This document shows, piece by piece, positions 1 through 64,000 of a DNA stretch of 64,000 nt (its first letter is position 1; the number at the start of each line of letters is the position of its first letter). Below the pieces are notes generated by a model, which was given only the letters and a program-made list of their open reading frames with translations, was not told where the DNA came from and searched no databases. This stretch comes from Humibacillus sp. DSM 29435 (GTDB lineage Bacteria; Actinomycetota; Actinomycetes; Actinomycetales; Dermatophilaceae), in NCBI RefSeq assembly GCF_001758225.1, contig NZ_MAST01000052.1, positions 124,001 through 188,000 of the forward strand, in the 5' to 3' direction. Position numbers and translations under genes: made by a program.

Positions 1-1
1 G

Positions 2-1120
2 GTTGTCGCCGTCATGACCAGGCACACCAACCTCTGGACCACTCGTACCCCGAGCCGACTCGAGCTGACCTACCTCGCGACCGCCGACGCACTGTGCCGC
101 ATGGTCACCGGCGGCGAGTTCCCCAACACGAGCGCACCTACTGGTCTGCGGCGCGGTGCCCCGCGGGTCGGCGACGGCGTCATCCGGCTCGATGTCGACG
201 GCGTCGTGACCTACGCCAGCCCGAACGCGGTGTCGGCGCTGCACCGCCTGGGGCACCTCGGCGAGGTCGTGGGAGCGAGTCTGGCGCAGATCGTCACCGA
301 CAACGTGCGAGAGTTCGACCCGGTCGATGAAGGTCTGGCGCTCGTGGTCACGGGCCGCCAACCGTGGCGCACCGAGATCGTCGCCGGTGGCACCACGGTG
401 TCGATGCGCGCGATCCCCCTCACCGAGGCTGGTCAGCGGTTCGGGGCCATCGTGCTGCTTCGTGACGTGGGCGAGCTGCGCCGTCGTGAGCGGGAGCTGA
501 TGACCAAGGACGCGACGATCCGTGAGATCCACCACCGTGTGAAGAACAACCTGCAGTCGGTCGCAGCCCTGCTGCGCCTGCAGGCCCGGCGCGTGCCGGA
601 GGGGGAGGCCCGGGCGGCGCTGGCGGAGGCGGAGCGACGGGTCGGAACGATCGCCCTCGTGCACGACCAGCTGAGTGCGGGGTTCGACGAGACCGTCGAC
701 TTCGACGCGATCGCCCAACGAGGGCTCAATGCCGTCGTCGAGGTGTCGGCCAACGGTGCTCCGGTGCGGACGACCACCGAGGGCTCTTTCGGTCGGCTCC
801 GGGCCGAAGACGCTACTTCGCTCGCGATGGTGATGAGCGAGCTGGTGCAGAATGCGATCGAGCACGGACTCGGCGAGAACGGGGGCCAGGTGCACATCAC
901 GATCGACCGTCAGGCCGACGAGCGGGGCAACCCGATGGTCGTGGTGTCGGTGGAGGACGACGGCAAGGGCATCGACCCGGCGCGACGACCCGGGTCAGGG
1001 CTCGGCACCCAGATCGTGCAGTCTCTGGTGGCAGACCTCTCCGGCCGCATCAGCTGGGAACCGGTGGTGCCCCACGGCACGCGGGCGCGGTTCACCGCCA
1101 GCCTGCGCCCCGTCACCTAG
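2..1120 (+). CDS. pdtaS: PdtaS-like sensor histidine kinase (5' end outside window)
   Basis: This is the C-terminal part of a sensor kinase. The frame is open to the window edge, so the first in-frame ATG at 14 is probably internal. Counting from that ATG, a PAS-like segment covers about residues 50-155. A HisKA_2 dimerisation/phosphoacceptor segment follows with EIHHRVKNNLQ (His174 the likely phosphoacceptor), then an HATPase with N-box MSELVQNAIEHG, G1 VEDDGKGID and G2 GSGLGTQIV. The family phosphorylates an ANTAR-domain RNA-binding antiterminator (PdtaR), which is not in this window. The missing N-terminus would carry a GAF domain. In Mycobacterium the gene also neighbours whiB1, which supports the name. 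The orthology is a family judgement, not a search result. Confidence 0.88.
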   Translation, partial: VVAVMTRHTNLWTTRTPSRLELTYLATADALCRMVTGGEFPNTSAPTGLRRGAPRVGDGVIRLDVDGVVTYASPNAVSALHRLGHLGEVVGASLAQIVTDNVREFDPVDEGLALVVTGRQPWRTEIVAGGTTVSMRAIPLTEAGQRFGAIVLLRDVGELRRRERELMTKDATIREIHHRVKNNLQSVAALLRLQARRVPEGEARAALAEAERRVGTIALVHDQLSAGFDETVDFDAIAQRGLNAVVEVSANGAPVRTTTEGSFGRLRAEDATSLAMVMSELVQNAIEHGLGENGGQVHITIDRQADERGNPMVVVSVEDDGKGIDPARRPGSGLGTQIVQSLVADLSGRISWEPVVPHGTRARFTASLRPVT

Positions 1121-1173
1121 GACGGTGCCCGCCTCGAGATCTCACAACGAGACGGGGCGCCTCACAACAGCAA

Positions 1174-1201
1174 TGCCCGGCGACCGGGAGGTCACCGGGC
1201 A
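1174..1201. terminator. hairpin between convergent pdtaS and whiB1
   Basis: Arms of 12 nt (1174-1185 and 1190-1201) pair with one mismatch around a GGGA loop. The hairpin lies between the stop codons of two converging genes, so it could terminate either transcript. There is no clear T-tract. Confidence 0.5.
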
Positions 1202-1217
1202 CAGACAGTTCCGGGGC

Positions 1218-1466
1218 TCAGCTGGCTCGGCGTGCTCTGGCGTTTCGCCGCTTGAGGGCGCGGCGCTCGTCTTCGGAGAGACCGCCCCACACGCCGGCAT
1301 CCTGCCCGCTCTCCAGGGCCCACTTCAGACACGTCTCGATCACGGGGCAGGTGCGGCACACTGCCTTGGCCTCTTCTATCTGCAAGATGGCCGGCCCGGT
1401 GTTCCCGATCGGGAAGAACAGCTCTGGGTCGACCTCTAAGCAGGCAGCGCGGTCGCGCCAATCCAT
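1218..1466 (-). CDS. whiB1: WhiB1-type iron-sulfur transcriptional regulator
   Basis: An 82-residue protein with the complete WhiB signature. Four cysteines (Cys9, Cys37, Cys40, Cys46) would hold a [4Fe-4S] cluster, GVWGG (58-62) is the family turn, and a basic C-terminus follows (ERRALKRRNARARR). The start MDWR and the tail match the WhiB1 subgroup, which binds the principal sigma factor and senses nitric oxide through its cluster. AAGGAG lies 10 nt upstream of the ATG. The gene converges on the PdtaS-like kinase, the neighbour pair seen in mycobacteria. WhiB1 is usually essential; that is family knowledge and is not shown here. Confidence 0.92.
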   Translation of the reverse strand: MDWRDRAACLEVDPELFFPIGNTGPAILQIEEAKAVCRTCPVIETCLKWALESGQDAGVWGGLSEDERRALKRRNARARRAS

Positions 1467-1806
1467 GTGGATCGTGCTCCTTCATCATCTGTCGTACGCA
1501 CCAAAGGGGCGCCCAAGGGGCACAGTTCGGTACTGGGTTCGGGCACCAGCGTCTTTGTCGGAGCCATACGGGTCGTGCTGGTTCAGCGTCATCAGCGACC
1601 TGAGGATCTCCTAAAGGTCGCAACGGAATCGGTATCGAATATGTTCCGAGCGAGTTCCGTCGGTGTTTCGGCGAGGTGGCTGCAGGATCGAGGTGCCCGA
1701 AAGGACAGACCGCACCGAAAGGTGACTCTATCGGCTGGGAGGCGATCCGGCTAGGTTAGATAAGTCACGTCCGAGCGTGTCGCACTCGACTGGCTACCCT
1801 TGGGCG
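1467..1806. other. 340-nt divergent intergenic region upstream of whiB1
   Basis: This gap separates whiB1 (minus) from the membrane-protein gene (plus) and is less GC-rich than the flanking genes. It must hold promoters for both. On the plus strand, a possible -10 (TAGGTT, 1752-1757) precedes the 1807 start. I see no convincing ORF, tRNA or strong hairpin. ORFs that run through it have no RBS and no recognisable protein. Confidence 0.5.
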
Positions 1807-2295
1807 GTGACCGACCCGAAAGCCCACCTGCCTCGTGACCTGCGCTCCCACCGTGTGTCTGCCGCGCTGGCGGCCTTCGAAGGGGTCGCGCTCCTCGGCT
1901 TTGCCGGCTTCTACGGTTACGAGATCGCCTCCGGCGCCACCGACGACGCGACCCGAGGGGTGAGCTCTGGCGTGCTGATCCTGGTCTTCGCCCTCTTCCT
2001 GCTCGCGATGGCCCGCGGATGGGCGCGCCTGGCCGACTGGCCGCGCACCCCCACCCTGTTGTGGAACCTGCTGCTGCTGCCCGTGGCCTGGTCGCTGTTC
2101 CAGTCCGGTCGCACGCTGGTCGCCCTGGGAGTGGCCGTCGTTGCGGTGGTGAGCGTGGTGGCTGCGCTGGGGGCCCGGCCGAACGACCCGATCCGACGCG
2201 GTAATCCCGGTAATCCCGAAAATCCCGGTGACGCCGGTGACGATGATGACGTCGGTGGCCCCGACGATGGTTCGCACCGACGTCGGATCAGCTGA
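1807..2295 (+). CDS. small integral membrane protein of unknown function
   Basis: About 162 residues from the GTG at 1807. An in-frame GTG at 1777 would add ten unlikely residues. Roughly four hydrophobic segments (near residues 20-40, 53-70, 82-97 and 102-123) indicate a polytopic inner-membrane protein. The C-terminal 40 residues are Gly/Asn/Asp-rich and end in a basic DDGSHRRRIS. In this tail the DNA contains short direct repeats (ggtaatccc) encoding NPGNPENPGD. No family motif is recognised. Its 3' end overlaps the stop of the convergent SGNH hydrolase gene by 8 nt. Confidence 0.6.
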   Translation: MTDPKAHLPRDLRSHRVSAALAAFEGVALLGFAGFYGYEIASGATDDATRGVSSGVLILVFALFLLAMARGWARLADWPRTPTLLWNLLLLPVAWSLFQSGRTLVALGVAVVAVVSVVAALGARPNDPIRRGNPGNPENPGDAGDDDDVGGPDDGSHRRRIS

Positions 2296-3106
2296 TCGAG
2301 AGCCAGTCGTTCCAGCCGTTGTGCAGCACCAGCCAGGCGATCAGGCCGTAGCCGGCCTGGCCCGGGTGCACCCGGTCTGGGCTGGCGGCGACGTCGGCCA
2401 TCCACTGGTCGTGGCTGACCAGCGGCCGGTAGCAGTCGACGTAGGTGATTCCGCGCCGCGCGCACACGTCGGCCTGAGCCTCGGCCAGGCTCTCGATGCG
2501 TCGGTTGGTCTCGGGGTCGAGGGTGGGGGTCAGGCCCACGACGAACACTCCGATGCCGGAGTTGGCGGCCTCGTCGAGCACGTTCGCAAGGTTGAGTCGC
2601 GAGCGGGCCATCGTCATGCCCGTCATGATGTCGTGGCTGCCCACCGAGAGCACGAGCCGCCGCTCGGCCCGGCCCTGCCAGCGCGGGTGGCACTCGGCGC
2701 TCCACCGGGCCACGACGTCGCCCGAGGTGTTGCCTCGCACCCCCAGGTTGTAGGCCGTCAGGTCGAGGTCGGGATGCTGCGTGCGGGCCACGACCCGGCC
2801 CACCCAACCCAGCCCCTTCGGGTCGCCGTAGCCGGCCGTGGTGGACGCTCCCATGAAAACCATGCCGACGTCGCGAACACCGTCGGCGATCGAGAAGTCC
2901 GGGGTCGGCGAGAAGACCGGCTCCTCGGAGGCGACCGGGCGCGACGCCGCTGACGGGCCGGCCTCCGCCGTGCGCGAGACGGACTGCGGTTGGGGCCCTG
3001 CTGAGGACCGGTCATCGGTGAAGCTGATGTGTGAGGTCGGGTAGGCAGGGCCCACACCGAACTCGAGCGGTGCGTCGTCGGTGCCGGCGGGGGTGGGGTC
3101 GGTCAT
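2288..3106 (-). CDS. SGNH/GDSL-family hydrolase
   Basis: A 272-residue protein. The first 75 residues are polar and probably disordered. The rest carries SGNH blocks: block I is VFMGASTTAGYG with the nucleophile Ser88, block II is around NLGVRGNTSGD, block III is LSVGSHDIMTG, and block V is DRVHPGQAGY with the catalytic Asp/His pair. Family members hydrolyse esters or acyl groups; the substrate cannot be inferred. No signal peptide is visible, so it is likely cytosolic. A GAGGA Shine-Dalgarno supports the ATG at 3106. The block I residue after Gly is Ala rather than Asp, as in many lipase-GDSL-2 proteins. Confidence 0.8.
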   Translation of the reverse strand: MTDPTPAGTDDAPLEFGVGPAYPTSHISFTDDRSSAGPQPQSVSRTAEAGPSAASRPVASEEPVFSPTPDFSIADGVRDVGMVFMGASTTAGYGDPKGLGWVGRVVARTQHPDLDLTAYNLGVRGNTSGDVVARWSAECHPRWQGRAERRLVLSVGSHDIMTGMTMARSRLNLANVLDEAANSGIGVFVVGLTPTLDPETNRRIESLAEAQADVCARRGITYVDCYRPLVSHDQWMADVAASPDRVHPGQAGYGLIAWLVLHNGWNDWLSIS

Positions 3107-3134
3107 GGTGAGTCCTCGTCGTCAGCCCTGGGTG

Positions 3135-3311
3135 TCAGTCTTCGTCATCATCGAGTCGTGCCAGCCAGGTCGCGAGCCGTTCGACTGCCACCTCGAACTC
3201 GGGGTGAACATCAACGAATGCTCGCAGCTGGTCGGCGAGCCAGTCGAGGCTCACCTCTTCCTCGCCCCGGCGGGCCGCCAACTCCTCGATGCCCCGGTCG
3301 GTGAAGTACAC
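3135..3311 (-). CDS. small conserved acidic protein (DUF6104-like)
   Basis: A 58-residue ORF starting at GTG 3311. It begins MYFTDRGIEEL and continues with RRGEEEVSLDWLADQLRAF and a C-terminal LATWLARLDDDED. The composition and start match the short actinobacterial DUF6104 family often found next to the 2-oxoglutarate decarboxylase gene, as here (kgd starts its minus-strand transcription upstream). Function is unknown. The protein looks helical, acidic and soluble. The frame ends in TGA at 3135-3137. The family name is from memory and should be treated as probable. Confidence 0.75.
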   Translation of the reverse strand: MYFTDRGIEELAARRGEEEVSLDWLADQLRAFVDVHPEFEVAVERLATWLARLDDDED

Positions 3312-3412
3312 GTTCGGAGGCTATCGCGTCGGGCCGCCGGTCCAGGGGAGGCACGCGTCGCGGGCTCCCCTGGACTGTGAACAGCAGGCTCGACATCGAG
3401 ACGCCCGGTCGG

Positions 3413-6400
3413 TCAGCGCGCGAACGCCCGCTCGATCAGCTCGGCCTGCTGGGCGGCGTGCTTCTTCGAGCTGCCCGTGGCCGGCGACGCCGATGCCTTG
3501 CGGGAGACAACCCGGATCGAACGCAGTTCACCCCGCTCGGACAGGTCGTCGTGCAGCCACTGCGCCATCAGCGGCCAGGCCCCCTGGTTTCGCGGCTCGT
3601 CCTGGACCCAGACGATCTCGGCTCCGGGGTGCTTGGCCACGGCTGCCGCGATCTCCTGGTCGGGAATCGGGTACAGCCTTTCGACCCTGATGATCGCCGT
3701 CTCGCGGTCGCCACGCTTCTCACGTTCGGCGTCGAGCTCGTGAACCACCTTGCCCGACGCGAGCAGCACCCTGGTGACGGTGTCGGTAACGCCGTCATGG
3801 TCGGCGAGCACCGGCTGGAAGCCTCCGGTCGTGAACGCCTCGACGGCACTGGCAGCAGCCTTGCTGCGCAGCATCGACTTCGGGGTGAAGACGATCAGCG
3901 GGGTGCGCGGGCGCGCGTAGGCCTGTCGACGCAGCAGGTGGAAGTACGACGCGGCGGTCGACGGGTAGGCGACGGTCATGTTGTTCTCGGCGCAGAGCTG
4001 CAGGTAGCGCTCGATACGCGCCGAGCTGTGGTCAGGGCCCTGGCCCTCGTAGCCGTGGGGCAGGAGCAGCACGACCGAGCTACGTTGCCCCCACTTCTGC
4101 TCCGAGCTGCTGATGAACTCGTCGACGATCGTCTGGGCCCCGTTGCCGAAGTCTCCGAACTGCGCCTCCCACAGCACCAGCGCGTCGGGCCGCTCGACCG
4201 AGTAGCCGTACTCGAAGCCCATCGCGGCGTACTCGGAGAGCAGCGAGTCGTAGATCCAGAACCGGGCCTGACCCTCGCCGAGGTAGAGCAGGGGGGTCCA
4301 TTCCTCCCCGTCGTTCTTGTCGATGAGCACTGCGTGGCGCTGCACGAAGGTGCCGCGACGGGTGTCCTGGCCGGCGATACGAACCGGGGTGCCCTCCTTG
4401 AGCAGCGTGCCGAAGGCAAGCAGCTCGGCCATCGGCCAGTCGATGCCGCCGTCGCGCACCATCTGCGCCCGACGCTCCATCAGCTGTCCCAGCTTCGGGT
4501 GAATGGTGAAGCCCTCGGGTGGGCTGGTGAAGGTCTCGCCGATGTGCACGAGCTCGCTGAGCTCGACGCCCGTCCTGGTGGCCGAGCGGGTCGGGGCGGA
4601 GTCGTCGTCGATCTGGGCCTGGGGCTTCTCGAGACCGCGGTTGTCGGGCGCGTCGGAGTCGGTCGCCGCGTCGCTGCGGGTGGTGTCGGCCTTCTTGGCC
4701 GCCTTCGTCTCGATGAAGACCCGCTCGAGCTGCTGCTGGTAGTCGCGCAGCGCCGCCTCGGCGTCCTCCTGAGCCATGTCGCCACGACCGATGAGCGACT
4801 CGGTGTAGAGCTTGCGCACCGAGCGCTTGGCCTCGATGAGGTTGTACATCATCGGCTGGGTCATCGAGGGGTCGTCTCCCTCGTTGTGGCCACGCCGGCG
4901 GTAGCACACCATGTCGACCACGACGTCCTTGTTGAACTCCTGACGGAACTCGTAGGCCAGCTCGGCGACGCGTACGCAGGCCTCCGGGTCGTCGCCGTTC
5001 ACGTGGAAGATCGGCGCCTGGATCATCCGGGCCACGTCGGTCGAGTAGACCGACGAGCGCGAGCTGCTCGGCGAGGTGGTGAAGCCGACCTGGTTGTTGA
5101 CGACGACATGGATGGTGCCGCCGGTGCGGTAGCCGCGCAGCTGCGAGAGGTTGAGGGTCTCGGCCACCACGCCCTGTCCGGCGAAGGCCGCGTCACCGTG
5201 CATGAGCAGCGGCAGCACGGTGAAGCTCTCGCCACCGAGGTTGAGCCGGTCCTGCTTCGCGCGCACGATACCTTCGAGCACGGGGTTGACCGCCTCCAGG
5301 TGTGAGGGGTTGGCCGCCAGGTAGACCTTCGTCTTCGCGCCGTCCTCGGCCACGAACTCACCCTCGGTACCGAGGTGGTACTTCACGTCACCCGAGCCCT
5401 GCACGGAGTTGGGGTCGGACTTGCCCTCGAACTCGCGGAAGATCTGGCCGTAGCTCTTGCCGGCGATGTTGGCCAGCACGTTGAGGCGGCCACGGTGCGG
5501 CATCCCGATGCACACCTCGTCGAGCCCGTCGCTGGCGGCCCGGCAGAGGATCCGGTCGAGCAACGCGATGGCCGACTCGCCGCCTTCGAGGGAGAACCGC
5601 TTCTGGCCGACGAACTTCGTCTGCAGGAACGTCTCGAACGCCTCGGCGGAGTTGAGCCGGCGCATGATGCGCATCTGCTCGTCCTTCGAGGTCTTGGCGT
5701 AGGGCCGCTCGACCTTGTGCTGGATCCAGGCGCGCTGCTCGGGGTCTTGGATGTGCATGTACTCGATGCCGACGGTACGACAGTACGAGTCACGCAGGAT
5801 GCCGAGGATCTTGCGCAGCTTGAGGAAGGGCACCCCGCCGAAACCGCCGGTGGCGAAGCTGCGGTCGAGGTCCCAGAGGCTGAGGCCGTGGGTCGTGACG
5901 TCGAGGTCGGCGTGGCGCCGCTGCTTGTACTCCAGCGGGTCGGTGTCGGCCATCAGGTGGCCGCGCACGCGATAGGCGCGGATCAGCTTCTGCACCCGAG
6001 CGACCTTGTTGATGTCGTCGTCGTGCGAGGAGTCGAGGTCCTGGCTCCAGCGGATCGGCTCGTACGGGATGCGAAGCGACTCGAAGAGCTCGTCGTAGAA
6101 GCGGTTGTCGCCGAGAAGCAGCTGGTGGATGACCCGGAGGTAGTCGCCGCTCTGCGCACCCTGGATGATGCGGTGGTCGTAGGTCGAGGTCAGCGTGAGG
6201 ATCTTGCTCACCGCGTTGCGGTTGAGGGTCTCGGTGCTCGCCCCCTGCCACTGCGCCGGGTACTCGAGAGCGCCCACGCCGATGATGGCTCCCTGACCGG
6301 CCATGAGGCGCGGCACGGAGTGGACCGTGCCGATGCCGCCCGGGTTGGTCAGCGAGATCGTGGTGCCCTGGAAGTCCTCGACCGTGAGCTTGTTCGTGCG

Positions 6401-7354
6401 AGCCTTGCGCACCATGTCTTCGTAGGCGGTCCAGAAGTGCACGAAGTCCATCGACTCGGCCGACTTGATCGACGGCACCACGAGGGTGCGGCTGCCGTCA
6501 GGCTTCTGCAGGTCGATGGCGAGACCGAAGTTGACGTGGGCGGGCTGCAGGAGCGCCGGCTTGCCGTTCTGCTCGATGAAGCCGTTGTTCATCTCGGGCA
6601 TCAGCTCGAGGGCCTTGACCATCGCGTAGCCGACGATGTGGGTGAAGCTGACCTTGCCACCTCGTGAGCGGGCCAGGTGGTTGTTGATCACGACCCGGTT
6701 GTCGATCAGCAGCTTGGCCGGGACGGCGCGCACGCTCGTGGCGGTGGGTACTCCGAGCGAGCTCTCCATGTTGGTCACGACGCGAGCCGTGGCGCCGCGA
6801 AGGGGTTTGACGACGGCGTCGTTCACCGGGCCCGACTCCTTGGGCTGGGGGATGTCGCGCGGCGTCCGAGCCGACTGCTCTGCGCGCGCGGCCGACGTCT
6901 CGGCCTTCTCGGCTGTGGCGGTGGTGGCGGCGGTGGGGCTCTTGGCGGCAGGTTCGGCCTTGGGCTGCGGGGCGGGTTCGGGCCGGTTTGCGGGAGGCGA
7001 GGACGGTTGGGCGCGCTGGCCGTTGCTCGCCGGCGCCGACGCCTGTCCGTTGGACGAACCGTGGTCGGCGCTCTTCTCGGCAGGGGCCGCGGCCGGCTTC
7101 ACCACGCTGCCCTTGTCACGCGTGCTGTCCTTGTCGACCGTGCTGTCCTTGTCGACCGTGCTGCCCTTGCCAACCTTGCTCTGGTCGCCGTTCGACTCGC
7201 CGCCGTCCTGCGGCTGGTAGTCCTCGAAGAAGGCCCACCAGGCCTTGTCGACCGAGGACTTGTCGGTGAGGAATCGCTGGTAGAGCTCGTCGACGAGCCA
7301 TTCGTTCGGCCCGAAGGATGCCATCGGGTCGCCGGTGGTGGACTGATCGGACAC
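3413..7354 (-). CDS. kgd: multifunctional 2-oxoglutarate decarboxylase/dehydrogenase (Kgd/OdhA)
   Basis: A 1313-residue fusion enzyme of the TCA cycle that acts on 2-oxoglutarate with thiamine diphosphate. An N-terminal helix ([14 protein letters not shown], about 16-29) leads into a low-complexity Ala/Pro/Ser linker (about 48-175) with VDKDST repeats. A succinyltransferase-like domain (about 185-425) has the active-site TYDHR (His404). The E1 part carries the ThDP motif, from [11 protein letters not shown] to [10 protein letters not shown] polar insert ([17 protein letters not shown] and following) makes the E1 linker longer than in mycobacterial Kgd. In this family the acyltransferase domain works with E2/lipoyl partners encoded elsewhere, and an FHA protein (GarA/OdhI) inhibits it. 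Neither partner is in the window. The start is GTG. Confidence 0.95.
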
Positions 7355-7494
7355 GGCGAATGCGCCTCTTTCGCTACAGGTGTGAGTTCTTGGCTATCCG
7401 AGCAGCCTAGCCCCGAATGCGCGTGTACCCGAGGAGGCCCGCGATGTCGAGTGCTTCTGCTCGTCGAAGGGTGCCGGTCGAGCTCGGACGGCCG

Positions 7495-8301
7495 TCAGCT
7501 GATGTCGGCGCGAAGGGTGCGCCAGGTGCCGAAACCGGCCATCACGGCCGCGTACGCCGTCAGCACGAGAGCGGCGGCCCACCACGAGAGCGTCGACGTG
7601 GTCGGTCCGCCGAAACCGCCACCGGACTCGAGCATGGCGCTGGTCGCCTGGCTCGGCAGGTAGGGCGTGATCTTGGCTCCCGTCTCCGTCAGGGAGATCA
7701 GGGTCCCGACGATCGGCTCGACGATCCAGGCCACGCCCACGGCGATCAGCAGCGCCGCCACCTGGTTGGGGATGAGGATCGCGACGCCGAGGCCGATGAG
7801 GGCCCACAGACCCAGTGCGAGCAACGAGAGCGCCAACGCGCGCCAGATCGAGCTGTCCGCGAACGGGGCGTGGCCCTTGGCGACGAGGATGGCGGTGCCA
7901 CTGGACACCGACCCCGCCAGCGACAGCACTCCGTAGAAGGCTCCGATGACGAGCAACGCCAACACCTTGGCTCCCATGACGACACCGCGCCGTGGCTGCG
8001 CCAGGAAGGTCGACGTGATGGTCTTGTGTCGGTACTCGGAGCCGATCGTCAACACCCCGATCGAGAGGGTGAGCAGATAGCCGATCTGGATCGCACCGGT
8101 GAACACCGATTTCGCCAGCTGGGCGTCGTTGAGTGGGGCGCTCGGTGCTCCGCCCGGGCCGCCACGAACTGCGTCGCTGGTGAGCAGGAAGGCGAAGACG
8201 GCGGCGAAGGCCGCTCCCACGACGAACACGGCGATGGCCATGCCCCACCAGAGTCGGGTGGTGAAGAACTTGCGCAGCTCGGCGCGGATCGCGGCGGTCA
8301 T
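7495..8301 (-). CDS. ABC-2 type transporter permease
   Basis: 268 residues with about six membrane helices. An N-terminal amphipathic stretch (AAIRAELRKFFTTRLWW) precedes the first helix, then comes a Pro/Gly-rich external loop, then a conserved EYRHKTITSTFL segment typical of ABC-2 permeases that pair with a single ATPase. Its ATG overlaps the stop of the upstream ATPase gene by 4 nt, so translation is probably coupled. The likely role is an exporter or drug/lipid efflux pump; the substrate is unknown. Confidence 0.85.
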   Translation of the reverse strand: MTAAIRAELRKFFTTRLWWGMAIAVFVVGAAFAAVFAFLLTSDAVRGGPGGAPSAPLNDAQLAKSVFTGAIQIGYLLTLSIGVLTIGSEYRHKTITSTFLAQPRRGVVMGAKVLALLVIGAFYGVLSLAGSVSSGTAILVAKGHAPFADSSIWRALALSLLALGLWALIGLGVAILIPNQVAALLIAVGVAWIVEPIVGTLISLTETGAKITPYLPSQATSAMLESGGGFGGPTTSTLSWWAAALVLTAYAAVMAGFGTWRTLRADIS

Positions 8302-9377
8302 CGCCGGTCCTCCTCGGGGTCGGGCGCGTTCAGCAGGGCCGGGTCGATCGGTGACCCGACGGGGGGTGGGAGGTTCGACGGCGCGCTCGACCCGTTGCCG
8401 TCCGCCGCCCCCCGGCCGTGCCCGAGGTCGTCGCCGAGGTTGCGGTTTCGGTTCTCGTCGCTCTCGGTGAGGTTGAAGAACAGCTCCTCGAGGTGGGTCT
8501 GCTCCGAGCGCAGCTCGTGGATCGACACGTCACTCGCGTGGGCGATGTCGCCGACCACGGCAAGGTCATCGACCGTCACCCGCAGACCGCCGTCCTTCGG
8601 GCGCACCGCGATGCCGCGACCCTCGAGCGCCGCCACGAGACGTTCCGGGTCGGAGGTCCGCACGAACGCGGTCGGCTCGCCGCGCAGCTCGGCCACGGTG
8701 CCCTGAGCCACCGCCTTGCCGTTGGCGATGATGACGACGTCGTCGACGGTCTGTTCGACCTCGGAGAGCATGTGGCTGGAGATGAGCAGGGTGCGACCCT
8801 CGTCGGCGAGGTGGCGCAGGAACCCGCGTAGCCAGCGGATGCCCTCCGGGTCGAGACCGTTCGCCGGCTCGTCGAGGATGATCACCCTGGGGTCGCCGAG
8901 CAGGGCGGCGGCCAGGCCCAGGCGCTGCCGCATACCCATCGAGTAGCCACCGGCTCGCTTGCGGGCTGCAGCCGGGATGCCGACCAGCTCGAGCAGCTCG
9001 TCGACGCGCCGGTCGGAGACTCCCGCCACGGCAGCCTGCACCCGGAGGTGGTCGCGTCCGGTACGGCCGGGGTGGAAGTTGGTGGCCTCCAGCGCCGAGC
9101 CGACGACCGTGAGCGGGTTGGGGATGTCGGCATAGCGGCGGCCGTCGATGGTGCCGGTTCCGGAGGTGGGTCGAACCAGGCCGAGCAGCATCCGAAGCGT
9201 CGTGGTCTTACCGCTGCCGTTCGGGCCGAGGAAGCCGGTCACCCGTCCCGGCTCGACGTCGAAGTTGAGGGCGTCGACGGCTGTGAACGAGCCGAACCTC
9301 TTGGTCAGCGCGCGCACCTGGATGAGACCGCTCATCGCCGACGTCGCCGACCCGCTGTCGGATCGCGCACTGGTCAC
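8298..9377 (-). CDS. ABC transporter ATP-binding protein
   Basis: 359 residues. Walker A is GPNGSGKTT, the signature is YSMGMRQRLGLAAAL, Walker B is VIILDEPANGLDPEG, and the switch histidine lies in LLISSHML. The domain order and the C-terminal regulatory segment are those of the CcmA/DrrA-like export subfamily. The last 45 residues form a Gly/Pro/Asn-rich tail beyond the usual end. The GTG at 9377 is supported by GAGAGGAG seven nt upstream; a shorter start at MSGLIQV is possible. It is co-translated with the permease that follows. Confidence 0.88.
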   Translation of the reverse strand: MTSARSDSGSATSAMSGLIQVRALTKRFGSFTAVDALNFDVEPGRVTGFLGPNGSGKTTTLRMLLGLVRPTSGTGTIDGRRYADIPNPLTVVGSALEATNFHPGRTGRDHLRVQAAVAGVSDRRVDELLELVGIPAAARKRAGGYSMGMRQRLGLAAALLGDPRVIILDEPANGLDPEGIRWLRGFLRHLADEGRTLLISSHMLSEVEQTVDDVVIIANGKAVAQGTVAELRGEPTAFVRTSDPERLVAALEGRGIAVRPKDGGLRVTVDDLAVVGDIAHASDVSIHELRSEQTHLEELFFNLTESDENRNRNLGDDLGHGRGAADGNGSSAPSNLPPPVGSPIDPALLNAPDPEEDRR

Positions 9378-9556
9378 CGTGGCTCCTCTCGACCCTCTCG
9401 CAGGGCCCGACTCGCCGACGGACCGCGGTCAACTCAACCACACGTGCCCCGGCAGACCGTGACACCGGCCACCGGTGAGCGACGGCGGCGCCGCTGCGAC
9501 GTCGCGAGGCTGCCACCCACCGCGGGCACCGGTGCTCGAGGTGGCCGACCCTTGCC

Positions 9557-9562
9557 TATAGT
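9557..9562 (+). promoter_or_regulatory. -10 element TATAGT, near-leaderless start
   Basis: TATAGT ends 9 nt before the ATG at 9572 and there is no Shine-Dalgarno. It sits in the palindrome ATAGTT-GGCG-AACTAT (9558-9573), which reaches the start codon and could be an operator or hairpin. Confidence 0.5.
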
Positions 9563-9571
9563 TGGCGAACT

Positions 9572-11011
9572 ATGACCGAATGGTTGCTGCTGCTCGGAGC
9601 GGTGCTCCTGACCGCCGGCACCACTGTCTTCGTGGCCGCCGAGTTCTCACTCGTCGCGCTCGACCGCCCGACCGTGCAGCGGGCCATCGACGAGGGTGAC
9701 TCCAGGGCTCGAGTGGTGCTCCAGTCGCTGAAGCAGCTCTCCACCCAGCTCTCCGCCGCCCAGGTCGGCATCACGTTGACGACCCTCGTCGTCGGCTACC
9801 TGGCCCAACCGTCGATCGGGGCCCTGCTGAAGGCACCGCTGACCTCGCTCGGTCTGGGGGAGGGAGCGGTCGAGGCGGTGGCCAGCACGACCGCTCTGGT
9901 GCTCGCCACGATCTTCTCCATGGTGTTCGGCGAGCTGCTCCCGCAGTTCCTGGGCATCTCTGCCCCGCTCGCGACCGCGAAGGTGGTGGCGCTGCCCGTG
10001 CGGGTGTTCGCGACGATCGCGAAGCCGCTCATCATCGTGCTGAACGGCTCGGCCAACGCCTTCCTGCGGGCCCTCGGGATCGAGCCCCAGGAGGAGCTGT
10101 CCGGCGCCCGCACGCCGCAGGAGCTCGCCAGCCTCGTGCAGCGCTCGGCCGAGGCCGGCACCCTCGACGTGACGACCGCCCGGATGCTGACTCGCTCGCT
10201 CGGCTTCGGCGAACGCACCGCCGATGATGTGATGACCCCGCGGGTGCGCTGCACCGGCATCCACCGGGAGGAGTCGGCCGACGACGTGCTCCGCCTCGCG
10301 CGGCGCACCGGCCACTCGCGTTTTCCGGTGCTCGGTGACGACTGGGACGACATCGACGGTGTGGTGCACGTCAAGAAGGCCATGGCCGTGCCGCACGAGC
10401 GTCGCCGCGACGTGCCGGTGTCGGCGCTGATGTCTGACCGCCTCGTCGTGCCGGAGACGATCCGGCTCGACCCGCTGCTGCGGCAGCTGCGGGAGGGCGG
10501 TTTCCAGATGGCGGTCGTCGTCGACGAGTACGGCGGCACCTCCGGCATCGTCACGCTCGAGGACGTCGTCGAGGAGATCGTGGGCGAGGTGGCCGACGAG
10601 CACGACCGCACCCGACCGAGCGGCCGGGCCCTCGTCGACGGTTCGTGGACCGTGCCGGGGTTGTGGCGCCCCGACGAGGTGCGCGACGCCTTCGACGCCG
10701 ACGTGCCCGACGGGTCGCGCTACGAGACGATGGGTGGCTTCGTGATGGAGCACCTCGGTCGGCTCCCGGTCGTGGGCGACGAGGTGAGCGTGCCCGGCTG
10801 GAGCATCACCGTGGCGGGGATGGACGGCCGCCGGGTCGAGCGGCTGCGGTTCACGCCGGCCTCCCCACCGCAGCCGCAGACCATCCGACCCGACGGCGGG
10901 GCCGACGCTGCTGCCGCGGAGGTCGCCCTCATCGAGGGTGAACCGACGGAACCGGATGCCGCGAAGGGCCCTCCGCGGGCGCGGCGAAGGCGACCTGAGG
11001 GCCGGTCATGA
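9572..11011 (+). CDS. CNNM/CBS-domain membrane protein (hemolysin C/CorC family), full length
   Basis: 479 residues. A DUF21/CNNM transmembrane domain (about 1-190) is followed by a CBS pair (about 215-340, starting DDVMTPRV and including VVVDEYGGTSGIVTLEDVVEEIVGE, here quoted only in outline), then a CorC/HlyC C-terminal domain (about 355-435) and a basic tail. The family is linked to magnesium/cobalt efflux or transport; hemolysis is a historical label. Its TGA overlaps the ATG of the next paralogue by 4 nt, so the two are probably made together and may form a hetero-oligomer. Confidence 0.85.
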   Translation: MTEWLLLLGAVLLTAGTTVFVAAEFSLVALDRPTVQRAIDEGDSRARVVLQSLKQLSTQLSAAQVGITLTTLVVGYLAQPSIGALLKAPLTSLGLGEGAVEAVASTTALVLATIFSMVFGELLPQFLGISAPLATAKVVALPVRVFATIAKPLIIVLNGSANAFLRALGIEPQEELSGARTPQELASLVQRSAEAGTLDVTTARMLTRSLGFGERTADDVMTPRVRCTGIHREESADDVLRLARRTGHSRFPVLGDDWDDIDGVVHVKKAMAVPHERRRDVPVSALMSDRLVVPETIRLDPLLRQLREGGFQMAVVVDEYGGTSGIVTLEDVVEEIVGEVADEHDRTRPSGRALVDGSWTVPGLWRPDEVRDAFDADVPDGSRYETMGGFVMEHLGRLPVVGDEVSVPGWSITVAGMDGRRVERLRFTPASPPQPQTIRPDGGADAAAAEVALIEGEPTEPDAAKGPPRARRRRPEGRS

Positions 11012-12045
11012 GCGGGTCATGGGTCTACTTCGTGTCCATCGTGCTGCTCTTCGGCAACGCGTTCTTCGTCGGCAGCGAGTTCGCCGCCATGGCTGTGCGG
11101 CGCTCAGCCCTCGAGCCGCTCGCCGATGCCGGGAGCAAGCGGGCCGGCATCTGTCTCGAGGCTCTTGAGCGGCTGGGTTCGATGCTCGCCACGGCCCAGC
11201 TCGGCATCACCGTCTGCTCGGTCGGTCTCGGCGCCCTGGCGGAAGAGGCTCTGCACCACCTGCTCGAGCCGGTCTTCCACTCGGCAGGCCTGCCCGACGC
11301 CGCCGCTGGGGCAGTCGCTCTCGTGCTGGCGCTGCTCATCGTCAGCTACCTGCACGTCGTCGTCGGCGAGATGATCCCGAAGAACCTGGCACTGGCGGGG
11401 CCCGAACGGGTCGCCCTGTTGCTCGTGCCCGCGCTCTACATGACCTCGCGGGCCCTGCGCCCGATCGTGCACGCGATGGAGGTGATCGCCAAGGGCCTGG
11501 TGCGCCGCTTCGGCATCGAACCCAAAGACGAGATCACCTCGGCCTTCACCGCCGAGGAGGTCGCCCAGATCGTGGGGGAGTCGCGCCGGGAAGGTCTCAT
11601 CGAGGAGGAGCGTCACGGCCTGGTGGCCAAGACTCTGGAGTTCAGTGACAAGCTCGCGAGCGACGTGGCGGTGCCGACCTCCGCTCTGACGACCGTCGCC
11701 TTCGGGGCCACGCCGAACGACATCGAGAGGCTCGTGGCCAAGCAGGGCTTCTCGCGGTTCCCCGTGCGAGACGACTCGGGTGAGATCGCCGGCTACCTGC
11801 ACCTGAAGGACATCCTCTACGCCGACGACGACCGGCACGAGCTACCCGTGCCGGCCAAGCGGATCCGGCGGTTGGCCACGGTTCGCGAGGAGGACGAGGT
11901 CGAGGACGTGCTCGCCACGATGCAGCTGACCGGTGCCCACCTCGCCCGGGTCATCGACCGTGCGGCCGTCGTGACCGGTGTCGTCTTTCTCGAGGACGTG
12001 CTCGAGGAGCTGGTGGGCGAGGTCACCGACACCACCCAGCGCTGA
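11008..12045 (+). CDS. CNNM/CBS-domain membrane protein lacking the CorC/HlyC domain
   Basis: 345 residues, paralogous to the upstream gene. A DUF21 domain (about 1-190; FVGSEFAAMAVRRS, ATAQLGITVCSVGLG, VGEMIPKNLALAGPE) is followed by a CBS pair (about 210-340). The protein stops right after the second CBS motif (VVFLEDVLEELVGEV). The C-terminal CorC/HlyC domain of its partner is absent, and the frame ends at a clean TGA with no sign of truncation. Tandem long and short pairs of this kind are common in actinobacteria. The proposed role is divalent-cation homeostasis. Confidence 0.83.
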   Translation: MSGSWVYFVSIVLLFGNAFFVGSEFAAMAVRRSALEPLADAGSKRAGICLEALERLGSMLATAQLGITVCSVGLGALAEEALHHLLEPVFHSAGLPDAAAGAVALVLALLIVSYLHVVVGEMIPKNLALAGPERVALLLVPALYMTSRALRPIVHAMEVIAKGLVRRFGIEPKDEITSAFTAEEVAQIVGESRREGLIEEERHGLVAKTLEFSDKLASDVAVPTSALTTVAFGATPNDIERLVAKQGFSRFPVRDDSGEIAGYLHLKDILYADDDRHELPVPAKRIRRLATVREEDEVEDVLATMQLTGAHLARVIDRAAVVTGVVFLEDVLEELVGEVTDTTQR

Positions 12046-12060
12046 GCGTTGCCCCTGCGG

Positions 12061-12107
12061 GTCAGCGGCGCCGGTGCGGGTCAGCGGCGCCGGTGCGGGT
12101 CAGCGGG
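12061..12107. repeat. 19-nt tandem repeat, about 2.5 copies
   Basis: Two identical 19-nt units (12061-12079 and 12080-12098; gtcagcggcgccggtgcgg) and a third partial unit fill the gap between the convergent CNNM gene and the ASCH-like gene. Each unit contains the palindrome GGCGCC. A local slippage origin is likely. Confidence 0.8.
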
Positions 12108-12160
12108 GGCGGAGCGCTGCACCGCCCGTGGCCCGGATGCCGTTCGGTGAGCAGGAGGGA

Positions 12161-12769
12161 TCACATCGGGAGGCTGTCGAGGTAGGCCTGCCCGCGAGGA
12201 GCGAGCTCGTAGCCGACCTCGTGGCTGATGGTCAGGCCGAGCGCCTTGAGCTTGCGGATGTCGACCTTCATCGGCAGCAGGTCCACGTCGCGCACGGCGG
12301 CGAGCTCCTTCGACACGACGTGGGGGTGGTCGCGGATCCACTCGAGGGTCTGGCGGGTCCAGGGGCCGGTCGGCCGGGCGTCGAGGCGCGCGAGCCGGCT
12401 GGTGATGTCGGCCAGCTCGACGGCATCCGGCAGACGTTCTCGCAACGCGAGCCGAGGGTCCTCGCCCACCCAGCGCAGCCGGATGCGGTACACCCGCGTT
12501 CCGCCGCGGCCACCTCGTGCCGACGGCTTGCGGTCGGTGGGCGCCAAGAGCTTCTGCAGGGCCGACAGGTTCTTCAGCCCGGCCCGGTGGGCGTCGCGCT
12601 CGGTCAGCTTCGAGGGGTCCCGAACCTGGGTGACGGCATCGAAGCGTACGACCCCGGCGGGGGTGAGCTGCTCGCCACCCACCTTGACCCGAGGAGCGTC
12701 CCACCGGCGGAACGCCTGGCTCACGGCTCCGGTGCGGATGCCCTCGGCGACCGGTTTCGAGATGAGCAC
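12161..12769 (-). CDS. ASCH/PUA-like domain protein, unknown function
   Basis: 202 residues from GTG 12769. The N-terminal 55 residues (LISKPVAEGIRTGAVSQAFRRW, in outline; VKVGGEQLTPAGVVRFDAV) resemble an ASCH domain, a PUA-like RNA-binding fold. A DALR-free middle region follows, then a helical C-terminal part with WTRQTLEWIRDHPHVVSKELA and a winged-helix-like end. A CACCAT hexamer lies 6 nt before the GTG, giving a predicted leaderless start. The RNA-binding role is inferred from the fold resemblance only. The gene stands alone, next to tRNA-Arg on the same strand. Confidence 0.6.
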   Translation of the reverse strand: MLISKPVAEGIRTGAVSQAFRRWDAPRVKVGGEQLTPAGVVRFDAVTQVRDPSKLTERDAHRAGLKNLSALQKLLAPTDRKPSARGGRGGTRVYRIRLRWVGEDPRLALRERLPDAVELADITSRLARLDARPTGPWTRQTLEWIRDHPHVVSKELAAVRDVDLLPMKVDIRKLKALGLTISHEVGYELAPRGQAYLDSLPM

Positions 12770-12775
12770 CCGCCC

Positions 12776-12781
12776 ATGGTG
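12776..12781 (-). promoter_or_regulatory. -10-like CACCAT, 6 nt before GTG 12769
   Basis: It fits the nANNNT-N6-start pattern repeated through this window. No Shine-Dalgarno is present. Confidence 0.35.
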
Positions 12782-12902
12782 GCAGAACGGGGCTCAACGG
12801 GCGCAGGCCGCTGGTTCACCGACGCCGCCTGCCGGCCAAGCCGCCTGGTGACCCTCGGTGACCCTCGGGCCAAGACCATTGGTGACCAGCGGTGGAAAAC
12901 GG

Positions 12903-12974
12903 TGCCCCCGGCAGGATTCGAACCTGCGCTTCCGCCTCCGGAGGGCGGCGCTCTATCCCCTGAGCTACGGGGGC
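12903..12974 (-). tRNA. tRNA-Arg (anticodon CCG)
   Basis: A complete cloverleaf is visible. The acceptor stem is GCCCCCG/CGGGGGC, the D-arm GCTC/GAGC, the anticodon stem CCGCC/GGCGG with loop CTCCGGA (anticodon CCG, reading CGG), and the T-arm GCAGG-TTCGAAT-CCTGC. The discriminator is A at 12903. CCA is not encoded (ACC is followed by G). A T-run (GTTTTCC) just 3' of the gene may end transcription. It is transcribed divergently from nrtL. Confidence 0.96.
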
Positions 12975-12978
12975 GGCA

Positions 12979-12994
12979 GCGCACTTTCGTGCGC
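12979..12994 (-). other. GAAA-tetraloop hairpin in the tRNA-Arg 5' leader
   Basis: GCGCAC-GAAA-GTGCGC forms a perfect 6-bp stem that ends 5 nt before the mature tRNA 5' end. A TAACCT -10 candidate lies at 13001-13006 on the minus strand, so the hairpin would be at or near the transcript 5' end, where RNase P processes the leader. Confidence 0.5.
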
Positions 12995-13081
12995 CCGGTG
13001 AGGTTAGCAGCACTGCGTCGTGTTCGCGGAATGCGCCCGGCGAGAGGTCTGCGGCGCCCGTGCGTCTCCAGCGGCTCGCCG

Positions 13082-13087
13082 TAGACT
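13082..13087 (+). promoter_or_regulatory. -10 TAGACT, predicted leaderless nrtL start
   Basis: TAGACT ends 6 nt before ATG 13094. No ribosome-binding site is present. Confidence 0.55.
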
Positions 13088-13093
13088 CGGCGC

Positions 13094-13900
13094 ATGGGGC
13101 CCGACCAGCTACGTCAGATCTTCTCTGACGTGGCCGCCCGTGCCGTCCGCGACGGGCTGCTGCCCGACGGGGCGCAGGCAGGCCCACCGGCCGGCCCCCT
13201 CTTTCGACCCGTCGACGCGCGCTCGGCCGGCGTCGTGGCCGACTGGGTCTCGCCGGTGGCCCAGCGGTGGGCTCCGCTGCTCGGGCTGGAGCCTCGACGC
13301 CTCGCCCGGGTGCTGGCGCAGGGGCTGACCGAGCAGGGCCCGATCGGGGCCGTCGAGGTGACACCGGCAGGCCTGCTGGCCATCACGCTCACCGATCTGA
13401 GCCGGGCCGAGGTCATCGACACCGTTCTCGCCGACGACGGATACGGCCTGGGCGCTGACGCGGCGGTCAGCGCTGCCCAGCTGCCGACCAGCACGGGCGA
13501 TGACGCTCCGCTGCAGCAGGGCGACCCGCTGCGCTTCGTGCAGGAGGCCCACGCCCGGCTGTGCCGGGTGGTGCGCAACGCACAGGCGCTCGGCGTCAGC
13601 GCGCGAGCCGTGGGCCCTCGCGACTCGCTGACCCACGTCTCCGAGCGGCGGCTGCAGGTGGCCCTCGCCGACCTGCCCCAGCGGCTCGCGACCGGCGAGG
13701 GCAACCGTGCTCAACAGGTACGCGCCCTCACCGACCTCGCGGAGCTGTGCGACGCCAACCGCCATGCCGTGCGCCCGATGCTCGCCGACGCCGACGTCGA
13801 GCCTGTGCACGGCGTGCGTCTGGCCCTCGCGCAGGCCGCGGCCCGCGTCTTGCGCAATGGACTCGCCCGTCTGGGCGCCGCGGCCCCGGAGAGGATGTAG
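13094..13900 (+). CDS. nrtL: ArgS-related anticodon-binding protein NrtL
   Basis: 268 residues resembling arginyl-tRNA synthetase with the Rossmann catalytic core deleted. The N-terminus matches the ArgRS additional domain (GPIGAVEVTPAGLLAITLTD). The C-terminus matches the DALR anticodon-binding domain, with the ArgRS-like RFVQEAHARL and the canonical end AAPERM. No HIGH or KMSKS motif is present, so it cannot charge tRNA. It starts the lysA-hom-thrC-thrB cluster in the position held by argS in other actinobacteria, and a tRNA-Arg gene lies immediately upstream on the other strand. The function is unknown. A tRNA-binding or regulatory role is inferred. The stop is 2 nt before lysA. Confidence 0.85.
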   Translation: MGPDQLRQIFSDVAARAVRDGLLPDGAQAGPPAGPLFRPVDARSAGVVADWVSPVAQRWAPLLGLEPRRLARVLAQGLTEQGPIGAVEVTPAGLLAITLTDLSRAEVIDTVLADDGYGLGADAAVSAAQLPTSTGDDAPLQQGDPLRFVQEAHARLCRVVRNAQALGVSARAVGPRDSLTHVSERRLQVALADLPQRLATGEGNRAQQVRALTDLAELCDANRHAVRPMLADADVEPVHGVRLALAQAAARVLRNGLARLGAAAPERM

Positions 13901-13902
13901 CC

Positions 13903-15318
13903 ATGCACGCACACGAGGCCGGCGCGCTTCACGCGGAGGGCTACCGGGGGCCCGCCTGGCTGGCGTCGCCGGTCGATGTCAACGAGCTGGTGCCGTCGCT
14001 GTGGGCCACGTCGGTGCGTCGCAGCAGCGACGGAGTCCTCTCGGTGGGAGGGGTGGCCGCCGACACCATCGCTCGCGACTTCGGCACGCCCTGCTACGTC
14101 ATCGACGAAGACGACTTCCGTTCTCGGGCAAGGGAGTTCAAGCAGACCTACGCCGAGGTCTTCGAGCCCCTGGGTGGCGCCGACGTGTTCTACGCGGGCA
14201 AGGCCTTTCTCTGCACCGAGGTGGCCCGCTGGGTGCACCAGGAGGGTCTGCACCTCGACGTCTGCTCGGGCGGCGAGCTCGCCGTCGCGATCAGGGCCGG
14301 GCTGCCCGGTGACCGCATCGGCATGCACGGCAACAACAAGAGCGTCGATGAGATCGAGGCGGCGCTACGTCACGGGGTGGCGCGCGTCGTGGTCGACTCG
14401 TTCGACGAGATCGAGCGGGTGTCGACCGTGGCCGCTCGGCTCGGGGTGGTCGCCCCCGTGCTGGTGCGTGTGACCGTCGGGGTGGAAGCGCACACCCACG
14501 AGTTCATCGCCACGGCGCACGAGGACCAGAAGTTCGGCTTCTCGCTGTCGAGCGGCGACGCCTTCGAGGCGGTTCGCCGCATCGCGGGCCACGAAGGCAC
14601 CCTGCGGCTGCTCGGGCTGCACAGCCACATCGGCTCCCAGATCTTCGACGTCGCCGGCTTCGAGGTGTCGGCGCGGCGGGTCATCGGTCTGCACACACGA
14701 GTCGCGAACGAGCTGGGTCTCGAGCTGCCTGAGCTCGACCTCGGTGGCGGGTTCGGCATCGCCTACACGACCGAGCACGACCCCCTACCGCCGCGGCGGC
14801 TCGCGGCGGGGATGGCCGAGATCGTCGAGCGGGAGTGCCGCGCCGAGAACGTGCGGGTGCCGCGCATCTCGGTCGAGCCCGGCCGGGCCATCGCCGGCCC
14901 GAGCACGTTCACGCTCTACGAGGTCGGCACGGTCAAGATGGTCGCCCTCGACGGCGGCGCCTCCCGTGCGTACGTCTCGGTCGACGGCGGCATGAGCGAC
15001 AACGTGCGCACGGCGCTCTACGACGCCAACTACTCGTGCACCGTCGCCGGCCGCGCCTCGCAGGCGCCTCCGATGCTGGCCCGCGTCGTCGGCAAGCACT
15101 GCGAGAGCGGAGACATCGTCGTCAAGGACGAGTTCGTGCCCAGCGACGTGCGGCCCGGCGACCTCATTGCCGTACCCGGAACGGGCGCCTACTGCCGCGC
15201 CCTGTCGAGCCAGTACAACCACACCCCCCGCCCGCCGGTGGTGGCGGTTCGAGGTGGCGCGGCGCGGGTCATCGTGCGGCGTGAGACCATCGACGACATC
15301 ATCGCGCTCGACGTCTGA
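13903..15318 (+). CDS. lysA: diaminopimelate decarboxylase
   Basis: 471 residues. This PLP enzyme makes L-lysine from meso-diaminopimelate, the last step of lysine synthesis. The PLP-binding Lys100 lies in VFYAGKAFL. HSHIGSQI, the glycine-rich LDLGGGFGIAY and EPGRAIAGP bind the cofactor phosphate and substrate. HCESGDIV provides the active-site Cys contributed to the partner subunit, and GTGAYC closes the site. I chose ATG 13903, 2 nt after the nrtL stop, because residues upstream in this frame overlap nrtL and have no homology. It is probably translationally coupled to nrtL. Confidence 0.95.
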   Translation: MHAHEAGALHAEGYRGPAWLASPVDVNELVPSLWATSVRRSSDGVLSVGGVAADTIARDFGTPCYVIDEDDFRSRAREFKQTYAEVFEPLGGADVFYAGKAFLCTEVARWVHQEGLHLDVCSGGELAVAIRAGLPGDRIGMHGNNKSVDEIEAALRHGVARVVVDSFDEIERVSTVAARLGVVAPVLVRVTVGVEAHTHEFIATAHEDQKFGFSLSSGDAFEAVRRIAGHEGTLRLLGLHSHIGSQIFDVAGFEVSARRVIGLHTRVANELGLELPELDLGGGFGIAYTTEHDPLPPRRLAAGMAEIVERECRAENVRVPRISVEPGRAIAGPSTFTLYEVGTVKMVALDGGASRAYVSVDGGMSDNVRTALYDANYSCTVAGRASQAPPMLARVVGKHCESGDIVVKDEFVPSDVRPGDLIAVPGTGAYCRALSSQYNHTPRPPVVAVRGGAARVIVRRETIDDIIALDV

Positions 15319-15396
15319 CGACGACTTTTTCGTCGACGCTGTCCGGATCGCGGAACAATCACTGTCCACCACCCGGACACACGTCAGGATTCGTTC

Positions 15397-16713
15397 GTGG
15401 TAACTGAAGTCAGCACGCCCCAACCGCTGCGTGTCGCCCTGCTCGGCGCCGGTGTCGTCGGAGGAGCGGTGGCGCGACTTCTCACCGATCACGCCGACGA
15501 CATGGCCGCTCGCATCGGGGGCCCGCTCGAGATCGTCGGCATCGCGGTTCGCCGCGACGGGCGTGACCGCAGCGGGCTCGGCGTCGACCCCGCACTGTTC
15601 ACCACCGATGCCGACGAGCTCGTGACGCGGGCCGATGTCGTGGTCGAGGTGATCGGGGGCATCGAACCCGCCCGGTCGCTCATCCTGCGCGCGATGGCGC
15701 ACGGTGCCTCGGTCGTGACGGCCAACAAGGCGCTGCTCGCCGACGACGGACCCACTCTGTACGCCGCGGCCGCCGAGCACGGCGTCGACCTCTACTACGA
15801 GGCGGCCGTGGCCGGCGCCATTCCGCTGCTCCGTCCCCTTCGCGAGTCCCTCGCGGGCGACGAGGTGCGCAAGGTGCTCGGCATCGTCAACGGCACGACG
15901 AACTACGTGCTCGACAAGATGGACACCACCGGGGCCGGTTTCGACGACGCGGTGGAGCAGGCGCAGGCCCTGGGCTACGCCGAGGCCGACCCGACGGCCG
16001 ACGTCGAGGGGTTCGACGCAGCCGCGAAGGCCGCGATCCTGGCGTCGCTCGCGTTCCACACCCGGGTGTCCGGTACCGATGTCTACCGCGAGGGCATCAC
16101 CGAGGTGACCGCGGCCGACGTCGCGGCCGCCCGCGAGATGAACTGTGTGGTCAAGCTGCTCGCGATCTGTGAGCACACCGACAAGGGTGTGTCGGTGCGG
16201 GTGCACCCGGCGATGATCCCCCGGTCACACCCCCTCGCCGGGGTGCGCGAGGCCTTCAACGCCGTCTTCGTCGAGGCGGATGCCGCCGGCCAGCTGATGT
16301 TCTACGGCCGCGGCGCCGGTGGCGACCCCACGGCATCCGCAGTGCTCGGCGACGTCGTCGCGGTTGCGCGGCACCGGGTGGGAGGTGGTCTCGGGCCGGG
16401 GGAGTCGACCTATGCCGACCTGCCGGTGCTGCCCATGGGTGAGGCGCTGACGCGCTACCACATCAGCCTCGACGTGGAAGACCGCTCCGGGGTGCTGGCG
16501 CAGGTCGCGCTCGCCTTCGCCGACCACGACGTCTCGATCGAGACGGTGCGCCAGCAGCTGGTGGCCCAGACTCGTGACTCGAGCGCCCGGGCCAACCTCA
16601 TCATCGTCACGCACACGGCCAGCGACGCCGCCCTGTCCGGCACCGTGGATCGCCTGCGCACGCTCGACGTCGTGCGCGGGGTCAACTCGGTCATGCGCGT
16701 GGAAGGTTCGTGA
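15397..16713 (+). CDS. hom: homoserine dehydrogenase
   Basis: 438 residues. It reduces aspartate semialdehyde to homoserine for threonine and methionine synthesis. [17 protein letters not shown] is the NAD(P)-binding loop. VTANKALL and the catalytic region [14 protein letters not shown] with [10 protein letters not shown] follow. A C-terminal ACT domain (about 350-425; [20 protein letters not shown]) indicates feedback inhibition, typically by threonine. The start is GTG. A 78-nt gap from lysA contains a small cgacg/cgtcg hairpin around a T-run at about 15320-15334, which may attenuate read-through. Confidence 0.95.
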
Positions 16714-17807
16714 TGGCCCACCAGTGGCGTGGCGTCATCGCCGAGTACGCCGAGCGTCTGCCGATGCTGGTCGGAGCGCCCGTTGTGACGTTGCATGAGG
16801 GGGGCACGCCCCTCATCCTCGCCGAGAAGCTGTCGGCGCTCGTCGGCGCAGAGGTCCATCTCAAGTACGAGGGGCTCAACCCCACGTGCTCGTTCAAGGA
16901 CCGCGGTATGACCGCGGCCATCAGCCTCGCCGCCAAGCGCGGAGCGAAGGCCGTGATCTGCGCGAGCACCGGTAACACGAGCGCGTCTGCGGCGGCCTAC
17001 GCGACCAAGGCAGGCATGACGTGCGGCGTGCTCGTGCCCGAGGGAAAGATCGCCATGGGCAAGCTGAGCCAGGCGATCGCCCACGGCGCGACCCTGCTGC
17101 AGGTCGACGGCAACTTCGACGACTGCCTGACCCTGGCCCGCAAGCTCGCCGAGGCCTACCCGGTCGAGCTCGTCAACTCGGTCAACCCGGCGCGCATCGA
17201 GGGCCAGAAGACGGCGAGCTTCGAGGTGGTCGACGCGCTGGGCGACGCCCCCGACATCCACTGTCTCCCCGTCGGCAACGCCGGCAACATCACGGCCTAC
17301 TGGCGGGGCTACCGCGAGTACTCGAGCGACCCTCACGTCAGCAACCAGCCCGGCCCGGCCACGCAGCTGCCGGTCATGTGGGGTTTCCAGGCGGCAGGGG
17401 CCGCGCCCCTGGTGAAGGGCCACCCGATCGACGACCCCGAGACCATCGCGACGGCGATCCGCATCGGCAACCCCGCTTCGTGGGACCAGGCGATCGCCGC
17501 CCGCGACGAGTCGGGCGGACGCATCGACGCCGTCACCGACGAGCAGATCCTGGCGGCTCATCGCTACCTCTCGTCGCAGGAGGGGGTGTTCGTCGAGCCC
17601 GGCTCGGCGGCCTCTGTGGCGGGGCTGCTCGCGAGTCACGCCGCCGGTCTGGTGCCCGAGGGTGCCCGCATCGTCTGCACCGTCACGGGTCACGGGCTCA
17701 AGGACCCCCAGTGGGCGCTGCGCACGGCCGACGGCTCCGAGATCGTGCCCACCCGCGTCTCGGTCGACGCAGTCTCGACCGCTCACGCGCTCGGGCTCGA
17801 AGGCTGA
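16713..17807 (+). CDS. thrC: threonine synthase
   Basis: 364 residues. It converts O-phosphohomoserine to threonine with PLP. Lys62 in CSFKDRGM is the Schiff-base lysine, and the phosphate-binding glycine loop is PVGNAGNI. The length is that of the short actinobacterial/Bacillus type. The ATG at 16713 overlaps the hom stop (TGATG), so translation is coupled; a GTG one codon upstream is an alternative. Confidence 0.95.
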
Positions 17808-17812
17808 GGCGC

Positions 17813-18784
17813 GTGCAGCACGCCGCGGTGGTGGGTCGTTCGGTGCACGTTCGAGTACCGGCGAGCACGGCCAACCTGGGCCCCGGGTTCGACTCCATCG
17901 GGCTGGCCCTCGGGCTGTGGGACGAGTATGTCGCCACGACCTCCGAGGTCCCTGGGCTGCAGATCGAGGTGACGGGGGAGGGCCGCGCTGACGTGCCGAC
18001 CGACGAGCGTCATCTTGTGGTCGCCACGATGCGGCACACGTGGTCGGCGCTCGGGGTGGCGCCACCTGCCGGGCTTCGGCTCGAGGCCGTCAACGGGGTT
18101 CCGCACGGCCGGGGGCTTGGTTCTTCGGCCACGGCCATCGTGGCCGGGGTCATGGCGGCACAAGCGCTTTCGAGCGATCTTGACACGATGGCGGGTGAGC
18201 CCGTGGTGGTCGAGCGCGAGGTCACCAACCACCTCGCCAGCGCTCAGGAAGGACACCCCGACAACGCATCGGCAAGCGTCTACGGCGGTCTGACCGTCAG
18301 CTGGATGCCGGACGGTACCGGCCTCGACCTCGGGGAGCGCACCGTCACAGCCCGACCTCAGCTGCTAGCGCAGGTCGACGTCGTGGGGTTCGTGCCCGAC
18401 CGGCAGCTGGCCACCCGCACGGCCCGTGCCGTGCTGCCCGACACCGTGCCGCTGCGGTCGGCAGCGAGCGGAGCCGGTCGCGCCGCGCTGCTCGTGCACG
18501 CCCTGACCGCCGACCTGTCCCACCTGCACGCCGCCACACGCGACTGGTTGCATCAGGAGCCGCGCCGCGCCTCCTATCCCGACTCGATGGCGCTCGTCGA
18601 CGCGCTCCGAGCGCAGGGGTGGGCAGCCTTCGTCTCCGGCGCCGGCCCCACCGTGCTGGTTCTGACCACCACCTCGCAGGCCCACGAGGTGGTGCTTCCC
18701 GAGCGGCTCGGCTTCGAGAGCGCAGGTTGGCACCGCATCACACCGGGTGTGGCCCACGTCGGGGCCACGGTCACAGCGCGCTGA
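17813..18784 (+). CDS. thrB: homoserine kinase
   Basis: 323 residues, a GHMP kinase. Motif 1 is PASTANLGPGFDSIG, motif 2 is PHGRGLGSSATAIVAG (ATP loop), and motif 3 is FVSGAGPTVLVL. It phosphorylates homoserine to feed thrC. I selected the GTG at 17813, 5 nt after the thrC stop; a GTG a few codons later cannot be excluded. It is the last gene of the aspartate-family operon. A 255-nt gap follows before rho. Confidence 0.93.
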   Translation: MQHAAVVGRSVHVRVPASTANLGPGFDSIGLALGLWDEYVATTSEVPGLQIEVTGEGRADVPTDERHLVVATMRHTWSALGVAPPAGLRLEAVNGVPHGRGLGSSATAIVAGVMAAQALSSDLDTMAGEPVVVEREVTNHLASAQEGHPDNASASVYGGLTVSWMPDGTGLDLGERTVTARPQLLAQVDVVGFVPDRQLATRTARAVLPDTVPLRSAASGAGRAALLVHALTADLSHLHAATRDWLHQEPRRASYPDSMALVDALRAQGWAAFVSGAGPTVLVLTTTSQAHEVVLPERLGFESAGWHRITPGVAHVGATVTAR

Positions 18785-19039
18785 GCCGTGGACGGGTCGC
18801 GGATGCCGAGTGACCGGTCTGACCGCTGCCGTCGGCTGCCATGCGACGCAGCCGGTGATAGCGTGGGAGCCGCACCGCAGACCGCGTCAGCGCAGGCGGG
18901 TGCACCACCCCCACATCGTGACGGCGCTCGCCGTCGCTTGGCGCGTTCCGCCGACGTGGTTCTCACTCGGCCAGAGTCACTGGCCCCAGTCCGGCATCAG
19001 GGAGCATCCCGGGCCGCAAACGAGGGGGAAGGATCCTTC

Positions 19040-21391
19040 GTGTCAGAAACAACTTCGCGCCCGGTCTCCGGCCTGTCGGCCATGAGGCTGGACGAGCTCA
19101 AGGGCGTTGCCACGTCGATGGGCATCACCGGTACGGCCAAGATGCGCAAGAGCGACCTCGTCGCGGCCATCAAGGCCCGGCAGTCGGGTGGCGCCACCGC
19201 GGCAGTCGCAGCCCCCACCTCTGCCCCCACAGGGTCCTCGACCCCTGCGGTGGCGTCGACGCCTACCGTGACCGCCGCCCCTGCTGTTGAAGCGGCCTCG
19301 GGCTCGACCGATGCGCCGTCGGCCCGCGGCAGTCGCCGGGTCAGCCGTGCGGCGGGTGCGGCGGCCACCGCCGCACCGGTGACCGAACGAACATCCACCG
19401 GCACGCGTCCGCGCCGGGTCGACGACGCACCAGGCGCCCCCGGCGCCCCCGAAGCCGGCTCCGATCGGACGGCGACCACGTCGGTCACGTCGGCCACCAG
19501 CGCGGCCGGCCGGGACAGGAACGGTGCCCGCAGCGACCAGAGCAGGCAGTCGCCCGGGGCCGACCGGCAGACCGGCGGCGACCGCACCAGCGAGACCGGC
19601 GACGAGCGCAGAGCACCGACCGGCTCCCAGACCCCCGTTGTCGACGAGCAGGCACCTTCGGTCGACCAGGGTGACGCGGCCGGCGAGGCGCGTCGTCAGC
19701 GTCGGCGGGATCGACAGGACGGTGCCGGTCAGCGCGACGAGGGCCAGACGGGTCGGGCCGATCGTCGAGACCGCCAGGAGCGCCAGGCGGAAGCACTACG
19801 GGCAGTGCGTGAGACGGCCGGTCGCCAGAGCGACCGTGACGAGGAGCCCGAGGGTTCCGGCGCCGGCGATGTCTCCGACCGTCAGACCAGGTCGGGCCGC
19901 CAGGATCGCAGCGACCAGCAGGACCGCACGGACCGGCAGGACCGGCAGGACCGGCAGGACCGGCAGGCGGGCACAGACCGGCAGGACCGCCAGGCGGGCA
20001 CAGACCGACCAGACGAGGCGGGTCAGCCTGACGACCACCAGCAGGGTCGAGGCAGCCAAGGCAGCCAAGGCGGGCAGCAGAGCCAGCAGGGTCAGCAGGG
20101 ACAGCAGGGGCGCTACGACGACGACGAGCGCGGCAGCCGCCGCAGCCGCAACCGCCAGCGCAGCCGCGACCGCAAGCGTGGTCGCGGCACGGGCAGCGGC
20201 CAGGAGTGGAACGACTCGGAGGAACAGGTCAACGACGACGACGTGCTCGTGCCCGTCGGCGGCATCCTCGACGTGCTCGACAACTACGCGTTCGTGCGCA
20301 CCTCCGGCTACCTGCCCGGGGCGAACGACGTCTACCTCCCGCTGGGAATGGTCAAGAAGCACAGCCTGCGCAAGGGCGATGCCGTCACCGGCGCCGTCAA
20401 GGCGCTGCGCGAGGGTGAGCAGCCGTCCGGCAACGTGGGGCGGCAGAAGTTCAACGCTCTCGTGCGTCTCGACTCGGTTAACGGCGCGACGCCCGAGGAG
20501 TCGACCAAACGGGTCGAGTTCCAGACGCTCACTCCGATCTACCCGCAGCAGCGGCTCCGCCTCGAGACCGAGTCGAGCCTCATGACGACCAGGATCATCG
20601 ACCTGGTCGCCCCGATCGGCAAGGGGCAGCGCGGCCTCATCGTCGCCCCGGCGAAGGCCGGCAAGACGATGATCCTGCAGGCCCTGGCCAACGCGATCAC
20701 GACCAACAACCCCGAGTGCCACCTCATGGTGGTGCTCATCGACGAGCGGCCCGAAGAGGTCACCGACATGCAGCGCGCGGTCAAGGGCGAGGTCATCTCC
20801 TCGACCTTCGACCGTCCTGCCGAAGACCACACGACGGTTGCCGAGCTGGCCATCGAACGCGCCAAGCGGCTCGTCGAGCTCGGTCACGACGTCGTCGTGC
20901 TGCTCGACTCGATCACCAAGCTCGGGCGCGCCTACAACCTGGCGGCGCCGGCCAGCGGACGCATCCTCTCCGGCGGCGTCGACTCGGCCGCGCTGTACCC
21001 GCCGAAGAAGTTCTTCGGCGCGGCGCGCAACATCGAGAACGGCGGATCGCTCACCATCGTGGCCACGGCCCTGGTGGAGACCGGCTCGAAGATGGACGAG
21101 GTGATCTTCGAGGAGTTCAAGGGCACCGGCAACATGGAGCTGCGTCTCAGTCGTGACCTGGCCAACCGTCGGATCTTCCCGGCCGTCGACATCAACAGCT
21201 CGGGCACCCGCCGCGAGGAGATCCTGCTCGCGAGCGAGGAGCTGAAGATCATGTGGAAGCTGCGTCGTGTTCTCGCCGCCCTCGACAACCAGCAGGGCAT
21301 GGAGCTGCTCGTCGACCGGCTGCGCAAGACCCGGACGAACTACGAGTTCCTCACCCAGGTGCAGGCGACCACCAGCAACCGTCTCGACTAG
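19040..21391 (+). CDS. rho: transcription termination factor Rho with large hydrophilic insert
   Basis: 783 residues against about 420 in E. coli. A Rho_N helical domain (about 12-48; MRLDELKGVATSMGI) is followed by some 350 residues of Ala/Thr then Arg/Gln/Asp/Gly-rich sequence with DRQ repeats. Next come the RNA-binding cold-shock-like domain (from about 400; GGILDVLDNYAFVRTSGYL) and the hexameric ATPase with Walker A APAKAGKT (about 536-543) and Walker B VVVLLDSITKLGRAYN. Such inserts are typical of high-GC actinobacteria and widen RNA binding. The GTG at 19040 has a strong GGGGGAAGGA upstream. ORF sequence before it has no Rho homology. Confidence 0.95.
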   Translation: MSETTSRPVSGLSAMRLDELKGVATSMGITGTAKMRKSDLVAAIKARQSGGATAAVAAPTSAPTGSSTPAVASTPTVTAAPAVEAASGSTDAPSARGSRRVSRAAGAAATAAPVTERTSTGTRPRRVDDAPGAPGAPEAGSDRTATTSVTSATSAAGRDRNGARSDQSRQSPGADRQTGGDRTSETGDERRAPTGSQTPVVDEQAPSVDQGDAAGEARRQRRRDRQDGAGQRDEGQTGRADRRDRQERQAEALRAVRETAGRQSDRDEEPEGSGAGDVSDRQTRSGRQDRSDQQDRTDRQDRQDRQDRQAGTDRQDRQAGTDRPDEAGQPDDHQQGRGSQGSQGGQQSQQGQQGQQGRYDDDERGSRRSRNRQRSRDRKRGRGTGSGQEWNDSEEQVNDDDVLVPVGGILDVLDNYAFVRTSGYLPGANDVYLPLGMVKKHSLRKGDAVTGAVKALREGEQPSGNVGRQKFNALVRLDSVNGATPEESTKRVEFQTLTPIYPQQRLRLETESSLMTTRIIDLVAPIGKGQRGLIVAPAKAGKTMILQALANAITTNNPECHLMVVLIDERPEEVTDMQRAVKGEVISSTFDRPAEDHTTVAELAIERAKRLVELGHDVVVLLDSITKLGRAYNLAAPASGRILSGGVDSAALYPPKKFFGAARNIENGGSLTIVATALVETGSKMDEVIFEEFKGTGNMELRLSRDLANRRIFPAVDINSSGTRREEILLASEELKIMWKLRRVLAALDNQQGMELLVDRLRKTRTNYEFLTQVQATTSNRLD
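19919..20010 (+). repeat. short tandem repeats within the rho insert
   Basis: A 9-nt unit (gaccggcag) is repeated four or more times in phase, then a longer unit containing gcgggcacagaccg is repeated twice. The repeats encode the DRQDRQ run and the QAGTDRQDRQAGTDR segment. The unit keeps the frame, so slippage changes length without a frameshift. Confidence 0.8.
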
Positions 21392-21412
21392 CCGGTCAAG
21401 CGCCACGTCCTG

Positions 21413-21480
21413 CTGAACGCGGTGTTCGTTCTCGAACTCGTTGTTCCAACAGCGCATTCGTCCACGAACGCTGCGTTCAG
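21413..21480. repeat. imperfect palindrome downstream of rho
   Basis: Arms 21413-21430 and 21463-21480 match at 15 of 18 positions (ends CTGAACGC/GCGTTCAG). Between them lies cgaac/gttcg-rich sequence reminiscent of the prmC palindrome. The element starts 22 nt after the rho stop. It could be a terminator or a diverged repeat copy. Confidence 0.55.
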
Positions 21481-21648
21481 CCGGCTGGGGAGGCCTGCGA
21501 GGGCGGGAATTCGCGGGCGGGATCCCGTGTTTTGATCATCGTGCGCCACCTCTGGCACACTCTTCCTCTGGACCGGTTCACGGACGAGCAGCAGGCGATA
21601 CGCCGCTGCACCGACTCCGACCCGGCCGAACCACTCTAGGAGACCGCT

Positions 21649-21864
21649 GTGAAGAACGACCTGCACCCCGCCTACGCGGAGACCATCGTGACCTGCACCT
21701 GTGGCAGCACGTTCACCACCCGCAGCACCGAGACGTCGGGCAAGATCTCGGCCGACGTCTGCTCGCAGTGTCACCCCTTCTACACCGGCAAGCAGAAGAT
21801 CCTCGACACCGGTGGCCGCGTGGCCCGGTTCAACGCCCGCTACGGCAAGAAGGACGCCAAGTAG
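21649..21864 (+). CDS. rpmE: 50S ribosomal protein L31 (zinc-binding type)
   Basis: 71 residues from a GTG start with AGGAG upstream. It starts [11 protein letters not shown] and has the zinc cysteines Cys16, Cys18, Cys37 and Cys40 ([19 protein letters not shown]). The cysteine-containing form is the C+ paralogue, normally replaced by a Zur-controlled C- form in zinc starvation. It sits between rho and prfA, the usual actinobacterial order. Confidence 0.97.
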
Positions 21865-21873
21865 GTCTCCCGC

Positions 21874-21912
21874 ACGCCGGCTCCCACGACTTCGGTCGTC
21901 GGGGGCCGGCGT
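21874..21912 (+). terminator. strong hairpin after rpmE
   Basis: Arms 21874-21890 and 21895-21912 pair with one bulge and one wobble around a TTCG tetraloop. The hairpin begins 10 nt after the rpmE stop. There is no long T-tract, as usual for actinobacterial terminators. Confidence 0.75.
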
Positions 21913-21977
21913 TGCTCGTTCCCGGGCCGAACCAGCCCGATCCCGTCCGTCAGCGGCCTGCGCCGAAGCGCGCAGAC

Positions 21978-22044
21978 CAGACCTCGACCCAGACCTCGAA
22001 CAGACCGCGACCAGACCGCGACCAGACCGCGACCAGACCTCGAC
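21978..22044. repeat. 11-nt tandem repeat, six copies, upstream of prfA
   Basis: Units of cagaccgcgac or cagacctcgac run head to tail and end 18 nt before the prfA ATG, just ahead of its AGGAG. Copy number would change the leader length but not the coding sequence. Confidence 0.85.
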
Positions 22045-22062
22045 CCAGGAGTAGGAGAGCTC

Positions 22063-23145
22063 ATGCTCGATTCCGTGCAGTCGATCCTCGATGAGTACGC
22101 CGACCTCGAGCTGCGCCTGGCCGACCCCGAGATCCACACCGACCAGAACGCCGTGCGCACCCTCAACAAGCGGTACGCCGCCCTGGCCCCGACGGTGGCA
22201 GCGGCCCGGGCCTGGCGATCGGCCAGTGACGACCTCGACACGGCCCGCGAGCTGGCTGCCGACGACGACGGGTTTGCGGCCGAGGTGCCCGGCCTCGAGG
22301 CGGCCCACGCGGAGGCGGAGGAACATCTTCGCCGGATGCTGATCCCGCGCGACCCCGACGACGACCGCGACATCATCCTCGAGGTCAAGGCGGGGGAGGG
22401 CGGCGAGGAGTCGGCCCTGTTCGCCGGAGACCTGCTGCGGATGTACCTGCGCTACGCCGAGAGCCGCGGCTGGAGGACGGTCGTCGAGGAGGCCACCGAG
22501 AGCGACCTCGGCGGCTACAAGGACGTGCGTGTCTCGGTGCGGGCCAAGGGCACGCCCGGGCCGGGGGAGGGCCCGTGGGCGCGCCTCAAGTACGAGGGCG
22601 GGGTGCACCGGGTGCAGCGGGTTCCGGTCACCGAGAGCCAGGGTCGCATCCACACCTCTGCTGCCGGGGTGCTGGTCATGCCCGAGGCCGAAGAGGTCGA
22701 GGTGACGATCGACCCACACGACCTGCGTATTGACGTCTACCGCAGCTCGGGCCCCGGCGGGCAGAGCGTCAACACCACCGACTCCGCGGTGCGCATCACC
22801 CACGTGCCGTCGGGGCTCGTGGTCTCGTGTCAGAACGAGAAGTCGCAGCTGCAGAACAAGGAGGCGGCGATGCGGGTGCTGCGAGCCCGCCTGCACCAGC
22901 TCGCGCAGGACGAGGCGAACGCCGAGGCCTCGGCCGTGCGACGGTCGCAGGTGCGCACCGTCGACCGCAGCGAACGGATCCGCACCTACAACTTCGCCGA
23001 GAACCGCATCAGCGACCACCGAACGGGTTTCAAGGCCTACAACCTCGACACGGTGCTCGGTGGTGAGCTCGACGCCGTGGTGCAGTCGGCGATCGACGCC
23101 GACGAGGCCGCGCAGCTCGCCGCCCTCGCCGACGGGCCGGCGTGA
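22063..23145 (+). CDS. prfA: peptide chain release factor 1
   Basis: 360 residues, the usual RF1 length. It recognises UAA/UAG; the PVT tripeptide in [14 protein letters not shown] is the RF1-type anticodon. GGQ at 232-234 ([14 protein letters not shown]) triggers peptidyl-tRNA hydrolysis, and its glutamine is methylated by PrmC, encoded next. The stop overlaps the prmC GTG by 4 nt. AGGAG sits just upstream of the ATG. Confidence 0.97.
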
Positions 23146-24104
23146 CCGGAGCGACCGACCTGGCCACCGGCGTCCGGGCCGCGGTCGAGCGGTTGACGCG
23201 GGCCGGCATCCGATCGGCTGAGGTCGACGCGGTCGAGCTCGCTGCCCACACCCTGGGGGTCGAGGCCGCCGAGCTGCGCCGCCTGATGGTGCTCGGCGGC
23301 CGCACGCTGCCCGAGTCGTTCGCTGCGCTCGTCGACGACCGTGCCAGGCGGATCCCTCTGCAGCACCTCACCGGCCGGGCCTACTTCCGCTACCTCACGC
23401 TCGCGGTGGGCCCCGGTGTGTTCGTCCCGCGGCCCGAGACCGAGGTGCTCGTCGACCTCGCCCTCGCCGAGATCGACCACCTGATCTCGGCGAACGACGC
23501 GTTCGAGGTTGAACGCGGTGGTCTACCCCGTCGTTCGACCTCGAACGAGTCGTTCGCGGGTAAGGGTGGGGCGTCGGTGCGGGTGGTCGACCTGTGCTCG
23601 GGCTCGGGAGCCATCGCGCTCGCGATCAAGGCGGAGCGGCCGGATGCCGTCGTGCGCGGTGTCGAAGTCTCCGCGGAGGCGTGTGCGTGGGCGGTGTCGA
23701 ACCGCGACCGGCTCGGCCTCGACGTCGAGATCGTGCACGGCGACGCGACGAAGCCGTGCCTGCTCGACTGGGCCGGGATGGTCGACGTCGTGACCGTCAA
23801 CCCGCCCTACATCCCGCTCGGCGCGGTGCCGAACGACCCCGAGGTGCGCGACCACGACCCGCAGATCGCCCTCTACGGCGGCAGCGACGACGGGCTGGCC
23901 ATCCCGCTGCAGACCGTCGCGGTGGCGGTCGGGCTGTTGCGGGCGGGTGGCCTGCTGCTCGTCGAGCACGCCGACGTGCAGGGCGAGAGCCTGCCCCGGC
24001 GAATGCGCCAGTCGGGCGCCTGGTCTGCGGTCGCCGACCACGACGACCTCACCGGACGGCCACGGGTGACCTCGGCCCGTCGGGCAGACACCCCAACGCC
24101 CTGA
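23142..24104 (+). CDS. prmC: release factor glutamine methyltransferase with in-frame repeat insertion
   Basis: 320 residues; typical PrmC is about 280-290. It N5-methylates the GGQ glutamine of release factors using S-adenosylmethionine. The N-terminal helical domain is intact, and [13 protein letters not shown] leads to the SAM loop [14 protein letters not shown] and the catalytic NPPY (220-223). Between these, about residues 112-142 contain an extra polar stretch ([11 protein letters not shown], then [14 protein letters not shown]) absent from the family. It is encoded by a palindromic DNA repeat at 23490-23557. The frame and all catalytic motifs are preserved, so the enzyme is probably active. 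The GTG start overlaps prfA. Confidence 0.92.
23490..23557. repeat. palindromic repeat element inside prmC
   Basis: Arms of 26 nt (23490-23515 and 23532-23557) match at 24 positions around a 16-nt spacer. Each arm itself contains short palindromes such as CGAACGA-G-TCGTTCG. The right arm plus 2 nt (23532-23559) is identical to 46353-46380 in an intergenic region. Confidence 0.85.
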
Positions 24105-24154
24105 CGGCAGCCGGCGAGAAGTGGCCTTTCGCCGGTGCTACCGCAGCGTCGAAG

Positions 24155-24160
24155 TAGGCT
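24155..24160 (+). promoter_or_regulatory. -10 TAGGCT, predicted leaderless start of Sua5 gene
   Basis: TAGGCT ends 7 nt before GTG 24168 with no Shine-Dalgarno between. Confidence 0.5.
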
Positions 24161-24167
24161 CGCCCCC

Positions 24168-25220
24168 GTGACCGAACGCTACGACTGCTCCGACCCCGAC
24201 GAGCGAGTGAAGGGCGTCGATGCCGCAGCGTCGGCCGTTCGCCGCGGAGACCTCGTCGTGCTGCCCACCGACACGGTCTACGGGATCGGCTGCGATGCCT
24301 TCGACGCGGGGGCGGTCGCTTCGGTACTCGCCGCGAAGGGCCGTGGCCGCGACATGCCGCCTCCGGTGCTCATCCCGACGGCGCGCACGGCACAGGGCCT
24401 GGCCACCCAGGTGCCCGACTACGCGCAGACCCTGATGGAGCGGTTCTGGCCCGGGCCGCTGACCCTCGTGCTCAGGGCGCAGACCTCCCTGCACTGGGAC
24501 CTCGGCGACACCAACGGCACCGTGGCGCTTCGGGTACCGGCCAACGAGGTGGCGCTCGAGCTGCTCGGCGAGATCGGGCCGATGGCGGTGACAAGCGCCA
24601 ACACGACCGGCGACCCCGCATCGCGCACGGTCGACGACGCCCTCGCGATGCTGGGGGAGTCGGTGGCGGTCTACCTCGACGCCGGGCCGTCCTCCGACGG
24701 CGAGGCCTCCACGATCATCGACTGCACCGGGGAGTCGCCGGTCACCTTGCGCCTCGGTGCCATCGCGCAGGAGGTCATCGAGGCTGCGCTCCTCGAGGCA
24801 GAAGAGGCCCGCGAGGCCGAAGCGGCGGCGGCGGCGGCCGACGACGAGGACCACGCCGACACCGACGACGCCGACACCGACACCGGCGACGGCGACACCG
24901 GCGACGGCGACACCGGCGACGGCGACCAGACCGACGACGAGAACCACGCCGACCCCGACGAGGTCATCGACGATGCTGCTCACGATGCCCCTGATGATGC
25001 CCCTGAGGCCGCCCACGAGGGTGTCGCACAGGCTGGGCCGGAGGCGGCCGAGGCCGAGCCTGACGATGCGCAGCCACCGCTCGACGACCCCGTCGAGAAC
25101 GCTGAGCCGGTGGTGGCTGAGGTCGGGTCTGATGACGCCGCGCCAGCGCGGCCGAGCGGGGCGGCATCCGGGCCGGCGCAGGTCAGCGAGCCTGAACGAC
25201 CACCGAGCCAGTCGGACTAG
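24168..25220 (+). CDS. L-threonylcarbamoyladenylate synthase (Sua5/YrdC) with acidic tail
   Basis: 350 residues. The first 215 form a YrdC/TsaC domain that makes threonylcarbamoyl-AMP for the t6A37 modification of ANN-decoding tRNAs. LVVLPTDTVYGIGCDAF is the nucleotide-binding start, MERFWPGPLTLVL and PMAVTSANTTGDPA are conserved motifs, and the domain ends at RLGAIAQEVI. The remaining 130 residues are an Asp/Glu/Ala tail with repeated DTGDGD, encoded by 15-nt DNA repeats near 24885-24929; they are unlikely to fold. GTG 24168 fits the YrdC start and a leaderless promoter. Confidence 0.9.
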   Translation: MTERYDCSDPDERVKGVDAAASAVRRGDLVVLPTDTVYGIGCDAFDAGAVASVLAAKGRGRDMPPPVLIPTARTAQGLATQVPDYAQTLMERFWPGPLTLVLRAQTSLHWDLGDTNGTVALRVPANEVALELLGEIGPMAVTSANTTGDPASRTVDDALAMLGESVAVYLDAGPSSDGEASTIIDCTGESPVTLRLGAIAQEVIEAALLEAEEAREAEAAAAAADDEDHADTDDADTDTGDGDTGDGDTGDGDQTDDENHADPDEVIDDAAHDAPDDAPEAAHEGVAQAGPEAAEAEPDDAQPPLDDPVENAEPVVAEVGSDDAAPARPSGAASGPAQVSEPERPPSQSD

Positions 25221-25287
25221 AGTTGGCCTGCTCCCGGCCCACCCCTCGAGGTTCCCCCACCCTTCCGCGACCACCCGGAGATCTCTC

Positions 25288-26568
25288 ATGGTGCACGACC
25301 AGACCTTCTACGGCTCAGACTTCGACGCCCTGAACGCGTTCGACCCAGACATCGCCGACGTGCTGCTCTCCGAGCTGGGGCGCATCCGCAGCGGGCTGCA
25401 GCTGATCGCGAGCGAGAACCTCAGCAGCCCGGCCGTGCTCACGGCGCTCGGCTCGACGCTGTCGAACAAGTACGCCGAGGGCTACCCCGGCCGGCGCTAC
25501 TACGGCGGCTGCAGCGAGGTCGACAAGGCCGAGACCCTGGCGATCGACCGGGCCAAGGAGCTCTTCGGCGCCGAGCACGCCAACGTGCAGGCACACTCGG
25601 GAGCGAGCGCCAACCAGGCGGTCTACGGCGCCTTCATGAAGCCGGGCGAGAAGATCCTCGCGATGAGCCTGCCGATGGGCGGCCACCTGACGCACGGCAC
25701 CAAGGTCTCCTTCTCGGGCAAGTGGTTCGACGCCGTGCACTACGGCGTGGTCAAGGAGACCGAGAACATCGACTACGACGAGGTCGAGGCCCTGGCGCGG
25801 GAGCACCGGCCCAAGGTGATCTGTGCGGGTGGCTCGGCCATCCCGCGGCTCATCGACTTCGAGCGCTTCCGCGCCATCGCCGACGAGGTGGGCGCCATCT
25901 TCTGGGTCGACGCGGCGCACTTCATCGGGTTGGTGGCCGGCAAGGCGATCCCCTCGCCCGTGCCCCACGCCGATGTGGTCACCTTCACCACCCACAAGGT
26001 GCTGCGGGGCCCGCGCTCCGGCGCGCTGGTCTGCAAGCAGGAGCACGCCGCGGCACTCGACAAGGCGATCTTCCCGATGATGCAGGGCGGTCCGCAGATG
26101 CACACGATCGCGGCCAAGGCGGTCAACTTCAAGGAGGCGATGACCCCCGAGTACGCCCAGTACGCCAAGGACGTCATCGCCAACAGCCAGCAGCTCGCGG
26201 CCAGCCTGCTCGAGCTGGGTATCCGGCCGACCACCGGGGGCACCGACACCCACCTCGCGCTGCTCGACCTGCAGGGCATCGGCGTGACCGGCCGCGACGC
26301 CGAGGCCCGCGCCGACGCCGCCGGCATCGTGCTCAACAAGAACGCCATCCCGTTCGACCCGCAGAAGGCCAACATCGCCTCCGGCATCCGGGTCGGTACC
26401 CCGTCGGTGACGACGCAGGGGATGGGCATCGAGCAGATGAAGACGATCGCCTCCCTCATCCACCGCGCCGTCACCGAGGGCGACGCCGACCCTGACCACC
26501 CGGTCAGCCAGGAGGTCCGGGCCGGTGTGACCGAGCTGGTTGACCGCTTCCCGGCCTACCCCCGCTGA
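25288..26568 (+). CDS. glyA: serine hydroxymethyltransferase
   Basis: 426 residues. It interconverts serine and glycine and loads one-carbon units on tetrahydrofolate. LIASENLSSPAVL, the quinonoid-loop region GYPGRRYYGGC, and the PLP lysine motif TTHKVLRGPRSG (normally THKTLRGPRGG) are present. The two small changes after the lysine (Thr to Val, Gly to Ser) and DAAHFIGLVAG in place of DMAHFAGL mark it as a divergent SHMT but leave the Lys intact. The ATG at 25288 is the natural start. The upstream part of the frame overlaps the Sua5 gene. Confidence 0.92.
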   Translation: MVHDQTFYGSDFDALNAFDPDIADVLLSELGRIRSGLQLIASENLSSPAVLTALGSTLSNKYAEGYPGRRYYGGCSEVDKAETLAIDRAKELFGAEHANVQAHSGASANQAVYGAFMKPGEKILAMSLPMGGHLTHGTKVSFSGKWFDAVHYGVVKETENIDYDEVEALAREHRPKVICAGGSAIPRLIDFERFRAIADEVGAIFWVDAAHFIGLVAGKAIPSPVPHADVVTFTTHKVLRGPRSGALVCKQEHAAALDKAIFPMMQGGPQMHTIAAKAVNFKEAMTPEYAQYAKDVIANSQQLAASLLELGIRPTTGGTDTHLALLDLQGIGVTGRDAEARADAAGIVLNKNAIPFDPQKANIASGIRVGTPSVTTQGMGIEQMKTIASLIHRAVTEGDADPDHPVSQEVRAGVTELVDRFPAYPR

Positions 26569-26597
26569 TCGCCCGCCCGTGCCCATCTCCGCGTCGA

Positions 26598-26635
26598 GGC
26601 CGGATGCCGCTGGGCCGGCCCGGCGGCATCCGGCC
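26598..26635 (+). terminator. hairpin downstream of glyA
   Basis: Perfect 13-nt arms (26598-26610 and 26623-26635) enclose GGGCC/GGCCC, which extends the stem. The arms contain CGGATGCCG/CGGCATCCG, as in the hairpin at 33191. It lies 30 nt after the glyA stop. Confidence 0.7.
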
Positions 26636-26695
26636 AGCAGCGCCCGTGCGACCGTGCGCGCGACGCTGGCTGCGGGTGTTCGGGTCGGGGCCTGA

Positions 26696-27796
26696 GTGCA
26701 CGAGTACGTACTGGTTCTCATCGTGGCGGCTGTGGTCACCTACATCGTCACGCCGTTGGTGCGCAGCTTTGCCGTGGCGACCGGAGCCTTCACGGCGGTT
26801 CGCGAGCGCGACGTGCACACCACCCCCATCCCGCGCCTGGGGGGAGTGGGCATCTACCTCGGCTTCGTCGCCGCCGCGCTGGTGGCCCGCTCGCTGCCCT
26901 ACCTCGGCACGCTGTTCTCCACCAAGCAGATCCTCGGGGTGGTGGCGGCCGGCGGGGTCGTCTGCCTCGTCGGGGCCTTCGACGACATCCGCGAGCTCGA
27001 CTGGCTGACCAAGCTGGCCGGGCAGATGCTGGCTGCCGGGCTGATGGCCTACACCGGGGTGCAGCTGCTGTCGTTGCCGATCTTCGGCACCACGTTTCTC
27101 CCGACGCCGCTGCTCGTGCTGCTCACGGTGCTCGTAGTGATCGCCTCGACCAACGCCGTCAACTTCATCGACGGCCTTGACGGGCTCGCCGCCGGGGTCG
27201 TCGGCATCGCCGCGCTCGCTTTCTTCATCTACGGCTACATCGTCTCGCGATCGTTCGTGCCGGCGAACGTGTTCTCGACGGCGACCTTCATCTCGGCGGC
27301 GCTGGTCGGATGCTGCGCGGGGTTTCTGCCGCACAACTTCCACCCCGCCCGCCTGTTCATGGGTGACTCGGGGGCGCTGACGCTCGGGCTGTTGCTCTCG
27401 GCCGCGACGATCACGCTGACGGGCAACGTCAACCCCGGTTCTGACGTCAGCGCCAACCAGGTGACCGCCGCGTTCCTGCCCGTCATCGTGCCGTTGGCGG
27501 TGATGCTGCTGCCATTGGTCGACATGGCCCTGGCCGTGGTGCGTCGTACCCTCAAGGGGCAGAAACCGTGGCAGCCCGACGCCTTGCACCTGCACCACCG
27601 CATGCTGAAGTTCGGCCATACCCACCGGCGGGCGGTGCTCATCCTCTACCTGTGGGCGGCCATCGTGGCCCTGGGCTCGGTCTCGTTCGTGATCTGGGAC
27701 GGCTGGTGGCCGCTCGTGGTGGTGCTCGCTGCGGCGGTCGTCGGTGCCGGCCTGACCGTCCTGCTGCCGAGGTGGAGGGCCTCCGAACGCTTGTGA
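26696..27796 (+). CDS. wecA: undecaprenyl/decaprenyl-phosphate GlcNAc-1-phosphate transferase (WecA family)
   Basis: 366 residues with about ten or eleven membrane helices, a PNPT-family enzyme that starts polyprenyl-linked glycan assembly. The conserved acidic motifs are GAFDDIRELDWLTK (Mg-binding Asp pair), NAVNFIDGLDGLAAG, and FMGDSGALTLGLL. The cytosolic loop ends with HLHHRMLKFGHTHRRAV, the WecA-type histidine motif that separates it from MraY. In actinobacteria it is thought to start arabinogalactan or teichoic-acid linker synthesis. The GTG start lacks a good RBS. The stop codon lies inside the predicted atp operator. Confidence 0.9.
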   Translation: MHEYVLVLIVAAVVTYIVTPLVRSFAVATGAFTAVRERDVHTTPIPRLGGVGIYLGFVAAALVARSLPYLGTLFSTKQILGVVAAGGVVCLVGAFDDIRELDWLTKLAGQMLAAGLMAYTGVQLLSLPIFGTTFLPTPLLVLLTVLVVIASTNAVNFIDGLDGLAAGVVGIAALAFFIYGYIVSRSFVPANVFSTATFISAALVGCCAGFLPHNFHPARLFMGDSGALTLGLLLSAATITLTGNVNPGSDVSANQVTAAFLPVIVPLAVMLLPLVDMALAVVRRTLKGQKPWQPDALHLHHRMLKFGHTHRRAVLILYLWAAIVALGSVSFVIWDGWWPLVVVLAAAVVGAGLTVLLPRWRASERL

Positions 27797-27809
27797 TAGG
27801 ATTCACAAG
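27790..27809 (+). promoter_or_regulatory. CRP/GlxR-type operator overlapping the atp promoter
   Basis: CTTGTGA-N6-TCACAAG is a perfect 7-bp inverted repeat containing the CRP consensus TGTGA-N6-TCACA. The six central bases are TAGGAT, a good -10 hexamer (27797-27802). The site also covers the wecA stop codon. Binding here would block RNA polymerase. The consensus is established knowledge; occupancy is inference. Confidence 0.7.
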
Positions 27810-27917
27810 CACCTGAAGGGAGTCTGGGAACCGGAGTCCACCGGCAGCCGATCCTTTTGCACCGCAAGCACATCCAGCCCGAGCACAACGCCGACCGACG
27901 CAGCCAGGCAGGTTTTC

Positions 27918-28445
27918 TTGAGCGACATCACGGCCCCGAAGGCATCATCTGCTGACGCCTTCGCGCAGCTGCTGCGCGGCTCGCTGGTGCCAACCACCGC
28001 GGCAGCCCTCGTCTGCGTCGTGGTCGCTCTCTTCTCGAGCGGGAAGGCCGCCTACTCTGCCGCCTTCGGAGCCGCACTGGTCATCTTCTTCTTCAGCGCC
28101 ACCCTGATCGTGATGAAGCGCACCGCCGACCTGGCCCCCACGACGGTCATGATGATCGTGATGGCCACCTACACCTTCAAGGTGGTCGTCCTCGGTGTCG
28201 CCATGTTCGCCCTGCGAGACGCGAGCTGGGTGTCGGGATACGCCGTCGGTGTGTCGATCACGGTGTGTGCGCTCGTGTGGCTCTTCTTCGAGATGCGGGC
28301 CTACAAGCGGCTACGCATCTTCGTCTACGACGTCGATACTGCCAACAGTGGCAACACCGCCGACAGCGGTATCGCCGGTATCGCCGGCACTGACGCCGCT
28401 GCCCTCACGACCGACCCCTCGAAGGAGCCGCGCCGTGATCCCTGA
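27918..28445 (+). CDS. AtpI-like membrane protein, first gene of the atp operon
   Basis: 175 residues from a TTG start preceded by a CAGGCAGG-type RBS. Four hydrophobic segments (about 22-42, 46-66, 76-98, 104-125) are followed by a 50-residue polar tail containing NSGNTADSGIAGIAG. Position and topology match the uncharacterised AtpI/subunit-I-like proteins that open actinobacterial atp operons. They are proposed to help c-ring assembly or magnesium supply. Confidence 0.7.
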   Translation: MSDITAPKASSADAFAQLLRGSLVPTTAAALVCVVVALFSSGKAAYSAAFGAALVIFFFSATLIVMKRTADLAPTTVMMIVMATYTFKVVVLGVAMFALRDASWVSGYAVGVSITVCALVWLFFEMRAYKRLRIFVYDVDTANSGNTADSGIAGIAGTDAAALTTDPSKEPRRDP

Positions 28446-28459
28446 GACCGGAGAGCACC

Positions 28460-28720
28460 ATGGCCGAGGCCACCGAACCGACACCGTCCCCTCGTCCCGA
28501 CGAGCCGTCGGAGGCAGAGAAGCTGCGGCGGTTCAACACCAGCGAGCAGGACTCCGCCTGGCGGGCCATCGCCTACCTGCTGAGCGGTCCGCTGATCTAC
28601 GGCGGCCTCGGAGCCCTCGCCGACCACTGGCTCGGAACGTCCTGGCTGGTGGGGGTGGGCATCGTCGGAGGCATGGCGTTGTCGCTCTACCTGATCTGGT
28701 TCCGGTACGGTACGCACTGA
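28460..28720 (+). CDS. AtpZ/AtpI family protein
   Basis: 86 residues. After a Pro/Glu-rich N-terminus, two helices follow: WRAIAYLLSGPLIYGGLGALADHWL and GVGIVGGMALSLYLIWFRYG (in outline), the AtpZ pattern. It is thought to act with AtpI in Mg2+/Ca2+ entry or c-ring assembly. It sits 14 nt after the previous gene and upstream of atpB. Confidence 0.75.
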   Translation: MAEATEPTPSPRPDEPSEAEKLRRFNTSEQDSAWRAIAYLLSGPLIYGGLGALADHWLGTSWLVGVGIVGGMALSLYLIWFRYGTH

Positions 28721-28868
28721 ACTCGGTGGTCGCCGGGGTGCCGCTTCGCCTCTGCGTCATCTCGACCGTCGGCAGCGTCGAGCCACTGCCGCACACGTTG
28801 CCCACCGACAGCAGCAACAGCACGCCCCGTGACACCAGTACTGCCCAGCGCCTTCGAAGGAGTTACCT

Positions 28869-29663
28869 GTGAGCATCGTGGCCACTGCGGTCGGTGCCGT
28901 GAGCGCCGACTTCACCCCCCCGGGCGTGGAGGAGTTCTGGCAGCCGCTCTTCGGCACCGACGGGGCCTGGGCCATCACCCGGCCGATTCTGCTCAGCGTG
29001 CTCTCGGTCGCCCTGATCAGCTGGTGGCTGCTCGCCACCACGAAGAAGAAGGCCGTCGTGCCGAGCAAGGGCCAGATGGGCACCGAGGCGGTCTACGGCC
29101 TCGTGCGCAACGGGGTCGCGAAAGACCTGATCGGCAGCAAGGAGTTCATGCGGTTCGTACCGCTGCTCTTCACGATGTTCGTGCTGATCCTCACGAACAA
29201 CCTGTTCGGTGTCGTGCCGCCGATGAGCTACCCGACGATGGGGCGCATCGGCTTCCCGGTGGCGCTGGCCCTGATCGTCTGGATCGTCTTCCACGTCGTC
29301 GGCATGCGCAAGCACGGCTTCTTCGGCTACTGGGCCTCGCTCGTGCCGAGCGGTCTGCCCAAGGCCATGGTGCCGTTCATCTTCGTCCTCGAGCTGATCA
29401 CCGACCTGTTCACGCGGCCGGTCACCTTGGCCCTGCGACTCTTCGGCAACATGTTCGCCGGCCACATCCTGCTCGTGCTGTTCGTCACCGGTGGCTGGTA
29501 CATGCTAACCAACGGCGGCATCCTCGTGGTCGCCGGTGGCGTCACCTGGGTCTTCGCCATCATCATGTTCCTCTTCGAGATCCTCGTGGAGTTCCTCCAG
29601 GCCTACGTCTTCACGCTCCTGGCGGCTCTCTACATCGCCGGTGCGGTGGCCGACGAGCACTGA
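28869..29663 (+). CDS. atpB: ATP synthase F0 subunit a
   Basis: 264 residues with five or six membrane helices. It forms the proton half-channels with the c-ring. The essential arginine is in LALRLFGNMFAGH, and LEFLQAYVFTLLAALYI near the C-terminus is the second channel helix. The start has GAAGGAG a few nt upstream. The 148-nt gap before it has no clear terminator. Confidence 0.96.
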   Translation: MSIVATAVGAVSADFTPPGVEEFWQPLFGTDGAWAITRPILLSVLSVALISWWLLATTKKKAVVPSKGQMGTEAVYGLVRNGVAKDLIGSKEFMRFVPLLFTMFVLILTNNLFGVVPPMSYPTMGRIGFPVALALIVWIVFHVVGMRKHGFFGYWASLVPSGLPKAMVPFIFVLELITDLFTRPVTLALRLFGNMFAGHILLVLFVTGGWYMLTNGGILVVAGGVTWVFAIIMFLFEILVEFLQAYVFTLLAALYIAGAVADEH

Positions 29664-29731
29664 ACCGACCCACTGCGTCCGTCAGCAGCACCCGGGCGCA
29701 CCCGACGTTCCACCAGCAGCACTCACGTTGA

Positions 29732-30669
<938 letters not shown>

Positions 30670-30670
<1 letters not shown>

Positions 30671-31482
30671 TGCAGGGTTCCTCACGGGCCGCGGCGACTC
30701 AGAGCCGCGAGGCCTTCACGGCCGCTCTGACCGCGGGCGTCGACCTGCCCCGGCTGGCCGGCGAGCTGTTCTCGGTGGTGACGCTGCTCGACTCGAACTC
30801 TCACCTGCGTCGCGCCGTGGCCGACCCGGCCCGCGAGGAGAGCGACAAGGTGGCGCTGACGCAACGGCTCTTCGCGGGCAAGGTCAGCGACGCCGCGCTC
30901 ACCGTGCTCGGGGGTGTCATCGGTCAGCGCTGGAGCACCGACCGTGACCTCACCGACAGCCTCGAGTCGTACGCCGTCGAGACCGTCGTCGCAGCGGCCG
31001 AGAGCAACGAGCGGGTCGACCGGGTCGAGGACGAGCTCTTCCGGTTCGAGCGCATCGTCGCGGCCGACCCTGGCCTGTCCGCCGCTCTCGGAGACACGGC
31101 GGTGCCCGCCGACAAGCGGCTGGCCCTCGTCGACGACCTGCTGCGCGACAAGGTGGCCGACGAGACCGCGCTGCTGGTCCGCCAGGCCGTGTCGGCTCCT
31201 CGCGGTCGGCGGTTCGGCCGCGTCGTCGAGGGGTTCCTCGACGCCGCTTCGCGTCGCCGTGACCAGCAGACCGCGACGGTCACCTCCGCCGTCACCCTCA
31301 CCGACGGAGACCGGGAGCGTCTCGTCTCGGGTCTCTCCGCTCTCTACGGCGGCAAGGTCCACCTCAACACCCTCATCGACCCCCGAGTTCTCGGCGGGGT
31401 GAAGGTCGAGATCGGTGACGAGGTCATCGACGGCACCGTGATCCGCAAGCTCGACGGCGCCCGCCGTGCCATGGGCGCCTGA
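30670..31482 (+). CDS. atpH: ATP synthase F1 subunit delta
   Basis: 270 residues, the long actinobacterial form. It links the b stalk to the top of F1. The C-terminal end contains the family segment LIDPRVLGGVKVEIGDEVIDG (in outline). The ATG overlaps the atpF stop, so synthesis is coupled. Confidence 0.94.
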
Positions 31483-31551
31483 GCACCACTCCATCAGCTG
31501 TGAACAACCACCGACCCGCCAAGCCGGGTCATACCGAGGAGAAGATCTGAC

Positions 31552-33183
31552 ATGACGGAGCTTTCGATCCGTCCGGAGGAGATCCGCGACGCCCTGGACT
31601 CGTTCGTCCAGTCCTACGAGCCCGGTGCGGCCTCGCGCGAAGAGGTCGGCCACGTCATCGACGCCGGTGACGGCATCGCTCACGTCGAGGGCCTTCCTTC
31701 GGCCATGACCAACGAGCTGCTGCAGTTCGAGGACGGCACGCTGGGACTCGCGCTCAACCTCGACGTGCACGACATCGGCGTCGTCGTGCTCGGCGACTTC
31801 TCCGGTATCGAGGAGGGCCAGCCGGTCAAGCGCACCGGCGAGGTGCTCTCGGTGCCCGTCGGCGACGCGTTCCTCGGCCGAGTGGTCGACCCGCTCGGCA
31901 ACCCGATCGACGGACTCGGCGAGATCAAGACCACCGAGCGACGTGCGCTCGAGCTGCAGGCCCCGAACGTCATGCAGCGCAAGTCGGTGCACGAGCCGCT
32001 CCAGACCGGAATCAAGGCCGTCGACGCCATGACCCCGATCGGGCGCGGTCAGCGTCAGCTCATCATCGGTGACCGTCAGACCGGCAAGACCACGGTCGCG
32101 ATCGACACGATCATCAACCAGAAGCGCAACTGGGAGTCGGGCGACGAGGACCAGCAGGTGCGCTGCATCTACGTCGCCATCGGCCAGAAGGGCTCGACCA
32201 TCGCGTCGGTGCGCGGCACGCTGGAGGAGTCGGGCGCGCTCGAGTACACGACGATCGTCGCCGCCCCGGCCTCTGACTCCGCCGGCTTCAAGTACCTCGC
32301 CCCCTACACCGGCTCGGCCATCGGCCAGCACTGGATGTACCAGGGCAAGCACGTGCTCATCGTGTTCGACGACCTGAGCAAGCAGGCCGAGGCCTATCGC
32401 GCTGTGTCGCTGCTGCTGCGTCGCCCGCCGGGCCGCGAGGCCTACCCCGGTGACGTGTTCTACCTGCACAGCCGCCTTCTCGAGCGCTGCGCCAAGCTGT
32501 CTGACGACCTCGGTCACGGCTCGATGACCGGCCTGCCCGTCATCGAGACCAAGGCCGGTGACGTCTCGGCGTACATCCCGACCAACGTCATCTCGATCAC
32601 CGACGGTCAGATCTACCTGCAGGCCGACCTGTTCAACGCCAACGTCCGGCCCGCGATCGACGTGGGTGTGTCGGTCTCCCGTGTCGGCGGCGCGGCCCAG
32701 ATCAAGGCCATGAAGTCGGTGGCCGGCCAGCTGCGTCTCGACCTGGCCCAGTTCCGCGCCATGGAGGCGTTCGCCATGTTCGCCTCCGACCTCGACCCGG
32801 CCTCCCGGGCCCAGCTCGCCCGTGGCGCGCGTCTGGTCGAGCTGCTCAAGCAGCCGCAGAGCAACCCCTACCCGGTCGAGGAGCAGGTCGTCTCGATCTG
32901 GGCCGGCACCGCCGGCAAGCTCGATGAGGTCGCTGTCGAAGACGTGCGCACCTTCGAGTCGGAGCTGCTCGACACGCTTCGGCGTGACGGCAGCATCCTG
33001 GCGACGATCCGTGAGACGAAGAAGCTCGACGACGACACGATCAACGCGCTCGACAAGGTCATCGCCGACGTCAAGGAGTACTTCCGTGGCACCGGGCGTG
33101 ACGGCCTGCAGGCCGGCACCGAAGGGGTCGAAGAGCTCGACGACGACGCCATCAACCAGGCGAAGATCGTCAAGAACAAGTAG
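31552..33183 (+). CDS. atpA: ATP synthase F1 subunit alpha
   Basis: 543 residues. The non-catalytic nucleotide-binding subunit. Walker A is GDRQTGKT (173-180), Walker B is [12 protein letters not shown], and the alpha signature [14 protein letters not shown] is present. The C-terminus is about 30 residues longer than E. coli, with an acidic tail ([20 protein letters not shown]), as in mycobacteria, where such an extension suppresses ATP hydrolysis. GAGGAG precedes the ATG. Confidence 0.97.
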
Positions 33184-33190
33184 CTCCCGC

Positions 33191-33235
33191 CCGGATGCCG
33201 CTGGGCTGAGCGCGAACCCGCCCAGCGGCATCCGG
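33191..33235 (+). repeat. 16-bp perfect inverted repeat between atpA and atpG
   Basis: Arms 33191-33206 and 33220-33235 pair perfectly around a 13-nt loop, 7 nt after the atpA stop, with no T-tract. It shares CGGATGCCGCTGGGC with the glyA hairpin. It may be a terminator, a processing site or a 3'-end stabiliser within the operon. Confidence 0.8.
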
Positions 33236-33349
33236 CAGGGCTGAGGTTGACCCCGACCGCCAGCAGACCAGCTCGAACGAACGACATCTCGAACAGCATC
33301 CCCGAACAACGGCACGACCCAGACACTCAGACACAGAGAGGCGGAGCAC

Positions 33350-34285
33350 ATGGGAGCGCAGATGCGGATCTACCGCCAGCGCATCAAGTCCGTCAGCTCC
33401 ATCAAGAAGATCACCAACGCGATGGAGCTGATCGCGGCCGCCCGTGTCGTCAAGGCGCGCCAGCGGGCCACTGAGGCCATGCCCTACACGACCGCCCTGA
33501 CCCGTGCGGTGAGTGCGGTGGCGAGCAACACCAACGAGGACCACCCGCTCACCACCTCGAGCTCTGACGCCAAGCGAGCCGGCGTCGTGATCATCGCGGC
33601 CGACCGCGGACTCGCCGGTGCCTACTCCGTCTCGGCCATCAAGCGGGCCGTCGAGCTGATGAACCACCTGCAGGGTGAGGGCATGGAGGTGGTGCCCTAC
33701 CTCGTGGGTCGCAAGGCGGTCGCCTACTTCAAGTTCCGCAAGCGCGAGTATGCGCAGGAGTGGACCGGCTTCTCCGACGCCCCGACCTTCGAGAACGCCA
33801 AGGAGATCGCCGACCGCATCACCGCCGACTTCCTCAAGGACTGGGACGAGGGCGGTCACGACGAGATCCATGTCGTCTTCACCCGGTTCCGCTCGATGGT
33901 CCGTCAAGACCCCCACGTGCTGCGCCTGCTGCCCCTCGAGGTCGTCGACGCGAGCGACGAGGGCGAGGAGGGGCTCGACCTCAGCGTGAACCAGTACGAG
34001 AAGGGCGAGATTCCGCCCGAGTACGACTTCGAGCCCGGTGCGGCCGAGGTGCTCGACCAGCTGCTGCCGAAGTACGTCCGCAACCGCATCTACACCGCCC
34101 TGCTCAGCTCATCGGCATCCGAGCTGGCTGCCCGGCAGCGGGCGATGAAGTCGGCTACCGACAACGCGGGAGACCTCATCAAGCGCTACGAGCGTCTCGC
34201 CAACCAGGCCCGTCAGGCCGGCATCACCCAAGAGATCAGTGAAATCGTGGGCGGCGCAGACGCCCTCGCCGACGCCAAGAAGTAA
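33350..34285 (+). CDS. atpG: ATP synthase F1 subunit gamma
   Basis: 311 residues. N-terminal [25 protein letters not shown] (in outline) and C-terminal [28 protein letters not shown] (in outline) are the two long coiled-coil helices of the rotor. The middle region carries an actinobacterial insert near 195-215 ([14 protein letters not shown]). GAGG precedes the ATG. Confidence 0.96.
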
Positions 34286-35773
<1,488 letters not shown>

Positions 35774-35786
35774 CCACGTGTGACTG

Positions 35787-35810
35787 ACCTCCCTGGCCCA
35801 CCAGGGAGGT
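35787..35810 (+). terminator. terminator-like hairpin 1 after atpD
   Basis: A perfect 10-bp stem (ACCTCCCTGG/CCAGGGAGGT) with a CCCA loop, 13 nt after the atpD stop. Confidence 0.75.
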
Positions 35811-35822
35811 CGTGCATGAAGC

Positions 35823-35855
35823 CGGCGCCGGTGCCCCCGAGGGGCACCGGCGCCG
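35823..35855 (+). terminator. terminator-like hairpin 2 after atpD
   Basis: A perfect 15-bp GC-rich stem (arms 35823-35837 and 35841-35855) with a CGA loop, followed by TTCGTCGTT. With hairpin 1 it forms a tandem terminator in the middle of the atp gene cluster. Confidence 0.8.
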
Positions 35856-36026
35856 TTCGTCGTTGCGGGCCGATGGCCCGGCAGGGGTGGCCCGGCACCG
35901 GGGTCCGCTCTGTGTGACGACCGTCGCGACGGGGCATTACCTGAGCGGATGCGGTGTTGTACGAGGCACAGGAAACATCCAGATCAGCCCGAGTCGGGTC
36001 GCTCGACCCCAAGGAGAGAAATCATC

Positions 36027-37424
36027 GTGACCATCCCCAGCAACAGTTCCGACCGCCACCAGGTCGTGGTCATCGGATCGGGGTTCGGCGGGCTCTTCAG
36101 CACCCAGAAGCTGAAGCGGGCGGACGTCGACGTCACCCTCATCGCGAAGACCACCCACCACCTGTTCCAGCCGCTGCTCTACCAGCTGGCGACCGGCATC
36201 CTGTCCGAGGGCGAGATCGCTCCCGCTACCCGTGAGGTGCTGCACGCCCAGCGCAACGCCACCGTGCTGTTGGGCGACGTGACCGCCATCGACCTGGCGG
36301 GCAAGACCGTAACCCACCGCAGCGTGGGCGGCGAGAGCGTCACCCGCTACGACTCGCTGATCGTGTCTGCCGGGGCGGGCCAGTCGTACTTCGGCAACGA
36401 CGAGTTCGCCCGACACGCACCCGGGATGAAGTCGATCGACGACGCGCTCGAGCTGCGTGGGCGAATCTTCGGCTCCTTCGAGCTGGCCGAGCTCGCCACG
36501 AACCCCGACGAGATCGAACGACTCATGACGTTCGTCGTCGTCGGCGCCGGGCCCACCGGAGTCGAGATGGCGGGCCAGATCGCCGAGCTCGCGCACCGCA
36601 CCCTCAGGCGCGACTTCCGGCGCATCGACCCCAAGAACGCCCGAGTGATCCTGCTCGACTTCGCGCCGGCGGTGCTCGGCTCGTTCGGTGAGAAGCTGGG
36701 GGAGCGGGCGCAGAACCGGCTCGAGAAGATGGGCGTGGAGGTGCGTCTCGGGGCCAAGGTGGTCGGGGTCGACGCGACCGGCATCGACGTGCAGCACCAC
36801 GACGGCAGCCAGGAACGCATCGAGTCGGTGTGCAAGGTGTGGGCTGCCGGTGTGAGCGCCTCGCCGCTCGGCCGGATGCTGGCCGAGCAGTCCGGAGCCG
36901 GGCTCGACCGCGCCGGACGGGTCGAGGTGAACGACGACCTGACCCTCCCTGGCCATCCGGAGGTGTTCGTGGTGGGCGACATGATGGCGTTGAAACAGCT
37001 GCCCGGCGTCGCGCAGGTGGCGATCCAGGGCGGTCGTTACGCGGCCGAGCAGATCATCCGACGGCTGACCGGGCGCGAGCCGAAGGGCGCCTTCGAGTAC
37101 TTCGACAAGGGCTCGATGGCCACCATCTCTCGTTTCTCGGCTGTGGCATCGGTGGGCAAGGCGCAGTTCAGCGGCTTCCTCGCCTGGGTGATGTGGCTCG
37201 CGGTTCACCTCGTCTACATCATCGGGTTCAAGCACCGGATCACGACGTTGCTGCACTGGGCCATCAGCTTCCTCGGCCGAGGTAGAGCTGAACGGGTGGT
37301 CACGGAGCAGCAGGTGTTCGCCCGTACTGCCATCGAAGACCTCGGTGACGAGTTCAACCCCGAGCTCCCGGGTATCGCGGCCGACCGCCAGCCCGAGCTC
37401 GTCACGGCTCACCAGCGCAACTGA
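36027..37424 (+). CDS. ndh: type II NADH dehydrogenase (NDH-2)
   Basis: 465 residues. A non-proton-pumping flavoenzyme that passes electrons from NADH to menaquinone. FAD loop VVVIGSGFGGLFSTQKL, NAD loop FVVVGAGPTGVEMAGQIAEL (in outline), and the second FAD motif EVFVVGDMM are present. Two hydrophobic C-terminal segments (FLAWVMWLAVHLVYIIGF, about 393-410; and ITTLLHWAISFLG) anchor it to the membrane. The GTG at 36027 has AAGGAGAG 7-8 nt upstream. Unusually, it lies between atpD and atpC. Confidence 0.92.
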   Translation: MTIPSNSSDRHQVVVIGSGFGGLFSTQKLKRADVDVTLIAKTTHHLFQPLLYQLATGILSEGEIAPATREVLHAQRNATVLLGDVTAIDLAGKTVTHRSVGGESVTRYDSLIVSAGAGQSYFGNDEFARHAPGMKSIDDALELRGRIFGSFELAELATNPDEIERLMTFVVVGAGPTGVEMAGQIAELAHRTLRRDFRRIDPKNARVILLDFAPAVLGSFGEKLGERAQNRLEKMGVEVRLGAKVVGVDATGIDVQHHDGSQERIESVCKVWAAGVSASPLGRMLAEQSGAGLDRAGRVEVNDDLTLPGHPEVFVVGDMMALKQLPGVAQVAIQGGRYAAEQIIRRLTGREPKGAFEYFDKGSMATISRFSAVASVGKAQFSGFLAWVMWLAVHLVYIIGFKHRITTLLHWAISFLGRGRAERVVTEQQVFARTAIEDLGDEFNPELPGIAADRQPELVTAHQRN

Positions 37425-37594
37425 TCGCAGGCAGCGGCTCCGGGCGGCATGACGACTCCTCTTGTCGTGAAGGAGGATTCGAGGGGTAATGCGCGAACCG
37501 TGAAGGTCTGCCTCAGGGCCGCTCGCCGGCCGTCCTGAGCATGCCGCTGGAGGCACTAAACTCAGGACCACCACCCCACGATCCGGAGGAACAC

Positions 37595-37876
37595 GTGAGT
37601 TCGCTCAAGGTTGAGATGGTCGCCGCCGACCGCAAGGTCTGGGAAGGCGAAGCCAAGTTCGTTCGCGCCCGGTCGATCGCTGGTGAGCTCGGCATCATGC
37701 CCGGGCACTCGCCGTTGCTGGGCATCCTCGTCGAGGGCGAGGTGACGATCGAGTCGGTCGACGGTCAGCGCCAGACGGTCACGGTCGACGGAGGGTTCCT
37801 CTCCGTCGACTCCGACGTGGTCACCATCGTCGCCGAACACGTCGACGCCTCGTCGATGCACACGTCCGGCCGCTGA
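37595..37876 (+). CDS. atpC: ATP synthase F1 subunit epsilon
   Basis: 93 residues, with the beta-sandwich (SLKVEMVAADRKVWEGEAKFV start; GELGIMPGHSPLLGIL motif) but almost no C-terminal helical hairpin, since the protein ends shortly after VVTIVAEHVD. The shortened C-terminus would weaken the inhibition mediated by that domain in other bacteria. The GTG start has CGGAGGA upstream. It is separated from atpD by 1.8 kb and follows ndh by 170 nt. Confidence 0.92.
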   Translation: MSSLKVEMVAADRKVWEGEAKFVRARSIAGELGIMPGHSPLLGILVEGEVTIESVDGQRQTVTVDGGFLSVDSDVVTIVAEHVDASSMHTSGR

Positions 37877-37886
37877 GGACCCGCCC

Positions 37887-38324
37887 GTGCCGACCGCGCT
37901 GTTCTCTACCGAGATCGTGGTCGGAACGCTGCTCCTGGTGATCGCCGTCGTGCTGGCCACCACGTTCCTACGGCGGCGCTACATCGCCCGCGGACTGCCC
38001 TTGACCCTCTGCGGACTGCGTGACGCTCGGGGTCGGCGCTGGCGCCTCGGTCACATCCGGTTCGGCGAGAACGCCCTCGAGTGGTACTCCCTCGGGGGCG
38101 TGTCGCTGCGCCCGCGTCACCGGTGGGACCGCCAGTCGCTGATGTTGAACGTTCCGCAGCCGCTGGCCGACGACGACGCCATCGCGGTGCTGCCCGGGGC
38201 CAGCGGCGTCTCGGCCAGCGACGGCACGAACGACTTCGAGCTGGCCCTCCAGAGCCCTGACTACACCGCTCTGCGGTCGTGGCAGGAAGCGTCGCCTCCG
38301 GGCTACAACGTCAACGTCGCCTGA
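37887..38324 (+). CDS. DUF2550 family membrane-anchored protein
   Basis: 145 residues from GTG 37887, 10 nt after atpC. One N-terminal membrane helix (about 8-28), then a soluble domain with RRRYIARGLPLTLCGLRD (in outline), FGENALEWYSLGGVSLRPRHRW (in outline) and SWQEASPPGYNVNVA. The family consistently follows atpC in actinobacteria. The function is unknown. Confidence 0.82.
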   Translation: MPTALFSTEIVVGTLLLVIAVVLATTFLRRRYIARGLPLTLCGLRDARGRRWRLGHIRFGENALEWYSLGGVSLRPRHRWDRQSLMLNVPQPLADDDAIAVLPGASGVSASDGTNDFELALQSPDYTALRSWQEASPPGYNVNVA

Positions 38325-38336
38325 CCCGCCCCCCTC

Positions 38337-38514
38337 CGACCCTGCTTGCGCGTCGCGCGGTTGGTGTCGGTATCGCGACCCTGCTTGCGCGTCGCGCCGC
38401 GCGTCGCGCGGTTGGTGTCGATATCGCGACCCTGCTTGCGCGTCGCGCCGCGCGTCGCGCGGTTGGTGTCGGTATCGCGACCCTGCTTGCGCGTCGCGCG
38501 GTTGGTGTCGATGG
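38337..38514. repeat. repeat array A (39/51-nt units), downstream of DUF2550 gene
   Basis: Four units begin CGACCCTGCTTGCGCGTCGC at 38337, 38376, 38427 and 38478. Units 2 and 3 are 51 nt because a 12-nt GC-rich block (cgcgcgtcgcgc) is duplicated; units 1 and 4 lack the extra block. Each carries GGTTGGTGTCG. The array lies between convergent genes. Confidence 0.9.
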
Positions 38515-38564
38515 GCGCTCGTTTCAGGCCGGACGACCGCCACAGGTTCTGGCGTCGAACGAGC

Positions 38565-39548
38565 TCAGCCTCCGGCGGCGGCGTGAGGAACCCAGAGCCC
38601 AGCTCGCGGCGTTGCTGTGACATTCGCGCGGCATCCCGAACTGCGCGCCGTGAGGTAGGCGTGCTCGACCCTGGCCAGCACCCGAGCCGGCTCCCGTGAG
38701 ATGGACCTCGGCGTAACCCCCACCACGACCACCCTGCAGGCAGCCAGGTCGGTGTCGGTCTCGACAGTGTTCTCCCAGTCGAGCTCTCCACCATGGAAAC
38801 GTCGACTGTGCACCATAACTGCCATGGCCACGTCGTCAATCCAGGCGTCAGGCGTCGTCAGCCTGCTTCCGGCGGCATCCTTCAGCTCGGGGTTGCCCAT
38901 GATCGGGGGCAGCACCCTCGAACTGCTCAGCAGGTGCAGCAGGTCTGCCTCCGGAAGCGACCAGGCCCCCGACGCTGCCTCGGCGAGCGCTCGTCGCAGC
39001 CGGGCGCCGTTCTGGGTTCCACGGATGTGGACCCAGTGCTTGAGGTCCTCGACCCGTGCGATTCGCTGCTGCGCCGCCTCGATCATGATCGACCGGGCGT
39101 CATCCTCCGTGGGAGCAGCCGCTGCCGCATCGACCACCGCGCGAGCCACGCATGAGATGCGGAGCAGGCCACGGTCGACCAGACGTTCGTCGACCAGCGT
39201 GGTGTTCTTGACGGAGACCCATCCACTGGAGCGGCTGCGCCGCGGAACCGGAACCCGCACGTGGATCGGATTGGCGACGCAACACGATGTGAGCCCGTGG
39301 AGGGCTGCTGCAGTCGGGCCCGCCAGCCACGAGCTCGGGCCACCGAACAACAGGGCGGCCAAGAGTCGTTGCTCGGTGTTCGGCAACCCCCGGTCGAGCA
39401 TCACGACGCCGGGCAGCAGCACTCGCCAGCTCGCTCCTAGCCGTGACCGCAGCTCCGCTTTGGTCACGCCGGCGTCGAGCAACTGCTGACGGGTGAGGAT
39501 CCCTTGCTGCGCCTCGACCAGCGCACGACTTCGCGATGACATCTCCAT
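38565..39548 (-). CDS. AbiEi-antitoxin-like protein, no toxin partner
   Basis: About 327 residues from ATG 39548; an upstream start at 39653 would add 35 unconvincing residues. N-terminal winged helix (GILTRQQLLDAGVTKAELRS, about 16-35) and the WLAGPTAAALHGL motif are typical of actinobacterial type IV AbiEi-antitoxin-like proteins. The C-terminal part resembles a Vsr/DUF559-type nuclease fold (PDAWIDDVAMAVMVHSRRFH), but the acidic VEVDS motif is replaced by VMVHS, so catalysis is doubtful. No AbiEii nucleotidyltransferase toxin is adjacent. A DNA-binding role is inferred. It is flanked on both sides by related repeat arrays. Confidence 0.65.
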   Translation of the reverse strand: MEMSSRSRALVEAQQGILTRQQLLDAGVTKAELRSRLGASWRVLLPGVVMLDRGLPNTEQRLLAALLFGGPSSWLAGPTAAALHGLTSCCVANPIHVRVPVPRRSRSSGWVSVKNTTLVDERLVDRGLLRISCVARAVVDAAAAAPTEDDARSIMIEAAQQRIARVEDLKHWVHIRGTQNGARLRRALAEAASGAWSLPEADLLHLLSSSRVLPPIMGNPELKDAAGSRLTTPDAWIDDVAMAVMVHSRRFHGGELDWENTVETDTDLAACRVVVVGVTPRSISREPARVLARVEHAYLTARSSGCRANVTATPRAGLWVPHAAAGG

Positions 39549-39660
39549 GAGCGCATCGTCTCGAGGGAGAGGTGCCGTAGGAACGGGCCGGGGCGTAGCT
39601 GGGGACAGGGCCCAGTGATGTAGACAGGTGTGGATAAGCGAGTCAGCCGACACCCGGGCG

Positions 39661-39783
39661 GCACGTCGCGCAGGTGGTGTCGTGAATCCGACTCTTTTGG
39701 CGCGTCGCGCCGCGCGTCGCGCAGGTGGTGTCGTGAATCTGACACTTTTGGCGCGTCGCGCCGCGCGTCGCGCAAAAAGTGCT
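39661..39783. repeat. repeat array B (39/51-nt units), upstream of the AbiEi-like gene
   Basis: Units start at 39661 (39 nt), 39700 (51 nt) and 39751 (partial). They share the duplicated GCGCGTCGCGC core and TGGTGTCG with array A, but end TGAATCnGACnCTTTTG. The same two unit lengths occur in both arrays. Confidence 0.9.
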
Positions 39784-39812
39784 GGACGCGCGGGACGTGG
39801 CGTCGAGAGGGG

Positions 39813-40445
39813 TCAGGGTTTCGGATGCCGCTCCGGCTGGGCCACCCGTCCTCCGCCCGGCTGCCACAGCACGTCGCCACCGATCGAGAGGTTGGCCACA
39901 CGGGCGAGGATGAACAGCAGGTCGGAGAGGCGGTTGAGGTAGGTCGCGGTGAGCGGGTTGACCCCACCGATCTCGGCGTCGTCGCCAGGTTCGGTGCCGT
40001 AGGTCTGGATGGCGGCCCAGGCGGCGCGCTCGGAGCGCCGGACCACGGTGGTGGCCACGTGCAGGTAGGCCGACCCGGGCGTGCCGCCGGGAAGAATGAA
40101 CGACCTCAGCTTCTCGACCCGGGTGAGGTAGTGGTCGCAGTCGGTCTCAAGGTCGTCGATCCAGGGCTGCTCGACCCGCAGGGGCGGGTACTGGTAGCTC
40201 TGGCGCAGGGGCGTGCAGAGGTCGGCCCCGACGTCGAAGAGCTCGTTCTGAACGCGCAACAGGGTCGCGCGAAGCTCGTCGGGCAGCTCGCCGCAGGCGA
40301 TCGCGACGCCGATGGCAGCGTTGGCCTCGTTGGTGTCGGCGTAGGCGTGCAGCCTCGGGTCGTTCTTGCTGGTGCGCGAGAAGTCACCCAGGCTGGTGGT
40401 CCCGTCGTCGCCGGTCCGGGTGTAGATCTTCGTCAGGTTGACCAT
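39813..40445 (-). CDS. cob(I)alamin adenosyltransferase, PduO type
   Basis: 210 residues. It transfers the adenosyl group of ATP to cob(I)alamin to make adenosylcobalamin, the cofactor of the mutase encoded 2 kb away. The N-terminal ATP motif is YTRTGDDGTTSLGDFSR. HVATTVVRRSERAAW and the C-terminal NRLSDLLFILAR are family signatures. The length fits PduO rather than CobA. It is transcribed divergently from murA. I see no cobalamin riboswitch upstream. Confidence 0.92.
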   Translation of the reverse strand: MVNLTKIYTRTGDDGTTSLGDFSRTSKNDPRLHAYADTNEANAAIGVAIACGELPDELRATLLRVQNELFDVGADLCTPLRQSYQYPPLRVEQPWIDDLETDCDHYLTRVEKLRSFILPGGTPGSAYLHVATTVVRRSERAAWAAIQTYGTEPGDDAEIGGVNPLTATYLNRLSDLLFILARVANLSIGGDVLWQPGGGRVAQPERHPKP

Positions 40446-40558
40446 GGCGCCATGCTCTCACCCACCGCCACCGCCCCGTGACCGACCCGTCCGCTCTGCC
40501 GACCGACAGGCCCACAGGTACGGCGTTCTGGCGGTGCCCGGCTCGGTTGGGCGCCGGA

Positions 40559-40564
40559 TAGGGT
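40559..40564 (+). promoter_or_regulatory. -10 TAGGGT, predicted leaderless murA start
   Basis: TAGGGT ends 6 nt before GTG 40571. No Shine-Dalgarno. Confidence 0.55.
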
Positions 40565-40570
40565 CTCAGG

Positions 40571-41854
40571 GTGAGAGAGCGCTTCAGGGTCGTCGGGGGC
40601 GGCCGCCTGACGGGTGAGGCCCGCGTCGTCGGTGCCAAGAACAGCGCCCTGAAGCTGATGGCCGTGGCTCTGCTGGCCCCCGGGGTGACCACGCTGACGA
40701 ACGTGCCCGAGATCGCCGACGTGGTGATCATGGCCGAGCTGCTGCGACGCCTGGGTGTCGCGGTCGAGCACGACCCCGTGCACGGTGTGGTTCGTCTCGA
40801 CGTGCCGCAGACGCTGGGCCACCGGGCCGACTACGAGCTCGTGCGGGCGCTGCGTGCCTCGATCTCCGTGCTGGGGCCCCTCGTGGCCCGGGTCGGAGAG
40901 GCCGACGTGGCCGTGCCCGGAGGGGACGCCATCGGCTCCCGCGGCCTCGACCTGCACGCCGCGGGCCTGGAGGCACTGGGGGCCACGGTGCACGTGACGC
41001 ACGGATACCTGGTGGCCAAGGCGCCGCAGGGGCTCTCGGGAGCCGACATCCGTCTCGACTTCCCGAGCGTCGGAGCGACCGAGAACGTGCTCACGGCCTC
41101 GGTGCTCGCATCTGGGCGCACGACGATCGAGAACGTGGCGCGCGAGCCTGAGATCGTCGACATCGCCGAGATGCTCGTCGAGATGGGGGCGCGCGTCCAG
41201 GGCGCCGGCACGTCGCGCCTCGTCGTCGACGGCGTCGACGCCCTCACGCCGACGACCCACCGGGTGGTCCCTGACCGCATCGCGGCAGGCACGTGGGCCT
41301 TCGTGGCGGCCACCACGCGCGGTTCGATCGAGGTGGTGGGCGGGGTGGCCGAGCACCTGGGCGCCCCGCTCGCCGCACTGCGGGCCGCCGGATGCCGGGT
41401 CGAACCGACCGAGCGCGGCTTCCGGGTCTCGGCGGGACCGCACCGGCCTCGAGCCTTCGACGTGGCGACCCTGCCCTACCCCGGGTTCCCGACCGACCTG
41501 CAGCCCTTCGCCCTGACGTACAACGCGGTGGCGCAGGGCAGCGCGATGGTGACCGAGAACCTCTTCGAGGCCAGGTTCCGCACGGTGCAGGAGCTTGCGC
41601 GGCTCGGCGCCGACGCCCAGATCGACGGGCACCATGTGATGACCCATGGCGTGCCGTTGCTCTCCGGGGCGCCGGTCGAGTCGAGCGACATCCGTTCCGG
41701 GGCGGCGCTGGTGCTGGCCGGGCTGGTGGCCGAGGGTGAGACGCTGGTGAGCGGGGTGCACCACATCGACCGTGGGTACCCCCGCTTCGAGCAGGCTCTG
41801 TGCGCGCTCGGTGCCGACGTGCAGCGCGAGCCCGACGACGACTGGTTCGACTGA
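40571..41854 (+). CDS. murA: UDP-N-acetylglucosamine 1-carboxyvinyltransferase (fosfomycin-insensitive type)
   Basis: 427 residues. It catalyses the first committed step of peptidoglycan synthesis, adding enolpyruvate to UDP-GlcNAc. Lys23/Asn24 ([10 protein letters not shown]) and the C-terminal [10 protein letters not shown]-like loop ([14 protein letters not shown]) are present. The active-site loop reads [15 protein letters not shown]: the cysteine of most MurA enzymes is Asp119. This Cys-to-Asp change is known from mycobacterial MurA and prevents covalent fosfomycin attack. The GTG start fits the leaderless pattern. The gene is monocistronic, with an AT-richer gap after it. Confidence 0.95.
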
Positions 41855-42054
41855 CCCGAAAACCCTTGCTGTTATTGGGAACACGCTGAATCGGCCAGGC
41901 GGTGGCATCCCGATGCGTGAGTCAAGGCCACCCTGGTTGAGAAGTGAACTTCACCGGTGGTATTTTCTTGACCCTTTCTTGACTCCGATGAGCACCACTT
42001 TCCTCTGCTGGCGGGTCATCATGTGTGACAACAGCAGCATTAAGAGGGGTCACG

Positions 42055-42423
42055 ATGACGCTGAACGTTCAGTCCTCCCAACGCCCGGGTGCCATTCACA
42101 TCACCAGCGGGCCCGACGGCCACGACATCTACATCGACGGGCGCCTCGACGTCCACACCGTTCCTGACATCCGCGATGCCATCCACGCGGTCATCAACCA
42201 GGGAACAGGCGACCTGCGCCTGCACCTGCGTGAGGCCGAGATCGGCGACGCCACCGGTCTCGGGGTGCTGGTGCACCTGCACCGTCGGGCCACCAGAGCA
42301 GACCGTCGGCTGCTGCTCGTCGACCCCAGCGACCGCACGTCGCGACTTTTGCGAGGATGCCGGCTCGACCGCATCCTCGCTCGTCGTGCCAGCGGCTCGA
42401 CTGTGGCGCCTCTCACCGCCTGA
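42055..42423 (+). CDS. STAS-domain protein (anti-sigma factor antagonist-like)
   Basis: 122 residues, a single STAS domain (about 20-110). GRLDVHTVPDIRDAI and AEIGDATGLGVLVHLHRRA are the conserved parts. The residue that is phosphorylated in SpoIIAA/RsbV-type proteins is Thr67 here (DATG instead of DSSG), still a possible acceptor. No anti-sigma kinase or sigma factor is adjacent, so the partner is unknown. ATG 42055 has GAGGGG 7 nt upstream. The preceding 200 nt are AT-richer, with two TTGAC-like motifs and a GTGAA-C-TTCAC palindrome (41944-41954). Confidence 0.82.
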   Translation: MTLNVQSSQRPGAIHITSGPDGHDIYIDGRLDVHTVPDIRDAIHAVINQGTGDLRLHLREAEIGDATGLGVLVHLHRRATRADRRLLLVDPSDRTSRLLRGCRLDRILARRASGSTVAPLTA

Positions 42424-42451
42424 GCCACTGCCACCCTCGCCCTGGCGCCGC

Positions 42452-42457
42452 TACCGT
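42452..42457 (+). promoter_or_regulatory. -10 TACCGT, predicted leaderless mutase start
   Basis: TACCGT ends 6 nt before ATG 42464, 28 nt after the STAS gene stop, so the mutase may have its own promoter. Confidence 0.5.
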
Positions 42458-42463
42458 CAGGGC

Positions 42464-44539
42464 ATGCCCGAGGTCGAACCCACGCAGCGTACGGATCGTC
42501 CACGCGACCGTCCTTGGGTGATGCGCACCTACGCCGGCCATTCCAGTGCTGCGGCGAGCAACGCGCTGTACCGCCGCAACCTCGACAAGGGCCAGACGGG
42601 TCTGTCGGTCGCCTTCGACCTGCCCACCCAGACGGGCTATGACCCCGATCATCCGCTGGCTCGGGGTGAGGTCGGCAAGGTGGGGGTGCCGGTCAGCCAC
42701 ATCGGCGACATGATGGCGCTCTTCGACGGCATCCCGCTGGCCGAGATGAACACCTCGATGACGATCAACGCGACCGCCATGTGGCTGCTCGCGCTCTACC
42801 AGGTCACGGCCGAGCGCCAGGCGGTGCAGGCCGGCAGGGACCCGGTCGAGGCGGTCCGCCGACTCTCCGGCACGACGCAGAACGACATCATCAAGGAGTA
42901 CCTCTCGCGCGGCACGTACGTCTTCGCGCCCACTCCCTCAATGCGACTGATCACCGACCTGGTGGCCCACACCGTGCGCGAGATCCCGAGCTGGAACCCG
43001 ATCAACATCTGCAGCTACCACCTCCAGGAGGCCGGGGCGACGCCCGTGCAGGAGCTCGCCTTCTCGCTGTCGACGGCGATCGCGGTGCTGGATGCCGTAC
43101 GCGACTCGGGGCAGGTGCCACCCGAGGAGTTCGGCGAGGTGGTCGCCCGGATCTCGTTCTTCGTCAACGCGGGGGTGCGGTTCGTCGAGGAGATGTGCAA
43201 GATGCGGGCGTTCGTCGTGCTCTGGGACGAGCTGACCGTGCAGCGTTACGGGGTCACCGACGCGAAGTCGAGACGGTTCCGGTACGGGGTACAGGTCAAC
43301 AGCCTCGGCCTCACCGAGGCGCAACCCGAGAACAACGTGCAGCGGATCGTGCTCGAGATGCTGGCGGTCACCCTGTCCAAGGACGCTCGGGCCAGAGCCG
43401 TGCAGCTGCCGGCATGGAACGAGGCCCTGGGGCTGCCGCGGCCGTGGGACCAGCAGTGGAGCCTGCGGATCCAGCAGGTGCTCGCCTACGAGTCCGACCT
43501 CCTCGAGTACGACGACCTGTTCGACGGCTCGGTCGTGGTGGAAGCCAAGGTGGCCGAGCTGGTCGCCGGCGCCCGGGCCGAGATGGCCCGGGTCGAGCAG
43601 CTCGGCGGCGCCGTGGCCGCGGTCGAGTCGGGCTACATGAAGTCGGCGCTGGTCTCCTCGCACGCGCAGCGACGGCGCCGCATCGAGTCCGGTGATGACG
43701 TCATCGTCGGCCTCAACCGGTTCGAGAGCACCGAGCCCAGTCCGCTGACGGCCGACCTCGCGTCGGTGACCCAGAGCGTCGAGGTCGACGCCGAGGGCGC
43801 AGCGGTGCGGGCCGTGCAGTGCTGGCGCAACGCTCGCGACGCCGACCCCGCGAAGTCCGCCCGAGCCGCCGCCGCTCTGCAGCAACTGGCCGCCGACGCG
43901 GCATCCGGGGCGAACCTGATGGCCGCCTCGATCGAGTGCGCGCGAGCGGAGGTCACCACCGGCGAGTGGACGGCCACGTTGCGGGACCAGTTCGGTGAGT
44001 ACCGTGCCCCGACGGGGGTGTCGGGCTCGGTCGGGCTCGGGCCCTCCGAGCCCGGTGACGCACTGGCCCGGGTGCGCGACGCGGTGCGACGGACCGAGCA
44101 CGAGCTCGGTGAGCGTCTTCGCCTGCTGGTGGGCAAACCCGGTCTCGACGGCCATAGCAACGGGGCGGAGCAGGTGGCCGTGCGGGCGCGCGACGCCGGC
44201 TTCGAGGTCATCTACCAGGGCATCCGGCTCACGCCCGAGCAGATCGTGGCGGCCGCCGTTGCCGAGGACGTGCATCTCGTGGGGCTCTCGATCCTCTCCG
44301 GGTCGCATCTAGAGCTGGTGCCGGCGGTGCTGCGTGGGCTGGCCGAGGCCGGTGCGGCCGACGTGCCCGTGGTCGTGGGCGGCATCATTCCCGAGCCGGA
44401 TGCCGCTGCCCTCCGCGCTGCCGGGGTCGCGATGGTGTTCACGCCCAAGCACTTCGGCCTCACCGAGATCATGGGGCAGCTGGTGGAGGTCGTCCGGGCC
44501 TCCCGTGGGCTTGACCCGCTCGAGGTCGGGAACGACTGA
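42464..44539 (+). CDS. meaA: ethylmalonyl-CoA mutase / MeaA-type B12-dependent mutase
   Basis: 691 residues. A TIM barrel (about 15-540) with RTYAGHSSAAASNALYRRNL, SVAFDLPTQTGYDPDHPLA, MNTSMTINATA and GTTQNDIIKEYLSRGTYVF (each in outline) is followed by a B12-binding domain (about 555-680) with DGHSNG (the DxHxxG cobalamin-ligand motif), SILSGSH and VVGGIIPEPD. The sequence matches the MeaA/ethylmalonyl-CoA mutase branch rather than methylmalonyl-CoA mutase. A crotonyl-CoA carboxylase/reductase gene nearby supports this. Predicted reaction: ethylmalonyl-CoA to methylsuccinyl-CoA. The ATG is confirmed by the leaderless promoter; longer frames overlap the STAS gene. Confidence 0.9.
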   Translation: MPEVEPTQRTDRPRDRPWVMRTYAGHSSAAASNALYRRNLDKGQTGLSVAFDLPTQTGYDPDHPLARGEVGKVGVPVSHIGDMMALFDGIPLAEMNTSMTINATAMWLLALYQVTAERQAVQAGRDPVEAVRRLSGTTQNDIIKEYLSRGTYVFAPTPSMRLITDLVAHTVREIPSWNPINICSYHLQEAGATPVQELAFSLSTAIAVLDAVRDSGQVPPEEFGEVVARISFFVNAGVRFVEEMCKMRAFVVLWDELTVQRYGVTDAKSRRFRYGVQVNSLGLTEAQPENNVQRIVLEMLAVTLSKDARARAVQLPAWNEALGLPRPWDQQWSLRIQQVLAYESDLLEYDDLFDGSVVVEAKVAELVAGARAEMARVEQLGGAVAAVESGYMKSALVSSHAQRRRRIESGDDVIVGLNRFESTEPSPLTADLASVTQSVEVDAEGAAVRAVQCWRNARDADPAKSARAAAALQQLAADAASGANLMAASIECARAEVTTGEWTATLRDQFGEYRAPTGVSGSVGLGPSEPGDALARVRDAVRRTEHELGERLRLLVGKPGLDGHSNGAEQVAVRARDAGFEVIYQGIRLTPEQIVAAAVAEDVHLVGLSILSGSHLELVPAVLRGLAEAGAADVPVVVGGIIPEPDAAALRAAGVAMVFTPKHFGLTEIMGQLVEVVRASRGLDPLEVGND

Positions 44540-44558
44540 CGGGTAGGGGCCGTGGCGC

Positions 44559-44564
44559 TACGGT
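44559..44564 (+). promoter_or_regulatory. -10 TACGGT, predicted leaderless start
   Basis: TACGGT ends 6 nt before ATG 44571. Confidence 0.5.
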
Positions 44565-44570
44565 CGCTTC

Positions 44571-44909
44571 ATGAGTGACCTGCAGTGTGCGGCCCGGCTC
44601 ATCGTGGTGAACCCGCCCGGGCTCGTCGACATCGAGTCGTTGGTGTCTTCACTGGCGCACGAGAAGGTAGCCGCCGTGTACGCCGCTGATGATGTTCCCG
44701 ACCCCAGCCGTGCCGAGCTTTTGGCCGAGCGGCTCAGTGCCTCGGCGGAGCTCGTGCGCGACTCTCTGCTCGACGGGGCGGGCGGCTTCGAGGAGATCGT
44801 CGACCGCCACCGCGGCGAGACCGTGGTGGTCGTGCGTCGAGGTGAGCAGTCCGCACCTGAGCTGCTGCTCGTGGATGCCGACGGGATCACGAGCCGACCC
44901 CTCGGTTGA
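44571..44909 (+). CDS. small protein resembling a degenerate histidine phosphatase
   Basis: 112 residues. ARLIVVNPPGL at the start, VAAVYAADDVPDPSRAELLAERL in the middle (in outline) and EEIVDRHRGETVVVVRRGEQ at the end align with the histidine phosphatase fold (normally RHGE, VYSSDLxRAxxTAE and VVSHG). All catalytic histidines and arginines of that fold are missing (the RHG triad reads NPP; the second His reads Arg-Arg). It is probably non-enzymatic or a scaffold. Resemblance is by eye and moderate. It is not in an operon with nucS, which converges on it. Confidence 0.5.
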   Translation: MSDLQCAARLIVVNPPGLVDIESLVSSLAHEKVAAVYAADDVPDPSRAELLAERLSASAELVRDSLLDGAGGFEEIVDRHRGETVVVVRRGEQSAPELLLVDADGITSRPLG

Positions 44910-44999
44910 GGTGTCCCGACGCTCGCCCAGGGGCGCCGGCGACGCCGAGACCGTCGCGGCACTACGCGCCTGATGATGGGCGCCGGGGTGGGTTGACGG

Positions 45000-45563
45000 T
45001 CAGCCGAACCCGATGGTCAGGGCCACGACCATCACCGCGATGGTCGCCGCGAGAGCCAGCGCCCCGAGGCTCATCAGGGCGAGGTTGCGGGCAGCGCGCC
45101 ACGAGGAGTACGGCTGATCGGAGACGACCTGAGCCCCGAGCGACTCGAGGGTGTACGCCACTCGGCGGGCCCACTCGGAGGACAGGGTCGACCACGTCAT
45201 CGACTGCTCGCTCGCCCGACGCCACACGACCACGAGGTGCCCCTGCACGGCATCCGGCACATGGCGCACGAGCGAGGCACCCCAAAGGGTGCCGTTGCGG
45301 TGGTTCAGGGCGCTGAGCAGCCAGGTTCGGCCCCCACCCGCCTCCAACCGAAGGTGCCCGAGCCGGGTGACCGAGAGGCGCAACGACGAGAGGGGCTCGC
45401 GCAGCACCACCGTGCCGTCAGGCTTCACCGCCATGAGATTCTGGTCTTCGACCCAGTAGACCCGGCGTGGCCCGAGGGGCCACCAGGCTCGAACGATCGG
45501 GCTGCACACCCAGTAGCACGGCTGCTCGGTGCGCACCCGAACCTCGTTCGCTGGTGCGCTCAT
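45000..45563 (-). CDS. membrane-anchored protein of unknown function, downstream of nucS
   Basis: 187 residues. A soluble N-terminal beta-rich region (CYWVCSPIVRAWWPLGPRRVYWVE in outline; LRLEAGGGRTWLLSAL) is followed by a C-terminal membrane helix (about 158-185). Its ATG overlaps the nucS TGA by one base, so it is co-translated. No family is recognised. The context suggests a nucS-linked role, but such tail-anchored neighbours are often unrelated. Confidence 0.55.
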   Translation of the reverse strand: MSAPANEVRVRTEQPCYWVCSPIVRAWWPLGPRRVYWVEDQNLMAVKPDGTVVLREPLSSLRLSVTRLGHLRLEAGGGRTWLLSALNHRNGTLWGASLVRHVPDAVQGHLVVVWRRASEQSMTWSTLSSEWARRVAYTLESLGAQVVSDQPYSSWRAARNLALMSLGALALAATIAVMVVALTIGFG

Positions 45564-46258
45564 CAGAAGAGGCGGGAGTCGGCGTTGTCGACTCCCTTGA
45601 GGGCGTCGTAGTCGAGCACGACACAGCGGATGCCGCGGTCCTCGGCCAGGGTGCGGGCCTGCGGCTTGATCTCCTGCGCTGCGAACACGCCGCTGACCGG
45701 GGTCAGGTGTGGGTCGCGGTTCATCAGCTCGAGGTAGCGCGTGAGCTGCTCGACCCCGTCGATGTCTCCGCGGCGCTTGATCTCGACGGCGACACTGCCA
45801 CCCGCGTCGTTGCGCGCCAGGATGTCGACCGGGCCGATGGCCGTCATGTACTCACGCCGAACGAGGGACCACCCCGGGCCAAGGGTGTGGATGTGCTCGG
45901 CCAGCAGCCTCTGCAGGTGTGCCTCCACACCGTCCTTCACCAGGCCGGGGTCGATGCCCAGCTCGTGTCTGCTGTCGTGGAGCACCTCGTGGATCAGCAC
46001 GGTGAGCCGGTCGTCGGTCTTGGAGTGCCGCACGTGCCATACGGCCACGACGCCCGCCTGCGCCTGATCGTCGTCAGGGGCGGCCTCGGCCAAGGCGCAG
46101 GGTGGCGACATCCAGTTGAGCGGCTTGTAGGAGCCACCGTCACTGTGCACGAGCACGGAGCCGTCGGCCTTGACCACGAGCAGCCGGGTCGCGAGGGGGA
46201 GATGAGCGGTGAGCCGACCGTCGTAGTCGACGCTGCAGCGGGCAATGACGAGACGCAC
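45563..46258 (-). CDS. nucS: mismatch-specific endonuclease NucS/EndoMS
   Basis: 231 residues. In actinobacteria lacking MutS/MutL it cuts mispaired DNA, the non-canonical mismatch repair pathway. An N-terminal dimerisation domain (start [20 protein letters not shown] in outline) is followed by the RecB-like nuclease with [10 protein letters not shown] and [22 protein letters not shown] (catalytic Asp, Glu and Lys). The C-terminus SRLF is the sort of end that contacts the sliding clamp. It starts at GTG 46258, 6 nt from a TAGGGT -10, so a leaderless message is likely. Confidence 0.93.
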
Positions 46259-46264
46259 CGCACC

Positions 46265-46270
46265 ACCCTA
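46265..46270 (-). promoter_or_regulatory. -10 TAGGGT, predicted leaderless nucS start
   Basis: Minus-strand TAGGGT ends 6 nt before GTG 46258. It lies 42 nt from a palindromic repeat element. Confidence 0.55.
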
Positions 46271-46311
46271 GATGACGCTGGGAACGGGCTCGCCAGCATC
46301 CGATTGACGAC

Positions 46312-46380
46312 CGAACGCGCCGGTGGTGGTCGAACGAGTCGCTGTACCGGCGCGTTCGACCTCGAACGAGTCGTTCGCGG
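46312..46380. repeat. palindromic repeat element, second copy
   Basis: A perfect 13-nt inverted repeat (46312-46324 and 46346-46358, CGAACGCGCCGGT and complement) encloses part of the element. Its right part 46353-46380 is identical over 28 nt to 23532-23559 inside prmC. It sits in the divergent nucS/hydroxybutyryl-CoA dehydrogenase promoter region. Confidence 0.85.
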
Positions 46381-46439
46381 AGAAAGGGGGGGTGGGCAGC
46401 GTCACGCCCGGCACGGCAGAAGCGGCAGCCGGGCTCTGC

Positions 46440-46445
46440 CAGACT
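46440..46445 (+). promoter_or_regulatory. -10-like CAGACT, predicted leaderless start
   Basis: CAGACT ends 6 nt before ATG 46452. The same hexamer and spacing recur at 48362. Confidence 0.45.
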
Positions 46446-46451
46446 GCGGGC

Positions 46452-48230
46452 ATGGCTCGTGACTTCACCCAGGTGGGCGTGATCGGACTCGGCACGATGG
46501 GCGCCGGCATCGTGGAGGTGTTCGCCCGCAACGGCATCGACGTCATCGCCGTCGAGGTGAGCGACGAGGCGGTGGAGAAGGGCCGGGGGGTGCTGGCCCA
46601 CTCGACCGACCGGGCGGTGGCTCGCGGCAAGCTGAGCGCCGACGACCAGTTGGCGCTGCACGCCCGGGTGCGGTTCTCCGCCGAGATGACCGACCTGGCG
46701 CAGTGCCAGCTCGTCATCGAGGCGGTGCCCGAGCAGCTGGCCCTCAAGAAGGCGATCTTCGCCCGGCTCGACACCATCGTCGGTGACGACGCCATCCTGG
46801 CCACGAACACCTCGAGCCTGCCGGTCACCGAGATCGCCGTGGCCACGGTCAACCCCAAGCGGGTCGTCGGCATGCACTTCTTCAACCCGGCGCCGGTGCT
46901 GCAGTTCGTCGAGGTGATCAAGACGGTCATCACGAGCGACGAGGTCTTCGAGGAGGTCAAGGCGCTCGCCGAACGGCTCGGCAAGAAGCCGGTGATCGTG
47001 GGCGACAAGGCGGGTTTCATCGCCAACGCCCTGCTCTTCGGCTACCTCAACCACGCCGTGTCGATGTACGAGAGCAAGTACGCGACTCGTGAGGACATCG
47101 ACGCCGCCATGAAGCTCGGCTGCGGCTACCCCATGGGCCCCCTTGCGCTCATGGACCTCATCGGCCTCGACACGGCCTACGAGATCCTCGACACGATGTA
47201 CAAGCAGGGCCGCGACCGGCTGCACGCGCCGAGCCCCATCATCAAGCAGATGGTGAGCGCCGGGATGCGCGGCCGCAAGAGCGGCCGCGGCTTCTACACC
47301 TACGCCGAGCCCGGCGCCTCGCAGGTGGTCCCCGACGCGTTGACGCCCGAGCCGGCAGGGCAGGCGCAGGCCGTGACGCAGCCCGTCCGCTCGGTCGGGG
47401 TGGTGGGGTCGGGAACCATGGCCGTCGGAATCGTGCAGGTCCTGGCGCAGGCGGGCCTGGACGTCGTGTTCGTCGCACGCTCTGACGCGAAGGTCGCCGC
47501 GGTGAGCGCCAAGGTCGCCCAGGGCCTCGAGAAGGCGGTGCAGCGCGGTCGCATGACCGAGCAGGAACGCGACGTTGCCCTGAGCCTGGTGACGGGAACC
47601 TCGCAGCTCGACGACCTCGCCGGCGTCGACCTCGTCGTCGAGGCCGTGGTCGAAGACCTCACGGTCAAGCGCGCGCTCTTCGAGAACCTCGACGAGATCT
47701 GCAGGCCGGGAGCCATTCTGGCGACCACCACGAGCTCGCTGCCGGTCGTGGAGTGCGCGGCGGCCACCAGCAGGCCCGGTGATGTGGTGGGCCTGCACTT
47801 CTTCAACCCGGCCCAGGTGATGCGCCTGGTCGAGGTGGTGCACACGGTCGCCACGGCCGACGACGTTGTGGCCACGGCGGTGGCGCTGTGCGAGCAGATC
47901 GGCAAGCAGGCCGTCACCTGTGGCGACCGGGCCGGGTTCATCGTCAACGCGCTGCTCTTCCCCTACCTCAACGACGCCATCAAGATGCTCGAGGCCAACT
48001 ACTCGACGGCCGACGACATCGACACCGCCATGAAGACCGGTTGCGGCCTGCCGATGGGCCCGTTCGAGCTGCTCGACGCGGTGGGACTCGACGTCTCGCT
48101 CGCGATCGAACGAGAGCTCTACCTCGAGTTCCGTGAGCGCGGTTACGCCCCGGCCCCGTTGCTCGAGCACCTGGTCAGGGCCGGCTACCTCGGTCGCAAG
48201 ACCGGCCGTGGGTTTCGCACCCACGCCTGA
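46452..48230 (+). CDS. tandem-fused 3-hydroxybutyryl-CoA dehydrogenase
   Basis: 592 residues made of two complete 3-hydroxyacyl-CoA dehydrogenase units (about 1-285 and 300-592). Each has a Rossmann loop (VGVIGLGTMGAGI and VGVVGSGTMAVGI), the active-site histidine (GMHFFNPAPVLQFVEV and GLHFFNPAQVMRLVEV) and a C-terminal helical domain with GCGYPMGPLALMD or GCGLPMGPFELLD. Members with this double architecture convert acetoacetyl-CoA and 3-hydroxybutyryl-CoA. In this window it links the thiolase and Ccr steps of the ethylmalonyl-CoA route. The second loop has Ala for the third Gly, so coenzyme preference may differ between halves. Confidence 0.9.
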   Translation: MARDFTQVGVIGLGTMGAGIVEVFARNGIDVIAVEVSDEAVEKGRGVLAHSTDRAVARGKLSADDQLALHARVRFSAEMTDLAQCQLVIEAVPEQLALKKAIFARLDTIVGDDAILATNTSSLPVTEIAVATVNPKRVVGMHFFNPAPVLQFVEVIKTVITSDEVFEEVKALAERLGKKPVIVGDKAGFIANALLFGYLNHAVSMYESKYATREDIDAAMKLGCGYPMGPLALMDLIGLDTAYEILDTMYKQGRDRLHAPSPIIKQMVSAGMRGRKSGRGFYTYAEPGASQVVPDALTPEPAGQAQAVTQPVRSVGVVGSGTMAVGIVQVLAQAGLDVVFVARSDAKVAAVSAKVAQGLEKAVQRGRMTEQERDVALSLVTGTSQLDDLAGVDLVVEAVVEDLTVKRALFENLDEICRPGAILATTTSSLPVVECAAATSRPGDVVGLHFFNPAQVMRLVEVVHTVATADDVVATAVALCEQIGKQAVTCGDRAGFIVNALLFPYLNDAIKMLEANYSTADDIDTAMKTGCGLPMGPFELLDAVGLDVSLAIERELYLEFRERGYAPAPLLEHLVRAGYLGRKTGRGFRTHA

Positions 48231-48291
48231 CCGCGCGCCGTCCGGCCCGTCGACCTGACGGCATCCGTGCGCTTGCTGGTCTGGCGCAGAC

Positions 48292-48353
48292 CCACCGAGA
48301 AACCGACAAGGCCCGGTGACTGCAGTCAGAGGTCGTTGTCGGTTTCCCGGTGG
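48292..48353. terminator. large inverted repeat with nested palindrome after the dehydrogenase gene
   Basis: Arms 48292-48309 and 48336-48353 match at 17 of 18 positions. Inside the 26-nt spacer is TGACTGCAGTCA (48317-48328), a perfect 12-nt palindrome. It lies 61 nt after the dehydrogenase stop and 9 nt before the next -10, so it may terminate or regulate. An A-stretch in the left arm is matched by TTT in the right. Confidence 0.65.
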
Positions 48354-48361
48354 GTTGCCGT

Positions 48362-48367
48362 CAGACT
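48362..48367 (+). promoter_or_regulatory. -10-like CAGACT, predicted leaderless start
   Basis: CAGACT ends 6 nt before ATG 48374. Confidence 0.5.
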
Positions 48368-48373
48368 GGGGGT

Positions 48374-48682
48374 ATGCCGTCACGTCGTCGCCCGAGCAAG
48401 CACGCCCGGACGCACGTGCCGCTCGACGTCACCCGCATCCAGGGCGGAGCGACCCACGAGGAGTCGTACGCCGGCAGCCGATGGACCGTGCGCTCGGTGA
48501 CCGGCGCATCGGCAACGCGGCCCTACCTGTGCCCCGGCTGCCAGCAGGACATCGCGCCCGGGCTCGCGCATGTCGTGACCTGGCCGGCTGATGGGGTCGG
48601 CGGCCTCGGTGACCGTCGACACTGGCACACCGGATGCTGGCAGCGACGCGACGCCCGGCCCCCCGGAAACGCCTACCGCTGA
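48374..48682 (+). CDS. small conserved protein with zinc-ribbon-like motif
   Basis: 102 residues. A basic start (MPSRRRPSKHARTHV) precedes a region with CPGCQQDI, then HVVTWP and RHWHTGCW, so Cys-x2-Cys, His and His/Cys could bind one zinc. It resembles short uncharacterised actinobacterial proteins sometimes annotated as ATP/GTP-binding, but no P-loop is present. ATG 48374 is chosen over the GTG at 48350 because of the -10 spacing. Function unknown. Confidence 0.6.
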   Translation: MPSRRRPSKHARTHVPLDVTRIQGGATHEESYAGSRWTVRSVTGASATRPYLCPGCQQDIAPGLAHVVTWPADGVGGLGDRRHWHTGCWQRRDARPPGNAYR

Positions 48683-48760
48683 GACTCACCCCGGCTCACT
48701 GAACGCTGAGTTCGGTCACAGGTTGGGGCTGGGCTGGGGTTGGACCGAGCCGGGCGGCGA

Positions 48761-50086
48761 TCAGTGCTGTCGCTGGCGGGGGACGAGCACCTCGTCGTAG
48801 AGCAGCAGCAGACCGGCGGCCACCGGGATGGCCAGCAGGGCGCCCACGATACCGCCGAGCGTGCCACCGATCAGGGCGGCCACGACCGTCAGCACTCCGG
48901 GAACCGACACGGTGCGCTGCATGATGCGCGGCATCACGGCGTAGTTCTCGATCTGCTGGTAGATCACGAAGTAGACGATCACGATGAGGGCCTTCTTCGG
49001 TTCGTCGAAGAAGGCCACCAGGGCCACGACCGAGGCGCCCAGCGTGGCACCGACCATCGGAATGAGGCCGAGCAGACCGACGGCCACCGCCAGCACGGCG
49101 GCGAAGCGCAGGTCGATGAGGGTCATCATGATCCAGGCGAAGAAGGCGTTGATCGCGGCCACGCACACCTGCCCGATGGCGTACGAACCGACCCGGCGCA
49201 TGATCTCCTCCGACAGAGACATGAACCGGGGCCGGCGGCTGGCCGGAACGAGCGAGTAGGCCCCGTGCTTGATCGAGGGCAGCGAGGCCAGGAAGTAGAG
49301 CGTCAGCACGAAGACGGTCAGCACGCCGAACACTCCGGAGAGGATCACCTTGCCGATGTCGAGCACCCCACCGAAGACCCCGACCCAGAGGTTGCCGTCG
49401 GCCACCCGCTTGTCGACCTCCTCCTGGATCTTCGCGATGACCTGGTAACGGTGGTCCATGTCCTGCACCCACGGGTTCTTCAGCAGGTCGCTGAGAAAGC
49501 CGGGCGCGTTGTTGGCCAGCTCGGTGGACTGCACAGCCACGGGTGGGATCACGACCCACAGGATGAGGGCCAACACCCCCAGCGCACCGAGGGAGACGAT
49601 CGCGACCGACCAGCCCCGGGCCAGGCGCCGACGGGTCAGGGCCTCGACGAGGGGGTTGAGCGAGAGGGTCAGGAAGAACGAGATGACGAGCAGCGTGATG
49701 ACGGTGCCGAGCTGGCCGATCGCCTGCACGGCGGCGTAGGCCACGAGCACGCCGAGCGCCCCGACGAAGCCCACGAAGAAGGGTGACTGACGGTTGAGGG
49801 GGTTGCCGGCGGTACCGAAGTCGCGCCTACTGCCGGTTCGCGACCTGACGCCCTGGCGAGGGTCGGTCTCGGCTGCCGGTGACTCCCCGTCCGGCGCGTC
49901 TTCCTCGGGCACCGAAGGCATTGGGGTGGACCCGTCGAGGGGCAGCGTGCTCTCGAGCAGGTTGTGGGCCAGCTGCTCGTCATCAGACAGGATCTGCTCG
50001 ACGTCTCCGAGGTCGCGAGAGCGCAGCTGCCGCATTCTCTCGCGCTGCGCTCGCCGGTAGTCGAGCAGGCGTCCCCAGATGGCCAC
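48761..50086 (-). CDS. AI-2E family transporter
   Basis: 441 residues. About 100 polar N-terminal residues precede seven or eight membrane helices. The family core is visible: an amphipathic periplasmic section around WVQDMDHRYQVIAKIQEEVDKR (in outline), ILSGVFGVLTVFVLTLYFLA and the conserved GLIPMVGATLGA and IYQQIENYAVMPRIM segments. Substrates across the family include autoinducer-2 and sodium; this one cannot be assigned. It starts at GTG 50086 with a TAGGCT -10 six nt upstream. Confidence 0.82.
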   Translation of the reverse strand: MAIWGRLLDYRRAQRERMRQLRSRDLGDVEQILSDDEQLAHNLLESTLPLDGSTPMPSVPEEDAPDGESPAAETDPRQGVRSRTGSRRDFGTAGNPLNRQSPFFVGFVGALGVLVAYAAVQAIGQLGTVITLLVISFFLTLSLNPLVEALTRRRLARGWSVAIVSLGALGVLALILWVVIPPVAVQSTELANNAPGFLSDLLKNPWVQDMDHRYQVIAKIQEEVDKRVADGNLWVGVFGGVLDIGKVILSGVFGVLTVFVLTLYFLASLPSIKHGAYSLVPASRRPRFMSLSEEIMRRVGSYAIGQVCVAAINAFFAWIMMTLIDLRFAAVLAVAVGLLGLIPMVGATLGASVVALVAFFDEPKKALIVIVYFVIYQQIENYAVMPRIMQRTVSVPGVLTVVAALIGGTLGGIVGALLAIPVAAGLLLLYDEVLVPRQRQH

Positions 50087-50092
50087 CGGGCG

Positions 50093-50098
50093 AGCCTA
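50093..50098 (-). promoter_or_regulatory. -10 TAGGCT, predicted leaderless start
   Basis: Minus-strand TAGGCT ends 6 nt before GTG 50086, with a spacer almost identical to that of the epimerase gene at 52118. Confidence 0.55.
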
Positions 50099-50184
50099 CG
50101 CGAGAGCAGGGACCGGCATCCGGTACCGACACCTGGCCGCGATCGGCGTCGCCCTCGCACCCCACCGGCCAGAGGCCGCTCCGG

Positions 50185-51525
50185 TCAGGCGTCGCAGAAC
50201 CGGTTGATGGCCACTTCGATCGTCGCCCGCTTCTCGGGGTCGGTGACACCGAGCCCCGGCTCGGGTGCGAGCACGAGCACGCCGACCTTGCCCTGGTGGG
50301 CGTTGCGGTGCACGTCGAGCGCCGCCTGCCCGACCAGCTCGAGCGGGTAGGTCTTCGACAGCGTGGGGTGGATCAGGCCCCGTCTGACCAGCTCGTTTGC
50401 CTCCCACGCCTCGCGGTAGTTGGCGAAGTGCGAGCCGACGATCCGTTTGAGGTTCATCCAGAGGTAACGGTTGTCGTACTCGTGCATGTATCCCGACGTC
50501 GAGGCGCAGGTGACGATGGTGCCGCCCTTGCGTGCGACGTAGACGCTGGCGCCGAAGGTCTCACGGCCCGGGTGCTCGAAGACGATGTCGACGTCGTAGC
50601 CCCCGGTGAGCTCGCGGATGCGCCGGCCCAGGCGCTTCCACTCGCCGACGTCCTGCGTGGTGCCCTCGGCGTTCCAGAACCGGTAGCCCTCGGTGCTGCG
50701 GTCGATGATGAGCTCGGCTCCCATCGTCCGGCAGATCCGGGCCTTCTCGGGCGAGGAGACGACACACACCGGCGTGGCGCCACTGGCGAGGGCCATCTGG
50801 GTGGCGTAGGAGCCGAGGCCGCCGGAGGCGCCCCAGATGAGCACCCGGTCGCCGAGCTTCATGGCGGCGCCGTTGCGTGAGACGAGCTGTCGGTAGGCCG
50901 TCGAGTTCACGAGACCGGGCGCCGCGGCCTCCTCCCACGTCAGGTGGGCCGCCTTGGGCATCAGCTGGTTGCTCTTGACGATGGCCAGCTCGGCCAGGCC
51001 GCCGAAGTTGGTCTCGAAGCCCCAGATGCGTTGCTGCGGGTCGAGCATCGTGTCGTTGTGGCCCTCGGCGTCTTCGAGCTCGACCGAGAGACAGTGCGCG
51101 ACCACCTCGGTGCCGGGCTTCCACTTCGTCACGCCGGGACCGGTGCGCAGCACGACACCCGCGAGGTCCGAGCCGATCACGTGGTAAGGCAGGTCGTGGC
51201 GCTTGGCGAAGGTGGAGGTGCGGCCATAGCGCTCGAGGAAGCCGAAGGTGGGCATCGGCTCGAAGATCGAGGTCCAGACGGTGTTGTAGTTGATCGCACT
51301 GGCCATCACGGCGACGAGGGCCTCACCCGGAGCGAGCTCGGGCACCGGGACGTCGTCGATGTGCAGCGACCGGCGTGGGTCCTTCTCGCAGGTCGCCATC
51401 CCCTCGAACAGGCCGACCTCGCTCTTGTGGACGGTCACACCCCGATAGGTCGCAGGGATCGGCAGTGCGGCGTAGGTCTCGGGGGAGCGGTCGCCGCTGA
51501 GGATGGCATCGCGGATGGCCTGCAT
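50185..51525 (-). CDS. ccr: crotonyl-CoA carboxylase/reductase
   Basis: 446 residues, an NADPH- and CO2-dependent enzyme making (2S)-ethylmalonyl-CoA from crotonyl-CoA. The medium-chain dehydrogenase nucleotide loop is WGASGGLGSYATQMA. All four residues known to hold CO2 in the Kitasatospora enzyme are present: Asn81 (SAINYNTVW), Phe170 and Glu171 (WGFETNFGG), and His366 (VGSHFANYREAW). This predicts true carboxylase activity rather than simple reductase activity. AAGGA precedes the ATG. It is upstream of the AI-2E gene but 100 nt apart. Confidence 0.96.
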   Translation of the reverse strand: MQAIRDAILSGDRSPETYAALPIPATYRGVTVHKSEVGLFEGMATCEKDPRRSLHIDDVPVPELAPGEALVAVMASAINYNTVWTSIFEPMPTFGFLERYGRTSTFAKRHDLPYHVIGSDLAGVVLRTGPGVTKWKPGTEVVAHCLSVELEDAEGHNDTMLDPQQRIWGFETNFGGLAELAIVKSNQLMPKAAHLTWEEAAAPGLVNSTAYRQLVSRNGAAMKLGDRVLIWGASGGLGSYATQMALASGATPVCVVSSPEKARICRTMGAELIIDRSTEGYRFWNAEGTTQDVGEWKRLGRRIRELTGGYDVDIVFEHPGRETFGASVYVARKGGTIVTCASTSGYMHEYDNRYLWMNLKRIVGSHFANYREAWEANELVRRGLIHPTLSKTYPLELVGQAALDVHRNAHQGKVGVLVLAPEPGLGVTDPEKRATIEVAINRFCDA

Positions 51526-51668
51526 GGCGGTCCTTACGGTTGCACGGTGATCGGACGTGTCCCACCGAAGGTAGTGACTCCGCGGTAGGTCGCGGCGGCC
51601 GGTGTTAGCCGCCCCACACGGTGACCTGGGTCACGAACCGATCGCGCGCTCCGAGCCCTCAGCGGTGC

Positions 51669-52118
51669 TCAGCCGAGCTGCGGTGCAGGCGCGGCCGGTT
51701 CGACCAGCTCGACCAGCACGCCACCGGCATCCTTGGGGTGGATGAAGTTGACCCGGCTGTCGCTGGTGCCCCGCCTGGGCTCGTCGTAGAGCAGGCGCAG
51801 GCCCCGGTCGCGCAGCGTGGCGCAGACTGCGTCGAGGTCGACCACCCGGTAGGCCAGCTGCTGCAGCCCAGGGCCGGAGCGGCCGATGAACTTCGCGATC
51901 GTCGAGTCGGGGCGCAGTGGGGCGAGCAGCTGGATGCACGGCCCGCCCGCGGCCGGGTCGCCCACGCCCATCATGGCCTCGCGCACCCCCTGCTCCTCGT
52001 TCGTCTCCTCGTGCAGCAACGTCAGGCCGAAAGCGTTCTCGTAGAACGCGATCGCCGTGTCGAGATCGGCGACTGCGATGCCCACGTGGTCGATGTGCGT
52101 GAAGAGTGTTTCGCTCAT
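51669..52118 (-). CDS. mce: methylmalonyl/ethylmalonyl-CoA epimerase
   Basis: 149 residues, a VOC/glyoxalase-fold enzyme that inverts C2 of (S)/(R)-methylmalonyl-CoA or ethylmalonyl-CoA. Expected metal ligands His11 (THIDHVGIAV), Gln63 and Glu137 (VLVELVE) are present. The usual second histidine (GLHHxA) is replaced by Gln (PGLQQLAYRV, Gln86/Gln87), a variant I associate with actinobacterial members. Leaderless start at ATG 52118 (TAGGCT, 6 nt). It is divergent from the thiolase gene. Confidence 0.9.
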   Translation of the reverse strand: MSETLFTHIDHVGIAVADLDTAIAFYENAFGLTLLHEETNEEQGVREAMMGVGDPAAGGPCIQLLAPLRPDSTIAKFIGRSGPGLQQLAYRVVDLDAVCATLRDRGLRLLYDEPRRGTSDSRVNFIHPKDAGGVLVELVEPAAPAPQLG

Positions 52119-52124
52119 GGGGCG

Positions 52125-52130
52125 AGCCTA
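52125..52130 (-). promoter_or_regulatory. -10 TAGGCT, predicted leaderless mce start
   Basis: TAGGCT then CGCCCC (6 nt) then ATG 52118 on the minus strand. Confidence 0.55.
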
Positions 52131-52265
52131 CGGACCATGGAGGGGTCGAACCAGACCCCACCGTCTGGATGCCGTGTGCGCTTGGTCATGCGCTGATCGG
52201 ATGCCCTCTCGGCCACGATTAGAGTGGAGGCACACCCTTTCCGAGCACGTTGGAGGCCTGCCACC

Positions 52266-53474
52266 ATGACCACTGCTGACCGACCGGTATCGGTGATCGT
52301 CGCCGGTGCACGCACCCCGATGGGTCGTCTGCTCGGGTCGCTCAAAGACTTCTCGGGCTCTGACCTCGGCGGCTTCGCCATCAAGGGCGCCCTCGAGAAG
52401 GCGGGAGTCACCCCCGACCAGGTCGAGTACGTGATCATGGGTCAGGTGCTCACCGCGGGCGCGGGCCAGATCCCGGCCCGACAGGCAGCGCACGCGGCCG
52501 GCATCCCGATGACGGTCCCGGCCATCACCATCAACAAGGTGTGCCTCTCGGGTCTCAACGCGATCGCCATGGCCGACCAGCTCATCCGCGCCGGCGAGTT
52601 CGACGTGGTGGTGGCCGGCGGTCAGGAGTCGATGACCAACGCCCCGCACCTGCTGGAGAAGTCACGCCAGGGCTTCAAGTACGGCGACGTGACGATGCAC
52701 GACCACATGGCCTTCGACGGCTTGTGGGACGCCTTCACCGATGAGGCGATGGGGCTGCTCACCGAGCGCGCCAACCAGGGCGATCAGGCCTTCACCCGGG
52801 AGGAGCAGGACGAGTTCTCGGCCCGCAGCCACCAGCTGGCCGCGAAGGCCTGGAAGGACGGTCTCTTCGACGACGAGGTCGTAGCGGTGTCGATCCCGCA
52901 GCGCCGCGGTGAGCCGGTCATCTTCAAGAGCGACGAGGGAATCCGCGCTGACACCACGGCGGCCACGCTTGCCGGTCTCCGCCCGGCCTTCTCCACGGAC
53001 GGCACCATCACGGCCGGGTCTGCCTCGCAGATCTCCGACGGGGCGGCTGCGGTCGTCGTGATGAGCAAGGCGAAGGCGCAGCAGCTGGGCCTGACGTGGC
53101 TGGCCGAGATCGGGTCGCACGGTGTGGTCGCCGGCCCTGACTCCAGCCTTCAGCAGCAGCCTGCGCACGCCATTGCCAGGGCGTGCGAACGGGAGGGCAT
53201 CGTGCCTGCCGACCTGGACCTCGTCGAGATCAACGAGGCCTTTGCGGCCGTCGGCCTCGCCTCCACCAAGAGCCTGGGTATCGACCCTGAGCGCGTCAAC
53301 GTCAACGGCGGCGCCATCGCACTCGGTCACCCGATCGGCATGTCGGGTGCCCGGCTCGCCCTGCACCTGGCGCTGGAGCTGAAGCGTCGTGGTGGGGGCG
53401 TCGGAGCGGCCGCGCTCTGCGGTGGTGGCGGTCAGGGCGATGCCCTGATCGTTCGGGTCCCGAAGACCGACTGA
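52266..53474 (+). CDS. acetyl-CoA acetyltransferase (thiolase)
   Basis: 402 residues. It condenses two acetyl-CoA to acetoacetyl-CoA, the entry step of the ethylmalonyl-CoA route. The acyl-accepting cysteine is in [11 protein letters not shown], and the deprotonating pair is in [17 protein letters not shown] and [17 protein letters not shown]-like [11 protein letters not shown] opens the protein. Unlike most neighbours it has a leader: a -10 TAGAGT at 52220-52225 and GTTGGAGG about 10 nt before ATG 52266. Confidence 0.94.
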
Positions 53475-53488
53475 CCGTCTCGTCTGTC

Positions 53489-54538
53489 GTGTCCCATCCC
53501 GACCACCGTGCCGAGGGCGTCACCGGCGGGCACCGCGCCGTCGACGTGGTCACGTTGGTGGCCCGGGTCACGGAAGGTTCGCCCCGCGCTGTGGCCCGGC
53601 TCATCTCCCTGGTCGAGGATGCCCACCCGGCGCTGCGCGAGGTGATGGCCGGGCTGACGCCGCACGCCGGCTCGGCCTGGGTCATCGGCCTGACCGGGCC
53701 ACCGGGGGTGGGCAAGTCGACGATGGCCTCAGCTCTGGTGACCGCTCTCCGTCGGCGTGGGCTGCGGGTGGGGGTGCTGGCCGTCGACCCCTCCTCGCCC
53801 TTCTCCGGGGGCGCACTGCTCGGCGACCGGGTGCGGATGGAGACACACACCCTCGACCCTGGTGTCTACATCCGGTCGATGGCCACGCGCGGTCGGCTCG
53901 GCGGCCTGGCGTGGGCGACCCCTCAGGCGGTCAGGGTGCTAGATGCGGCCGGCTGCGACGTGGTGCTCGTCGAGACCGTCGGGGTGGGCCAGAGCGAGGT
54001 CGAGGTCGCGGGGTTGGCCGACACCACCGTGGTGCTGCTCGCACCGGGCATGGGCGACGGCATCCAGGCGGCCAAGGCCGGCGTCCTCGAGATCGCCGAC
54101 GTGTTCGTCGTGAACAAGGCCGACCACGACGGTGTCGACGCCACGGTGCGCAACCTGCGGCACCTGGTCTCGCTGGGGGAACGCGCCACGGGCGAGCGCT
54201 GGCTTCCGCCGGTGTGCCGAACCACGGCAACCCTCGGCACGGGTGTCGACGAGCTCGTCGCTGCCCTCGACGCGCACCGGGCGTTTCTCGAGACCGACGG
54301 TGCCCTGCGCCGCGGTCGTGAACGCCGGGTGGCCGACGAGATCGAGCAGATCGCGATGGCGTCGGTGCGTGCCCGGTTCGCCGAGGCCGGCGGCCGGGCC
54401 GCTCTGCCCGCCCTCGCGGCCGAGGTCGTCGAGGGTCGAACCGATCCGTACACTGCCGCCGATCTGCTTCTCTCACAAGTGAATTCCGGCATGGAAGACT
54501 CGGTCGGCCGGGCTGAGGGTGCGACCTCCGGTCGGTGA
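53489..54538 (+). CDS. meaB: methylmalonyl-CoA mutase-associated GTPase MeaB
   Basis: 349 residues, a G3E-family P-loop GTPase that protects and reloads B12-dependent mutases. Walker A is GPPGVGKST, switch regions are DPSSPFSGGALLGDRVRM (in outline) and VETVGVGQSEVEVA, and the base-recognition motif is NKAD. It starts at a GTG 14 nt after the thiolase stop, so the two form an operon. It is the presumed partner of the mutase at 42464, 10 kb away, an unusual separation since the two are often adjacent. Confidence 0.93.
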   Translation: MSHPDHRAEGVTGGHRAVDVVTLVARVTEGSPRAVARLISLVEDAHPALREVMAGLTPHAGSAWVIGLTGPPGVGKSTMASALVTALRRRGLRVGVLAVDPSSPFSGGALLGDRVRMETHTLDPGVYIRSMATRGRLGGLAWATPQAVRVLDAAGCDVVLVETVGVGQSEVEVAGLADTTVVLLAPGMGDGIQAAKAGVLEIADVFVVNKADHDGVDATVRNLRHLVSLGERATGERWLPPVCRTTATLGTGVDELVAALDAHRAFLETDGALRRGRERRVADEIEQIAMASVRARFAEAGGRAALPALAAEVVEGRTDPYTAADLLLSQVNSGMEDSVGRAEGATSGR

Positions 54539-54622
54539 CGCTCACGACAAGAGGCGCCGGCACGTCACCGAGAGCGGTGGCGTAAGCCGGTAAACCTGTT
54601 GTGGGCAGACCGGGCGCGGTGT

Positions 54623-54628
54623 CACCGT
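54623..54628 (+). promoter_or_regulatory. -10-like CACCGT, predicted leaderless start
   Basis: CACCGT, six nt CAGGAG, ATG 54635. The AGGAG directly abuts the ATG and is too close to act as a Shine-Dalgarno, which favours the leaderless reading. Confidence 0.45.
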
Positions 54629-54634
54629 CAGGAG

Positions 54635-55639
54635 ATGGAGATCATCTCGCTAGACCGCGGCGACGACGTCATGATCAAGGCTGTGTTCGGGGTTGTCACG
54701 CGCAGCGAAGCCGCCTCGCGTGTGCAACCGATCGAGCGGACGCTCGAGGCGTACACGTCGATGATCCGCTTCCAGTTTCCTGGCGAGCACGACGAGTCTG
54801 CCGTCGCCGTCGTCGACGGCACCCCGGTAGGTCTGGCGCAAGCCTTTTTCCCTGACCGCGAGAACCAGGACAAGTGCTGGGTCGAGCTCGAGGTCGACCC
54901 GCAGCACCGCGGCAGGGGAGTCGGTTCGGGGCTGCTCGAGTGGCTCGAGGAGCGCGGTCGGGGCGGCGGACGTTCGATGGTGCTCGGTGAGGTGTATGTG
55001 CCCGTTGGAGCACGGGAGAGCCACGCCGACCGCGAGTTCGCGCTGAACCGCGGCTACGCCGTCTCGAGCGTCGAGATCGTGCGCTCCCTGCCCCTCCCGG
55101 TACACCCGGACCTGCTCGCGCGAGAGAGGGGACGGGTCGCCGCGACGACAGACGGCTACACCCTCTCGGTGCACGTGGGCGGTGTGCCGCACGAGCTGCG
55201 TCAGGGTGTCTGCGACTGTGCGAACCGGCTCATGCTCGATGCCCCGACCGGGGACGTCGAGTTCGAGCCCGACTCGCAGACGGTCGACGACTACCAGACC
55301 ATGCTCGACCACCTCACCGACGTTGGGCGCACGCTGGTGACGACGGTCGCCGTGCACCGCGAGTCGGGGGTCGTCGCCGCCTACACCGATCTTGTCCTTG
55401 ATGGGAGCGACCCGAACTTCGTCTTCCAGTGGGGCACTCTCGTGCTGCCTGAGCACCGTGGCCACCACCTCGGAATGGCGGTCAAGGTCGAGAACCTGAC
55501 AGCGCTCTCGCGCATCGACAGCGCCCGCACGTCGGTGCAGACGACGAACGCCGAGCAGAACCCCTGGATGGTCCAGATCAACCGGAGCCTCGGGTTCGAG
55601 ATCATCGAGGAGGCACTCTCGGTGCGGAAGGACCTGTGA
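54635..55639 (+). CDS. tandem GNAT acetyltransferase
   Basis: About 334 residues with two acetyltransferase-like domains. The first (about 25-160) has VELEVDPQHRGRGVGSGLLEWLEER, an acetyl-CoA pyrophosphate loop (in outline). The second (about 190-330) has GTLVLPEHRGHHLGMAVK with an atypical loop, and ends with a GNAT-like NPWMVQINRSLGFEIIEE. This layout resembles mycothiol synthase, but I see no diagnostic residues, so the substrate is open. Start ATG 54635 was chosen for its promoter spacing; a TTG at 54599 is possible. Confidence 0.75.
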   Translation: MEIISLDRGDDVMIKAVFGVVTRSEAASRVQPIERTLEAYTSMIRFQFPGEHDESAVAVVDGTPVGLAQAFFPDRENQDKCWVELEVDPQHRGRGVGSGLLEWLEERGRGGGRSMVLGEVYVPVGARESHADREFALNRGYAVSSVEIVRSLPLPVHPDLLARERGRVAATTDGYTLSVHVGGVPHELRQGVCDCANRLMLDAPTGDVEFEPDSQTVDDYQTMLDHLTDVGRTLVTTVAVHRESGVVAAYTDLVLDGSDPNFVFQWGTLVLPEHRGHHLGMAVKVENLTALSRIDSARTSVQTTNAEQNPWMVQINRSLGFEIIEEALSVRKDL

Positions 55640-55672
55640 GCGGGGTCGGCCGGGCGCAGCCGATCTGATGGC

Positions 55673-55678
55673 TACGGT
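55673..55678 (+). promoter_or_regulatory. -10 TACGGT, predicted leaderless start
   Basis: TACGGT then GTAACC (6 nt) then ATG 55685. Confidence 0.5.
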
Positions 55679-55684
55679 GTAACC

Positions 55685-55999
55685 ATGCTCATTGCCTTCT
55701 CTGTCGCCCCCACCGTGGCCGCCGACGACACCGGTTCGGTGTCGGATGCCGTCGCCCGCGCCATCCGCATCGTGCGCGACTCGGGCCTGCCGCACCGCAC
55801 CGATGCGATGTTCACGACCATCGAGGGGGAGTGGGATCAGTGCATGGCGGTCGTCAAGGCCTGCTGCGACGTGCTCGCCGAGACCTCACCGCGCATCGGG
55901 CTCGTGCTCAAGGCCGACATCCGGGCCGGTTTCTCCGGTGAGCTCGACGGCAAGCTGGAACGTCTCGAGGACGCTCTGGCACGACAGGCGGATGCCTGA
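55685..55999 (+). CDS. MTH1187/UPF0045 thiamine-binding protein
   Basis: 104 residues. LIAFSVAPT at the start, GLPHRTDAMFTTIEGEWDQCMAVV (in outline) and RIGLVLKADIR match the ferredoxin-like MTH1187/YkoF family that binds thiamine or related ligands. Its stop lies inside the next gene (8-nt overlap), so the two are co-translated. No TPP riboswitch is visible upstream, and the gene is predicted leaderless. Confidence 0.85.
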   Translation: MLIAFSVAPTVAADDTGSVSDAVARAIRIVRDSGLPHRTDAMFTTIEGEWDQCMAVVKACCDVLAETSPRIGLVLKADIRAGFSGELDGKLERLEDALARQADA

Positions 56000-56507
56000 G
56001 TCCGAATGGCGGATCACCTCGCTCGTCGTCGCGGACTGCGACGAGCTCGGCCGGGTGCACACCCGTATCTGGCGGGAGACGTACGCCGGGCTGATGCCAG
56101 CCGGCTACCTCGCCGACCTGTCCGAGACTCGCTCTGCCGAAAACTGGCGGCGACGGATCGTGCAGCCTGAGGGGGTCGACGCCGGATCGCTGACCCTGGT
56201 GGCCCGTCGCGATGGGCACATCGTCGGCTTCGCGAGCGCCGGCCCGAGCCGCGACGCCGACGCGCCCACCGAGTGGGAGCTGCACGTCATCAACCTGCTG
56301 CAGACCGTTCAAGGCAGCGGACTCGCCGAGCTGCTGCTCGACCGGGTGCTCGGCGAGCGCGACGCCACCCTGTGGGTGGTCGAAGGCAATGCTCGGGCCC
56401 GAGCCTTCTACACCCGCCGCGGCTTCACCGACGAGGGTGGGCGCAGCGCCCACGAGCCGACGGACGCCCTTGAGATGCGGATGGTTCGTCGGGGAACACC
56501 CGACTGA
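55992..56507 (+). CDS. GNAT family N-acetyltransferase
   Basis: 171 residues, one GNAT domain. RIWRETYAGLMP (about 25-36), VGFASAGPSRD, the variant acetyl-CoA loop INLLQTVQGSGLAELLLDRVL (in outline; the usual Q/RxxGxG/A is QGSGLA), and the end EGNARARAFYTRRGF. It overlaps the thiamine-binding gene by 8 nt. The substrate is unknown. Confidence 0.8.
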   Translation: MPESEWRITSLVVADCDELGRVHTRIWRETYAGLMPAGYLADLSETRSAENWRRRIVQPEGVDAGSLTLVARRDGHIVGFASAGPSRDADAPTEWELHVINLLQTVQGSGLAELLLDRVLGERDATLWVVEGNARARAFYTRRGFTDEGGRSAHEPTDALEMRMVRRGTPD

Positions 56508-56671
56508 CGGCCAGCCCGACGACGAGGCCGGCCGCCACGGAGTTCTCGGCGGATTGCCGTCATCGGGGCAGTGATGCGTATCGTGGAGCCGCGTCGGCGT
56601 GCCCTGCCGCGAACCGTGCCGCCAACCCTGCCGCGAACCCTGACGCTGCCGTCCACCCGAAAGGCCAGATC

Positions 56672-57658
56672 ATGCCCCGCCACGTCCACCGTCGACGCGG
56701 AGCCGCTTCGGCAGCCCTCGTGGCGGTCGCGATGCTGTCCGCCTGCACCAGTGACAGCGGCGACACCGCTGCCCCGCAGCCCACGCCCGCCGTGGCGCAG
56801 TCAGCGGCCACGGGTGCGGCATCCAGCGTCGTGGCAGCCGCGGTCGCCGCCCGCTCGAACGTCACCGCCACCGGTGTGGCGGCCCGCGAGAAGACCTTCA
56901 CGGGAGCGGCGCTCGACTCGGCCAACGCCTTCGCGAAGACCCTGCCGGCCCGTACCGCGGCCGAGAAGGCCGGGTTCGAGCTGGCCACCACGGGGGTCAA
57001 GGTTCTCGGGGTGTCGAGGGCCGGTGACAGCCCCCGTCAGATGCTCGTCCAGACCACCCTGGTCAAGAGCGAGGCGGCCGTGCTGGTACTGCTCGCCTCA
57101 CCCGACGCCACGGCCGACTTCAAGGTGGCCGCGATCACCCCGATGCTGAAGGGCTCGACCCTGGAGGCACTCGACCCGATCACGATGGGCTCCGCCGCCG
57201 TCGGCACGGGCGATGGCCTGGCCGCGAAGCCGGCGGACGTGCTGACGGCTTTTGCGGCGTCGGTGAAGTTCCCATCGCCCACGACGACGAAGCTGCTCGC
57301 CGCAGACCCGATCTCCGACCAGCTGCGGGCCTCCGCCGCGGCTCAGTCGAAGGCGATCTCGGCCCAGGGAAGCTTCAGCCAGATGCACGACCCGAAGGGC
57401 GTGGTCGGCGGGCTGCGTCTCAAGGGCGGCTCGGGCGCCGTTGTCTTCGCCGACCTGGTGCGCAACGACTCGATCGCCCTGCGTCAGGCCGCCAAGCTCA
57501 CCCCGGCCAAGGACGTCACCCTGCTCTCGGGTCTGAAGCTGATCACAACCGAGGCCAAGCTGACCACGAACGAGACCGTAGCCATGGTGATCCCGGCAAC
57601 CGGCGCAGCCCGCATCGTCGGCTACTCCGACCAGCTCGTCAACGCCACGGGCCGTTGA
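56672..57658 (+). CDS. secreted lipoprotein of unknown function
   Basis: 328 residues. The N-terminus is a typical lipoprotein signal (basic MPRHVHRRRG, hydrophobic core, lipobox LSAC with Cys25), followed by an Ala/Thr/Pro-rich linker. The mature part (about 70-328) has no motif I recognise. Its length and the paired FKVAAITPMLKG and GGLRLKGGSGAVVFADLV beta-like segments suggest a compact extracellular domain. AAAGG precedes the ATG. The 164-nt gap before it contains a ccgcgaaccctg/ccgccaaccctg near-repeat. Confidence 0.72.
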   Translation: MPRHVHRRRGAASAALVAVAMLSACTSDSGDTAAPQPTPAVAQSAATGAASSVVAAAVAARSNVTATGVAAREKTFTGAALDSANAFAKTLPARTAAEKAGFELATTGVKVLGVSRAGDSPRQMLVQTTLVKSEAAVLVLLASPDATADFKVAAITPMLKGSTLEALDPITMGSAAVGTGDGLAAKPADVLTAFAASVKFPSPTTTKLLAADPISDQLRASAAAQSKAISAQGSFSQMHDPKGVVGGLRLKGGSGAVVFADLVRNDSIALRQAAKLTPAKDVTLLSGLKLITTEAKLTTNETVAMVIPATGAARIVGYSDQLVNATGR

Positions 57659-57673
57659 GGCAGGATTGACCCC

Positions 57674-58624
57674 ATGAGCCAACAGCCCTTCACCGCGTCG
57701 ACACTGCGCGGTGCCGTCGACCTCTCCTCCCTCAAGAAGCCCCCGCCATCGGCGTCGTCGCCGACAGGCGCCGCCGCCGATGCCACCACGTCAGGCGGCG
57801 CCGGCCTGGTCGTCGCCGGCACCGACGAGTCCATTCGCGATGTGCTCGCGGCGAGCTCGCACCACCCCGTCGTCATGGTCATCTGGTCGTCGCGACTGGC
57901 TGAGTCTGCCGACTTCGTCGCCACCTTCGAGACCGTCGCGCGCCGATACGCCGGCCGCTTCCAGCTCGTCACGGTCGACGCAGACAACAACCCGACGATC
58001 CTGCAGGCCTTCCAGGTGCGGGCCGTGCCGGTGAGCTTCGCTTTCCTCCAGGGCCAGCCGGTGCCGCTCTTCGAGGGGGCCCAGCCGGAGGCGCAGGTGA
58101 CGGGGGTCGTCGACCAGGTGCTGGCCCTCGCGCAGCAGCACGGTGTCACTGGAACCGTGTCGGTCGACGAGCTGGCCCCGGCGGAGGTCGAAGAGCCGGA
58201 GGAGCCGCCGTTGCCGCCGCTGCACCAGAAGGCCTTCGACGCCATCGAGGCAGACGATCTCGTGGGGGCCGCAGACGCCTATCGAGAGGCGCTGGCCGAG
58301 AACCCGGCCGACGCCGACGCGAGAGTGGGTCTGGCCCAGGTGGGTCTCATGCAGCGCACCGCCGACGCCGACCCGGCCGCCGCCCGCGCCGCCGCGGCCG
58401 CGGCGCCCAACGATGTCGACGCCCAGATTCTGGTGGCCGACCTCGACCTGCTCGGGGGGCACATCGAAGACGCCTTCAACCGACTCATCGACACCGTGCG
58501 CATCACGGCCGACGCCGACCGCAACACGGTTCGCGAACACCTCGTCGAGCTGTTCGAGGTGGTCGGCACGGGCGACGAGCGGGTCAAGCGTGCCCGCAAG
58601 GCTTTGATGAGCGCGTTGTTCTGA
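57674..58624 (+). CDS. CnoX/YbbN-type thioredoxin-fold and TPR protein lacking CxxC
   Basis: 316 residues. A Ser/Pro/Ala-rich start (about 1-45), a thioredoxin fold (about 50-150; VVMVIWSSRLAES, VDADNNPTILQAFQVRAVPVSFAF in outline), then TPR-like helices (about 185-316). The redox site reads WSSR: both cysteines are absent. The cis-Pro loop (AVPVS) remains. E. coli YbbN/CnoX also uses the fold as a chaperone module and is chlorine-sensitive; here redox chemistry is impossible but holdase function is not. AGGA is 8 nt before the ATG. Confidence 0.83.
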   Translation: MSQQPFTASTLRGAVDLSSLKKPPPSASSPTGAAADATTSGGAGLVVAGTDESIRDVLAASSHHPVVMVIWSSRLAESADFVATFETVARRYAGRFQLVTVDADNNPTILQAFQVRAVPVSFAFLQGQPVPLFEGAQPEAQVTGVVDQVLALAQQHGVTGTVSVDELAPAEVEEPEEPPLPPLHQKAFDAIEADDLVGAADAYREALAENPADADARVGLAQVGLMQRTADADPAAARAAAAAAPNDVDAQILVADLDLLGGHIEDAFNRLIDTVRITADADRNTVREHLVELFEVVGTGDERVKRARKALMSALF

Positions 58625-58658
58625 GCCGGCCCGCCCGGAGCCCTGCGCTCCGGTCAGG

Positions 58659-58694
58659 GGGCTCGGACAGGGGCTCGGACAGGGGCTCGGACAG
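58659..58694. repeat. 12-nt tandem repeat, three copies
   Basis: Unit gggctcggacag repeated head to tail at 58659-58670, 58671-58682 and 58683-58694. It ends 3 nt before the stop codon of the minus-strand gene at 58698, and so lies just past its 3' end. Confidence 0.85.
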
Positions 58695-58697
58695 AGA

Positions 58698-59195
58698 CTA
58701 GGTGGCGACGACGGACTCGGCCAGCCGAGCCAGCACCGTGGCGGCCGTCTGCTCGGCGGTCTGCCCACCGGTGCCGACCCACAGGCCCCATCGGGGGATG
58801 GCAGGGGCCATCTGGTCGGGCACCAGCACGACCAGATGGATGGTTTCGGGCGAGGCCAGGTCGAGGAAGTCCTCGAGGTACTCGCCCAGCACGGAGTCGC
58901 TGACCACCGCGTCGAAGCCTTCGAGCTGGTAGGTCTCGGCGGTGGCGATCGACGCCGACCACCGCAGGAACAGCTGTCGCAGCTGCTCGTGCCCAGGGGG
59001 CTCGGCGTAGGGGGCGCGACCGGCGGCGACCATGCGGTCGAACACGGCGCCATCGATCGCCACGGCGCGGTCGAAGCTGCGGGCCAGCGCGGCACCCACC
59101 GCGCTCGGGCTCGAGTCGTCGCCACCGGTGACCACGAACAGACGCCCGCGCCCGGTCTCTTCCTGCCCGGCTCCGTCGTGCAGGGGGGTGCCCAT
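58698..59195 (-). CDS. degenerate P-loop kinase-like protein next to pgm
   Basis: 165 residues from ATG 59195 (a TTG at 59207 overlapping the pgm stop is possible). RLFVVTGGDDSSPSAVGAALARSF (in outline) aligns with the Walker A region of small kinases (GPPGSGKSTVAxxLA) but has lost the GKS/T; AVAIDGAVFDRMVAAG and FDAVVSDSVLGEYLEDFL (in outline) match the later parts of the fold. It would not bind ATP through a normal P-loop. It is 8 nt after pgm and probably co-transcribed with it. The resemblance is by eye. Confidence 0.5.
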   Translation of the reverse strand: MGTPLHDGAGQEETGRGRLFVVTGGDDSSPSAVGAALARSFDRAVAIDGAVFDRMVAAGRAPYAEPPGHEQLRQLFLRWSASIATAETYQLEGFDAVVSDSVLGEYLEDFLDLASPETIHLVVLVPDQMAPAIPRWGLWVGTGGQTAEQTAATVLARLAESVVAT

Positions 59196-59203
59196 GTTCT
59201 CGT

Positions 59204-60850
59204 TCAACCGCCGAGAGCGGCGGTGACGACCTCCTTGGCCTCGGCCTGCACCTGGGCCAGATGCTCAGCCCCCCGGAACGACTCGGCGTAGATCTTGTAG
59301 ACGTCTTCCGTTCCTGAGGGGCGAGCGGCGAACCAGGCGCTCTCGGTGGTCACCTTGAGCCCACCGATCTTGGCCCCGTTTCCGGGGGCAGCCGTCAGCT
59401 TGCCCGTGATGGCCTCCCCCGCCAGCGTCTCGGCGACAACGTCATCGGGTGAGAGGGCCGCCAGCTTGGCCTTCTGCTCACGGTCTGCGGCAGCGTCGAT
59501 GCGGGCGTAGGCCGGGCTGCCGTGGCGCTCGGTGAGCTCGGCATAGTGCTGGCTCGGTGTCTTGCCGGTCGCGGCGAGGATCTCCGAGGCCAGCAACGCC
59601 AGCAGGATGCCGTCCTTGTCGGTCGACCAGACCGTGCCGTCGAACCGCAGGAAGCTGGCGCCGGCCGACTCCTCGCCGCCGAAGCCCACCGAGCCGTCGA
59701 GCAGCCCCGGCACGAACCACTTGAAGCCGACCGGAACCTCGATGAGCGTGCGCTGAAGGTCGCCCGCCACCCGGTCGATCATCGAGGAGGAGACGAGCGT
59801 CTTGCCGATCGCGGTGGACCCGGGCCACCCGGGCCGGGCGCCGCCGTAGAGGTACCCGATGGCGACCGCCAGGTAGTGGTTGGGGTTCATCAGCCCCCCG
59901 TCGGGGGTGACGATGCCGTGCCGGTCGGCGTCGGCGTCGTTGCCGGTGGACAGGTCGAAGTCGTCCTTGGCGTGGATGAGCGAGGCCATCGCGAACGGCG
60001 AGCTGCAGTCCATCCGGATCTTGCCGTCCCAGTCGAGCGTCATGAAGGCCCACTGCGGGTCGACCCGCGGGTTCACGACGGTGAGGTCGAGGTCGTGCCG
60101 GCGCGCGATCTCGCCCCAGTACTCGACCGAGGCGCCGCCCAGGGGGTCGGCTCCGATGCGCACCCCCGCCTCCCGGATACGGGAGAGGTCGACGACGTTG
60201 GGCAGGTCGTCGATGTAGGTGCCCATGAAGTCGTAGGAGCCGGCGTCCCCGCGGGAGGCCTCGAAGGGCGTGCGGCGCACGGCCGAGAGCCCGCCGCGGA
60301 TGAGCTCGTTGGCGCGGTCGGCGATGACCGACGTGGCGTCGGTGTCGGCCGGCCCGCCGTGCGGTGGGTTGTACTTGAAGCCGCCGTCGGACGGGGGGTT
60401 GTGCGACGGCGTGACGACGATCCCGTCGGCGAGACCGCCTGCCCCTTCGTGCTTTCCGCGGTTGGCTCGCAGGATGGCGTGAGAGACGGCCGGGGTCGGT
60501 GTGTACCCGTCGTGGTCGTCGACGAGCACCTGCACCCCGTTGGCGACGAGCACCTCCAGCGCGGTCTTCCACGCCGGTTCCGACAGCCCGTGGGTATCGC
60601 GGCCGATGAAGAGCGGCCCGTCGTAGCCCTGCGAGGCCCGGTACTCGCAGATCGCCTGGGTGGTGGCGAGGATGTGGTCTTCGTTGAACGCCGTCCTCAG
60701 GCTGGAGCCACGGTGGCCGGACGTGCCGAAGGCCACCTGTTCGTCGGGGTTGCTGACATCGGGGTGACGGTCGTAGTAGGCCCCCACGAGGGCGTCGATG
60801 TCGACGAGATCGTCGGCCGTGGCCGGCAGACCTGCTCGAGGGTGGTTCAT
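59204..60850 (-). CDS. pgm: alpha-phosphoglucomutase
   Basis: 548 residues. It interconverts glucose 1-phosphate and glucose 6-phosphate at the head of glycogen and cell-wall sugar metabolism. [10 protein letters not shown] (42-50 region), the phosphoserine loop [13 protein letters not shown], the metal site NDADADRHG, the sugar loop [11 protein letters not shown] and the phosphate loop [12 protein letters not shown] are all intact. The length is that of the E. coli Pgm type. Its start overlaps the glgB stop by 4 nt. Confidence 0.95.
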
Positions 60851-63279
60851 GACGACGCTCCTGTCGGGTGGGTGGGATCGGTGTCGACGACGGTGTCGGG
60901 TGCACTGCTGCCGGTTGCGCCCTCCGGCCCCGAGACGTCAGCGGCCGAGTCGATGGCCGATACGCCGTGCTCGTCGACGGGAACGACCCAGACGCTGGAG
61001 AAGCGCGGCACCGTGATGTCGACGGAGTACGGCTGGCGGTGCCACGACTCCTCGCGTGCCTCGAGCACCACTCCGGTCGAGCTCGGGGCGTCGGGGTGGT
61101 AGCCGGCGGTGTCGAGCACGACGGTCCATCGACCACCGCGCGGCACTCCGATGCGGTAGCTCTGCCGGGTCTCGCCACCGAAGTTCATGACGCAGGCCAC
61201 GACGGGGGCATCCACAGCCCGGTCGCCGCGTCCGAACCGGAGCCAGGAGACGGTGTTGTGGGCGGCGTCGTCGGCCTCCAGCCACTCGAAGCCGGCCCGG
61301 TCGTTGTCGAGCGCCCAAAGCGCCTCGTTGCCGCGGTAGATGGCGTTGAGGTCTTTGACGAGGTTGTGCACCCGGAAGTGGAGCGGCTGGTCGAGCAGCC
61401 ACCAGTCGAGGCTGCGACCCTCAGACCACTCAGCCTCCTGACCGAACTCGCAGCCCATGAACAGCAGCGGTTTGCCCGGGTGGCACCACAGGTAGGCCAG
61501 GAAGACGCGCAACGTCGCGATCTGGTCTTCTCGCGACCCGCGCGACTTGCGCAGCAGCGAACCCTTGCCGTGCACGACCTCGTCATGGCTGATCGGCAGC
61601 ACGAAGTTCTCGTCGAAGGCGTACATCAGCGAGAAGGTGAGGGCCCCGTGGTGGTGCTGGCGGTAGATGGGGTCCTGGCCGAGGTACTTCAGGGAGTCGT
61701 TCATCCAGCCCATGTTCCACTTGAAACCGAAGCCGAGCCCACCCTGGTCGGTCGGCTTCGTGACCCCAGGCCACGAGGTGGACTCCTCTGCCACGGTGAC
61801 GATTCCGGGCACCCGCTTGTACGCGGTGGCGTTGGTCTCCTTGAGCAGCTCGACGGCCTGGTAGTTCTCGCGGCCGCCGTCCTTGTTGGGCACCCACTCA
61901 CCGGGCTGGCGGGCGTAGTCGAGGTAGAGCATCGAGGCCACTCCGTCGACCCGCACCCCGTCGGCGTGGAACTCCTCCAGCCAGTAGAGCGAGTTCGCCA
62001 CCAGGAAGTTGCGCACCTCGGGCCGGCCGTAGTCGAAGATGTTCGAGCCCCACTCGGGGTGCCAGCCCAGCCGGCGGTCGGGGTGTTCGTAGAGGGGTTC
62101 ACCGTCGAAGCGCGCCAGCGCCCACTCGTCGGTGGCGAAGTGACCGGGCACCCAGTCGAGGATGACGCCGATGCCCGCCTGGTGCAGCCGGTCGACGAGG
62201 TAGCGGAACTCGTCGGGGGTGCCCCAGCGCGCGCTCGGGGCGTAGTAGCCGGTCACGTGGTAGCCCCACGAGGGCACGTACGGGTGCTCCATCACCGGGA
62301 GGAACTCGACGTGGGTGAAGCCGAGGTCGGCGACGTAGTTGACCAGGTGCTCGGCGAGCCCGGCGTAGCCCAGACCCTGACGCCACGAACCGATGTGGAC
62401 CTCGTAGGTGCTCATCGGTCCGGTGTGCACGTTGGAGGTGCTGCGCTGCTGCATCCAGTCGCTGTCGTTCCACTCGTAGTGCGACTCGGTCACGATCGCA
62501 GCCTGCTTGGGGGCGACCTCGGTCATCCGGGCCATCGGGTCGCTCTTGAGGCGCACGATGTCATCGGATCCGCGGACCGCGAACTGGTAGTTCATCCCCT
62601 CCGCTGCTCCGGGCAGGAACAGCTCCCAGAGGCCGGTCGTGCCGAGAGCGCGCATCGGGTGCGAGATCCGGTCCCAGCCGTTGAAGTCACCGATGACGTG
62701 CACCGCTTTGGCGCGAGGGGCCCACAGCGCGAACGATGCTCCCCTGACCTCTCCGAGCGGCCCCGGGTAGCGGCGGACGTGTGACCCGAGCACGGTCCAC
62801 AGCTGCTCGTGGCGGCCCTCGTTGATCAAGTGCATGTCGATCTCGCCGAGGGTCGGAGCGAACCGGTAGGGGTCGTCCTGCTCGTGCTCGACGCCGTCGG
62901 CGTACTCGACGAGCAGACGGTAGTCGTGAGTGTGGTCGAAGTCGGGCGAGGTCATCGTGAAGATGCCGTCGCGCACGTGCCGCAGCTCGACCGTTCTGAT
63001 GCCGTCTGCGGTGTCGAGCCGCGCCGAGACCTTCGAGGCCAGCGGTCGGAACGCGGTGATGGTCAGGCCGCCCGGGCCCTGGTGGTGGCCGAGCAGATCG
63101 TGCGGCTGACCGTTGCGACCCTGCAGGAACGCGGTGATGGCGCCGTCGTCGAGGGTCGGCCCCGCCGCGGGTGGGGGCGTCACGGGTTCTGGTGTGACGG
63201 GTTCTGGTGTGACGGGTTCGGACTTCGTGGTGGCGGGCGTAGAGGGCCGGGGGCCGGGGGGCGGGGGCGTGGTGGTCAT
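60847..63279 (-). CDS. glgB: 1,4-alpha-glucan branching enzyme
   Basis: 810 residues, about 75 longer than usual through an N-terminal Pro/Thr tail with PEPVT repeats encoded by 15-nt direct repeats. N-terminal CBM48-type domains and the GH13 barrel are followed by a C-terminal beta domain. The nucleophile Asp is in [13 protein letters not shown], the acid/base Glu in VAEESTSW, and the third acid in [11 protein letters not shown]. It makes alpha-1,6 branches in glycogen. The overlap with the upstream kinase (ATGA) and with pgm shows a tight operon. Confidence 0.95.
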
Positions 63280-64000
63280 GGAGCGCCTTCCTCGTCGAGC
63301 AGTCGATCGATCGCTCCGAGGGGGATGGGCAACCAGGTCGGCCGGTTGCGCGCCTCGTAGACGACTTCGTACAGGGCCTTGTCGAGCTCGAGAACCTTGG
63401 TCAGGGTGGTGGAGTCGGGATCGGGCTCTCCGGCCACGGCTGCGTAGCCATCGAGGAAGGCGCGCCGGCTGTCGACGGCCCAGGCCGTGGCGTCGATCGT
63501 GGGGTCGGCCAGGTGCACCGACCCAGCGGCGTAGTCGAAGGAACGCAGCATCCCGGCGATGTCGCGCTGGGTGAGGTCGGGAAGCACCCGCTCGGCGAGG
63601 GGACGCAGGGGTTCGCCCTCGAAGTCGAGGGCGACCCAGCCCCGCTCCGGCACGTCGAGCACCTGACCGAGGTGGTAGTCGCCATGGATGCGCTGCAGGG
63701 CCGGAAGCCGAACGTGGCCGACCGACTCGAGCAGCCGCGTCACGTCGGCCTCATGGGCGGCCAGGGCGGGAGCGGCCGCCACCGCAGCGGCATACCGTTC
63801 GCGCATCGAAGCGACGAGGCGACCGCGGGTCTCGGACGTGGCGTCCTCACTACCGAGCGCCTCGAGAAGCGTTGCGTGGATCTGGGCGGTGACCGAGCCG
63901 AGCTCACGGGCCCGGTCGGTGAAGTCGGTGCCCGTCGCCGCGGCCACCAGAGCGACCCGCCAGGCGTCCTCGACTCCGGGGATGAACTCCTGAGCGAAGG
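63276..64000 (-). CDS. mak: maltokinase (5' end beyond window)
   Basis: The C-terminal 241 residues or so of a larger kinase. The frame runs off the window end with AQEFIPGVEDAWRVAL, so the ATG/GTG that appears at 63947 is internal. The kinase catalytic loop RIHGDYHLGQVL and the metal-binding LDFEGEPLRPLAERVLPD (both aminoglycoside-phosphotransferase-like) and the ending EVVYEARNRPTWLPIPLGAI (in outline) match Pep2/Mak. Mak makes maltose 1-phosphate, the substrate of GlgE. With glgB and pgm this indicates the GlgE glucan pathway; treS and glgE would be expected upstream. Confidence 0.88.
   Translation of the reverse strand, partial: FAQEFIPGVEDAWRVALVAAATGTDFTDRARELGSVTAQIHATLLEALGSEDATSETRGRLVASMRERYAAAVAAAPALAAHEADVTRLLESVGHVRLPALQRIHGDYHLGQVLDVPERGWVALDFEGEPLRPLAERVLPDLTQRDIAGMLRSFDYAAGSVHLADPTIDATAWAVDSRRAFLDGYAAVAGEPDPDSTTLTKVLELDKALYEVVYEARNRPTWLPIPLGAIDRLLDEEGAP

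Follow-up and report, generated by a model that had tools for sequence, protein, structure and literature searches.

Identity and setting of the palindrome

Which regulator recognizes the palindrome in front of the ATP synthase operon of Humibacillus sp. DSM 29435, and how does its site relate to the promoter of this operon? Within the window, i.e., the 64,000 nucleotides of contig sequence analyzed here, CTTGTGA-TAGGAT-TCACAAG (CTTGTGATAGGATTCACAAG) occupies positions 27790-27809, 5′ of the operon, confirming the perfect TGTGA-N6-TCACA palindrome that a first-pass annotation had described. All window genes described here lie on the forward strand. The upstream gene (26696-27796, PF00953) encodes a glycosyltransferase family 4 protein (WecA-like). 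Its TGA stop codon at 27794-27796 falls within the palindrome, as annotated before, but this arrangement is no conserved feature, as the stop takes that position in only 35 of 83 relatives. The operon starts with a gene for a Cg1360-family ATP-synthase-associated membrane protein (AtpI-like, NF053722; 27918-28445, start codon uncertain). It is followed by a small open reading frame of 86 amino acids (28460-28720) and by atpB, encoding ATP synthase subunit a (28869-29663, PF00119). The small reading frame has no NCBIfam or Pfam match; judged by its position, it might encode an AtpI/AtpZ-type assembly protein.

With zero mismatches, TGTGA-N6-TCACA occurs once in the window, and this copy is the only one in the 5,023,713-base genome, while a reversed control pattern gave no match genome-wide. 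When one mismatch was permitted, 28 genomic sites were found compared to 17 for the control, indicating that the weaker matches are mostly noise and that the perfect palindrome stands out. One of these one-mismatch sites is located 5′ of rex.

Conservation of the palindrome among relatives

A search in related genomes, already proposed when the site was first annotated, covered 92 atpB-upstream regions of the window's own family, Intrasporangiaceae (loci L020-L049, L081-L083 and L109-L168). The perfect TGTGA-N6-TCACA was present in 79 of them, whereas each of 29 permuted palindromes was found in 0 of the same 92 regions, placing the conservation far beyond chance. The longer form TTGTGA-N6-TCACAA was detected in 99 of 120 family genomes, mostly as one copy per genome (reversed control, 1 of 120), and nearly all family genomes listed carry one such match 5′ of atpB. 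Alignment of the family sites yielded the consensus gCTTGTGATAnnnTTCACAAGc, in which both operator arms are near-invariant and the outer T/A pair is kept in 100% of the sites, as in the Rex consensus. Beyond gCTTGTGATAnnnTTCACAAGc the conservation drops sharply, apart from a T at −19 and a G at −17. Across the sampled phylum, the operator 5′ of the ATP synthase operon persists in about 22 family-level groups, the window's own included, which extends the comparison beyond the single Streptomyces case in the literature covered.

The conserved motif matches the Rex operator

The motif conserved among relatives, TTGTGA(A/T)-N4-TTCACAA, fits the Rex operator consensus, reported for S. avermitilis as TTGTGAA-N4-TTCACAA (PMC5355995). 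The window site agrees with the latter at 13 of 14 specified positions; the single mismatch, T for A at position 7, is the first base of the −10 hexamer discussed below. Motif and conservation together delimit a putative Rex operator TTGTGATAGGATTCACAA at 27791-27808 on the forward strand, with C/G flanks extending it to 27790-27809. A Rex orthologue is encoded in the same genome (PF06971 and PF02629); it scores 331 bits against the NCBIfam Rex equivalog (cut-off 226), and all its PDB matches are Rex-type proteins. A Rex operator, TTGTGCATGCGTTCACAA, is found 5′ of this rex gene, between the −35-like hexamer TTGACT and the −10-like hexamer TAGCCT (L356:1380-1410), suggesting that rex is autoregulated. 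Taken with the distribution and promoter data below, we are highly confident in reading the palindrome as a Rex operator superimposed on the promoter of the ATP synthase operon, an assignment made by comparative sequence analysis.

Site distribution tracks Rex rather than CRP

To relate the site to its candidate regulators, we compared its occurrence with that of Rex. Outside the family, 86 genomes of the phylum were assessed, and a site was scored when it had no more than two mismatches in the twelve positions and lay 600-1400 bases upstream of atpB. A site was present in 55 of 73 genomes with Rex and in 0 of 13 without Rex (p = 2e-7), and the reversed control pattern satisfied the same definition in 1 of 86. 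Among 102 good family genomes, the perfect site was present in 84 of 92 with Rex compared to 2 of 10 without (p = 2e-6). Since the genomes are related, both Fisher p values overstate independence and are indicative only. The family genomes lacking Rex as well as the site span four genera (g9, g14, g15 and g41), and the absences were confirmed when the full Rex protein served as query in another search.

The distribution of the site thus tracks Rex, with four exceptions. G046 and G099 retain the site although no Rex was found, as does G112, whose assembly exceeds the contamination limit; recent loss of Rex, a missed gene or another binding protein might account for the intact operator in these three genomes. 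Conversely, G011 and G089 (genus g12) possess Rex without the atp operator, which points to a rewired ATP synthase promoter.

Rex-less genomes also show which part of the site is lost. G013, G062, G090 (g14) and G041 still carry TGTGATAnnnT at a similar distance from atpB, while the right arm has gone: left arm and core read TGTGATAGTTT in G013 and G090, TGTGATAGCTT in G062 and TGTGATAACGT in G041, and TCACAA is replaced by CCAAAC (G013), GACCGT (G062), CGGCAT (G090) and GACTCC (G041). Bases shared with the promoter are retained and bases serving only the repressor are lost, so that the two roles are separable. After loss of Rex, it is exactly the promoter-dispensable half of the operator that decays.

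These data bear on a reading in which Rex and CRP both bind, or compete for, the same 18 bp. The sequence meets both consensuses and both proteins are encoded in the genome; if true, such a double operator would let ATP synthase expression integrate NADH/NAD+ and cAMP at the −10 element itself. The right arm, however, decays in two genera that have CRP and lack Rex, so no selection for CRP is apparent, and we regard joint use of the site as improbable.

Slightly less probable still is the assignment originally made, according to which a cAMP receptor of the CRP/GlxR type represses the ATP synthase operon by covering the −10 element. It has a sound basis: the TGTGA-N6-TCACA core is the CRP consensus, also quoted for GlxR, and the 18 bp hold it perfectly; the genome encodes a GlxR/Rv3676-type CRP with the recognition helix RETVNKAL as well as two class III cyclases; and GlxR regulates the atp operon in C. 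glutamicum. Yet all 102 good family genomes encode CRP, whether or not they have the site. Being universal in the family, CRP does not account for the genomes missing the site, and it was rejected as the determinant of the site, whose occurrence follows Rex both inside and outside the family. The persistence of CRP in the genomes with a decayed right arm likewise argues against CRP as the selecting agent. Moreover, the outer T/A pair and the inner bases that the phylum conserves are of the Rex type, the genome has no other perfect CRP site, and the orthologous S. avermitilis site, bearing the same motif, was footprinted by Rex (PMC5355995). The C. glutamicum system, compared here by description, is similar in that a global regulator acts on the same operon (atpBEFHAGDC) through sites with a TGTGA-N6-TCACA core. 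It differs in that GlxR activates rather than represses, responds to cAMP rather than NADH, and resides in a genome that, used as a control, gave no Rex match. A CRP homologue as the regulator, and with it cAMP-responsive ATP synthase expression, is therefore not supported. By eye, the Rex and CRP consensus sequences are indistinguishable, and the Rex assignment replaces a plausible but wrong cAMP reading with control of an essential energy operon by NADH/NAD+.

The operator overlaps a predicted promoter

The first-pass annotation had considered the six central bases of the palindrome a credible −10 element, and comparison of the family sites bears this out. The hexamer TAGGAT (27797-27802) conforms to TAnnnT, which occurs at the identical offset in 81 of 83 family sites, always facing atp, compared to at most two occurrences at any other offset. 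Because a TG lies one base before TAnnnT, the element qualifies as an extended −10 (TGTGATAGGAT, 27792-27802, forward strand) within the operator. A −35-like TGGAGG is situated 18 bp upstream of the −10 hexamer (27773-27778, forward strand); its first position is T in 89% and its third position G in 86% of the family, and given the 18 bp spacer, the two conserved positions outside the operator coincide with the first and third bases of a −35 element.

Coding constraint from wecA was considered as the source of this conservation and rejected, as the stop position and the reading phase vary among relatives while the motif and the −35-like T and G do not: both bases are kept regardless of which of the three phases the upstream gene is read in, and also in the 23 cases in which the stretch is non-coding, where it drifts to TTG. 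A strict E. coli-type promoter scan found no promoter here, which is not surprising considering how poorly the −35 element matches the consensus. With the constant orientation of the core and a T and G that are independent of reading phase, it is well supported that the operator's left arm and core double as the extended −10 of the promoter, based on these sequence comparisons. The right arm TCACAA (27803-27808, forward strand) is not required by the promoter and is the part that has decayed in Rex-less relatives. The conserved placement of the operator over the −10 also supports the earlier proposal that RNA polymerase would be excluded by a protein bound there. A −10 further downstream, combined with class II activation by CRP, was rejected, since no conserved −10 was found 18-60 bp downstream of the site in the family.

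The position of the hexamer varies in other families. In 13 of 43 sites, a TAnnnT at −4 overlaps the operator's left edge; Streptomyces-like genomes carry both the −4 and the internal hexamer, and in some distant families a TAGGAT-like hexamer follows immediately downstream of the site. The operator hence tends to touch the −10 element, though not always in the same manner, as would be expected of a repressor.

That the palindrome is no more than a promoter, or forms an RNA hairpin where the upstream gene ends, without operator function, is highly improbable. The −10 does lie inside it, and its two arms could pair if the RNA reads through, but the right arm is invariant without being needed by the promoter, and no terminator-like site was found. 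In distant families, changes accumulate in the left arm (TTGCGA, TCGTGA, TTGTGC) and not in the right; the compensating changes that RNA pairing would entail are missing, for which reason the hairpin was rejected.

Returning to the Rex operator, the following mechanism is proposed. The promoter would consist of TGGAGG, the 18 bp spacer and the extended −10, and TCACAA would serve only as the operator's right arm. At a low ratio of NADH to NAD+, a Rex dimer would occupy 27791-27808, hiding the −10 and thereby preventing promoter opening by RNA polymerase. A rise in NADH would release Rex and permit transcription of the operon from about 27808-27810. Predicted steps of this mechanism are the binding of the site by the organism's own Rex, the position of the transcription start and the steric exclusion.

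Comparison with Rex control in Streptomyces

Rex control of ATP synthase in Streptomyces is established, and PMC7244524 also cites a RegPrecise regulon. Rex of S. avermitilis represses atpIBEFHAGDC and binds its promoter in vitro and in vivo, with a footprint at the atpI promoter that contains TTGTGATACGGTTCACGA (PMC5355995). Rex binds DNA at low NADH/NAD+ and leaves as NADH rises; in S. avermitilis, the NADH effect is demonstrated for the cydA1 promoter, and Rex binding for the atpI promoter. Of 11 Streptomyces-like genomes, 8 have exactly TTGTGATACGGTTCACGA upstream of atpB and the other three deviate from it by one or two bases; the sequence had turned up in these genomes independently, ahead of the comparison with the published footprint.

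Both systems share the operon, the location 5′ of an AtpI-like gene, the TA...T core, the presence of Rex and the operator motif (TTGTGATAGGATTCACAA here, TTGTGATACGGTTCACGA in S. avermitilis). They differ in that the palindrome described here is perfect at all 12 outer positions and probably contains the −10 element, whereas the S. avermitilis operator lies on the −35 side: according to PMC5355995, it spans −50 to −22 with respect to the atpI start, which puts it over the −35 rather than the −10. This placement disagrees with a −10 inside the operator and counts against the proposed overlap. The start mapping described in the methods passage concerns rex and wblE only, so the atpI start of S. 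avermitilis may not be mapped. Other regulators also act on S. avermitilis atpI, as its expression falls under oxygen limitation with or without Rex (PMC5355995). The rex promoter of S. avermitilis carries the operator TTGTGCACGCGTTCACAA, and the window's genome likewise has TTGTGCATGCGTTCACAA before rex; compared to the atp site, the autoregulatory operator serves another target gene and is positioned in the spacer, not over the −10.

The literature covered, which lacked the key Rex-regulon comparison, contained no description of the depth of conservation, the co-loss with Rex or the selective decay of one arm; we do not claim these as first observations.

Further conserved elements near Rex-type sites

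A second conserved element, close to TGACCTGCGGAAACG, is found about 15-40 bases 3′ of the Rex-type site in the distant families f15, f17 and f50; loci with such an element upstream of atpB are L088, L093, L103, L105, L107, L173, L194 and L195. The Streptomyces-like genomes (L087-L100) have a near-invariant block, GGTAAAGACCTCATCAAATAGT, immediately 5′ of the Rex operator and a second palindrome-like sequence, TGTGTGAC...GCACAC, further 5′. Among the matches listed from a pattern scan with GCTTGTGA-N5-TTCACAAGC over named genomes (L229-L308), which include unrelated palindromes, are GCTTGTGA-N6-TCACAAGC palindromes in Verrucomicrobia, Gemmatimonadetes and Eremiobacterota, e.g., L237, L246 and L252.
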